DNA of 30,871 nucleotides, from positions 1 through 30,871 of the IMG/VR virus record IMGVR_UViG_3300027816_000293. The stretch is one strand, 5' to 3'. Below, piece by piece: positions 1-30,871 of this stretch; position 1 is the first letter of the stretch, and every line of letters begins with the position of its first letter. The notes below the pieces were generated by a model. It had not been told where the DNA came from, made no database searches, and worked only from the letters and a program-made list of their open reading frames with translations. The translations under genes and the position numbers were made by a program. The stretch is from a virus.

Positions 1-143
1 TTTTATGTTATTGCCTTGTAAATACACCTTTTCAGATAGTAGAAGACGAAGTTAGGCGTGAACATTGGAAACAAGGGTTAATTGATGAAAGTTTAGATGT
101 AAGAGACTTTATTCAGAAGAAACATAACTTTGACCACATCCCG
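1..143. repeat. Terminal overlap closing the circle (copy 1)
   Basis: Bases 1-143 match 30729-30871. Bases 18-143 are identical (126 nt). Within bases 11-17 there are four mismatches, all silent in the exonuclease frame. The simplest reading is the end overlap of a circularly closed contig, with the outermost bases taken from a slightly different strain. A genuine packaged terminal repeat is less likely because true repeats are normally identical. Confidence 0.85.
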
Positions 144-260
144 AAAGAAAAGCGTGTAAAAGTCTTTAAAATAGCAAAAGACGAAGAAACAATCGAAAAG
201 ATTAAACAACGAGTAGAAGAATGTAGAGAGTATTATAACAATTTAATAGAAAATTTATGA
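1..260 (+). CDS. YqaJ-like exonuclease, C-terminal part (gene crosses the circle join)
   Basis: This is the 3' end of the gene that begins at 30317. Read from base 3, it continues the same frame (LCYCLVNTPFQIVEDEV...) and stops with TGA at 258-260. Joining the two ends over the 143-base overlap gives a protein of about 223 residues. The part seen here is the helical C-terminal tail, which holds no catalytic residue; the nuclease core is in the part at the window's end. The ATG of the next gene overlaps the stop as ATGA. Codons at 9-17 differ from the copy at the window's end only at silent positions (Tyr TAT/TAC, Cys TGC/TGT, Leu CTT/TTA), so the reading frame is under selection. Being partial is an effect of where the circle was cut. 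Confidence 0.85.
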   Translation, partial: LCYCLVNTPFQIVEDEVRREHWKQGLIDESLDVRDFIQKKHNFDHIPKEKRVKVFKIAKDEETIEKIKQRVEECREYYNNLIENL

Positions 261-475
261 AACAGACAGCAGTAATGATTGTAGAAAATAAAGTAGAAGC
301 GGAGGCAATAGCATTATTTGATGGTGAATTAACTTTTATTGAGTTTATAAATAATATTAGTAAGTATTTCAACCAAGCTAAAGTAATGGAGAAGCAGCAG
401 ATTATTGATGCCTACAATAATGGAGAAGATAGAAGTGCAGAATTATATTACAACGAAACCTTTAAATCAGAATAA
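257..475 (+). CDS. Small protein ending YYNETFKSE, paralogue of the gene before the exonuclease
   Basis: A 72-residue protein of unknown function. Its second half (EKQQIIDAYNNG...YYNETFKSE) closely resembles the second half of the protein at 30124-30315 (EKDQIIDACKQC...YYNETFKSE). Its N-terminal half is more diverged. The two paralogues therefore sit on either side of the exonuclease gene. Small proteins with this C-terminus are, as I recall, frequent in Bacteroidetes phages and have no known activity. It starts inside the stop of the exonuclease (ATGA), so the two are probably translated together. It is soluble, with no membrane segment or cysteine motif. Confidence 0.8.
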   Translation: MKQTAVMIVENKVEAEAIALFDGELTFIEFINNISKYFNQAKVMEKQQIIDAYNNGEDRSAELYYNETFKSE

Positions 476-476
476 G

Positions 477-710
477 ATGGAAACAGTAGCAATTATAGGA
501 GCAGTATTTCTTGGATTTTTATTAGCAGGAACAATGGTATTGCTAATTATGGGAGAGGATGCACCTAAATTTATAAAAATCCTTATATGGATATCAATGA
601 TTCCACTTACAATTTGCTTTTCAATTTTATCAGCATATGTTATAGAAAGTACTGAATGTAAAGTAAAGTATAAGAAAGTTAATGTTGAACTATATGAAAA
701 AGTAAAATAA
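477..710 (+). CDS. Small two-helix membrane protein
   Basis: A 77-residue protein of unknown function. Two strongly hydrophobic stretches (about residues 5-27 and 34-56) flank a short polar loop (MGEDAPKF), and a charged lysine-rich tail follows. A longer reading from an ATG at 405 would overlap the preceding gene by 71 bases; I chose the ATG at 477 because it follows the previous stop by one base. Its position in the early block suggests a host-envelope or superinfection role, but nothing in the sequence proves this. Confidence 0.7.
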   Translation: METVAIIGAVFLGFLLAGTMVLLIMGEDAPKFIKILIWISMIPLTICFSILSAYVIESTECKVKYKKVNVELYEKVK

Positions 711-711
711 T

Positions 712-849
712 ATGGAAGAAGAGTGTTGCCCAAATTGTGGTGAATGTGAAAACATTCATACTAATTATGATTGGAGTAAAAAAGAAAGACCAGTAGAAGA
801 GTATTTATGTAATGAATGTGGAACATATTTTCCACCTAAATCAGAATAA
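712..849 (+). CDS. Zinc-ribbon micro-protein (45 aa)
   Basis: A 45-residue protein of unknown function. It has a cysteine cluster CCPNCGEC near the N-terminus and a CNEC pair near residues 33-36, the usual four-cysteine spacing of a small zinc ribbon. The C-terminus PPKSE and the following DNA repeat the end of the gene at 257-475: the 16 bases at 464-479 and 838-853 are identical. It begins one base after the previous stop. The zinc ribbon is inferred from cysteine spacing only. Confidence 0.65.
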   Translation: MEEECCPNCGECENIHTNYDWSKKERPVEEYLCNECGTYFPPKSE

Positions 850-850
850 G

Positions 851-1039
851 ATGAAAAACGAATTAAAAATCATGGGTTACTATATTAACTCAACAAGAGA
901 AGACCAATTAGTGCAAATCAAAGATATCCAACGTGGAAAACTTTGGTACGAAGTAATAAGACAAAGCGATGCAAACACGATAAAAGAGTTTTGTTGTACG
1001 GAAACACGATTTAAAAACCTTTATATTCAAAAGAAATGA
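851..1039 (+). CDS. Small hypothetical protein (62 aa)
   Basis: A 62-residue soluble protein of unknown function, starting MKNELKIMGYY. An upstream in-frame ATG at 812 lies inside the zinc-ribbon gene and would add 13 residues in the wrong context. The ATG at 851 follows the zinc-ribbon stop by one base and is the better start. The protein mixes charged and aromatic residues and has no recognisable domain. Its stop overlaps the start of the next micro-ORF (ATGA). Confidence 0.6.
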   Translation: MKNELKIMGYYINSTREDQLVQIKDIQRGKLWYEVIRQSDANTIKEFCCTETRFKNLYIQKK

Positions 1040-1119
1040 GTAAAACAAGCGTAAGAAGTAAAATCGAAGTCTTAAAGCAATGGCTTCAAAGTATAAACCC
1101 AATAAAATATATTAAGTAA
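1036..1119 (+). CDS. Micro-ORF (27 aa)
   Basis: A 27-codon frame (MSKTSVRSKIEVLKQWL...) with a basic, amphipathic-helix composition. It starts by ATGA overlap with the gene before and ends directly at the ATG of the next frame (TAA then ATG). The tight coupling on both sides is the only evidence that it is translated. No function can be suggested. Confidence 0.4.
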   Translation: MSKTSVRSKIEVLKQWLQSINPIKYIK

Positions 1120-1281
1120 ATGGAAAAGAAAGAACAATTAATTCAGGCAATTATAACCTATCTAAACTTTGATTCAGTTTCAGATGAAAGATGGCACAGC
1201 CCGTTTAGTGATGAACGACAAGCAAAAGTTTGAAAAGACGCAGAAAAAATAACCGAGTTAGTAACTGAAATATATAAGTAA
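1120..1281 (+). pseudogene. Small gene interrupted by an in-frame TGA at codon 38
   Basis: The frame starting at 1120 reads MEKKEQLIQAIITYLNFDSV and is cut at 1231-1233 by TGA. It then continues open (KDAEKITELVTEIYK) to a TAA at 1279-1281, two bases before the next ATG. The continuation has good amphipathic-helix character and exactly fills the space to the next gene, so the original protein was probably 53 residues. A TGG-to-TGA change would explain it. TGA ends many intact genes in this genome, so general recoding is unlikely. A recent mutation, a sequencing error or a local readthrough remain possible. Confidence 0.55.
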
Positions 1282-1283
1282 AA

Positions 1284-1520
1284 ATGGAAGACAAAAAATG
1301 GAGTACAGGTGCCTGGAAAAAGCAAACTCAAAAAGGCGAAGTGATTAACTTTACAATTAATGGTGTTAAATACTCAATGTGGGCTAACAACTACAAAAAA
1401 GACGAAAAACAACCTGATTTTAAAATATTTGTTAACGACTTCAAACCAAAAGACGAAACGCAAGGAGGTAAACCTACCTATGGCAACAAAGATTTTGATG
1501 ACTTTTTAAAAGGAATATGA
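1284..1520 (+). CDS. Small hypothetical protein (78 aa)
   Basis: A 78-residue protein of unknown function, rich in Lys, Asp and aromatic residues. It has an early WSTGAWKKQTQKGEVINFTING stretch followed by YSMWANNYKK, which looks like a short beta-sheet fold, and an acidic C-terminus (KDFDDFLKGI). I recall similar proteins in Flavobacterium phages but know no function. An OB-type single-strand-binding fold is conceivable but cannot be shown. It overlaps the next gene by ATGA. Confidence 0.7.
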   Translation: MEDKKWSTGAWKKQTQKGEVINFTINGVKYSMWANNYKKDEKQPDFKIFVNDFKPKDETQGGKPTYGNKDFDDFLKGI

Positions 1521-1720
1521 AAGAGCAGGCAAAAGTATTAAGCGAAGCAAATGAGTTAACAAGGTTAATGATTCGGCACTATATACAAAAACACGAATTA
1601 ACCCTTAACGCTTTTTCAAAACTTTCAGGAATAAGACAACCTAACTTACATAAATTAATGAACGGTAAAACCCTTTCAAGCAAATCAATCGAAAAGTTAG
1701 GAATGTTTTTTAGTAAATAA
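1517..1720 (+). CDS. Small XRE-type helix-turn-helix protein
   Basis: A 67-residue DNA-binding protein of the Cro/C1 type. The HTH lies at about residues 28-50 (LTLNAFSKLSGIRQPNLHKLMNG), with the usual pattern of an A/S in the first helix, G at the turn and N-L-H-K in the recognition helix. It is nearly all HTH, with no oligomerisation or cleavage domain, so it resembles a Cro-like regulator more than a lysogenic repressor. It is the last gene before the terminator at 1767-1794 and lies just ahead of the promoter at 1796-1825, a natural place for a regulator of that promoter. Its target is inferred. Confidence 0.8.
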   Translation: MKEQAKVLSEANELTRLMIRHYIQKHELTLNAFSKLSGIRQPNLHKLMNGKTLSSKSIEKLGMFFSK

Positions 1721-1766
1721 CGTATTCAGGTAGTTACCATTAGAACACTTACTGAATCATTTTTCG

Positions 1767-1794
1767 AGCGGAACGTAAAAAATTCCGCTTTTTT
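1767..1794 (+). terminator. Rho-independent terminator ending the early block
   Basis: A 7-bp stem, AGCGGAA (1767-1773) with TTCCGCT (1783-1789), a 9-nt A-rich loop and a run of T to 1794. It lies 47 bases past the HTH gene and just before the 1818 promoter, separating two transcription units. Confidence 0.85.
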
Positions 1795-1795
1795 G

Positions 1796-1825
1796 TTTGT
1801 TGTATTATATTAATTAGTATATTTG
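1796..1825 (+). promoter_or_regulatory. Bacteroidetes-type promoter P1
   Basis: TTTG (1796-1799), an 18-nt spacer and TATATTTG (1818-1825) fit the Bacteroidetes vegetative promoter. The 21 bases at 1805-1825 are identical to 24284-24304. It should drive the zinc-finger, micro-membrane and sigma-like genes and possibly the terminase operon. The start of transcription should be a few bases past 1825, leaving a leader of about 25 bases. Confidence 0.75.
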
Positions 1826-1855
1826 TAGACGTTAAACAATTAAAAATTAGAAATT

Positions 1856-2212
1856 ATGAAAAGTTTATTTATGAATTGCCCTGAATGTGATGGAAGTGGA
1901 TACGTTACTATTGACTTGAACGACACACACATTCCGTATGAACAAAACCCAGTTGACTTTACTTGTATGTCTTGCGATGGCAAAGGTATTGCAATTGACA
2001 AAGAAGAAGCAGAAGACAGAATTTATCGAGTTGATGATATGATTGAGGGTATGCAAACACGAATGAGAATGTTAAGCGACTTTATTAAGACTTCAAGAAA
2101 GGGATATTTACCTAATTTAGAGAAAAAATATAACGATAGATTAGAAACTTGCGCACGTGGTTTAGGACGTTTAATGAATTATAAGCGAAAATTGCATAAC
2201 TTAGTATCGTGA
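1856..2212 (+). CDS. DnaJ-type zinc-finger protein
   Basis: A 118-residue protein. Residues 8-15 (CPECDGSG) and 37-44 (CMSCDGKG) both match the CxxCxGxG repeat of the DnaJ central zinc finger, giving one four-cysteine zinc site. There is no J-domain. The rest is a long charged helical segment. A role in chaperone interaction or zinc-dependent RNA/DNA binding is possible but unproven; short phage proteins with this motif are common and uncharacterised. It is the first gene after promoter P1 and overlaps the GTG-started micro-gene that follows. Confidence 0.75.
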   Translation: MKSLFMNCPECDGSGYVTIDLNDTHIPYEQNPVDFTCMSCDGKGIAIDKEEAEDRIYRVDDMIEGMQTRMRMLSDFIKTSRKGYLPNLEKKYNDRLETCARGLGRLMNYKRKLHNLVS

Positions 2213-2310
2213 AATTCAAAAAAACAGATGAAATTGCCTTTGGTATCGCTTACAAAAGTGGTGTCATTGGCATTTTCTTTTTATGTTGGTCACTTGAAAT
2301 TTATTTATGA
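2209..2310 (+). CDS. Micro-membrane protein (33 aa, GTG start)
   Basis: A 33-codon frame starting with GTG inside the stop of the gene before (GTGA) and ending inside the start of the sigma-like gene (ATGA). Residues 18-33 (GVIGIFFLCWSLEIYL) form one hydrophobic segment after a charged N-terminus (KFKKTDE). It exactly fills an otherwise unexplained gap with four-base overlaps at both ends, which is the main evidence. No function is known. Confidence 0.5.
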   Translation: MKFKKTDEIAFGIAYKSGVIGIFFLCWSLEIYL

Positions 2311-2837
2311 ACTGGATAAATAAAGTAACTAAGCACCACAAAGAATACGTAAACACGATAAAACAATTCGGTGAGGATTTCTACGCAGAAGATTTAGTTC
2401 AAGAAATGTATGTTAGATTTATAACTAAAAACAAAGAACAACAAGTGATGAACAAAGGCGAAGTTAATAGGTATTATGTTTGGCTTACGCTCAGATCGTT
2501 ATTTATAGATTTTCACCGACAAAAAAGCCGAGTAATTAAAGTTGATGTTTCAGAAATTTTAAATTTGCAACAAATAGACGAAATAGAAGAACACGAAGCC
2601 TTTGGAAGTTTAATGACGCAAGTAAGCAAAGAAATGAATAATTGGCACTATTACGACCGTTTATTGTTTAAGCTGTACAAAGACACTAATATGAGTATGC
2701 GTGAAATAGCACAGGGAACGAATATAAGTTTAAAAAGTATATTTGGAACATTAAAACACTGTAAAAAACGTTTAAAAGAAAACGTAGGTGAAGATTATTT
2801 AGACTTTAAGAATGAAGATTTTGAATTAATAAAATAA
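2307..2837 (+). CDS. Phage sigma-factor-like protein
   Basis: A 176-residue protein built like an ECF-type sigma-70 factor. Residues about 25-75 resemble region 2 (AEDLVQEMYVRF is the core-binding helix; a WLTLRSLFIDFHRQ helix follows). Residues about 116-157 resemble region 4, with an HTH at about 130-150 (MSMREIAQGTNISLKSIFGTL) and a basic end. Such proteins would bind host RNA polymerase and direct it to phage promoters. Its place just ahead of the terminase and structural genes suggests late transcription. The late promoters are not identified here. The region 2 promoter-melting residues are not well preserved, so a related transcription regulator is the alternative. Confidence 0.75.
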   Translation: MNWINKVTKHHKEYVNTIKQFGEDFYAEDLVQEMYVRFITKNKEQQVMNKGEVNRYYVWLTLRSLFIDFHRQKSRVIKVDVSEILNLQQIDEIEEHEAFGSLMTQVSKEMNNWHYYDRLLFKLYKDTNMSMREIAQGTNISLKSIFGTLKHCKKRLKENVGEDYLDFKNEDFELIK

Positions 2838-2839
2838 AT

Positions 2840-3253
2840 ATGGCACGTAAAAGACGAACAAAAGCTGAAATATTAGCAGCTAAAAGCGAAGGATTAGGCG
2901 ACACGGTAGAAAAGGTACTCGAAGTAACAGGAGTTGCAAAGGTTGCGAAATGGTTATTAGGCGAAGACTGCAAATGTGATGAGCGTAAAGCAAAGCTAAA
3001 CGAGTTATTTCCTTATAAGAAACCTTTATGTTTAGAAGAAAACGAATTTAGTTACCTCAATGAATGGTTTAACAAAAACACGGATCGAGTAACTCCGATT
3101 GAACAAGTTGAATTATTTAAAATTCATTCAAGAGTGTTCCAGGTTCGAAACGAACTAACAAGCTGTCCAAGTTGCGTTTTAGAAAGGATAAATGATTTAA
3201 GAAAAGTTTATAACCAATATAAAGACGAACAAAATGCCGATTCCAACTCCTAA
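2840..3253 (+). CDS. Hypothetical protein with four cysteines (137 aa)
   Basis: A 137-residue protein of unknown function. The N-terminus is very basic (MARKRRTKAEILAAK), as in proteins that touch DNA. A middle segment EDCKCDERK and a later SCPSC pair could together bind a metal ion. Between them lies a helical region. It starts two bases after the sigma-like gene and overlaps the next small frame by 20 bases. I recall proteins of this type ahead of the terminase in Flavobacterium phages. Confidence 0.7.
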   Translation: MARKRRTKAEILAAKSEGLGDTVEKVLEVTGVAKVAKWLLGEDCKCDERKAKLNELFPYKKPLCLEENEFSYLNEWFNKNTDRVTPIEQVELFKIHSRVFQVRNELTSCPSCVLERINDLRKVYNQYKDEQNADSNS

Positions 3254-3407
3254 CTCAGGCGAAGAAAAAAAAGACTTCATTCAACGTTGTATGTCAGATG
3301 ACACAATGGTAACTGAATACACAAACACGGATCAACGTTTAGCCATTTGCTCAACAAGCTACGAAGAAAACCTAAGCAAACAAAATGAGCGTATTTCTAA
3401 CAAGTGA
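3234..3407 (+). CDS. Small protein with the phage MPIPxPN...C...AICxxxYEE pattern (57 aa)
   Basis: A 57-residue protein starting MPIPTPNSGEEKKDFIQRCM and continuing to RLAICSTSYEE. This pattern (a proline-rich start, DFIxRCM, then QRxAxC) is, as I recall, found either alone or fused to head or portal-associated proteins in many phages. Its precise role is unknown. It overlaps the gene before by 20 bases and the next frame by 23. The preserved pattern makes it a real gene despite its small size. Confidence 0.65.
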   Translation: MPIPTPNSGEEKKDFIQRCMSDDTMVTEYTNTDQRLAICSTSYEENLSKQNERISNK

Positions 3408-3585
3408 CTATTACATAGTAATTATGAATCCAAACAAACATAAACACGAATGGAGCGCAATAAGAGTAATAATGCAAGTTAGCGAAATAAACTACTGTAT
3501 ATTTTTAGACTATGAAATAAACAAGTTAGAAATACACGCAGTAACAAAAGAAGAATTTAACACGTATAAATACAACCCTAATTAA
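3385..3585 (+). CDS. Small hypothetical protein (66 aa, or 53 aa from 3424)
   Basis: An unknown protein with a beta-rich middle (SAIRVIMQVSEINYCIFLDYEINKLEIHAV). The first ATG at 3385 overlaps the preceding gene by 23 bases; a second in-frame ATG at 3424 (MNPNKHKHEW) lies 17 bases after that gene's stop and may be the true start. It stands 10 bases ahead of the terminase small subunit. Confidence 0.55.
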   Translation: MSVFLTSDYYIVIMNPNKHKHEWSAIRVIMQVSEINYCIFLDYEINKLEIHAVTKEEFNTYKYNPN

Positions 3586-3595
3586 AACACGAATT

Positions 3596-4018
3596 ATGGC
3601 AAAAGTAGGAAGACCAAGAAACTTAGATAGCCCCGAACAACTTTACGAACTATTCGAAAGATATAAAACAGACGTAAAGGCGAACCCAAGAATAAAAAGC
3701 GTATTCGGAGGAAAGGAATTTGAAGAGAGAGCAGAACCTTTAGAAAGACCATTAACAATGGAAGGCTTTGAGGTTTTTTGTTGGGACGAAGTAGGTCAAG
3801 TAGAGCAATATTTTAAAAACATAGATAAAAGATACGAGGAATTTATACCTATCTGCTTACGTATACGCAAAGAAATCCGTAGAGACCAAATAGAAGGAGG
3901 TATGGTAGGACAGTACAATCCAAGCATTACACAGCGTTTAAACAACTTAAAAGAACAAGTTGAACAAACAAATATTGAACAACCTTTATTCAAATTAGAT
4001 GCTGACGATAACCAATGA
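3596..4018 (+). CDS. terS: Terminase small subunit
   Basis: A 140-residue protein that would recognise phage DNA and hand it to the large subunit for packaging. It matches the Bacteroidetes phage small-terminase pattern: a basic start (MAKVGRPRNLDSPEQLYELFERYK), the core PLTMEGFEVFCWDEVG with YFKNIDKRYEEFIPICLRIRKEIRRDQIEGGMVGQYNPSITQRLNNL in about residues 52-120, and an acidic, variable C-terminus. The first half supplies an HTH-like DNA-binding fold and the middle a helical oligomerisation part. It overlaps the methyltransferase by 20 bases. A methyltransferase separates it from the large subunit, which is unusual. Confidence 0.85.
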   Translation: MAKVGRPRNLDSPEQLYELFERYKTDVKANPRIKSVFGGKEFEERAEPLERPLTMEGFEVFCWDEVGQVEQYFKNIDKRYEEFIPICLRIRKEIRRDQIEGGMVGQYNPSITQRLNNLKEQVEQTNIEQPLFKLDADDNQ

Positions 4019-4646
4019 AGATAACATGGAGCTAATGGCTCGTTATCCTGACAACTATTTTGATTTGGCTATTGTTGACCCGCCTTATGGGATTGATATT
4101 GCGGAAAAACTTGCAAATGGATGGGTGAGTAAAGCAGGAGGAACAAAGTTTGAGGCAAAGGACTGGGATAAATATACGCCTACTCAGGAATATTGGGATG
4201 AACTATTTAGGGTATCTAAAAATCAAATCGTTTGGGGCGGGAACTACTTTATGAGTAAAATACAAAGAGATAGCCCTTGTTGGATATTTTGGGATAAAAA
4301 TAATGGTGATAGTTTATTTGCTGATGGCGAAATAGCTTGGACTTCATTTGATAGCCCTGTAAGATTAGCAAAAATACATTGGTGCGGAAGTGCAGCAAAA
4401 CACGAAACAGGGCAAAATAAAATACACCCAACCCAAAAGCCAACTAAACTTTACAAATGGCTATTAGATAAATACGCAAAGCAAGGAGATAAAATTTTAG
4501 ATACACATCTTGGCTCAGGAAGTATTGCAATAGCGTGCCATGATTACGGCTTTGATTTAACAGCATGCGAACTTGACAAAGAATATTTTGATAAAGCAAT
4601 GCAAAGAATAAATAACCAAACAGCACAAACTAAATTATTTATATGA
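3999..4646 (+). CDS. DNA N6-adenine methyltransferase (beta class)
   Basis: A 215-residue methyltransferase of the N6/N4 family, which moves a methyl group from S-adenosylmethionine to a base in DNA. The catalytic motif DPPYG is at residues 27-31. The HPTQKP motif is at 143-148, and the cofactor motif DTHLGSGS at 168-175 is followed by ELD at 191-193. Catalytic motif before cofactor motif is the beta-class order; DPPY favours adenine as target. The ATG at 3999 is supported because the first residues (ITNEDNMELMARYPDNYFDLAIVDPPYG) match the family's usual N-terminus. It probably protects phage DNA from host restriction or marks DNA for packaging. Target sequence unknown; no partner nuclease is present. 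Confidence 0.88.
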   Translation: MLTITNEDNMELMARYPDNYFDLAIVDPPYGIDIAEKLANGWVSKAGGTKFEAKDWDKYTPTQEYWDELFRVSKNQIVWGGNYFMSKIQRDSPCWIFWDKNNGDSLFADGEIAWTSFDSPVRLAKIHWCGSAAKHETGQNKIHPTQKPTKLYKWLLDKYAKQGDKILDTHLGSGSIAIACHDYGFDLTACELDKEYFDKAMQRINNQTAQTKLFI

Positions 4647-5842
4647 TAATAACAACAGCAATAAGGAAGATTAACGCCCTAAAAAAACGGATAAAAATTA
4701 TCCAGGGCGGAACTTCCGCTCTTTATCCCCCTATGAATTAAGTAGTAGGGGGAGACAATGCAGGTAAAACTTACGGAATTTTGCCCGTGTTAATTACAAA
4801 GGCTGCTACTTATTCAGGAATGGAGATTAGTGTAGTTGCGGAATCAATACCACATTTAAGACGAGGTGCGTTAAAAGACTTTCTAAAAATTATGAAAGAG
4901 ACGGGACGTTACTTCGATGATAGGTTTAATAAAACACTTTTACGTTATGAATTTGCTAACGGCAGTTTTATCGAGTTTTTTTCGGCTGATGATAGTTCTA
5001 AGTTACGGGGTGCTCGTCGTGACATTCTCTATATTAATGAGTGCAACAATATATCTTTTGAGTCCTATAACGAATTGGCTATTAGAACGAAAAAAGAAGT
5101 CTTCTTAGACTTTAATCCTGCTAACGAATTTTGGGTGCATACGGAACTAAAAGACGAACCCGACTCAGAGTTTATAATACTTACCTACAAGGATAATGAA
5201 GCCTTAGATAACTCAATAGTTGAGCAAATAGAAAAGAATCGTTTAAAAGCTGAAACAAGTTCTTATTGGGCTAATTGGTGGCGTGTTTATGGATTAGGTG
5301 AAATAGGAATGCTTGAGGGGGTTATATTTAGCAACTGGAAACAAATCGACCAGTTACCGAGTAATGCTCGTTTAGTGGGTATTGGATTAGACTTTGGTTA
5401 CACGAACGACCCTACTTCTGCAATAGAAATTTACAATTATAACGGAACACGAATCCTCAACGAATTAGTTTACCAAACAGGAATGTTAAACAGCGATATA
5501 GCTAAAAGACTTCCAAAAAACGTAGTAGTGTACGCTGATAGTTCAGAACCTAAAAGCATTGATGAAATAAGACGCTACGGAATAACAATTAAAGGCGTAA
5601 CAAAAGGCAAAGACTCAATAAATTACGGAATTGATGTTATGCAACAACAGGAATATTTAGTAACTTCAAACAGCGTTAATTTAATCAAAGAGTTAAGGGC
5701 GTATTGTTGGGACGTAGACAAAGCAGGAACCAGATTGAACAAACCTATTGACACAAATAACCACGCTATCGACGCGCTGAGATACCACGAAATGGAAACA
5801 CTCGGACTCAAAAGAAATTACGGCACATATAATATACGTTAA
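4643..5842 (+). CDS. terL: Terminase large subunit, interrupted in the Walker A motif
   Basis: The packaging motor: an ATPase and nuclease that pumps DNA into proheads and cuts it. Counting from ATG 4643, the N-terminus reads RIKIIQGGTSA, then TAA at 4739-4741 stops the frame; it reopens as VVGGDNAGKTYGILPVLI. The frame is the same on both sides, so 42 extra bases sit inside the P-loop. Past it everything is intact: Walker B DILYINECN (5021-5047), nuclease acids in LDFGYTNDP (Asp at 5390), VYADSSEP and NHAIDALRY (Asp at 5771). The first in-frame starts beyond the stop (TTG 4781, ATG 4820) lack Walker A. Either recoding joins the two parts, or the gene is dead, or the sequence is wrong here. 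It overlaps the methyltransferase by ATGA. Confidence 0.85.
4721..4762 (+). other. 42-nt in-frame segment with hairpin and stop inside terL
   Basis: Removing 42 bases in register (4706-4747, 4721-4762 or any window between) restores a standard P-loop, GGTSAGKT or GGDNAGKT. The segment holds a perfect 8-bp inverted repeat, TCCCCCTA (4726-4733) with TAGGGGGA (4746-4753), around a 12-nt loop that contains the TAA stop (4739-4741). Codons GGA at 4709-4711 and GGA at 4751-4753 are identical and exactly 42 bases apart; GGC/GGG and GCT/GCA match as Gly and Ala. That arrangement resembles a translational bypass element, but recombination or assembly error would look similar. Confidence 0.7.
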
Positions 5843-6021
5843 TGACAGATGAGACACCGATATTAACCCGAGAAGTTGAGCATTATGTGTATATTCGAAC
5901 GGGTAGGCGTGTAAAGATAGTTTTTAACGACCCTCAAAGTATAAGAAAGCATTTAATGTTACTTGGCGAAGCGTATGCGGTAGCTATGTACTACAATAAA
6001 CAAAATAAAACGTTTAAATAA
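5842..6021 (+). CDS. Small hypothetical protein (59 aa)
   Basis: A 59-residue protein of unknown function (MTDETPILTREVEHYVYIRTGRR...). It has a short beta-like front and an amphipathic helix near the end (IRKHLMLLGEAYAVAMYY). It starts at the last base of the terL stop (TAATG) and ends one base before the tail chaperone gene, so it belongs to the terminase-tail operon. In this position it could be a tail or connector accessory; nothing in the sequence fixes that. Confidence 0.6.
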   Translation: MTDETPILTREVEHYVYIRTGRRVKIVFNDPQSIRKHLMLLGEAYAVAMYYNKQNKTFK

Positions 6022-6022
6022 T

Positions 6023-6766
6023 ATGAAGTTAGAATTAGTCGTTCCAACGCAACTTAGTGAAATTCCATTAAAGCACTATCAAAAGTTTTTAGGTATTGCC
6101 GAAAACACGAATGATGAGATTTTCTTAGCAGAAAAAATGATTCAATGCTTTTGCGGTATCGAACTAAAAGAAATAGTTAAGATTCCATTTAAAGAAGTTG
6201 AAGCGTTAAGCATACATTTTGCTACAATGTTTCAGAAAAAAACGGAATTTAAAAACCGATTTACTTTGGCAGGTACTGAGTTTGGGTTTATACCGAACTT
6301 AGAAAACATGAGTTGGGGTGAATATATCGATTTAGAAGCGAATATAAGCGACGTAAAGACCTTTCATAAAGCGATGGCTGTAATGTATCGCCCGATAGTA
6401 GAAAAACACGGAGATAAGTATAAAATAGAGCCTTATGTTTCTTCTGCAAATTATGCCGAGGTTATGGAATACGCTCCTTTGGATATAGCATTAGCAGCAA
6501 AGGTTTTTTTTTACAATTTAGAGAACGAGTTATTGGAGGCTACCCTGTATTATTTGGAGAATCAGATAACGAAGGACAAGGAGATATCTCAGATTTTAGC
6601 GAAAGAACTCAATTTAACAAGCAATGGGGCTGGTATCAATCAATATATGCAGTCGCTAAGGGAGATATCACAAAATTTAACGAAGTCACCAAACTTCCAC
6701 TTGCAACAGCACTTACCTACCTTACTTTCGAAAAGCAAAGAACCGAAATTGAGCAACGTGAATTAA
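6023..6766 (+). CDS. Tail assembly chaperone, short form (G-like)
   Basis: A 247-residue protein. The N-terminal LVVPTQLSEIPLKHYQKFL and helical middle (AEKMIQCFCGIELKEIVKIPFKEVEAL) match tail chaperones of Bacteroidetes siphophages as I recall them. These proteins coat the tape measure before the tail tube grows. After residue 163 (6511) a second version is made by -1 frameshifting at a run of nine T (see next entries). The unshifted end continues for 85 residues (NGAGINQYMQSLREISQNLTK...), which also reads like real protein. The start carries AACGTTTA six bases ahead of the ATG, shared with three other structural genes. The tape measure is four genes further on, farther than usual. Confidence 0.75.
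   Translation: MKLELVVPTQLSEIPLKHYQKFLGIAENTNDEIFLAEKMIQCFCGIELKEIVKIPFKEVEALSIHFATMFQKKTEFKNRFTLAGTEFGFIPNLENMSWGEYIDLEANISDVKTFHKAMAVMYRPIVEKHGDKYKIEPYVSSANYAEVMEYAPLDIALAAKVFFYNLENELLEATLYYLENQITKDKEISQILAKELNLTSNGAGINQYMQSLREISQNLTKSPNFHLQQHLPTLLSKSKEPKLSNVN
6505..6511 (+). promoter_or_regulatory. Probable -1 frameshift slippery site (T TTT TTT)
   Basis: In the chaperone frame the codons are AAG GTT TTT TTT TAC, so T_TTT_TTT at 6505-6511 is a perfect slippery heptamer inside a run of nine T (6504-6512). The -1 frame is open from after the stop at 6421-6423 to 6789, and its translation past the site is protein-like. A +1 shift would meet TAG at 6519-6521 at once, so -1 is the direction. 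Confidence 0.75.
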
Positions 6767-6789
6767 AACGACAAATGAAAAGAACATGA
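6511..6789 (+). CDS. Tail assembly chaperone, frameshift extension (T-like)
   Basis: The -1 frame read after the slippery site: LQFRERVIGGYPVLFGESDN... then KQWGWYQSIYAVAKGDITKFNEVTKLPLATALTYLTFEKQ and a charged helix to TGA at 6787-6789. The WGWYQSIYxxAxGDxxKFxEVTKLPL stretch is of a kind I recall in C-terminal domains of Bacteroidetes tail chaperones that bind the tape measure. It has no good start of its own and lies wholly within the other frame for 256 bases, so it is best read as the T part of a G/GT fusion of about 255 residues. The next gene's ATG overlaps its stop (ATGA), not that of the short form, which supports it being translated. Confidence 0.75.
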   Translation, partial: LQFRERVIGGYPVLFGESDNEGQGDISDFSERTQFNKQWGWYQSIYAVAKGDITKFNEVTKLPLATALTYLTFEKQRTEIEQRELKRQMKRT

Positions 6790-7244
6790 GTTACTATGCA
6801 TTATTGAATATTATTAAAGCTGAGTTAGAGGCAACAAACTTAGTAAACACGGTTACGGAAGGGGACATTTTCCAGGTTGACCTTTCTAAGCAGACTATTT
6901 TTCCTTTGTCGCATATTATGATAAATAACGCTACGTTTGAAAACAATGTGATTCGTTATAATATTTCGATAATTGCTATGGACGTAGTGGATATATCAAA
7001 AGACGAAACAACTGATATTTTTATAGGCAACGATAACGAGCAGGACGTATTGAACACTCAGATAACAATGTTAAACCGTGTTTACGATAAACTTGTAAGA
7101 GGTAACTTTTTTACTAACTTAGGAATAATTGACGGCAACCCAACGTGTGAGCCATTTGTTGAGCGGTTTGAAAACAATTTAGCAGGCTGGACGATGACAT
7201 TTGATTATTTAGTAGGCAACGAAATGACGGTTTGTGATGGATAG
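6786..7244 (+). CDS. Tail terminator/completion-like protein
   Basis: A 152-residue protein (MSYYALLNIIKAELEATNLVNTVTEGDIFQVDLSKQTIFPL...). It has an amphipathic first helix, a central beta region with VIRYNISIIAMDVV, then a helix (VLNTQITMLNRVYDKL) and a final strand pair (GWTMTFDYLV). The layout, size and position next to an HK97-gp10-like gene fit a tail terminator or tail-completion protein, which caps the tail tube at the head end. That is inference from fold layout and neighbours. It overlaps both neighbours. Confidence 0.55.
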   Translation: MSYYALLNIIKAELEATNLVNTVTEGDIFQVDLSKQTIFPLSHIMINNATFENNVIRYNISIIAMDVVDISKDETTDIFIGNDNEQDVLNTQITMLNRVYDKLVRGNFFTNLGIIDGNPTCEPFVERFENNLAGWTMTFDYLVGNEMTVCDG

Positions 7245-7806
7245 GCAAGAAGTATTAAATAAGTTTGTACGCCACGTTGTTAGTCAAGCTAAAAAGAATT
7301 TAACGCAAAAAAATAAAAAGGCTTCAAGTAAACTTTATAATTCGATTAAAGGTGAAGCCAAGGCGTTCCCTAATTCAATAGGCATTTATTTTGAAATGGA
7401 GGAGTACGGGTTTTACCAAGACCAAGGGGTTAGAGGAGCAAATCCAAGTAACGTTTCAAAGAATGCAAAAATACGAGGGCAACAAGCTCCAAATAGTAGG
7501 TTTAAATTTGGTAGCGGCAGTCACTCAGGAACATGGAACACTTTTATGGGTAATTTAGAAAAGTGGGCTAAAAGAAAAAACATAAGACTACGAGATGAAA
7601 ACGGCAAGTTTAAAAAAGGAAACTACAAAACAATAGCGCAAGTAATCGGGCGTAATATTTATGCACGTGGTTTAAAACCTACTTTGTTTTTTACTAAGCC
7701 ATTTGAATCTGCATTTAAGAACCTGCCAGAGGATTTAGTAGAAGTATTTGGATTAGAAGCAGTAGAAATGTTTGATGACATATTAAAACAAAATTTAAAA
7801 AGATGA
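7237..7806 (+). CDS. HK97 gp10-like head-tail joining protein
   Basis: A 189-residue basic protein. The helix with VVSQAKKNLTQKNKKASSKLYNSIKGEAK, the YGFYQDQGVRGANPS stretch and a closing hydrophobic helix fit the HK97 gp10 family of neck proteins, which join head and tail. The ATG at 7237 is preferred over GTG at 7234. It overlaps the gene before by 8 bases and the next by ATGA. Phage capsids also use gp10-like proteins as tail-completion factors, so the exact position in the virion is open. Confidence 0.65.
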   Translation: MDRQEVLNKFVRHVVSQAKKNLTQKNKKASSKLYNSIKGEAKAFPNSIGIYFEMEEYGFYQDQGVRGANPSNVSKNAKIRGQQAPNSRFKFGSGSHSGTWNTFMGNLEKWAKRKNIRLRDENGKFKKGNYKTIAQVIGRNIYARGLKPTLFFTKPFESAFKNLPEDLVEVFGLEAVEMFDDILKQNLKR

Positions 7807-8873
7807 GTATATTCGCAAGGTCACCTTATATAGTTGAAATTTCGGAAGCCTTACAAACGGGTTCAAGGGTACGGTTATATATTTGGAATGGCACAGGTTC
7901 AGCACCAATAAACCCAACTTATACGTTAAGTAAATTGATACCTGCTTCAAACAACGTAAAGACGTATTATAATTTAAGCCCTTACATACGTGAATACCTA
8001 AGCTGGAATACAAGACAAGAAATTTACAATTCTTTTCCTGCAAGTAATACAAGTCAATGGTGTAACGTTAAAATACAAAAGTATAAATTAAGCGGTGGTA
8101 GTTATTATCAAGTAGGTAGTGATATTACTTTAAAAGCGTTTGACGGTTTCGGGTATTATGAACAAGGGTCAAACCCAAATTTAGTTTACGATATATTACA
8201 CGATGAAGGCACTTTCAATTATTATTACACAGGGTTAAGCCCAAACGTTTTTAGTAATAGAAGAGCAGGTCATATTATGGTACAAACAGCAACTTCTTAT
8301 AAAGCAAAATACACAAATTTAAACACGGGCGCAACGTTTACTCAGGCGCTTACAAATAATTCATTAATTGATGTTCCGAGAGTATATCAAACTTATTATT
8401 CAGCAGGAAACAAATTAGAAATATTAAACGATTTAGATGCTGTTTTATGGACTGCTAAATTTGTGCCTAAGCAAAATTGTAAATACGATGCTGTTTTATG
8501 CGACTTTGTAAATAAGTATGGGTGTTGGCAGCGTACATGGTTTTATGTAGCTTCAAATGATACGTTTAGTATTGAAAACACGGAATACAATTTGATGCAG
8601 TCAACGTTTCCTAACTACAATACTTTGGAAGGTCAAAGAAAAGTATTTAATACAACGGCAAAGAAATCAATTAAAGTAAATACCGATTGGGTTGATGAAA
8701 GCTACAAAGACTTACTTAAACAACTTATGGCAAGTGAACGAATATTAATTAATAGTTTGCCTGTAAAACTTAACACGAAGTCAACGGAGCTATTCAAATC
8801 CATAAACACGAAAACAATTAATTACCAATTAGAATTTGATTTTGCGTTCAATGCTATTAACAACGTTATATGA
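7803..8873 (+). CDS. Probable tail-tip structural protein (356 aa)
   Basis: A 356-residue, beta-rich protein starting SIFARSPYIVEI and full of Tyr, Asn and Ser strands, with several cysteines and a WFYV segment. It lies between the neck-type gene and the large tail protein, overlapping both by four bases. Similar proteins in this place in Bacteroidetes siphophages are virion components; a distal-tail (Dit-like) role is my guess from gene order only. The sequence shows no enzyme motif and no membrane segment. Confidence 0.55.
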   Translation: MSIFARSPYIVEISEALQTGSRVRLYIWNGTGSAPINPTYTLSKLIPASNNVKTYYNLSPYIREYLSWNTRQEIYNSFPASNTSQWCNVKIQKYKLSGGSYYQVGSDITLKAFDGFGYYEQGSNPNLVYDILHDEGTFNYYYTGLSPNVFSNRRAGHIMVQTATSYKAKYTNLNTGATFTQALTNNSLIDVPRVYQTYYSAGNKLEILNDLDAVLWTAKFVPKQNCKYDAVLCDFVNKYGCWQRTWFYVASNDTFSIENTEYNLMQSTFPNYNTLEGQRKVFNTTAKKSIKVNTDWVDESYKDLLKQLMASERILINSLPVKLNTKSTELFKSINTKTINYQLEFDFAFNAINNVI

Positions 8874-11203
8874 GACAAGTACAAGTTTATATTGAAGGTC
8901 ATAAACTCGAATTATTTGAAGACGAGCAAATTCAGGTTAATTCAAGTGTTCAAAATATTAACGACATTTCAAAAGTATTTACCGACTTTTCTCAATCGTT
9001 TACCGTTCCTGCTTCAACCGTAAATAATAAGATATTTCAACACTTCTATCAATCGGACGTAGATTCAACTATTGACCATAACATACGTAGAAACGCACTT
9101 ATTGAAATCGATTTAACGACATTTAGACGTGGCAAAATACAAATCGAAAAGGCGAATATAAAAAATAATCATGCAGAAAATTATCAAATAACATTCTATG
9201 GAGAAATACGAACGTTAAAAGATGCATTTGGTGAAGATAAAATAAACCAACTGGATTTAACAAGTTTAGAATTTGCTTATACTGCTACAAACATTTACAA
9301 CCGAATAACGGATTTAGCAACGGACTTCGATGTTAGATATCCTTTAATTGCAAATGATAGGTTATGGGCTTATCAAAGTTCAGGTGAAGATGTAACAAAC
9401 AATGCTCATGCTATTCGTTTTGATGAGTTATTCCCAGCAGTTAAAGTAAGTAAGTTATTTGAAGCTATTGAAGCGCAGTATGGATTAACTTTTCAAGGTA
9501 CGTTTTTAAGTGACCCAAGATTTACAAACGTGTTTTTGTATGGTAAAAATACAATTGAATATCAATTCTTAACTGAAACATCGGATATTCTTTTAGACCA
9601 AGTAATAGCAACCTTAATTGAAGACCCTAACTTACCAAATCCAGGCGATTTAACATATGTAAATATTTATGAAGACAAAATAAATATAATCGAAGCAACA
9701 GGAGCAATAAACCATATAATAACATTTGACGTTCAAAACGTTTCAGCGGTTGGTACATTTTACATTGAGGTTTACCAAAATGGAAATTATTTTCAAACAT
9801 TACAAGGCGATAGTAGTGCTGTAATTGGGTTTGTATCAATACAAAATACTTCGGGTTTAAATACTTCATTGACTTTTAAAATGAAGGCGACAAACACAAT
9901 GAACGTTGATATACTATTAACATATCAAATTCAAGGTTTTAATGGCTTAACAAATTACGCTCAAATAAGTACCGTTCAAACATCATTGACTGGCAACGTA
10001 AGTTTAAATAATACTTTGCCCGATATTAAAGTGTCTGACTTCTTTTCAGGGGTTTTAAAGGAGTTTAATATGACTTGCGTAGGTATAGAAAAAGACGTAT
10101 TCGAAATCCTACCTTTGGACGAGTGGTATCAACAAGGAGCAATAGTTGATATAACTCCATATACCGACATTGATTCAATCGATATTGAAAGAATTAAATT
10201 GTATAAAAAGATAGCCTTTAAATATCAGCAATCTGAAAGTTTTGTAAATAGGCAGTTTTTTAAATTAACAAATAGCGAGTACGGAAACACGGAATATCAA
10301 TTTGCTTATGACGGTGACGAGTACAATATTGAAGTACCTTTTGAAAACTTGTTATTTACACGTGCTGAGAAAACTGGCGACCCAACAAGATATGCAATTT
10401 TTGGTTATTGCTTAAACGAAAACTACCAAGCTTACACCCCTAAGCCTATTTTGCTTTATTTGTACGGTCAAAGTAATAGTTTAAGCGCGCACCCTATAAA
10501 GTTTTATAACGGAATGGGGCATGATAATATAACTTCCTTTGCTCAGTTCGGTCAAGATTTAACATATATAAACACGAAATACAGTTTAAATTTTGGAGCT
10601 GAAAATTCAGTAATTCATTTAGAAACTATACAACAAGGTTTATATGCTGAGTATTACTTTTCGTATTTAGTTAATTTATTCAATCTTAAAAATAGATTAG
10701 TTCACGTAAAAACGAATTTACCTATTTCACTTTTAACAAGCCTTCAACTAAACGATAGGTTAATAATAAGAGATAAGCGTTATATTATTAACGAAATGAA
10801 ATCTAATCTAACAACAGGCGAAGTTAATTTCAGCTTGTATTTAGATTTCCGACCTATGAAACGAAGTCGTAAACCTATTGTTATAAGCAATTCCGCTCAA
10901 ACAATTGGTGTAGCTGTAAACTTAGTTAACAAAGCTGATAAAGCGGATATAACAACGACTGCCGCAGGTGTTACAATTTCACCAAATCAAATATTTCAAA
11001 GTCAATTTGTAGATGTTACAGTTGGAGCAAATGCGGATTCAGTACAATATATATTAGCTGAAAACGGCGACTTTTTAATAACGGAAGAGTTCCAAAATTA
11101 CATTACTGAAAATTCAACGGTTAAAGTAATTACTTTGGATGTACAAAACACGTTAACAGACGGAAGTACAGTTGACCAAATAATAGAAATATTACAACAA
11201 TGA
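8870..11203 (+). CDS. Large tail-associated protein, baseplate-hub-like
   Basis: A 777-residue protein, the largest here. The N-terminal part (VQVYIEGHKLELFEDEQIQVNSSVQNINDISKVFTDFSQSFTVPAS) is typical of a Bacteroidetes tail protein class I recall. A middle segment (about residues 190-420) carries long beta stretches that look like carbohydrate-binding or Ig-like folds. The segment LQLNDRLIIRDKRYIINEMKSNLTTGEVNFSLYLDF near residue 630 is the pattern of a hub domain that closes the tail tube. The last 120 residues form beta repeats (ADKADITTTAAGVTISPN). It probably forms the tail tip under the tape measure and may help bind the host. Hub function is inferred. Confidence 0.6.
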   Translation: MRQVQVYIEGHKLELFEDEQIQVNSSVQNINDISKVFTDFSQSFTVPASTVNNKIFQHFYQSDVDSTIDHNIRRNALIEIDLTTFRRGKIQIEKANIKNNHAENYQITFYGEIRTLKDAFGEDKINQLDLTSLEFAYTATNIYNRITDLATDFDVRYPLIANDRLWAYQSSGEDVTNNAHAIRFDELFPAVKVSKLFEAIEAQYGLTFQGTFLSDPRFTNVFLYGKNTIEYQFLTETSDILLDQVIATLIEDPNLPNPGDLTYVNIYEDKINIIEATGAINHIITFDVQNVSAVGTFYIEVYQNGNYFQTLQGDSSAVIGFVSIQNTSGLNTSLTFKMKATNTMNVDILLTYQIQGFNGLTNYAQISTVQTSLTGNVSLNNTLPDIKVSDFFSGVLKEFNMTCVGIEKDVFEILPLDEWYQQGAIVDITPYTDIDSIDIERIKLYKKIAFKYQQSESFVNRQFFKLTNSEYGNTEYQFAYDGDEYNIEVPFENLLFTRAEKTGDPTRYAIFGYCLNENYQAYTPKPILLYLYGQSNSLSAHPIKFYNGMGHDNITSFAQFGQDLTYINTKYSLNFGAENSVIHLETIQQGLYAEYYFSYLVNLFNLKNRLVHVKTNLPISLLTSLQLNDRLIIRDKRYIINEMKSNLTTGEVNFSLYLDFRPMKRSRKPIVISNSAQTIGVAVNLVNKADKADITTTAAGVTISPNQIFQSQFVDVTVGANADSVQYILAENGDFLITEEFQNYITENSTVKVITLDVQNTLTDGSTVDQIIEILQQ

Positions 11204-11370
11204 TAAAAGAAATAATTAATATGCTAAAACTAAGCGAACATGTTGGGGTTAGCGAAAACATTGAAATAGCCAAAGGAAAACACGAGTTAAAAGATTCGGT
11301 TAGGGATATTTGGAAACAATCATTTAGAGAATTTAAAGTAAAGCGCAATGGCAGAAAAAAGGGTAATTGA
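11200..11370 (+). CDS. Small basic protein before the tape measure (56 aa)
   Basis: A 56-residue frame that starts by ATGA overlap with the tail-tip gene and runs 23 bases into the tape measure gene in another frame. It has a helical start (MIKEIINMLKLSEHVGVSENI) and a very basic end (KVKRNGRKKGN). Its position and coupling suggest translation. No domain is recognisable. Confidence 0.5.
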   Translation: MIKEIINMLKLSEHVGVSENIEIAKGKHELKDSVRDIWKQSFREFKVKRNGRKKGN

Positions 11371-13429
11371 GTTAGAAATACAAGACAATAGTAAAACACT
11401 TAAACAACAGTACAAAGAAGCGGTTGTTGAATTACAACGTGTTGCAGCTGCCTATGGTGAAACGTCGCAACAAGCAGCAGAAGCAGCAAGAAAAGCAGCA
11501 GGTTTAAAAGACCAAATCGAAGATACAAACGATTTACTTTCCACCTATAAAGGAGAAGGTACATTTATAGCAATGGGTAAGGCTATGACTGCTGTCGCAA
11601 GTGGATTTAGTGCAATTGAAGGGGGTCTTGGTTTAGTAGGAGTAGAATCCGAAAAGCTACAAGAAACAATGCTTCGTGTTCAATCTGCTATGGCTTTGGC
11701 TCAAGGTCTTGAAGGATTGGAAGATGCTGGGCGAGCATTTTCAGCATTACAAGGAAAAGTTGGTAATATGGTTACTAAAGCAGTTGCTGGATTTAAAGCC
11801 ATGACTGGAGCAAGTAAAGCATTTTTATTAACTGGTATTGGATTATTAATTGCAGCAGTTGGTATACTAATTGCTAATATGGATAAATTGCAAGATGTTT
11901 TTTCTACTACATTAGGTAAAGCAAAAGAATTTGAAAAGACAACAAGTGAACAAGCCGAAACAGCACGTAGAGCAGTTGAAAATTTTGCTGAATACGAACG
12001 AACGTTGAAAAGATTAGGGTATACAGAAGATGAGATTAATACTAAAAGGAAAAAAAGATTTAAAGATGCAATAGAACGCACCAAGGCAGAAATCGAAGCA
12101 AGTAAAAAAGTATACGAAGAGCAATTAAAAAATCTTAAAACAGTTAATACTTTTGATAAACTCGGGTTGAATGCTACGGGTAGAATGCTATTTGGAGATG
12201 AAGAAACTGCAAAAGATCAACGTAAAAAAGTATCTGAATTAAGAGATCAATTAGCAAAATTAAAAAATGATGAATTTCAATTTGAAGAAGATATAAAAGC
12301 TAAAAAGAAACAAGCTGCGGAAGAAGAAAAACAAAGACAACAAGAATTAATTGATAAAGAGAAAGAAAAAAGAAAAGCTATTCAAGATAGAATTAACGAT
12401 GAACTTGCGCAAATAAAACAAAATAATAAACAAGCATTAGCAGAAAATCAAGCTCGATTAAGAACTGAACAAGAAAACGAAGAATTTGCAGTTAATGAAA
12501 AATATAACGCACAAATAGCACTTGCTAAAAAATACGGAAAAGATACAACCCAACTTGAATTAGCACAGGCAAATGAAATTAACGAAATACGTTTAAAATA
12601 TCAACAAGAAGAATATGCAAAGGCAGAAGAATTAAGGCAAAAAGAACTTGCTGCAATTAAAGAAGCAAATCGTTTAAAGATTGAAGCTGAAAATGAGTTT
12701 CAATCTAAAATTGAAGAAATAGACGAAGCTAATTTTCAAGCTCGTTTACAAAAGTCAATGACCGAAGACGAGTATGCATTGGAGTTAGTACGTCAAAAAT
12801 ACTTTGCACTTGAGGAAGCGGCAAAAGGCAACGCAGAACAATTAGCAATTATTGAAGCTGCAAAAGCCTTAGAGATTGAAGCTATTGATAAAAAAAGCAA
12901 AGAAAAACAAATAGCAGCGGAAAACGAACTTAGACAAAAACGATTACAATTAGCAGGGCAAGCATTTACGGCGATAGGCGATATTATTGGTTCATTTACA
13001 GCTAAAAATGATAAAGACGCACGCAAACAATTTGAAATACAAAAGGCTTTTAATTTAGCCGCTGCGGTTACGAACACGGCAATGGCGGTTACGGGTGCTT
13101 TAACAGCAGGTGGTAACCCTATTAAATTAGCAACTGGAACACAATTTGTAGAAGCAGGAATTGCTGCTGCTGTTGGTGCTGCTAATATTATAAAAATCGC
13201 ATCTTCTAAATTTGGCAGTGGTGCTTCGGGCGGTAGTGGTGGTGGTTCTCCTGCTGGTGGAGGTGGTGGTGGAATGGTTCAATCGCCTAATTTTAGTATT
13301 ATAGGAAGTTCGGGAGTTAATCAATTAGCACAATTACAACAACAGCCAGTACAAGCTTATGTAGTTAGCGGTGAAGTAACAAGCCAACAAGCCTTAGATA
13401 GAAATAGGCTACAAAATGCAACATTATAA
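11348..13429 (+). CDS. Tape measure protein
   Basis: A 693-residue protein that sets tail length and is ejected with the DNA. Features in order: an Ala/Gln-rich coiled coil (residues 15-60), a Gly/Ala helical region, a hydrophobic membrane-type helix at about 158-177 (AFLLTGIGLLIAAVGILIANM), and a very long charged coiled coil (about 195-560) rich in Lys, Glu and Gln. A second Ala-rich hydrophobic stretch (AAAVTNTAMAVTGALTAGG) follows, then a glycine-rich linker (GSGASGGSGGGSPAGGGGGG) and a short tail. At about 0.15 nm per residue this would suggest a tail of roughly 100 nm, so a siphophage is likely. The start overlaps the preceding small gene. Confidence 0.88.
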   Translation: MAEKRVIELEIQDNSKTLKQQYKEAVVELQRVAAAYGETSQQAAEAARKAAGLKDQIEDTNDLLSTYKGEGTFIAMGKAMTAVASGFSAIEGGLGLVGVESEKLQETMLRVQSAMALAQGLEGLEDAGRAFSALQGKVGNMVTKAVAGFKAMTGASKAFLLTGIGLLIAAVGILIANMDKLQDVFSTTLGKAKEFEKTTSEQAETARRAVENFAEYERTLKRLGYTEDEINTKRKKRFKDAIERTKAEIEASKKVYEEQLKNLKTVNTFDKLGLNATGRMLFGDEETAKDQRKKVSELRDQLAKLKNDEFQFEEDIKAKKKQAAEEEKQRQQELIDKEKEKRKAIQDRINDELAQIKQNNKQALAENQARLRTEQENEEFAVNEKYNAQIALAKKYGKDTTQLELAQANEINEIRLKYQQEEYAKAEELRQKELAAIKEANRLKIEAENEFQSKIEEIDEANFQARLQKSMTEDEYALELVRQKYFALEEAAKGNAEQLAIIEAAKALEIEAIDKKSKEKQIAAENELRQKRLQLAGQAFTAIGDIIGSFTAKNDKDARKQFEIQKAFNLAAAVTNTAMAVTGALTAGGNPIKLATGTQFVEAGIAAAVGAANIIKIASSKFGSGASGGSGGGSPAGGGGGGMVQSPNFSIIGSSGVNQLAQLQQQPVQAYVVSGEVTSQQALDRNRLQNATL

Positions 13430-13441
13430 CGTTTAAAGAAT

Positions 13442-14026
13442 ATGGAAAAGCCAAAAATAATCGAGTTAATAATTGACGAGAACGATTTACAAACAGGAAT
13501 CCACGCAGTATCGGTAGTTCATTCACCTGCAATTGAGGAAAACTTTATAGCCCTTTCAAAACACGAAATAGAACTTAAAGAAGTTGACGCTGAAAAAAAA
13601 ATCTTAATGGGTGCTGCCTTAGTTCCTAACAAACAAATTTTAAGAGCGGATAAAGACGGAAACGGATATTACATTTATTTCAGCGAGGGCACTATTAAAA
13701 AGGCTTCTGAGTTGTTCTTAATGCGTTCTAATCAAAACAACGCTACTTTAGAACACAAAGAAAAGTTAAACGGAATGAGTGTTGTTGAAAGTTGGGTAAT
13801 TGATAATCCTAAAATGGATAAATCTAAAGAGTACGGTTTTAACCTACCTAAAGGAACTTGGATGATTTCAATGAAAGTAAACAACGAAGATATTTGGAAC
13901 GATGTTAAAGCAGGCAAGGTAAAAGGCTTTTCAATAGAGGGTTACTTCGCTGATAAATACGAAATGAGCCAAGAGAAAGTCGAAAAACAAGAAATAATTA
14001 ATAAACTAAAAGAATTACTAAAATGA
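13442..14026 (+). CDS. Prohead protease, XkdF-like
   Basis: A 194-residue protease that would cut scaffold and capsid precursors during head maturation. It follows the XkdF pattern: DLQTGIHAVSVVHSPAIEENFIAL near the start, ILMGAALVPNKQILR, then LEHKEKLNGMSVVESWVIDNPKMDKSKEYGF and WMISMKVNNEDIW, ending VKGFSIEGYF. Likely catalytic residues are His105 and Ser164, by analogy with the family. AACGTTTA lies six bases before the ATG. It overlaps the next gene by ATGA and opens the head module, which lies downstream of the tail genes. Confidence 0.8.
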   Translation: MEKPKIIELIIDENDLQTGIHAVSVVHSPAIEENFIALSKHEIELKEVDAEKKILMGAALVPNKQILRADKDGNGYYIYFSEGTIKKASELFLMRSNQNNATLEHKEKLNGMSVVESWVIDNPKMDKSKEYGFNLPKGTWMISMKVNNEDIWNDVKAGKVKGFSIEGYFADKYEMSQEKVEKQEIINKLKELLK

Positions 14027-14379
14027 ACAAGTTAAACAGCATATTTAAAAAAGTAGCGGAATTAGAAAAAAACGCAAACGAGGTTAAGTTATCAAAAGTA
14101 CAAGTTGAATTAGGCTTATTGCAAGATATTGAAAAAGAATTAATAACGGCAAATGCAGGGGCAATAAAAGCGATTGATTTAGCAAACGCAGCTAAAAAAC
14201 CTGCTGAAACTGCATTAAATGCAAATAAAGAATTGCTTGTTAAATTTCAAAATTTTGTTAAGCAAATGAAAGATTTAGGTATAGAAAGCCCACAAAGAGA
14301 AGTGGAAAATGGAATAGTTCGAATAAAAGAAAATATAAAGGCTATTGAAAACCTTATAGGAAATTTAGCTAAAATTTAA
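14023..14379 (+). CDS. Coiled-coil protein (118 aa), head module
   Basis: A 118-residue, almost wholly helical protein of unknown function, with heptad-like Leu/Ile/Ala spacing through residues 5-115 and no cysteine or Trp. Together with the coiled-coil gene at 14631 it brackets a small cysteine-rich gene. Both could help assemble the prohead with the scaffold-like protein at 15000, but that is only position-based. Confidence 0.65.
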   Translation: MNKLNSIFKKVAELEKNANEVKLSKVQVELGLLQDIEKELITANAGAIKAIDLANAAKKPAETALNANKELLVKFQNFVKQMKDLGIESPQREVENGIVRIKENIKAIENLIGNLAKI

Positions 14380-14390
14380 AATAAATTAAA

Positions 14391-14591
14391 ATGGCAGAAA
14401 GAACAGTTAGCAAAGCAAGTCCAAAAGGCGGCAGACGTGGTTGCCTATGTGAAGACGGAACTTATAACAAAAAATGTTGTGACGGAAGTTTACACGCTCA
14501 AGGAATAGGTAAAACAGCGAGTGTAACACCTCAAAATGTAACGGCAACGGAAAACAACGGAGTAAGGGTTACAATACGTCAAAACGGATAA
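14391..14591 (+). CDS. Small cysteine-rich protein (CLC...KCC type)
   Basis: A 66-residue protein. Residues 7-44 carry the pattern SPKGGRRGCLCEDGTYNKKCCDGSLHAQGIG, which I recall as a recurring short protein in the head region of Bacteroidetes phages and prophages. Four cysteines in CxC...CC may bind a metal ion or form disulphides. The second half is Thr/Val-rich and beta-like. Its function is unknown; a minor virion component is plausible. Confidence 0.7.
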   Translation: MAERTVSKASPKGGRRGCLCEDGTYNKKCCDGSLHAQGIGKTASVTPQNVTATENNGVRVTIRQNG

Positions 14592-14630
14592 AAAAGGTAA
14601 CAGAATAATAATTTAAAACGTTTAAGAAAT

Positions 14631-14984
14631 ATGAACACGAGAAAAACAGTTTACGACAAGTTGTTTACCGAAAAGGTAGAGTTAGCAAAACACGAAGTTG
14701 AGTTAGCTTCTATTGATGAAATTCAAAATAGATATAGCGAGTTATATAAAAAACATTTTGGTAAAGCAAGTAATTTAATTTCCGAAGCAAAAAACGAGTT
14801 GAGAACATTTATTGATGAAATGGAAAGTTTATCAAAAGAAGGGGTTGATATTGCTAAAAAAGCCAAAGACTTAGGAATAAATGTTGAGTCAATTCCAAAT
14901 TATAATGATGTTATGAAAAGAATAGCAAGAGATAAAATGCAAGCTATGGAAGATTTAACAAAAACTTTAGCTAAATATAGATAA
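14631..14984 (+). CDS. Coiled-coil protein (117 aa), head module
   Basis: A 117-residue charged helical protein. Its heptad pattern runs through residues 12-70, then KKAKDLGINVESIPNYNDVMKRI. It resembles the protein at 14023 in general build (length, helix content, KDLGI- segment), and the two may be ancient paralogues. The start is fixed by AACGTTTA with exactly six bases before the ATG, as at 6023, 13442 and 17739. No function is known. Confidence 0.65.
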   Translation: MNTRKTVYDKLFTEKVELAKHEVELASIDEIQNRYSELYKKHFGKASNLISEAKNELRTFIDEMESLSKEGVDIAKKAKDLGINVESIPNYNDVMKRIARDKMQAMEDLTKTLAKYR

Positions 14985-14999
14985 TAAATAAAAACAAAA

Positions 15000-15578
15000 A
15001 TGAATACAAATCAAATCTTAAACAAAGTTCGAGTTCTTTTAGGAATGGAAGTGAAGTTAGAACAAATGAAATTAATGGACGGTGTAACAGTTATAGAAGC
15101 TGAGTCATTCGAGCCTGAAATGGAAGTTTTCGTAGTTACGGAAGATGACCAAAAAATACCTGTTCCAGTTGGAGAATACGAAATGGAAGACGGACGTATC
15201 TTAGTCGTAGAGGTTGAGGGTATCGTTAAGGAAGTGAAAGAGAAAATGGAAGAAGAACCAGCAATGGAAGAAGAACCAACCGTAGAAGTAGAGGTTGAAG
15301 CTAACGAAACAACAGCACCTGCGCCAAAGAAAACTATTGAAAGCGTAGTTAAAGAATCTTTCTTTTCAGAAATCGAAGCATTGAAAACTGAAAACGAAAC
15401 TTTGAAAGCTGAATTGAGCGCATTGAAAACAAAAGAAGTAGAACTAAGCGAAGTTAAAGAAGAGCCGAAGCCTATTTCGTTCAATCCTGAAAATGTAAAT
15501 CCTGTTGAAATTACTAAAATAGCTTCAAAAAGAGGACGCACAATTATGGATTCTGTAATGAGTAAAATAAACAAATAA
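15000..15578 (+). CDS. Probable scaffolding protein
   Basis: A 192-residue strongly acidic protein. It has a beta-like front (about residues 20-80; VTVIEAESFEPEMEVFVV), a Glu/Pro/Ala low-complexity middle (MEEEPAMEEEPTVEVEVEANETTAPAPKK), a coiled coil at about 118-145 (SEIEALKTENETLKAELSALKTKEVEL) and a basic end (ASKRGRTIMDSVMSKINK). Coiled coil plus basic capsid-binding tail, just upstream of the capsid gene and downstream of the protease, is the usual scaffold arrangement. A large antisense frame opposite it is a composition artefact. Confidence 0.65.
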   Translation: MNTNQILNKVRVLLGMEVKLEQMKLMDGVTVIEAESFEPEMEVFVVTEDDQKIPVPVGEYEMEDGRILVVEVEGIVKEVKEKMEEEPAMEEEPTVEVEVEANETTAPAPKKTIESVVKESFFSEIEALKTENETLKAELSALKTKEVELSEVKEEPKPISFNPENVNPVEITKIASKRGRTIMDSVMSKINK

Positions 15579-15598
15579 TAATTTAAAAACAAAAAAAA

Positions 15599-16021
15599 AT
15601 GAGTACAACATTAGTTTCTATTTCGAATGACCCACTACGTCAATTGAATGTAGTTGAAAACATTACGGGAGCAATTACTTTGGACGCTGAGGATTCAGGC
15701 AAAGTATTTATTCTAAAAGCTGCAACAGGAGCGCAAATAACACTTCCTGCGGTTGCTTCATCTGCTGGACAAAACTACCGATTTATCGTTGGTCAATTGT
15801 TCGCTACAACTGCTTGGACTATTAAAGCAGCTTCAAACGTTATCCAAGGTGGTGTTAATGTTAATAGCGTTAACGTACCAGGAGCTGACGAAAACACGAT
15901 TACATTCGCACACGCTGCTGACACAGTAGGTGATTATGTTGATTTAGTTTGTGACGGAACAAACTGGTATGTTTCAGGACTTGGAACTGCATCGGGTGCA
16001 ATTACTTTAACCGTAGTTTAA
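15599..16021 (+). CDS. Head decoration-like protein
   Basis: A 140-residue, beta-rich, nearly charge-free protein directly upstream of the major capsid gene. It runs ITGAITLDAEDSGKVFILKAATGAQITLPAV, then FIVGQLFATTAWTIKAASNVIQGG and YVDLVCDGTNWYVSGLG. The pattern (IxLDAxDSGKxFxL ... DGTNWYVSG) is that of trimeric decoration or fibre domains that bind capsid surfaces. The fibre gene at 20860 carries a related layout (ANKVVELNFSA ... TNEWYLYGD). Decoration versus fibre is undecided. Confidence 0.6.
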   Translation: MSTTLVSISNDPLRQLNVVENITGAITLDAEDSGKVFILKAATGAQITLPAVASSAGQNYRFIVGQLFATTAWTIKAASNVIQGGVNVNSVNVPGADENTITFAHAADTVGDYVDLVCDGTNWYVSGLGTASGAITLTVV

Positions 16022-16040
16022 TATTTAAAAAATTTATAAA

Positions 16041-16997
16041 ATGAGTACAACAAGTTCAATTACTACTACTTACGCTGGCGAGTTCGCAGGTAAGTACATC
16101 GCTGCAGCTTTATTAAGCGCACCAACATTAGAAAAAGGCGGAATTACTATCATGCCTAACGTTAAGTATAAACAAGTTATCAAACGAGTGGCTACTGACG
16201 ATATTATTAAAAACGCAACTTGCGACTTCGACCCTACATCAACAGTTACTTTGACTGAAAGAATTTTGCAGCCTGAGTCTTTTCAAGTAAATTTACAATT
16301 GTGTAAGAGTGACTTTAGAGCGGATTTTGATGCCATTCAAATGGGTTATTCTGCATTTGATGTTTTGCCTAAATCTTTTGCTGATTTCTTAATCGCTCAC
16401 GCTGCTGAGAAAGTTGCTGCTGGAATGGAAACTTCAATTTGGAGAGGTGTTAACGCAACAGCTGGTCAATTTGCTGGAATCATGACACAATTAACAACTG
16501 ACGCTGCTTTACCTGCTGCTCAGGAAATCCCTGCTGTTGGTGGTGGTGTTACTGCTTCAAACGTTATCGCTGAGTTAGGTCTTATCGTTGATGCTTTACC
16601 TTCTGCATTGTACGGAAAAGAAGATTTAACTCTTTATGTTTCTAACAACATTTATAGAGCTTACGTTCGTGCATTGGGTGGTTTTGCTGCTTCTGGTGTA
16701 GGTGCTAATGGTTATGACAACAAAGGAACTAACCAAGTATTGGGGGACCTTTATTTTGACGGTGTTAAGATTTTCTTGGCTAACGGTCTTGCTGCTAACA
16801 CAGCTTTGTTGGCTCAAACTTCTAACTTGTTCTTTGCGACATCGCTACTTTCTGATTTAAATGAAGTACGAGTTTTGGATATGTCGGAAACTGACGGAAG
16901 TCAAAATGTACGAGTAGTTATGCGATTTACTGCTGACGCTAAATATGGTTTTGCTTCTGACTTAGTTACTTACGGAATCACTAATTCAGCTAACTAA
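16041..16997 (+). CDS. Major capsid protein
   Basis: A 318-residue HK97-type capsid protein. It begins MSTTSSITTTYAGEFAGKYIAAALL, has the extended-arm region TLEKGGITIMPNVKYKQVIKR, an Ala-rich spine-helix region (LIAHAAEKVAAGMETSIW), an A-domain stretch (LYVSNNIYRAYVRALGG) and closes with VRVVMRFTADAKYGFASDLVTYG. The codon choice is richer in GCT than its neighbours, as expected for a highly expressed gene. A strong terminator follows at once (17017-17046). It begins directly with the mature-like sequence, so cleavage by the protease is not evident. Confidence 0.85.
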   Translation: MSTTSSITTTYAGEFAGKYIAAALLSAPTLEKGGITIMPNVKYKQVIKRVATDDIIKNATCDFDPTSTVTLTERILQPESFQVNLQLCKSDFRADFDAIQMGYSAFDVLPKSFADFLIAHAAEKVAAGMETSIWRGVNATAGQFAGIMTQLTTDAALPAAQEIPAVGGGVTASNVIAELGLIVDALPSALYGKEDLTLYVSNNIYRAYVRALGGFAASGVGANGYDNKGTNQVLGDLYFDGVKIFLANGLAANTALLAQTSNLFFATSLLSDLNEVRVLDMSETDGSQNVRVVMRFTADAKYGFASDLVTYGITNSAN

Positions 16998-17016
16998 TCA
17001 AATTAAAAATTAATCG

Positions 17017-17046
17017 AGGGTGGTGAAATAAACGCCACCCTTTTTT
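17017..17046 (+). terminator. Rho-independent terminator after the capsid gene
   Basis: A 7-bp stem AGGGTGG (17017-17023) with CCACCCT (17035-17041), an 11-nt loop, then six T. It lies 20 bases past the capsid stop and would limit read-through into the tail-tube gene. Confidence 0.88.
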
Positions 17047-17069
17047 GTTTAACATTAAAAAAATAAGAT

Positions 17070-17645
17070 ATGAGCTGCGATATAGCACACGGAAGATTAG
17101 AAGCATGCAAAGACGGCGTAAGCGGTTTAGATGCTATCTATATTATTAACTACGGGGATTTTAACCCAGACCCTTCAACATTGGGTGGTGACGTTACTTA
17201 TTCAGTAGCTGCTGGATATGAAGACACTATTTCAGACATTGCAAACATTTCAAGCGTTTACAAATTTGAATTGAAAGGAGCAAATTCATTTGAGCAAACT
17301 ATTCAGTCTTCAAGAGATAACGGAACTACTTTCTTTGAGCAAGTTTTAACAGTACAATTGAAAAAACAAGACGTACAAACGCATAAAACGGTTAAATTGT
17401 TAGCTTATGGACGCCCTGTTATCATTGTTAGAACACGAGGAAATGAGTTCTTTATTGCAGGACTTCAAAGAGGTATGGACGTTACAGCTGGTACTGTTTC
17501 TTCTGGTACTGCAATGGGTGACTTTAACGGATATTCTTTGACGTTTACAGGAATGGAAAACATACCTGCTAACTTCTTGAATACTTCATCTGAAAGCGAT
17601 TTAGCTTCAACTATTTTGAACGGGGCTACAATTGTAGATTCATAG
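17070..17645 (+). CDS. Probable major tail tube protein
   Basis: A 191-residue beta-rich protein with its own terminator, right after the capsid gene, so it is probably abundant. The core has FELKGANSFEQTIQSSRDNGTTFFEQVLTVQLKKQD, and the end has GLQRGMDVTAGTVSSGTAMGDFNGYSLTFTGMENIPANFL. The pattern GMDxTxGTxxSGTAMGDxNGYxLTFTGxE is typical of tail-tube-like proteins in Bacteroidetes siphophages as I recall. It sits in the head module, away from the tape measure, so a virion surface role cannot be excluded. Confidence 0.6.
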   Translation: MSCDIAHGRLEACKDGVSGLDAIYIINYGDFNPDPSTLGGDVTYSVAAGYEDTISDIANISSVYKFELKGANSFEQTIQSSRDNGTTFFEQVLTVQLKKQDVQTHKTVKLLAYGRPVIIVRTRGNEFFIAGLQRGMDVTAGTVSSGTAMGDFNGYSLTFTGMENIPANFLNTSSESDLASTILNGATIVDS

Positions 17646-17672
17646 ACAATTTCTGTTTCTCCATAGATTAAG

Positions 17673-17697
17673 ACCCTGCCAACTTGGTGGGGTTTTT
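17673..17697 (+). terminator. Rho-independent terminator after the tail-tube gene
   Basis: A 9-bp stem from 17673 to 17693 (ACCCTGCCA with TGGTGGGGT, two G-T pairs) around a 3-nt loop, then five T to 17697. It follows the stop of the 17070 gene by 27 bases. Confidence 0.85.
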
Positions 17698-17738
17698 CTA
17701 TTTTAGAAACACAAACACGAATTGAACGTTTATAATAT

Positions 17739-18071
17739 ATGAACGTATTAACGACTTCAACAGATTCTCAATTTTTAAACATCGTACCGCGTTCGGTAAC
17801 TTTTGATGAGTTAATATTTACGGACGATAGTACAAACACACCAGAAGTAATTACAATTGTTGATGTAGTTGATAAAGTATATTACCAACAAATCGAAATT
17901 GAGTGTGCTTTAATTGAAAACCACTATTATAACGTTGAATTATTTAATGATGGTGATTTAGTGTTTAGAGGTAAAGTATTTTGTACTGATCAACCTGTTG
18001 TTTCATTCTCAGTTAATAACAGCGATTACACAAGCCACACAAGTGGAAACGAATTTATAGTTTATGAATAA
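17739..18071 (+). CDS. Hypothetical virion-type protein before the portal (110 aa)
   Basis: A 110-residue beta-rich acidic protein (SVTFDELIFTDDSTNTPEVITIVDVVDKVYYQQIEIECALIENHYYNVELFNDGDLVFRGKVF...). It has AACGTTTA exactly six bases before the ATG and overlaps the portal gene by 8 bases. The alternating hydrophobic pattern looks like a beta-sandwich, as in minor head or tail proteins. No specific family is recognised. Confidence 0.6.
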   Translation: MNVLTTSTDSQFLNIVPRSVTFDELIFTDDSTNTPEVITIVDVVDKVYYQQIEIECALIENHYYNVELFNDGDLVFRGKVFCTDQPVVSFSVNNSDYTSHTSGNEFIVYE

Positions 18072-19833
18072 CTTACATATATTAAACTTAGCGAAATACG
18101 AAGCACCTACAATTTCGGAAAACAAGCGAAATGAATGGGTAACGTACGGAGAAAATAACAACTATTTCAATTTCCTTATTGAACGTTATAAAAATTCTAC
18201 TACGAATAACGCAATTATAAACAATATAAGCCGTTTAATTTATGGTCGTGGACTATTTGCAATAGATGCTAATAAAAAGCCGAATGAGTACGCTCAAATG
18301 ATGGCTTTATTCAATCAGGATTGCTTACGTAAATTGTGTTTTGAGCTTAAAGCTTTGGGTCAATGTGCTATTCAAGTTCACTATGACAAAAATCATAAAA
18401 AGATTTTAAAGGCTTACCATATTCCAGTTCAATTGTTAGCACCTGAAAAGTGTAATAAAGAAGGCGAAATAGAAGCTTATTACTATTCAGATAATTGGGA
18501 AGATGTTAAAAAGTTTCCACCTAAAAGAATAAGTGCTTACGGGTATTCAAACGACGAAATAGAAATACTTTACGTTAAGCCGTATAGCTTAGGAATGAAA
18601 TATTTTAGCTATGTTGATTATCAGGGAGCGATTAGTTACGCTTTACTTGAAGAGGAAGTTGCAAATTATTTGATTAACGAGGTGCAGACGTCTTTTTCTG
18701 GGACCAAAATCGTGAATTTTAATAATGGCACCCCTACTCCTGAGCAACAAGACCAAATTTCAAGTCAAGTTTTAGGTAAATTAACTGGCTCAGGTGGACG
18801 CAAGGTAATTGTAAGCTTTAACGAAAATACTGAAACACGAACAACAGTTGAAGATATACCATTAAACGATGCCCCTGACCATTACACTTATTTAAGTGAA
18901 GAGTGTTTACGTAAGATAATGTTAGGTCATAACGTAACAAGCCCACTTTTATTTGGTATTGCTTCAAGTAATGGATTTAGCTCAAATGCAGACGAGTTAA
19001 AAAATTCAAGTATATTATTTGACAACATGGTTATTAAACCATTCCAAGATACAATAATAGAAGCGTTAGATAAGATTTTAGCTTTTAACGGAATATCTTT
19101 GAAATTAGCGTTTAGAACTTTGCAGCCTTTGGAATTTACGGATTTAGAAAACGTACAAACCGAAGAACAAAAAGCCGAAGAAACGGGCGTAGAATTAAGC
19201 AAAGATTCTGTAATTGCACAGGCTTTAATTGACTTAGGCGAAGATGCTCAGGATAATTGGGTTTTAATTGACGATTACGAAGTAGACTACGAACAAGAAG
19301 ACGAAGCGGATAAAGAAATTGAAGCATTAAATAATCCTAAACAAAGTTTATTAAGTAAGTTAGTAAATTTAGTTTCAACTGGAACAGCAAACCCGAGAGC
19401 AAAAAGCGAACAAGACGATACAATAGACGGTATTCGATTTATTACTCGATATACTTACGACGGAACGATTAAAGAAAACAGCCGTGAATTTTGTAAAAAA
19501 ATGGTTCAAGCTGGTAAATTTTACCGAAAAGAAGATATTTTAAGAATGTCAAATCAAACTGTAAATGAAGGTTGGGGTCCACGTGGCACAGATTTATATT
19601 CAATTTGGTTATATAAAGGCGGTGGAGCTTGCGGTCATGCATGGCGAAGAAAAACGTTTATAGCTTTTGATGATAAAAGCGGTATCGACCCATTAAGTCC
19701 AAAGGCTAAAACTATTTCAACTACAAAGGCTGAAAAGGCAGGTTATAGAATACGAAATAATAATTTAGTTGCTATGCGCCCAAAGGATATGCCGAATCAA
19801 GGCTTTTTACCAACGAATAAACGATTTCAATAA
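18064..19833 (+). CDS. Portal protein with a MuF-like C-terminal domain
   Basis: A 589-residue protein. Residues about 1-400 are a phage portal, the ring at the head vertex through which DNA passes: YGENNNYFNFLIERYKNSTTNNAIINNISRLIYGRGL, then LGQCAIQVHYDKNHKKI, ISYALLEEEVANYLINEVQTSFSGTK and PLLFGIASSNGFSSNADELKNSSILFDNMVIKPFQ. A C-terminal part of about 130 residues (IRFITRYTYDGTIKENSREFCKKMVQAGKFYRKEDILRMSNQTVNEGWGPRGTDLYSIWLYKGGGACGHAWRR) is the form usually found at the end of MuF-like head morphogenesis proteins. So portal and MuF-type tail appear fused, which saves one gene. The link carries many acidic residues. Confidence 0.85.
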   Translation: MNNLHILNLAKYEAPTISENKRNEWVTYGENNNYFNFLIERYKNSTTNNAIINNISRLIYGRGLFAIDANKKPNEYAQMMALFNQDCLRKLCFELKALGQCAIQVHYDKNHKKILKAYHIPVQLLAPEKCNKEGEIEAYYYSDNWEDVKKFPPKRISAYGYSNDEIEILYVKPYSLGMKYFSYVDYQGAISYALLEEEVANYLINEVQTSFSGTKIVNFNNGTPTPEQQDQISSQVLGKLTGSGGRKVIVSFNENTETRTTVEDIPLNDAPDHYTYLSEECLRKIMLGHNVTSPLLFGIASSNGFSSNADELKNSSILFDNMVIKPFQDTIIEALDKILAFNGISLKLAFRTLQPLEFTDLENVQTEEQKAEETGVELSKDSVIAQALIDLGEDAQDNWVLIDDYEVDYEQEDEADKEIEALNNPKQSLLSKLVNLVSTGTANPRAKSEQDDTIDGIRFITRYTYDGTIKENSREFCKKMVQAGKFYRKEDILRMSNQTVNEGWGPRGTDLYSIWLYKGGGACGHAWRRKTFIAFDDKSGIDPLSPKAKTISTTKAEKAGYRIRNNNLVAMRPKDMPNQGFLPTNKRFQ

Positions 19834-20375
19834 TGGCAGAAGCATTACTAATCACTCGTAACGATATCGTGCGTTTTACGGCTTTAAATGGCAATGTAGA
19901 CACGGATAAATTTATTCAATTCATTAAGATAGCTCAGGACATTCACATTGAACACTATTTAGGCACGCAGTTAATTCAAAAGATTAAAACTTTGATTTTA
20001 AATGGCGATATCAATGACCCTGTTTTTGAAGATTACAAAGACCTTTTAGAAGTTTACGTTAAACCTATGTTGATTCACTGGGCTATGGTAGAATATTTAC
20101 CAAATGCAGCTTACACAATAGCAAACAAAGGAGTTTATAAACATAGTTCTGAAAACGCGGAAAACGTTGATAAAACTGAAATAGACTTTTTAATTACGAA
20201 GTATTCGAATATAGCGAAGGAATACACGGAGCGTTTTATAGAGCATATAATTTATAATCAGGATATATTTCCCGAGTACAACACGAACTCGAATGGAGAT
20301 ACTTTTCCAAACGATATTAATAACTACGGCGGCTGGATTTTGATTTTATTAAGTATTTTTAATTTATATATATAA
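19833..20375 (+). CDS. Head-tail connector/adaptor protein
   Basis: A 180-residue, helix-rich protein (ALLITRNDIVRFTALNGNVDTDKFIQFIKIAQDIHIEHYLGTQLIQKIKTLILNGD...) of the adaptor type encoded just after the portal in siphophages. The LxxxDIVRFTxxNGNVDxDKFIxxIKIAQDxHIxxYLGTxLxxKI pattern is of the DUF6712 kind, as I recall. The last 13 residues (WILILLSIFNLYI) are hydrophobic and AT-rich, out of character with a soluble adaptor, and directly precede an HNH endonuclease. The natural end may have been altered by that insertion. Confidence 0.7.
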   Translation: MAEALLITRNDIVRFTALNGNVDTDKFIQFIKIAQDIHIEHYLGTQLIQKIKTLILNGDINDPVFEDYKDLLEVYVKPMLIHWAMVEYLPNAAYTIANKGVYKHSSENAENVDKTEIDFLITKYSNIAKEYTERFIEHIIYNQDIFPEYNTNSNGDTFPNDINNYGGWILILLSIFNLYI

Positions 20376-20379
20376 GCGT

Positions 20380-20799
20380 ATGCATGAAGTATGGAAGCCA
20401 ATTAAATCGTATGATGGCTATTTTGAAGTAAGTAATTTAGGTAGAGTTCGAAGTATTACAAGAAAAATAGAAAGAACAGACCCAAAAAAAATGACAGAAA
20501 AAAGATTATTTACTTATCATGGTAAATTAGTTTCATTTTGGATTACTAAAAAAGGTTATTTGAGATTAGCAATAGCAAAAGACGGAATACAAAGAAAACA
20601 TTTAGTTCATAGATTAGTTGCTGATGCTTTTATAGAAAATCCATTAAATAAAGAGCAAGTAAACCATATTAATGGAATTAAAAGTGATAATAGAGTTGAA
20701 AATTTAGAATGGGTAACAAATTATGAAAATTTTTCTCATTCTGTGTTAATGGGAAAGCAAAAGCATATTAAAGACTATACTAAATATATAGCTCTATGA
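20380..20799 (+). CDS. HNH homing endonuclease with NUMOD4 domain
   Basis: A 139-residue free-standing endonuclease. NUMOD4 (DNA-binding) at about residues 4-30 (VWKPIKSYDGYFEVSNLGRVRSI) is followed by the HNH nuclease at about 84-125 (HRLVADAFIENPLNKEQVNHINGIKSDNRVENLEWVTNYEN), with the expected H...N...N spacing. Such proteins cut genomes lacking the gene and spread by repair. It is more AT-rich than its neighbours and lacks the AAACACG motif found elsewhere, as expected of a recent arrival. It sits between the connector and a fibre gene, four bases from the connector's stop. Confidence 0.85.
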   Translation: MHEVWKPIKSYDGYFEVSNLGRVRSITRKIERTDPKKMTEKRLFTYHGKLVSFWITKKGYLRLAIAKDGIQRKHLVHRLVADAFIENPLNKEQVNHINGIKSDNRVENLEWVTNYENFSHSVLMGKQKHIKDYTKYIAL

Positions 20800-20903
20800 A
20801 GACATACAAACCAAAAAAGGAAAATATTAAAAAATTAATCGTTTATTTAAAAAAGATAGATGGCAAACTTGAAAATAAGTCAGTTAACGGCAAAGGGAAG
20901 TAA
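20796..20903 (+). CDS. Micro-ORF after the HNH gene (35 aa)
   Basis: A 35-codon basic frame (MKTYKPKKENIKKLIVYLKKIDG...) that starts by ATGA overlap with the HNH gene and runs 44 bases into the fibre gene. It could be part of the inserted segment, a displaced remnant, or chance. The overlap start is the only support. Confidence 0.35.
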   Translation: MKTYKPKKENIKKLIVYLKKIDGKLENKSVNGKGK

Positions 20904-21300
20904 TTTAGAAGCTTCTGATAGGATTGCTATTGCTCAGGATACTGGAGGCGGTACTTTTGCAAGTAAATATGTTTCGGGTGCTGAGGTTAGAAACCGTGCC
21001 AAAAACACGCAAACAATTCAATATACGTTAGTTTTAGCAGATGCAAATAAAGTAGTAGAATTGAATTTTAGTGCATCTAATAATTTAATTGTGCCTACAA
21101 ATGCGAATGTACCATATCCTTCAGGAACGCTTATAACGATAACACAATACGGAGCAGGTGAAGTTAATATAATAGGCGATACGGGAGTAACTTTAAGAAG
21201 TAACGGAGGTAAATATAAAACTTCTGCTCAATATTCGGTAGCTACTTTGTATAAAAGAGATACGAACGAATGGTATTTATACGGTGATATAACAACTTAA
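20860..21300 (+). CDS. Fibre-type protein (146 aa)
   Basis: A 146-residue beta-rich protein starting MANLKISQLTAKGSNLEASDRIAIAQDTGG, which is a common start of phage fibre proteins (a short trimerising anchor). The rest (TIQYTLVLADANKVVELNFSASNNLIVPTNANVPYPSGTLITITQYGAGEVNIIGDTGVTLRSNGGKY... TNEWYLYGDIT) is a small beta-prism-like domain found on heads and tail fibres. The next gene, a long two-domain fibre, is three bases on. Either head fibre or a fibre attachment role is possible. Confidence 0.65.
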   Translation: MANLKISQLTAKGSNLEASDRIAIAQDTGGGTFASKYVSGAEVRNRAKNTQTIQYTLVLADANKVVELNFSASNNLIVPTNANVPYPSGTLITITQYGAGEVNIIGDTGVTLRSNGGKYKTSAQYSVATLYKRDTNEWYLYGDITT

Positions 21301-21302
21301 TC

Positions 21303-22961
21303 ATGGCAAATAGCAACGGATGGGGCGATGGTGCTTCAAATAATAATATAGGTTGGGGGCAAGGTGCAAACAACGCTATTGGTTGGGGTGATATACACGC
21401 AGATAGTTGGGCGGGTTTAACTGATATTGTAGGTGTTACAACAGACCCAGATGCACAAGCATTCATAACAGCGGCTGCAATAACAGACCCTACACAACAA
21501 GCGGCTATTAATACTTTGGTAGTTGACTTGAAAGGGTATAACATTTGGAGTAAAATGAAGGCTTTGTATCCGTTTGTAGGTGGCACAGCAGCACAGCATA
21601 AATGGAACTTAAAAGACCCTCGTGATTTAGATGCTGCATTTAGGTTAACTTATGGCGGTAGTGTTACTCATTCAGCTAATGGTGTTACGGGTGGAATTAA
21701 TGGATTTTGTGATACTAAATTTAATGACTCCACTAATTTTACTTCAAATACAAATGCAAGTTTTTCAGTATATACAAGAAATAATTTTGTTAATGATGCT
21801 AATTATTATACTTTGATAGGTTGTTCAACTGATAATCATGTTAGTGCAATGACTATTAGAGGTACTATTTATAATGAGTTTTTAGGGCTTCGTGATGCCA
21901 TAGGCTCAAGGGTAATTGGTGTTATTTCAAATAGGTTAGCAGGTCAATATTTGTTAACAAAAGACGGAACAAATAGAAGATATTTTAAGAACTCATCTAA
22001 TATCAATACAACAGCCAACGGAACAAGCAATCCAGCAAATAGAAGTTTATATTTATTAGCAGATAATTATAGCGGTGGAACGGGTTATTATGCTCAACAT
22101 ACAATTGCATTTGCTCATATTGGAGATAACTTAACAAACACCGAAGCAGCTAACCTTTACACAGCCGTACAAGCATTTCAAACTACCTTAGGACGCTCAA
22201 TAGGCACACAAACAGTAAGTGATGCTGATGCACAAGCATTTGTAACTAACGCAGGTATAGTAGACCAAGTAGAAGCTAACGCAATAAACAACTTAGTAAT
22301 AGGATTAAAAGCTGATAGCTTGTGGACTAAGATGAAAGCGGTTTATCCTTTTGTTGGTGGAACGGCTACAAGTAATAAATTTAATCTTAAAGACCCAAGA
22401 GATTTAGATGCAGCGTTTAGACTTGTGTTTAATGGAGGTGTAACTCATAATTCAAATGGTGTAACAGGAAATGGAACTAATGGATATGCAAATACATTTT
22501 TAAATGAACAATCTATACTTTCATTAAATAGTAAAAATATATCATTATATGTACGAAATAATGTTACAACAAGTAATGTTACTCAAATGGGTGTTTATAT
22601 TAGTGCTGCTTCAAGATTTATATTAAATTTTGGTAATTCATTAAATTACTCCACATTAGGAGGAGGACAAGTTGACCATTCATTAAATTACCCAGTAAAA
22701 GGTTTTGTTTGTATGTCAAGGACAAATTCCTCAAATTTTAAGTATTATCAAAATAATGATGCACCTGTAACAAAAACATCATCATCAGCAACAAATAATG
22801 GGAATTTTTTTATTTTAGCTTTAAATAGTGGTTCTCCAAGTCAATATTGTCCTGATAATTTAGCTTTCGCTTCAATAGGTGATGGTTTAACAGACACAGA
22901 AGCAGCTAACTTTTACACAGCAGTACAAGCATTTCAAACAGCCTTATCAAGAAACGTTTAA
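21303..22961 (+). CDS. Two-domain tail fibre / receptor-binding protein
   Basis: A 552-residue protein. Residues 1-47 hold repeated GWG units (GWGDGASNNN, GWGQGANN, GWGDIHAD), a probable anchor. Residues 48-298 and 307-550 are two copies of one domain: each starts D-DAQAF, has IWSKMKA/LWTKMKA-YPFVGGTA, then NLKDPRDLDAAFRL, VTH-NGVTG, and ends TEAANxYTAVQAFQT. The ends are conserved and the middles diverge, as in a lectin-like beta-sandwich (LamG-like by pattern). Duplicate domains may bind two sugars or enable a receptor switch. It is the last structural gene before lysis genes. Confidence 0.75.
   Translation: MANSNGWGDGASNNNIGWGQGANNAIGWGDIHADSWAGLTDIVGVTTDPDAQAFITAAAITDPTQQAAINTLVVDLKGYNIWSKMKALYPFVGGTAAQHKWNLKDPRDLDAAFRLTYGGSVTHSANGVTGGINGFCDTKFNDSTNFTSNTNASFSVYTRNNFVNDANYYTLIGCSTDNHVSAMTIRGTIYNEFLGLRDAIGSRVIGVISNRLAGQYLLTKDGTNRRYFKNSSNINTTANGTSNPANRSLYLLADNYSGGTGYYAQHTIAFAHIGDNLTNTEAANLYTAVQAFQTTLGRSIGTQTVSDADAQAFVTNAGIVDQVEANAINNLVIGLKADSLWTKMKAVYPFVGGTATSNKFNLKDPRDLDAAFRLVFNGGVTHNSNGVTGNGTNGYANTFLNEQSILSLNSKNISLYVRNNVTTSNVTQMGVYISAASRFILNFGNSLNYSTLGGGQVDHSLNYPVKGFVCMSRTNSSNFKYYQNNDAPVTKTSSSATNNGNFFILALNSGSPSQYCPDNLAFASIGDGLTDTEAANFYTAVQAFQTALSRNV
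21444..22197 (+). repeat. Fibre domain copy 1
   Basis: Codes for residues 48-298 of the fibre protein. It pairs with the copy at 22221-22955; both open with a D-x-DAQAF helix and close with an AVQAFQT helix. Landmarks YPFVGG, NLKDPRDLDAAFRL and NGVTG recur in the same order. Roughly the first third and the last 30 residues are conserved; the middle is not. Confidence 0.8.
22221..22955 (+). repeat. Fibre domain copy 2
   Basis: Codes for residues 307-550 of the fibre protein, the second copy of the domain described at 21444. The DNA around the AVQAFQT helix is nearly the same in both copies. The repeated DNA could allow loss or exchange of a domain by recombination. Confidence 0.8.
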
Positions 22962-22964
22962 TAT

Positions 22965-23219
22965 ATGAAACTAACAGATTTAACAAAAGAACAAAAAGAT
23001 ACCTATGTCGGACTATTGACAGAGGTACAAAAAGACGAATTAGTCGGGCAATGGTATGCGCCTGACTCGTATTTCAATCCTATTCAAGACTTGAATGATA
23101 ATTGGGTAATCTCAATTGAAGAAATGGAGCAGTGCGTTAATCCTGACTTTCTTTGGGTTAAAGACCTTGACTTAATTCCTTACGAACCAAAACCAACACC
23201 ACCACCTTTTGAATCATGA
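22965..23219 (+). CDS. Small acidic protein after the fibre (84 aa)
   Basis: An 84-residue acidic protein of unknown function (LTKEQKDTYVGLLTEVQKDELVGQWYAPDSYFNPIQDLNDNWVISIEEMEQC...) with a proline-rich end (PKPTPPPF). Small proteins of this kind often follow the fibre gene in Bacteroidetes phages and may help fold or attach the fibre. AACGTTTA lies four bases before its ATG. It overlaps the holin-like gene by four bases. Confidence 0.6.
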   Translation: MKLTDLTKEQKDTYVGLLTEVQKDELVGQWYAPDSYFNPIQDLNDNWVISIEEMEQCVNPDFLWVKDLDLIPYEPKPTPPPFES

Positions 23220-23431
23220 TAAATATAGAACAAATTTTAACAGTAATTAAAAAGCAAGGGGCAACGGGAGTTCTTGCCATGTGGTTATGGTATACGCATT
23301 CAGATGTTCAAGACCTTAAACACCGTCTTTATGACTGCTATGGGAAAGCAAATAACTCAGCAACAAGGGAAGTTCCTGATAATAATAATTTCGCTGTAGT
23401 TCCAAAAGACGAATTAATAGAAATAGAATGA
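23216..23431 (+). CDS. Holin-like one-helix membrane protein
   Basis: A 71-residue protein. One hydrophobic helix at about residues 14-27 (GATGVLAMWLWYTH) follows a short N-terminus, then a charged helical segment (DVQDLKHRLYDCY) and a polar tail. It overlaps the endolysin gene by four bases. The place just before the endolysin, the size and the single helix fit a small holin, but the family is not one I can name, so holin is position-based. Confidence 0.55.
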   Translation: MINIEQILTVIKKQGATGVLAMWLWYTHSDVQDLKHRLYDCYGKANNSATREVPDNNNFAVVPKDELIEIE

Positions 23432-23946
23432 GTTACGACTGGTTAAATAAAGAAACAGCACCTCGCATTTTAGTTCAAGCCGTTAAACAACTTGGAGTTA
23501 AAGAGTTTGTAGGTAAAACACATAACCCGATTATTCTAAATTGGGCAAAGGAGTTAGGGCTTTCAAATGTTTATACAAACGACGAGATTCCTTGGTGCGG
23601 TTTGTTTGTGGCATATTGCGCAAAGTCTGCAGGCTTAGAAGTCGTTGAACGTCCGTTATGGGCTTTAAACTGGAATAAGTTCGGCAACCGTGTTTTAGAA
23701 CCTATGTTAGGCGATGTTCTTACATTCAAAAGAAACGGAGGCGGTCACGTAGGAATTTATGTAGGAGAAGATGATACACACTATCATGTGTTAGGAGGTA
23801 ATCAAAACAATTCAGTTAGTGTTTCACGGATTGCAAAGAGTAGATTGAATCAGGCACGAAGAACTGCTTGGAAAGTAGCACAACCTGCAAACGTAAGAAA
23901 AGTTAAATTAGAACCAAAAGGAGTAATAACAACAAACGAAGCATAA
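23428..23946 (+). CDS. Endolysin, TIGR02594-type cysteine peptidase/amidase
   Basis: A 172-residue cell-wall enzyme. The catalytic cysteine is Cys57 in IPWCGLFVAYC, and the histidine is His107 in RNGGGHVGIYVG, matching the NlpC/P60-CHAP-like TIGR02594 pattern. Before it lies LGVKEFVGKTHNPIILNWAKELGL, typical of that family's lead-in. It cuts peptide or amide bonds in peptidoglycan at the end of infection. There is no signal peptide, so it needs the holin-like protein upstream. The final 30 residues are basic. Confidence 0.85.
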   Translation: MSYDWLNKETAPRILVQAVKQLGVKEFVGKTHNPIILNWAKELGLSNVYTNDEIPWCGLFVAYCAKSAGLEVVERPLWALNWNKFGNRVLEPMLGDVLTFKRNGGGHVGIYVGEDDTHYHVLGGNQNNSVSVSRIAKSRLNQARRTAWKVAQPANVRKVKLEPKGVITTNEA

Positions 23947-23947
23947 A

Positions 23948-24169
23948 ATGGCAAAGAAAAATTTAAACGTTAAAGTTGACACGGAAAATATAGATGTTAA
24001 TGTTGAGCGTAAAGACGGAGATTTAAAAGTTAACTACGACTCTAAAAAATTAGATGTTGAAGTTAATAAGACCGCTGATAACGTTGAGGTGAAAGTCGAC
24101 GCACAAGGCGGTCTTTTAAAATTAGTTGGCAAAGTTCTTAAAAAAGTTTTGTTAAGAAGAATAAAGTAG
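23948..24169 (+). CDS. Small beta-repeat protein, end of late operon (73 aa)
   Basis: A 73-residue protein. Residues 5-53 alternate Val/Leu with charged residues (NVKVDTENIDVNVERKDGDLKVNYDSKKLDVEVNKTADNVEVKVD), like a small beta-sheet of four similar strands. The end (GLLKLVGKVLKKVLLRRIK) is a basic amphipathic helix, which could press on membranes. Small proteins of this make-up follow the endolysin in several Bacteroidetes phages; an accessory lysis role is possible. Promoter P2 lies within the last 22 bases. Confidence 0.6.
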   Translation: MAKKNLNVKVDTENIDVNVERKDGDLKVNYDSKKLDVEVNKTADNVEVKVDAQGGLLKLVGKVLKKVLLRRIK

Positions 24170-24177
24170 TATATTTG
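24148..24177 (+). promoter_or_regulatory. Bacteroidetes-type promoter P2
   Basis: TTTG (24148-24151), an 18-nt spacer and TATATTTG (24170-24177) have the same spacing as P1. It lies across the end of the preceding gene and points at a terminator only 40 bases on, so the product should be a short RNA. Confidence 0.65.
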
Positions 24178-24182
24178 TACCG

Positions 24183-24243
24183 ATTTCTTCATAATTGATA
24201 GGTTAATTGTTAACGAGAACCCTTACTTCGGTAGGGGTTTTTT
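24183..24243 (+). ncRNA. Predicted short RNA between P2 and a terminator
   Basis: From the expected start just past 24177 to the T-run at 24243 is about 60 bases with no gene. It holds the inverted repeat GTTAA-TTG-TTAAC (24202-24214) and then the terminator hairpin. No ORF of useful length is present. If P2 is active this is an orphan small RNA; if not, the terminator simply ends the late operon. Start position inferred. Confidence 0.45.
24218..24243 (+). terminator. Strong terminator with UUCG loop at the end of late genes
   Basis: A 9-bp stem, AACCCTTAC (24218-24226) with GTAGGGGTT (24231-24239, one T-G pair), closed by a C(TTCG)G loop, then T to 24243. The TTCG tetraloop gives unusual stability. 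It ends the lysis module and the short RNA unit. Confidence 0.9.
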
Positions 24244-24283
24244 AGTTTTAGAAAAAAATATCTGAAAAAAATGTAACCTTATG

Positions 24284-24304
24284 TTATATTAATTAGTATA
24301 TTTG
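24284..24304 (+). promoter_or_regulatory. Bacteroidetes-type promoter P3
   Basis: TATATTTG at 24297-24304, preceded by TTATATTAATTAG (24284-24296); the whole 21 bases repeat P1 (1805-1825). No good TTTG is seen at the -33 position, so the conserved upstream block may be read by a regulator. It opens the early gene row that starts at 24328. Confidence 0.7.
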
Positions 24305-24327
24305 CAGAAACAATTAAACAATTAACT

Positions 24328-24474
24328 ATGAAAAATTACTTTTTAGACTTGTTAGACCAAGTTACACCAGCAACAGAAGAACATAAAGACGTTTTAAAGT
24401 GCTTTTTAGGCTTTTTCCCGCTACTTATCGTTACTTTGGTAGGATTGTATTCACTTTTAATTTTAATGCGATGA
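24328..24474 (+). CDS. Small one-helix membrane protein (48 aa)
   Basis: A 48-residue protein. A charged first half (YFLDLLDQVTPATEEHKDVLK) is followed by a hydrophobic helix at about residues 25-47 (CFLGFFPLLIVTLVGLYSLLILM). It is the first gene after promoter P3, with a typical A-rich leader (AATTAACTATG), and it overlaps the next gene by ATGA. It could be an early envelope-acting protein. No family is recognised. Confidence 0.7.
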   Translation: MKNYFLDLLDQVTPATEEHKDVLKCFLGFFPLLIVTLVGLYSLLILMR

Positions 24475-24644
24475 GAACGGCTAAAAACACGAAACCAACT
24501 TTGATTGAAATAATCAATTACTGGCATGACCAAAAGAAGAAAAACACGGGACGTTTAAATATGCAGCTTTATTTAAGGGTTTGCGAGGCTAAAGCGTATA
24601 ACGTTCGTTGGAATGAAGATAATAAAACATGGAGCAGGATATGA
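24471..24644 (+). CDS. Small basic hypothetical protein (57 aa)
   Basis: A 57-residue basic protein (MRTAKNTKPTLIEIINYWHDQKKKNTGRL...). The start at 24471 overlaps the stop before it (ATGA); a longer reading from 24399 would run inside that gene. Trp and Tyr occur in a YNVRWNEDNKTW end. Function is unknown. Confidence 0.65.
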   Translation: MRTAKNTKPTLIEIINYWHDQKKKNTGRLNMQLYLRVCEAKAYNVRWNEDNKTWSRI

Positions 24645-24892
24645 AATACTTAATAATAGGAATTTCGGCTTTGATTATCGAGATATGTTCTACTTTTTAC
24701 ATTCGTTTTGTTTCAGAAGGTGATATTTACGGAATGATGTTCTTTGCTTTTATCGGCCCGTTTTTAGGTTTGCCCTTTATTGGTTATGTAGTTGAGTCCA
24801 AAACGTGGTCAGAACGTCTTAAAATGGCTTTTTCGAGTGCCTTTGGTTATTTAGTTGGGTCAATAATTGTAATTTTATTTATTAAGCGATGA
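24641..24892 (+). CDS. Three-helix membrane protein of early module
   Basis: An 83-residue protein with three hydrophobic helices (about residues 3-21, 30-50 and 61-81) and the landmarks EICSTFYI, GPFLGLPFIGYVVESKTWSERLKMAF and GYLVGSIIVILF. I recall this family, unnamed, in Bacteroidetes phages. The start at 24641 gives the usual ATGA overlap; an ATG at 24629 would add four residues. It may change host membrane properties or block other phages; that is a guess. Confidence 0.7.
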   Translation: MKYLIIGISALIIEICSTFYIRFVSEGDIYGMMFFAFIGPFLGLPFIGYVVESKTWSERLKMAFSSAFGYLVGSIIVILFIKR

Positions 24893-25104
24893 AATACAGG
24901 TGGATTAGAAAAATAACTCAGACGTACAAGGGTAGTACATACGTTAATTACATTGTAAGTATTAACGATAAATATCTTTACACTTCGTCCGTGTTAGAGT
25001 ATTGCGAAGAATACGTTTTAAAATACGCACAAAAACACGGAATCAACTATTGCGATATATTAAGAACTGGAAAACATAAAAGAACTAAACATGAAAGCAA
25101 CTGA
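24889..25104 (+). CDS. Small basic hypothetical protein (71 aa)
   Basis: A 71-residue basic protein with a beta-hairpin-like front (WIRKITQTYKGSTYVNYIVSINDKYLYTS), a helix (EYCEEYVLKYAQKHGI) and a basic tail (GKHKRTKHESN). It overlaps its neighbours (ATGA before, 14 bases after). The basic tail could touch nucleic acid. No family is recognised. Confidence 0.6.
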   Translation: MKYRWIRKITQTYKGSTYVNYIVSINDKYLYTSSVLEYCEEYVLKYAQKHGINYCDILRTGKHKRTKHESN

Positions 25105-25453
25105 TTTAAGGATAGGAAACTATTTAAACGGAAAACAAGGTCACGTTGTGGTGACTGAAATTAGAACAAATAACAGTGTAAAAATAGAAGATAATACAAG
25201 TATTTTTGATGTTGGAACTTGTTTAATAGCTATTCCAACAACAACAGAATGGCTGTTAAAATTAGGTTTTACATACAATGAATCTTCAAGTCTTTACGAA
25301 AAAAGAGGATATGACGTTGATATTGTAGATGGGGAGTATTGTCACTTTTACCTTCCTGAGTTTGGTGATTGGTATCAAGATACTGAGTACATCCACCAAC
25401 TTCAAAACTTGTATTTTGCTTTAACTTGGGAAGAACTAAAATTAGAACTATGA
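25091..25453 (+). CDS. Conserved Bacteroidetes phage protein (MKxxDLRIGN type)
   Basis: A 120-residue protein. The opening KATDLRIGNYLNGKQGHVVVTEI, the middle IPTTTEWLLKLGFTY and the end YIHQLQNLYFALTWEEL are hallmarks of a family that I recall as very widespread in Bacteroidetes phages and prophages, usually with TEEWLLKFGF and HQLQNLYFALTGEEL. Its function remains unknown. It is all beta-strand with a helical end and probably soluble. Confidence 0.75.
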   Translation: MKATDLRIGNYLNGKQGHVVVTEIRTNNSVKIEDNTSIFDVGTCLIAIPTTTEWLLKLGFTYNESSSLYEKRGYDVDIVDGEYCHFYLPEFGDWYQDTEYIHQLQNLYFALTWEELKLEL

Positions 25454-25677
25454 AAGCTAAAACAGTAACAGTAAGCTTCGAATATACTAATTTTGATTGC
25501 TTAGAAACAATGATTGAACGTTTAAAGTCCGAGTTAATGCAAGGCAAAGAATACTTTGAGGATGTGATTCCAGCTGCTAACGGTCATAAACGATACCTTC
25601 AGTTCATGCAGGAGTACAAAAAGACGAGAAATTTTGTAGTAAATAAAGACGTAATAACAATAAAATCTAACCTATGA
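25450..25677 (+). CDS. Small hypothetical protein (75 aa)
   Basis: A 75-residue protein of mixed helix and strand (KTVTVSFEYTNFDCLETMIERLKSELMQGKEYFED...). A longer reading from 25426 starts inside the preceding gene; ATG 25450 gives the usual ATGA overlap. No family is recognised. Confidence 0.65.
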   Translation: MKAKTVTVSFEYTNFDCLETMIERLKSELMQGKEYFEDVIPAANGHKRYLQFMQEYKKTRNFVVNKDVITIKSNL

Positions 25678-25856
25678 TACCAAAAGACGAAGCATTCAGT
25701 TTAGTTCAACACTTTTTTATTGAATTGAATTTACGTGATTATAAGAAAGCAAAAGAATGCGCAATATATTTAGCTCATTCCATGATTAGAGAAACGTTGG
25801 ACGTAGAACGTATAAAGTATTGGAAGAGTGTTGTTAACGAAATAGAAAAGTTATGA
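25674..25856 (+). CDS. Small helical protein ending KSVVNEIEKL (60 aa)
   Basis: A 60-residue helical protein (IPKDEAFSLVQHFFIELNLRDYKKAKECAIYLAHSMI...ERIKYWKSVVNEIEKL). It and the next gene share a start with PKDEA/PQEKA, a helix ending in ...CAI/CALI, and an end of W--V--EIEKL, so they are a tandem pair of paralogues. Small proteins with these ends are common in Bacteroidetes phages. Function is unknown. Confidence 0.7.
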   Translation: MIPKDEAFSLVQHFFIELNLRDYKKAKECAIYLAHSMIRETLDVERIKYWKSVVNEIEKL

Positions 25857-26080
25857 CACCACAAGAAAAAGCAAACGAATTAGTTGACGCTTATAAAGTT
25901 ATATTAATGGAAGAAGACACCGAGTGTGGTAATGAAATACTTTGTACTGGAATAGCGAAACGATGCGCATTGATTGCAGTAGATGAAATGATTGATATTA
26001 GAAACGGCTTATATATTAACGAGGGTAGTATTGCTCATCAATGGCTCCTGGATGTTAAACACGAAATTGAAAAGCTATGA
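25853..26080 (+). CDS. Small helical protein ending LDVKHEIEKL (75 aa)
   Basis: A 75-residue helical protein (TPQEKANELVDAYKVILMEEDTECGNEILCTGIAKRCALIAVDEMIDI...HQWLLDVKHEIEKL), the second of the tandem pair. The ALIAVDEMI---EIEKL layout recurs in many Bacteroidetes phage micro-genes. Function is unknown. It overlaps both neighbours by ATGA. Confidence 0.7.
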   Translation: MTPQEKANELVDAYKVILMEEDTECGNEILCTGIAKRCALIAVDEMIDIRNGLYINEGSIAHQWLLDVKHEIEKL

Positions 26081-26193
26081 ATGTTCTTGTATTATACAAT
26101 GGTAAGCAAAAGATTGACTATCGTAAAATAAAACGATGGAAGGTTCGTGTTAACGTATCGAATAATTTTTATAAGAATTTTGAGTTTGATTAA
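26077..26193 (+). CDS. Micro-ORF before the leader RNA (38 aa)
   Basis: A 38-residue basic frame (MNVLVLYNGKQKIDYRKIKRWKVRVNVSNN...). It begins by ATGA overlap with the gene before and ends 12 bases before promoter P4's last element. Regular beta-like spacing and tight overlap favour a real gene. Function is unknown. Confidence 0.5.
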   Translation: MNVLVLYNGKQKIDYRKIKRWKVRVNVSNNFYKNFEFD

Positions 26194-26212
26194 AAAATAA
26201 TTTATATATTTG
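26185..26212 (+). promoter_or_regulatory. Bacteroidetes-type promoter P4 ahead of the leader RNA
   Basis: TATATTTG (26205-26212) with a TTTG at 26185-26188 (16-nt spacer) or TTTTG at 26178-26182 (22 nt). It immediately precedes the structured region, so the transcript would start near the first stem. Confidence 0.7.
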
Positions 26213-26215
26213 TAA

Positions 26216-26310
26216 TTGGTTAGAGTCTCAAACATAGTTAACCAAAAAGGAATTATTGCCCTTTCAATGAAGCTGACGTGAGACTCCAGCGGATTTGATT
26301 GGGCTTTTTT
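26216..26310 (+). ncRNA. Structured leader RNA with two complementary loops and a terminator
   Basis: Stem 1: TTGGTTA (26216-26222) with TAACCAA (26239-26245), and a 16-nt loop holding GAGTCTCA (26223-26230). Stem 2: GCTG (26272-26275) with CAGC (26287-26290), and an 11-nt loop holding TGAGACTC (26279-26286). The two loop octamers are perfectly complementary. Around stem 2, GCC/CAAT (26258-26268, bulged) pairs with ATTG/GGC (26298-26304), followed by six T (26305-26310), forming a terminator. The region lies between P4 and the replication genes, which suggests an attenuator, a riboswitch-like switch or a small RNA. I do not recognise a known RNA family. Confidence 0.65.
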
Positions 26311-26328
26311 AATTTATACAAACAACAA

Positions 26329-26910
26329 ATGAAACGTGATTCAATGATTTTTTACCGAAGCTTTTATGAAAGTGTTACGGGTTTGTCTCCAGTAATTAAA
26401 GCTGAACTTTACGATGCTATTTTTGAGTATGGTTTAAACTTTCAAGAAATAGAATTTACTAACGATATAAGCAAAGCATTGTTTACTTTGATTAAACCAC
26501 AACTTGACGCAAATATTAAGCGATTTGAGAATGGTAAAAAACCAAAAACAAAACGAAATGAAAGCGAAACAGAAGCAAAAGATAAGCAAAATGAAAGCAA
26601 AGTTGAAGCTAATAACAATGTTAATGTAAATGTTAATGTAAATAAGAATGAGAATATAGAAGAACGCAAATTAAAATTTGCTGATGCGCTTAAACCTTTT
26701 TTAGATGAGTATGGTAGGGATATGTTAAACGACTTTTATTTCTATTGGACCGAACACGGTGAGAATGATAAAAAACTTAGATTTGAAAAAGAAAAAACAT
26801 TCGGTATTTCTCAAAGGTTAAGAATTTGGTTTAGTAGAAACCCTAAACAATATCAGAAACAAGAAACCGACCACTTAGTTGAATACGTTAACAAACAACT
26901 TGGATTATGA
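26329..26910 (+). CDS. DUF6291-like replication protein
   Basis: A 193-residue protein. The N-terminal part (MKRDSMIFYRSFYESVTGLSPVIKAELYDAIFEYGLNFQEIEFTNDISKALFTLIKPQLDANIKRFENGKK) matches DUF6291, a domain I recall next to replication genes in Bacteroidetes phages. A low-complexity linker follows (KTKRNESETEAKDKQNE and (NV)n at residues about 93-106). The last 75 residues (DEYGRDMLNDFYFYWTEHGENDKKLRFEKEKTFGISQRLRIWFSRNP) form a second domain. A replisome-organiser role like DnaD-type proteins is likely. It precedes the helicase by ATGA. The TTG reading at 26299 lies within the terminator and is rejected. Confidence 0.75.
   Translation: MKRDSMIFYRSFYESVTGLSPVIKAELYDAIFEYGLNFQEIEFTNDISKALFTLIKPQLDANIKRFENGKKPKTKRNESETEAKDKQNESKVEANNNVNVNVNVNKNENIEERKLKFADALKPFLDEYGRDMLNDFYFYWTEHGENDKKLRFEKEKTFGISQRLRIWFSRNPKQYQKQETDHLVEYVNKQLGL
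26617..26640 (+). repeat. Two perfect 12-bp repeats inside the replication gene
   Basis: AATGTTAATGTA occurs twice end to end (26617-26628, 26629-26640), coding part of an Asn-Val linker, with partly matching flanks. Short AT-rich repeats inside a replication gene can serve as an origin, as in lambda O; two copies are too few to be sure. Confidence 0.5.
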
Positions 26911-27860
26911 AAGGAGATGCTACACAATACCTACTTGACTATAAACACGGAAAAATTAAAAAGGGTTACGGAATAGATTGTTTCTTAGATGAACATCTTA
27001 GGTTTAAACGCAAACAGCTTAATATAATTTTAGGACATGACAACGTAGGTAAAACATATTGGATAAATTGGTATTTTTTGACATTGGCAATAAAACACGA
27101 ATTGAAGTTTTGTATCTGGAGCGGTGAAAACCAAAAAGGACAAATTTTACGCGACATGATTCAAATGTATTTAGGCAAAAAGTTTTCAGAAATAGACGAT
27201 AAAAAGATATTAAGCACAGCAACTTTTATTGAACAGTATTTTGATTTCATTCCAAACGATAAACTTTATACTCCAGCAGATATTTTAAAGCTGTTTAAGG
27301 ATAGTGATTGCGATGCTGGATTAATAGATCCGTTCACTGGACTTGATCGACCTATGACTTATGAGGGTAACTATCAGTTTTTAAATCAAGCGCGTCAGTT
27401 TGTCAATGAATCAGGAATGACAATTTACATAAACACGCATCCAAATAGCGAAAGCGGTCGAAGTGGCAACTTATATCCTGAAAACCATCAATGGAAAGGA
27501 CATCTTAAACCACCTTTAAAAGACCACGTTGAGGGTGGCAAGGCTTTTTTAAATAGATGTGACGATATGTTTGTAATTCACAGGCTAATAAAACACGAAA
27601 CAATGAAATATTACACTATGGTAAACGTAGAAAAAATTAAGGATATGGACACGGGCGGAATGCATACGAGATTAGATGAGCCAGTATTATGTGAGTTTAA
27701 CAACGGATTAGGATTTAAAATAAATTCAGTGAACCCGTTACAATCTGTAACCGTTTCAAATAGTTTTCCTGCTAAACAACTACCTTTAATTCAACCCGAT
27801 GTAGTTAACGGAAAAGAATTACTTTCGTTTTCGGAAAAGTTGAAAAACAATCCTTTTTGA
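26907..27860 (+). CDS. RecA/DnaB-like ATPase, probable replicative helicase
   Basis: A 317-residue ATPase of the RecA/DnaB fold. Walker A is GHDNVGKT at residues 43-50. Walker B is at the AGLIDPFTGLD stretch (about residues 136-146), followed by a sensor-type segment (MTIYINTHPNSES) and an end strand. It lacks a primase-binding N-terminal domain. That fits a stand-alone helicase or loader that works with the DUF6291 protein next to it. It overlaps that gene by ATGA. The 17 bases at 27039-27055 coding DNVGKT resemble 4754-4770 in terL at 15 of 17 positions. Confidence 0.82.
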   Translation: MKGDATQYLLDYKHGKIKKGYGIDCFLDEHLRFKRKQLNIILGHDNVGKTYWINWYFLTLAIKHELKFCIWSGENQKGQILRDMIQMYLGKKFSEIDDKKILSTATFIEQYFDFIPNDKLYTPADILKLFKDSDCDAGLIDPFTGLDRPMTYEGNYQFLNQARQFVNESGMTIYINTHPNSESGRSGNLYPENHQWKGHLKPPLKDHVEGGKAFLNRCDDMFVIHRLIKHETMKYYTMVNVEKIKDMDTGGMHTRLDEPVLCEFNNGLGFKINSVNPLQSVTVSNSFPAKQLPLIQPDVVNGKELLSFSEKLKNNPF

Positions 27861-27888
27861 TTATTATAACAAGCAAAAACACGAATAA

Positions 27889-28182
27889 ATGGATGAATTG
27901 ACAATTATAACTGGCAAAGTAAACTTAGACACTACTTATTTAAAGATTAAACTAAGCCTTGAAGAAATAAAAGAACGTGCTTCAAATAGACATGACTTAA
28001 TACATTCAATGGAGCGTAGTTTAGTAGACTTACAACAAGTTAAAATTAGTTACGATGCGATCGAGAAAGAACTAAGGGCAGCACTACAGCAAAATTTTAG
28101 ACTTGAAAAGCTATTGCAGGAAGAAAAGTTTAAAGTAAAAGATTTAGAAATGGAGTTAAAACTAAAAGACGTTGATTTATGA
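27889..28182 (+). CDS. Coiled-coil protein (97 aa)
   Basis: A 97-residue protein with heptad repeats through residues 40-95 (LVDLQQVKISYDAIEKELRAALQQNFRLEKLLQEEKFKVKDLEMELKL) after a short beta-like start. Being between the helicase and NinG, it may be a replication or recombination accessory. No family is recognised. It overlaps the NinG gene by ATGA. Confidence 0.65.
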   Translation: MDELTIITGKVNLDTTYLKIKLSLEEIKERASNRHDLIHSMERSLVDLQQVKISYDAIEKELRAALQQNFRLEKLLQEEKFKVKDLEMELKLKDVDL

Positions 28183-28697
28183 GGTGTAAAAACTGCAAAG
28201 AGAAATTCGAACCCGCTCGGTTTAACATGAAGTATTGTTTAAAAGACGAATGCGTTCGTGTTTTCGTGGAAGAAGTAAAGAATAAAACTTGGAAAAAGAC
28301 GAAAGCAAAAGCGAAGCAGGATTTAATGACACTATCCGACTACCTTAAATTAGCCCAACAAGTGTTTAACAAATGGATCAACCTACGAGATAAGGGTAAA
28401 CCTTGCATAAGTTGCGACAAACCAATTACAGGACGTGTAAACGCTTCGCACTTTTGGAATGCAAACAACCATTACAACGTTCGATTTAATGAAGATAACG
28501 TACATAGTTCCTGCATTACGTGCAATCAATTTTTATCAGGCAATCTTTTGGAGTATAGAACACGCCTTATTTCAAAGATAGGTGAACAAAGATTTAATAT
28601 TTTAGAAGCTGAAAGTAAGAAAACACGGAAGTTCACAATTGAAGAACTAAAAGAAATAATAGCTACCTACAAAAAAAAGATTAAAGAATATGAATGA
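28179..28697 (+). CDS. ninG: NinG/Rap-like recombination protein
   Basis: A 172-residue Holliday-junction-related protein of the lambda NinG type. A zinc finger at the N-terminus (RCKNCKEKFEPARFNMKYCLKDEC) is followed by a lysine-rich helix, LSDYLKLAQQVFNKWINLRDKGKPCISCDKPITGRVNASHFWNANNHYNVRFNEDNVHSSCITCN and a helical end. The His-Phe-Trp and C-x2-C...C-x2-C residues of the nuclease-like core are present. Placed with ERF and YqaJ-like exonuclease it completes a recombination set. Confidence 0.85.
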   Translation: MRCKNCKEKFEPARFNMKYCLKDECVRVFVEEVKNKTWKKTKAKAKQDLMTLSDYLKLAQQVFNKWINLRDKGKPCISCDKPITGRVNASHFWNANNHYNVRFNEDNVHSSCITCNQFLSGNLLEYRTRLISKIGEQRFNILEAESKKTRKFTIEELKEIIATYKKKIKEYE

Positions 28698-28872
28698 TAT
28701 ATTACAAGAAATATGGGATAACGTTCCTAAACCACTTAAAAAAGCTGATTATTGTTTCTATGTTGGAAAAGGTTATAAAGACGTTCCTAAGCGATTTAAA
28801 CGCAAATTAGTCATAGTAGTTTATATTATAGATGACTTTGCAATATATTACGCTCCAAGAATTTTAATTTAA
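28690..28872 (+). CDS. Small hypothetical protein (60 aa)
   Basis: A 60-residue protein (MNDILQEIWDNVPKPLKKADYCFYVGKGYKDVPKRFKRKLVIVVYIIDDFAIYYAPRIL) with a basic middle and a short hydrophobic strand end. It overlaps NinG by 8 bases, and promoter P5 follows it by a few bases. No family is recognised. Confidence 0.6.
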   Translation: MNDILQEIWDNVPKPLKKADYCFYVGKGYKDVPKRFKRKLVIVVYIIDDFAIYYAPRILI

Positions 28873-28877
28873 AATAG

Positions 28878-28907
28878 TTGTTATATTAAAAAGAATAACT
28901 ATATTTG
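28878..28907 (+). promoter_or_regulatory. Bacteroidetes-type promoter P5
   Basis: TTG (28878-28880), a 19-nt spacer and TATATTTG (28900-28907). The first 20 bases (28878-28897) are identical to 29551-29570 at P6. It probably drives the genes at 28931 and 29175. Confidence 0.78.
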
Positions 28908-28930
28908 ACCCAACAATTAAAACTTAAATT

Positions 28931-29164
28931 ATGAAAAAGTATTACTGGACTATGAAGAATGGTCAAAAAATCGACATTGATTTAATGGATGAAAACCATT
29001 TAAGAAACACGCTAAAAATGATTATGCGTAACATAGAAAACGCAGAAGCTAAAGAACGTGAAATTAGAAAAACACGATTTGAACTAAATGGAGATATAGC
29101 GCAAGACCATTACGACCAAATGAGTTTAGCTGAGTATGAAGATGTAATGCGTTACGGATTTTAA
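28931..29164 (+). CDS. Small hypothetical protein (77 aa)
   Basis: A 77-residue helical protein (MKKYYWTMKNGQKIDIDLMDENHLRNTLKMIMRNIENAEAKEREIRK...). The pattern MKKYxWTxKNGQKIxID-M---HLxNxLxMI-RN is one I recall from many Bacteroidetes phages, function unknown. It is the first gene after P5, with an A-rich leader. Confidence 0.7.
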   Translation: MKKYYWTMKNGQKIDIDLMDENHLRNTLKMIMRNIENAEAKEREIRKTRFELNGDIAQDHYDQMSLAEYEDVMRYGF

Positions 29165-29174
29165 AACTTAAATT

Positions 29175-29534
29175 ATGATAACAACATTTGAAACCATTAC
29201 TCACGAACTAACAGATGAAGAATTAAACTTAGTTCCTGTTATAGTTCACAGCTTCCGATTCTATAAAAAGGATAACCCTATAAAAGCTGAATTGATAGTT
29301 AAACGGATGAACGAATACTTACAAAAAAACGAATCAAAAGTTAAAATGAATGGTCCGCGTTTACGTAAGATAGTTAACTACATTCGTACAAATGGCATTA
29401 TTCCTTTAATAGCTACGTCTAACGGCTACTTTACAAGCGATTGTAAGCAAACTATCGCTGAACAAATACAAAGCCTTCAGGAACGAGCAAACAGCATTGA
29501 ACGATGTGCTGAAGGATTAAAGAAATTTTTATAA
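29175..29534 (+). CDS. Probable winged-helix-type protein (119 aa)
   Basis: A 119-residue protein of helices and short strands (LTDEELNLVPVIVHSFRFYKKDNPIKAELIVKRMNEYLQKNESKVKMNGPRLRKIVNYIRTNGIIPLIATSNGYFTSDC...). The order helix-helix-recognition-helix-beta wing (MNGPRLRKIVNYIRTNG-IIPLIATSNGYFTS) suggests a winged helix with a coiled C-terminus. I have seen this type beside ERF genes in Bacteroidetes phages. DNA binding is inferred. Confidence 0.65.
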   Translation: MITTFETITHELTDEELNLVPVIVHSFRFYKKDNPIKAELIVKRMNEYLQKNESKVKMNGPRLRKIVNYIRTNGIIPLIATSNGYFTSDCKQTIAEQIQSLQERANSIERCAEGLKKFL

Positions 29535-29550
29535 TTTTTTTTTGATCCCA

Positions 29551-29580
29551 TTGTTATATTAAAAAGAATAGTTATATTTG
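29551..29580 (+). promoter_or_regulatory. Bacteroidetes-type promoter P6
   Basis: TTG (29551-29553), a 19-nt spacer and TATATTTG (29573-29580). It shares 20 identical bases with P5. It drives the ERF gene, the exonuclease and probably the small genes as far as the terminator at 1767. Confidence 0.8.
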
Positions 29581-29602
29581 TAAAACAATTAAAATTTATA
29601 TT

Positions 29603-30127
29603 ATGAAAAACCTATTTAAAAGTTTAGCAGCATTTCAGCAAGAAGTGCCAGTAATTCACAAAGGAACACAAGGCTACGGATATTCGTATGCTGACCTTCC
29701 TAAAATCTTTGAAGTTATTAACCCGTTATTACAAAAACACGGATTAGGCTTTACCCAATTAATTAATGGTCAAACAATAGTAACGTGTTTATTCCATTGT
29801 GAAAGTGGAGAAAGCATAGAAAGTAAAACGGATATTCCTCAAGGCGTTCAGTTAAAAGGAATGAATGATTTTCAAGTATTAGGTTCTGCAATCACTTATT
29901 TAAGACGTTACGCACTATCTTCTATTTTAGGTATTGTAACCGATAAAGACGTTGATGCAGCAGGTGAGCAAATAAAACCCGTAAAGACGGATAAAAAGCC
30001 TACAATACAAGGTGAACGATTCTTAAAAGCAGTAGAAGCAATAAGAGCAGGTGAATTTACAGCTGAAGAACTACAAGCAAAGTTCGAATTAAATGAAGTT
30101 CAACAAAAAGCATTGTTACTTATATGA
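29603..30127 (+). CDS. ERF-type single-strand annealing protein
   Basis: A 174-residue recombinase of the ERF superfamily, which anneals single strands during recombination. It shows the family pattern: LFKSLAAFQQEVPVIHKGTQGYGYSYADLPKIFEVINPLLQKHGLGFTQ, then VTCLFHCESGESIESKTDIP and DFQVLGSAITYLRRYALSSILGIVTDKDVDAAG. A linker and a short C-terminal helical domain (RFLKAVEAIRAGEFTAEELQAKFELNEVQQKALL) follow. The exonuclease two genes on is its natural partner, as Red/RecT-like pairs work. It overlaps the next gene by ATGA. Confidence 0.9.
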   Translation: MKNLFKSLAAFQQEVPVIHKGTQGYGYSYADLPKIFEVINPLLQKHGLGFTQLINGQTIVTCLFHCESGESIESKTDIPQGVQLKGMNDFQVLGSAITYLRRYALSSILGIVTDKDVDAAGEQIKPVKTDKKPTIQGERFLKAVEAIRAGEFTAEELQAKFELNEVQQKALLLI

Positions 30128-30315
30128 AAACAGCAGTAGAGTGGTTGGTTGAACAATTAGATGGCGAAAGACATTTAACAGAAAATGAAATAAAACGACT
30201 TATTCAACAAGCCAAAGAAATGGAGAAAGATCAGATAATAGATGCTTGTAAACAATGTTCTTATAGTTATGAAGAAGCAGAACAATACTACAACGAAACC
30301 TTTAAATCAGAATAG
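30124..30315 (+). CDS. Small protein ending YYNETFKSE, before the exonuclease
   Basis: A 63-residue helical protein (MKTAVEWLVEQLDGERHLTENEIKRLIQQAKEMEKDQIIDACKQCSYSYEEAEQYYNETFKSE). The end matches the gene at 257-475, so one copy lies on each side of the exonuclease. I recall this family (MKTAVEWL...AKEMEKxQIIDA) as very common in Flavobacterium and other Bacteroidetes phages, function unknown. It sits between ERF and the exonuclease, one base from the latter's ATG. Confidence 0.8.
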   Translation: MKTAVEWLVEQLDGERHLTENEIKRLIQQAKEMEKDQIIDACKQCSYSYEEAEQYYNETFKSE

Positions 30316-30316
30316 A

Positions 30317-30871
30317 ATGAAAATACGTTGCTCACAAATAGGAAAACTAATGACTTCCCCTAAAACAAAAGGGGAGGTTCTTTCTAAAACTACAAAAACC
30401 TACATTCAGGAACTTGCAATAGAACATAAATACGGAATCCGTAAAGAGTTTTGGAGTAGATACACGGATAAAGGTAATGAAGTAGAAGACGAAGGTATCG
30501 AATTGGTTAACGATGTTCTTGATTTAGGATTCATCTATAAAAATGATGAGAATTTAACCAACGATTATCTAACAGGAACACCAGACGTAAACACGAATGA
30601 AGTTCTTTTAGATGTAAAATGTTCTTGGGATGCAACTACTTTTCCATTTTTCGAGACCGAATGCCCGAATAAAGATTACTACTATCAACTTCAGGGTTAT
30701 ATGTGGTTAACAGGAAAAGACGAAGCACTTTTATGTTACTGTTTAGTAAATACACCTTTTCAGATAGTAGAAGACGAAGTTAGGCGTGAACATTGGAAAC
30801 AAGGGTTAATTGATGAAAGTTTAGATGTAAGAGACTTTATTCAGAAGAAACATAACTTTGACCACATCCCG
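30317..30871 (+). CDS. YqaJ-like exonuclease, N-terminal part (continues at base 144)
   Basis: The front 185 residues of a YqaJ-like PD-(D/E)XK exonuclease, which chews one DNA strand so that the ERF protein can anneal. CSQIGKLMTSPKTKGEVLSKTTKTYIQELA leads in; then GNEVEDEGIELVNDVL, and the nuclease core GTPDVNTNEVLLDVKCSWD carries the Asp...Asp-x-Lys set, followed by YYYQLQGYMWLTGK. Across the circle join it runs to base 260, total about 223 residues. It starts one base past the stop of the preceding small gene. Confidence 0.88.
   Translation, partial: MKIRCSQIGKLMTSPKTKGEVLSKTTKTYIQELAIEHKYGIRKEFWSRYTDKGNEVEDEGIELVNDVLDLGFIYKNDENLTNDYLTGTPDVNTNEVLLDVKCSWDATTFPFFETECPNKDYYYQLQGYMWLTGKDEALLCYCLVNTPFQIVEDEVRREHWKQGLIDESLDVRDFIQKKHNFDHIP
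30729..30871. repeat. Terminal overlap closing the circle (copy 2)
   Basis: Second copy of the 143-base overlap described at 1-143. Relative to copy 1 it reads C, T, T and A at 30739, 30742, 30743 and 30745 where copy 1 reads T, C, C and T. The rest is identical. The true circular genome is therefore about 30,728 bases. Confidence 0.85.

Follow-up and report, generated by a model that had tools for sequence, protein, structure and literature searches.

The large terminase subunit gene (terL) of this virus is interrupted, in the middle of the sequence that encodes its ATP-binding Walker A motif (P-loop), by a 42-nucleotide (nt) insert that ribosomes probably jump over: on the basis of comparative sequence analyses, we give a probability of roughly 0.8 to the reading that this insert represents a mobile element for programmed translational bypass, linked to homing endonucleases and working like the gene 60/mobA pair of phage T4. 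We infer that the segment is skipped at the translation step. It also appears quite likely that a widespread family of such mobile bypass elements exists in phages related to Bacteroidota phages, with many invasions of the ATP-binding motif in two or more terminase families, and with a shared organization in which the jump would start at GCU or GCC and resume mostly at GCA, with a fixed distance from take-off to hairpin and a free landing distance. A first-pass annotation of this DNA had already suggested a small bypass element resembling that of gene 60 in an essential phage gene, and this is now the best-supported reading. The literature that we searched, which covers few subscription journals, yielded no earlier account of an element of this kind.

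An insert in the P-loop of phage terminase genes

The window, meaning the whole stretch of DNA that we analysed, is a virus record of 30,871 bases. Its terL gene spans positions 4643-5842 on the plus strand, as do all the terL features described below, and was identified through PF04466/PF17288 and the PHROGs terminase large subunit; its best cultured-phage matches are Flavobacterium and Bacteroides phages, with at most ~53% identity. An N6_N4 methyltransferase-like gene (3999-4646) separates the small terminase gene from the large one and shares four bases with the start of terL.

From ATG 4643, the frame reads IIQGGTSA and then LYPPMN before meeting a TAA (4739-4741) located in the loop of a hairpin, beyond which the same frame translates into VVGGDNAGKTYGILPVLI. 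This is what the first-pass annotation had described, and the inverted repeat that it had placed around the stop (4726-4733/4746-4753) and the GGA codons that it had noticed at 4709 and 4751 are also present. The first part of terL (MIITTAIRKINALKKRIKIIQGGTSA, 4643-4720) corresponds to its first 26 codons, runs up to GGTSA with GCU (4718-4720) as its last codon, and is homologous to the uninterrupted N-terminus of relatives without insert. Following the 42-base insert (4721-4762), the gene is unbroken from GKTYGILPVLI onward to 5842, and this second part (GKTYGILPVLI...NIR, 4763-5842) includes the remainder of the Walker A motif, the Walker B motif and the RNase H-like nuclease domain, as supported by PF17288 and PF04466. 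When GCU is joined to the base that follows GCA (ending at 4762), the PF04466 match starts at profile position 1: the downstream part taken by itself scores 36.9 bits over 66-188, and the hop product 51.7 bits over 1-188. A comparison with terL genes of relatives showed that 74 homologues that lack the insert encode an uninterrupted protein reading QGG(T/S)(S/A)A(G/S/A)KT.

The 32-nt core of the insert has exact matches in 10 other viral contigs, which is far beyond chance, and further searches based on looser patterns and on a covariance model brought to 24 the number of IMG/VR contigs, besides the window, that carry the insert at the same Walker A site, always in a terminase P-loop; these come from 22 metagenomes and give 20 distinct sequences. 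Fourteen members fall in the same terL family as the window (family A), and the other six (L102, L124, L128, L157, L176 and L186) in a family B whose terminase aligns to the window terL at 22% identity over 100 residues only. The insert has the same position in both families, after an Ala codon and before the first Gly/Ser codon of the end of the P-loop. No cultured phage carrying the element was found at the DNA level, and one scan of host genome contigs returned a chance match only. Matches to the loop motif outside terminases (L098, L099, L103, L104, L105, L187, L188 and L192) were rejected as chance, with no Ala/P-loop context, and antisense matches of the covariance model were explained by the symmetry of the hairpin. 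The L104 match (position 1333, reverse strand) is an intergenic CCCCGG-TGAATAAAGTAG-CCGGGG hairpin upstream of another terminase-like ORF, which was judged to be there by chance, in a curious position.

A dead terL gene, an assembly artefact or a strain chimera would also fit with the frame-0 stop that cuts TerL at 32 amino acids (aa), and the contig of one relative (L092) shows a visible chimera further downstream. The first-pass annotation had listed a dead gene and a misassembly among its alternatives, and neither stood up to the comparison: the same insert is found in 24 further contigs (25 with the window, for 22 metagenomes), downstream ORFs are intact (357-400 aa where the contig is free of chimerism and of sufficient length), downstream TerL sequences are under purifying selection (median pN/pS ~0.2 in both families) and the hairpin displays compensatory changes. 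Moreover, a search for a second terminase gave none in the records covered, of which several are ~30 kb long, and each searched record had one element. This explanation is thus hardly credible. In L092, terL is joined to unrelated antisense sequence ~500 bases downstream of the hairpin, in what appears to be an assembly chimera; its close relative L193 has an intact gene.

Anatomy of the insert and reading-frame logic

Alignment of the 20 distinct members revealed a common plan: a stem-loop, an Ala codon GCU/GCC (the putative take-off codon), 6 nt, a CCCCC/GGGGG hairpin, 7-10 nt and an Ala codon GCN (the putative landing codon). In the window, the insert comprises the 6-nt spacer, a hairpin at 4727-4752 (CCCCCTA, a TGAATTAAGTAG loop and TAGGGGG, with an eighth pair U4726-A4753), a 3' spacer and the landing codon GCA (4760-4762). 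In the general layout of the hairpin, the 5' arm is CCCCC followed by two variable bases, the loop has 12 bases (13 in one member), and the 3' arm is made of two complementary bases and GGGGG. Three of the eight stem pairs vary, all three with two-sided changes (13 double-change cells), a level of covariation that was reached in 0/500 shuffles and in none of the slid controls. The TGAATTAAGTAG loop is almost invariant in family A; since the loops of family B are different, down to TTATTTAATTAG, the loop sequence is not strictly required. While the distance between the take-off codon and the hairpin is fixed at 6 nt in 20/20 members, the distance between the hairpin and the landing codon varies from 7 to 10 nt, giving gaps that measure 42 (n=10), 43 (n=4), 44 (n=4) or 45 nt (n=2) with the landing codon included. 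The earlier remark that 42 is a multiple of three is thus right for the window without being general.

The first-pass annotation had also proposed that the GGA codons at 4709 and 4751 could be a matched pair for take-off and landing. The principle of matched codons holds, but this pair does not: it is GGU/GGU in L091 and GGG/GGU in L093, and it is out of register in L092, L094 and L101. The pair that is kept is Ala GCU 4718/GCA 4760, found as GCU/GCC plus GCN in 20/20 members, with the same amino acid and the same first two bases (GC) on the two sides in every case and an identical triplet in 4/20. Landing codons mostly end in A and take-off codons in U or C. At the take-off position, GCU is found in 14/14 family A carriers compared to 34/74 non-carriers, and its counterpart GCC in 6/6 family B carriers compared to 4/56 non-carriers. 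Joining GC(U/C) to GCN restores GGTSA[GS]KT or GGAAGGGK[ST] in all 20 members, whatever the length or the frame of the gap.

Every member also has a strong stem-loop within the coding sequence just upstream of the gap, whose last base is base -1 of the take-off codon. In the window, it is located at 4665-4717 and consists of helices P1 (4665-4669/4713-4717), P2 (4675-4680/4704-4709) and P3 (4689-4694/4698-4703). Its minimum free energy ranges from -14.5 to -22.8 kcal/mol in 13 carriers compared to -1.9 to -10.7 kcal/mol in the 61 family A non-carriers, from which it is absent (p = 2e-8), and its last base has a pairing probability of 0.93 in carriers versus 0.15 in non-carriers. This stem-loop outfolds all 300 synonymous recodings in 11/13 carriers, and in family A 4/17 of its pairs show compensatory changes while six more show one-sided changes that preserve pairing. 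The upstream 60 bases of the window, L085, L087 and L089 are near copies of each other, so that these four do not count as independent evidence for the stem-loop. The stem-loops of L101/L191 and of family B are unrelated in sequence and have an identical end point, and family B carriers fold better upstream than 48 non-carriers (p = 1.5e-4). Considering the window alone, a 146-nt region folds at -45.5 kcal/mol compared to a shuffled mean of -28.9 kcal/mol (z = -4.4; 0/200 shuffles as low). No nascent-peptide signal like that of gene 60 was identified, the upstream peptide of carriers being not clearly different from that of non-carriers, and the window does not encode a tRNA that could be a helper.

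In the window, the gap is divisible by three and the GGDNAGKT that follows the stop resembles a P-loop, which would be compatible with UAA readthrough, one of the alternatives of the first-pass annotation, or else with a frameshift within the gap or re-initiation past it. Such mechanisms are, however, incompatible with other members of the family. First, 8/20 members have a 43- or 44-nt gap that places the downstream part in another frame. Second, a stop codon of the resumption frame is found directly 5' of the landing GCN in L101, L191, L157 and L186, so that a ribosome cannot enter the resumption frame upstream of the landing codon. Third, L191, L124, L128 and L186 have lost the in-frame TAA and have no frame-0 stop in their gaps. 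Finally, 17/20 members have no start-like codon that could be used for re-initiation in the interval from the last stop to the P-loop. Because of these observations, readthrough, frameshifting and re-initiation are, for all practical purposes, excluded. The frame of the gap and its stops are not under selection, since L092 and L193 are near-identical locally with gaps that differ by 1 nt, since the TAA kept in L101 is lost in L191, and since the gaps of L124, L128 and L186 are stop-free. Two options remain: a jump that resumes at GCN or an RNA from which the segment is removed.

Probable mobility of the insert and rival excision models

An HNH_3 gene is located at most 900 bases upstream of terL in 9/20 carriers compared to 1/112 non-carriers (p = 6e-8), and those of family A also carry NUMOD4. 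In L089, L091 and L096, the endonuclease gene is preceded by what is left of the native terL 5' end and followed by a second complete terL 5' end, with the stem-loop and the insert; the three remnants end at an identical junction, after AA(A/G)AT(A/T)AT and just before the P-loop CAGGG. The remnant of L089 is preceded by a gene with the same end as the methyltransferase-like gene of the window. No endonuclease gene was found beside the window's own terL, where this adenine methyltransferase-like gene (3999-4646) is found instead. Since L124, L128 and L157 have none nearby either, the gap can be maintained, or can spread, in the absence of an endonuclease. A NUMOD4/HNH_3 homing endonuclease gene does exist elsewhere in the window, at 20380-20799, among structural genes and distant from terL. 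HNH endonuclease genes were also seen directly upstream of insert-free terminases in L005 and L097, possibly reflecting a related homing system with an unoccupied or different site.

To explain the distribution of the insert on the two gene trees, no fewer than 11 changes are needed in one (81 sequences, 13 of them carriers) and 5 in the other (56 sequences, 6 of them carriers); such counts cannot tell gain from loss. Such a scattered presence could also be obtained if the segment was a micro mobile element excised from the DNA in a fraction of the genomes. This is very improbable, considering that the segment is the consensus in all carrier contigs and that non-carriers are not clean excision products, as their surrounding silent sites differ from those of carriers.

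The only serious rival to a bypass is an excision from the RNA: the 42-45 nt would be cut from the mRNA as a minimal self-splicing or enzyme-spliced intron spreading with the nearby homing endonuclease, with the 5' stem-loop and the hairpin acting as a recognition or catalytic structure. A small excision reaction would predict most of the observed pattern. The position in a conserved active-site motif, the exact recovery of the frame whatever the gap length, the covariation that spans gap and exon, and the linkage to homing endonucleases are all intron-like. We nevertheless consider it unlikely. A search of six carriers against Rfam gave no gathering-level match to a known RNA family, intron and ribozyme families included, with lesser matches attributed to chance, and found no group I/II intron catalytic core in these carriers of 42-45 nt inserts; to our knowledge, self-splicing introns are all far longer than ~40 nt. 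In addition, the flanking Ala codons are kept while the 3' spacer diverges, and these codons are needed for re-pairing but not for splicing.

Proposed mechanism and comparison with known bypass systems

By analogy with T4 gene 60, a translational bypass may proceed as follows. With GCU in the P site, the hairpin that starts six bases further would block or occupy the A site and stall the ribosome. The codon-anticodon pairing of the Ala peptidyl-tRNA would then break and the ribosome would slide across the hairpin segment, while the 5' stem-loop, which would be unable to close fully under the ribosome, would re-fold behind it and thereby drive and rectify forward sliding. The Ala-tRNA would finally re-pair with GCA (4760) and translation would restart at GGU AAA ACU, giving KIIQGGTSA-GKTYGILPVL. 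This proposed mechanism agrees with the spacing, which is fixed on the 5' side of the hairpin and loose on its 3' side. Should GCA be the preferred codon of the tRNA involved, which is a guess, departure would be weak and landing strong. A hop from GCU or GCC to GCA would be easiest with a single tRNA-Ala(UGC) for both codons. As for mobility, the terL P-loop may well be the cleavage target of the linked HNH homing endonuclease: an insert that interrupts this target would shield its carrier from cutting, and bypass would keep the essential gene active. The cassette that spreads would then combine the endonuclease with the duplicate terL 5' end and the gap, and the window copy would have lost its endonuclease or never have acquired one with it.

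Efficient programmed bypassing in bacteria and phages is essentially documented for T4 gene 60 alone, and the paucity of occurrences has been noted in a review (PMC5009743). If our reading is true, the element described here would be the second phage bypass system for which an anatomy is defined and the first to show natural diversity. Its 20 natural variants with covarying structures, together with empty-site relatives, would open several questions to direct testing: the signals that bypassing needs, the extent to which its codons have to match, the need for a nascent peptide, and the origin and spread of bypass sequences. It would also mean that selfish DNA, even with no recognisable intron, can survive where an essential motor protein is most conserved in its motifs, and that such terminases will be missed or truncated by gene callers.

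Other proposed cases show partial likeness. The bypass segments of Magnusiomyces capitatus mitochondria are also short inserts skipped at translation, with codons that are not always perfectly matched, but there are 81 of them per genome in many genes compared to one per genome here, and their bypassing seems independent of mRNA context whereas an upstream structure is conserved here (PMC5009743). Bypassing has been proposed for another terminase gene, where it is thought to involve slow UUA decoding, with no inserted element being skipped. The 29-nt hop proposed for an adhesin gene of Prevotella loescheii is also short and also found in Bacteroidota, but it is a single report without follow-up and with no known homing endonuclease or family (PMC5009743).

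The closest parallel is T4 gene 60, which is expressed by programmed translational bypassing and has the mobA HNH homing endonuclease gene upstream (PMC3014915, PMC5009743, PMC11194080); our comparison rests on its described features rather than on a gap-to-gap sequence alignment. The likeness extends beyond what the first-pass annotation had proposed, to the stem-loop in the coding sequence just 5' of take-off, to an adjacent HNH homing endonuclease inserted upstream within the same gene (in 9/20 carriers here) and to mobility. In both systems, an essential phage gene has a short gap that is, or here would be, left untranslated, the frame need not be kept, re-pairing takes place, or would take place, at a like codon, and a gap stem-loop is positioned by the A site. 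We do not claim membership in the T4 system because our element has no adjacent stop, because its Ala codons are often mismatched at the third base, and because it is found in many phages. The stop is next to the take-off codon in T4, whereas the codon after take-off is a sense codon in 20/20 members, in agreement with the difference that had been pointed out for the window. The matched codons encode Gly in T4 and Ala, often with an unlike third base, here; the T4 gap stem-loop includes the take-off codon, while the hairpin starts 6 nt after it here; and the gap measures 50 nt in T4 compared to 42-45 nt here. Finally, the interrupted gene encodes a topoisomerase in the single phage T4, and terminases of two gene families in many phages here.
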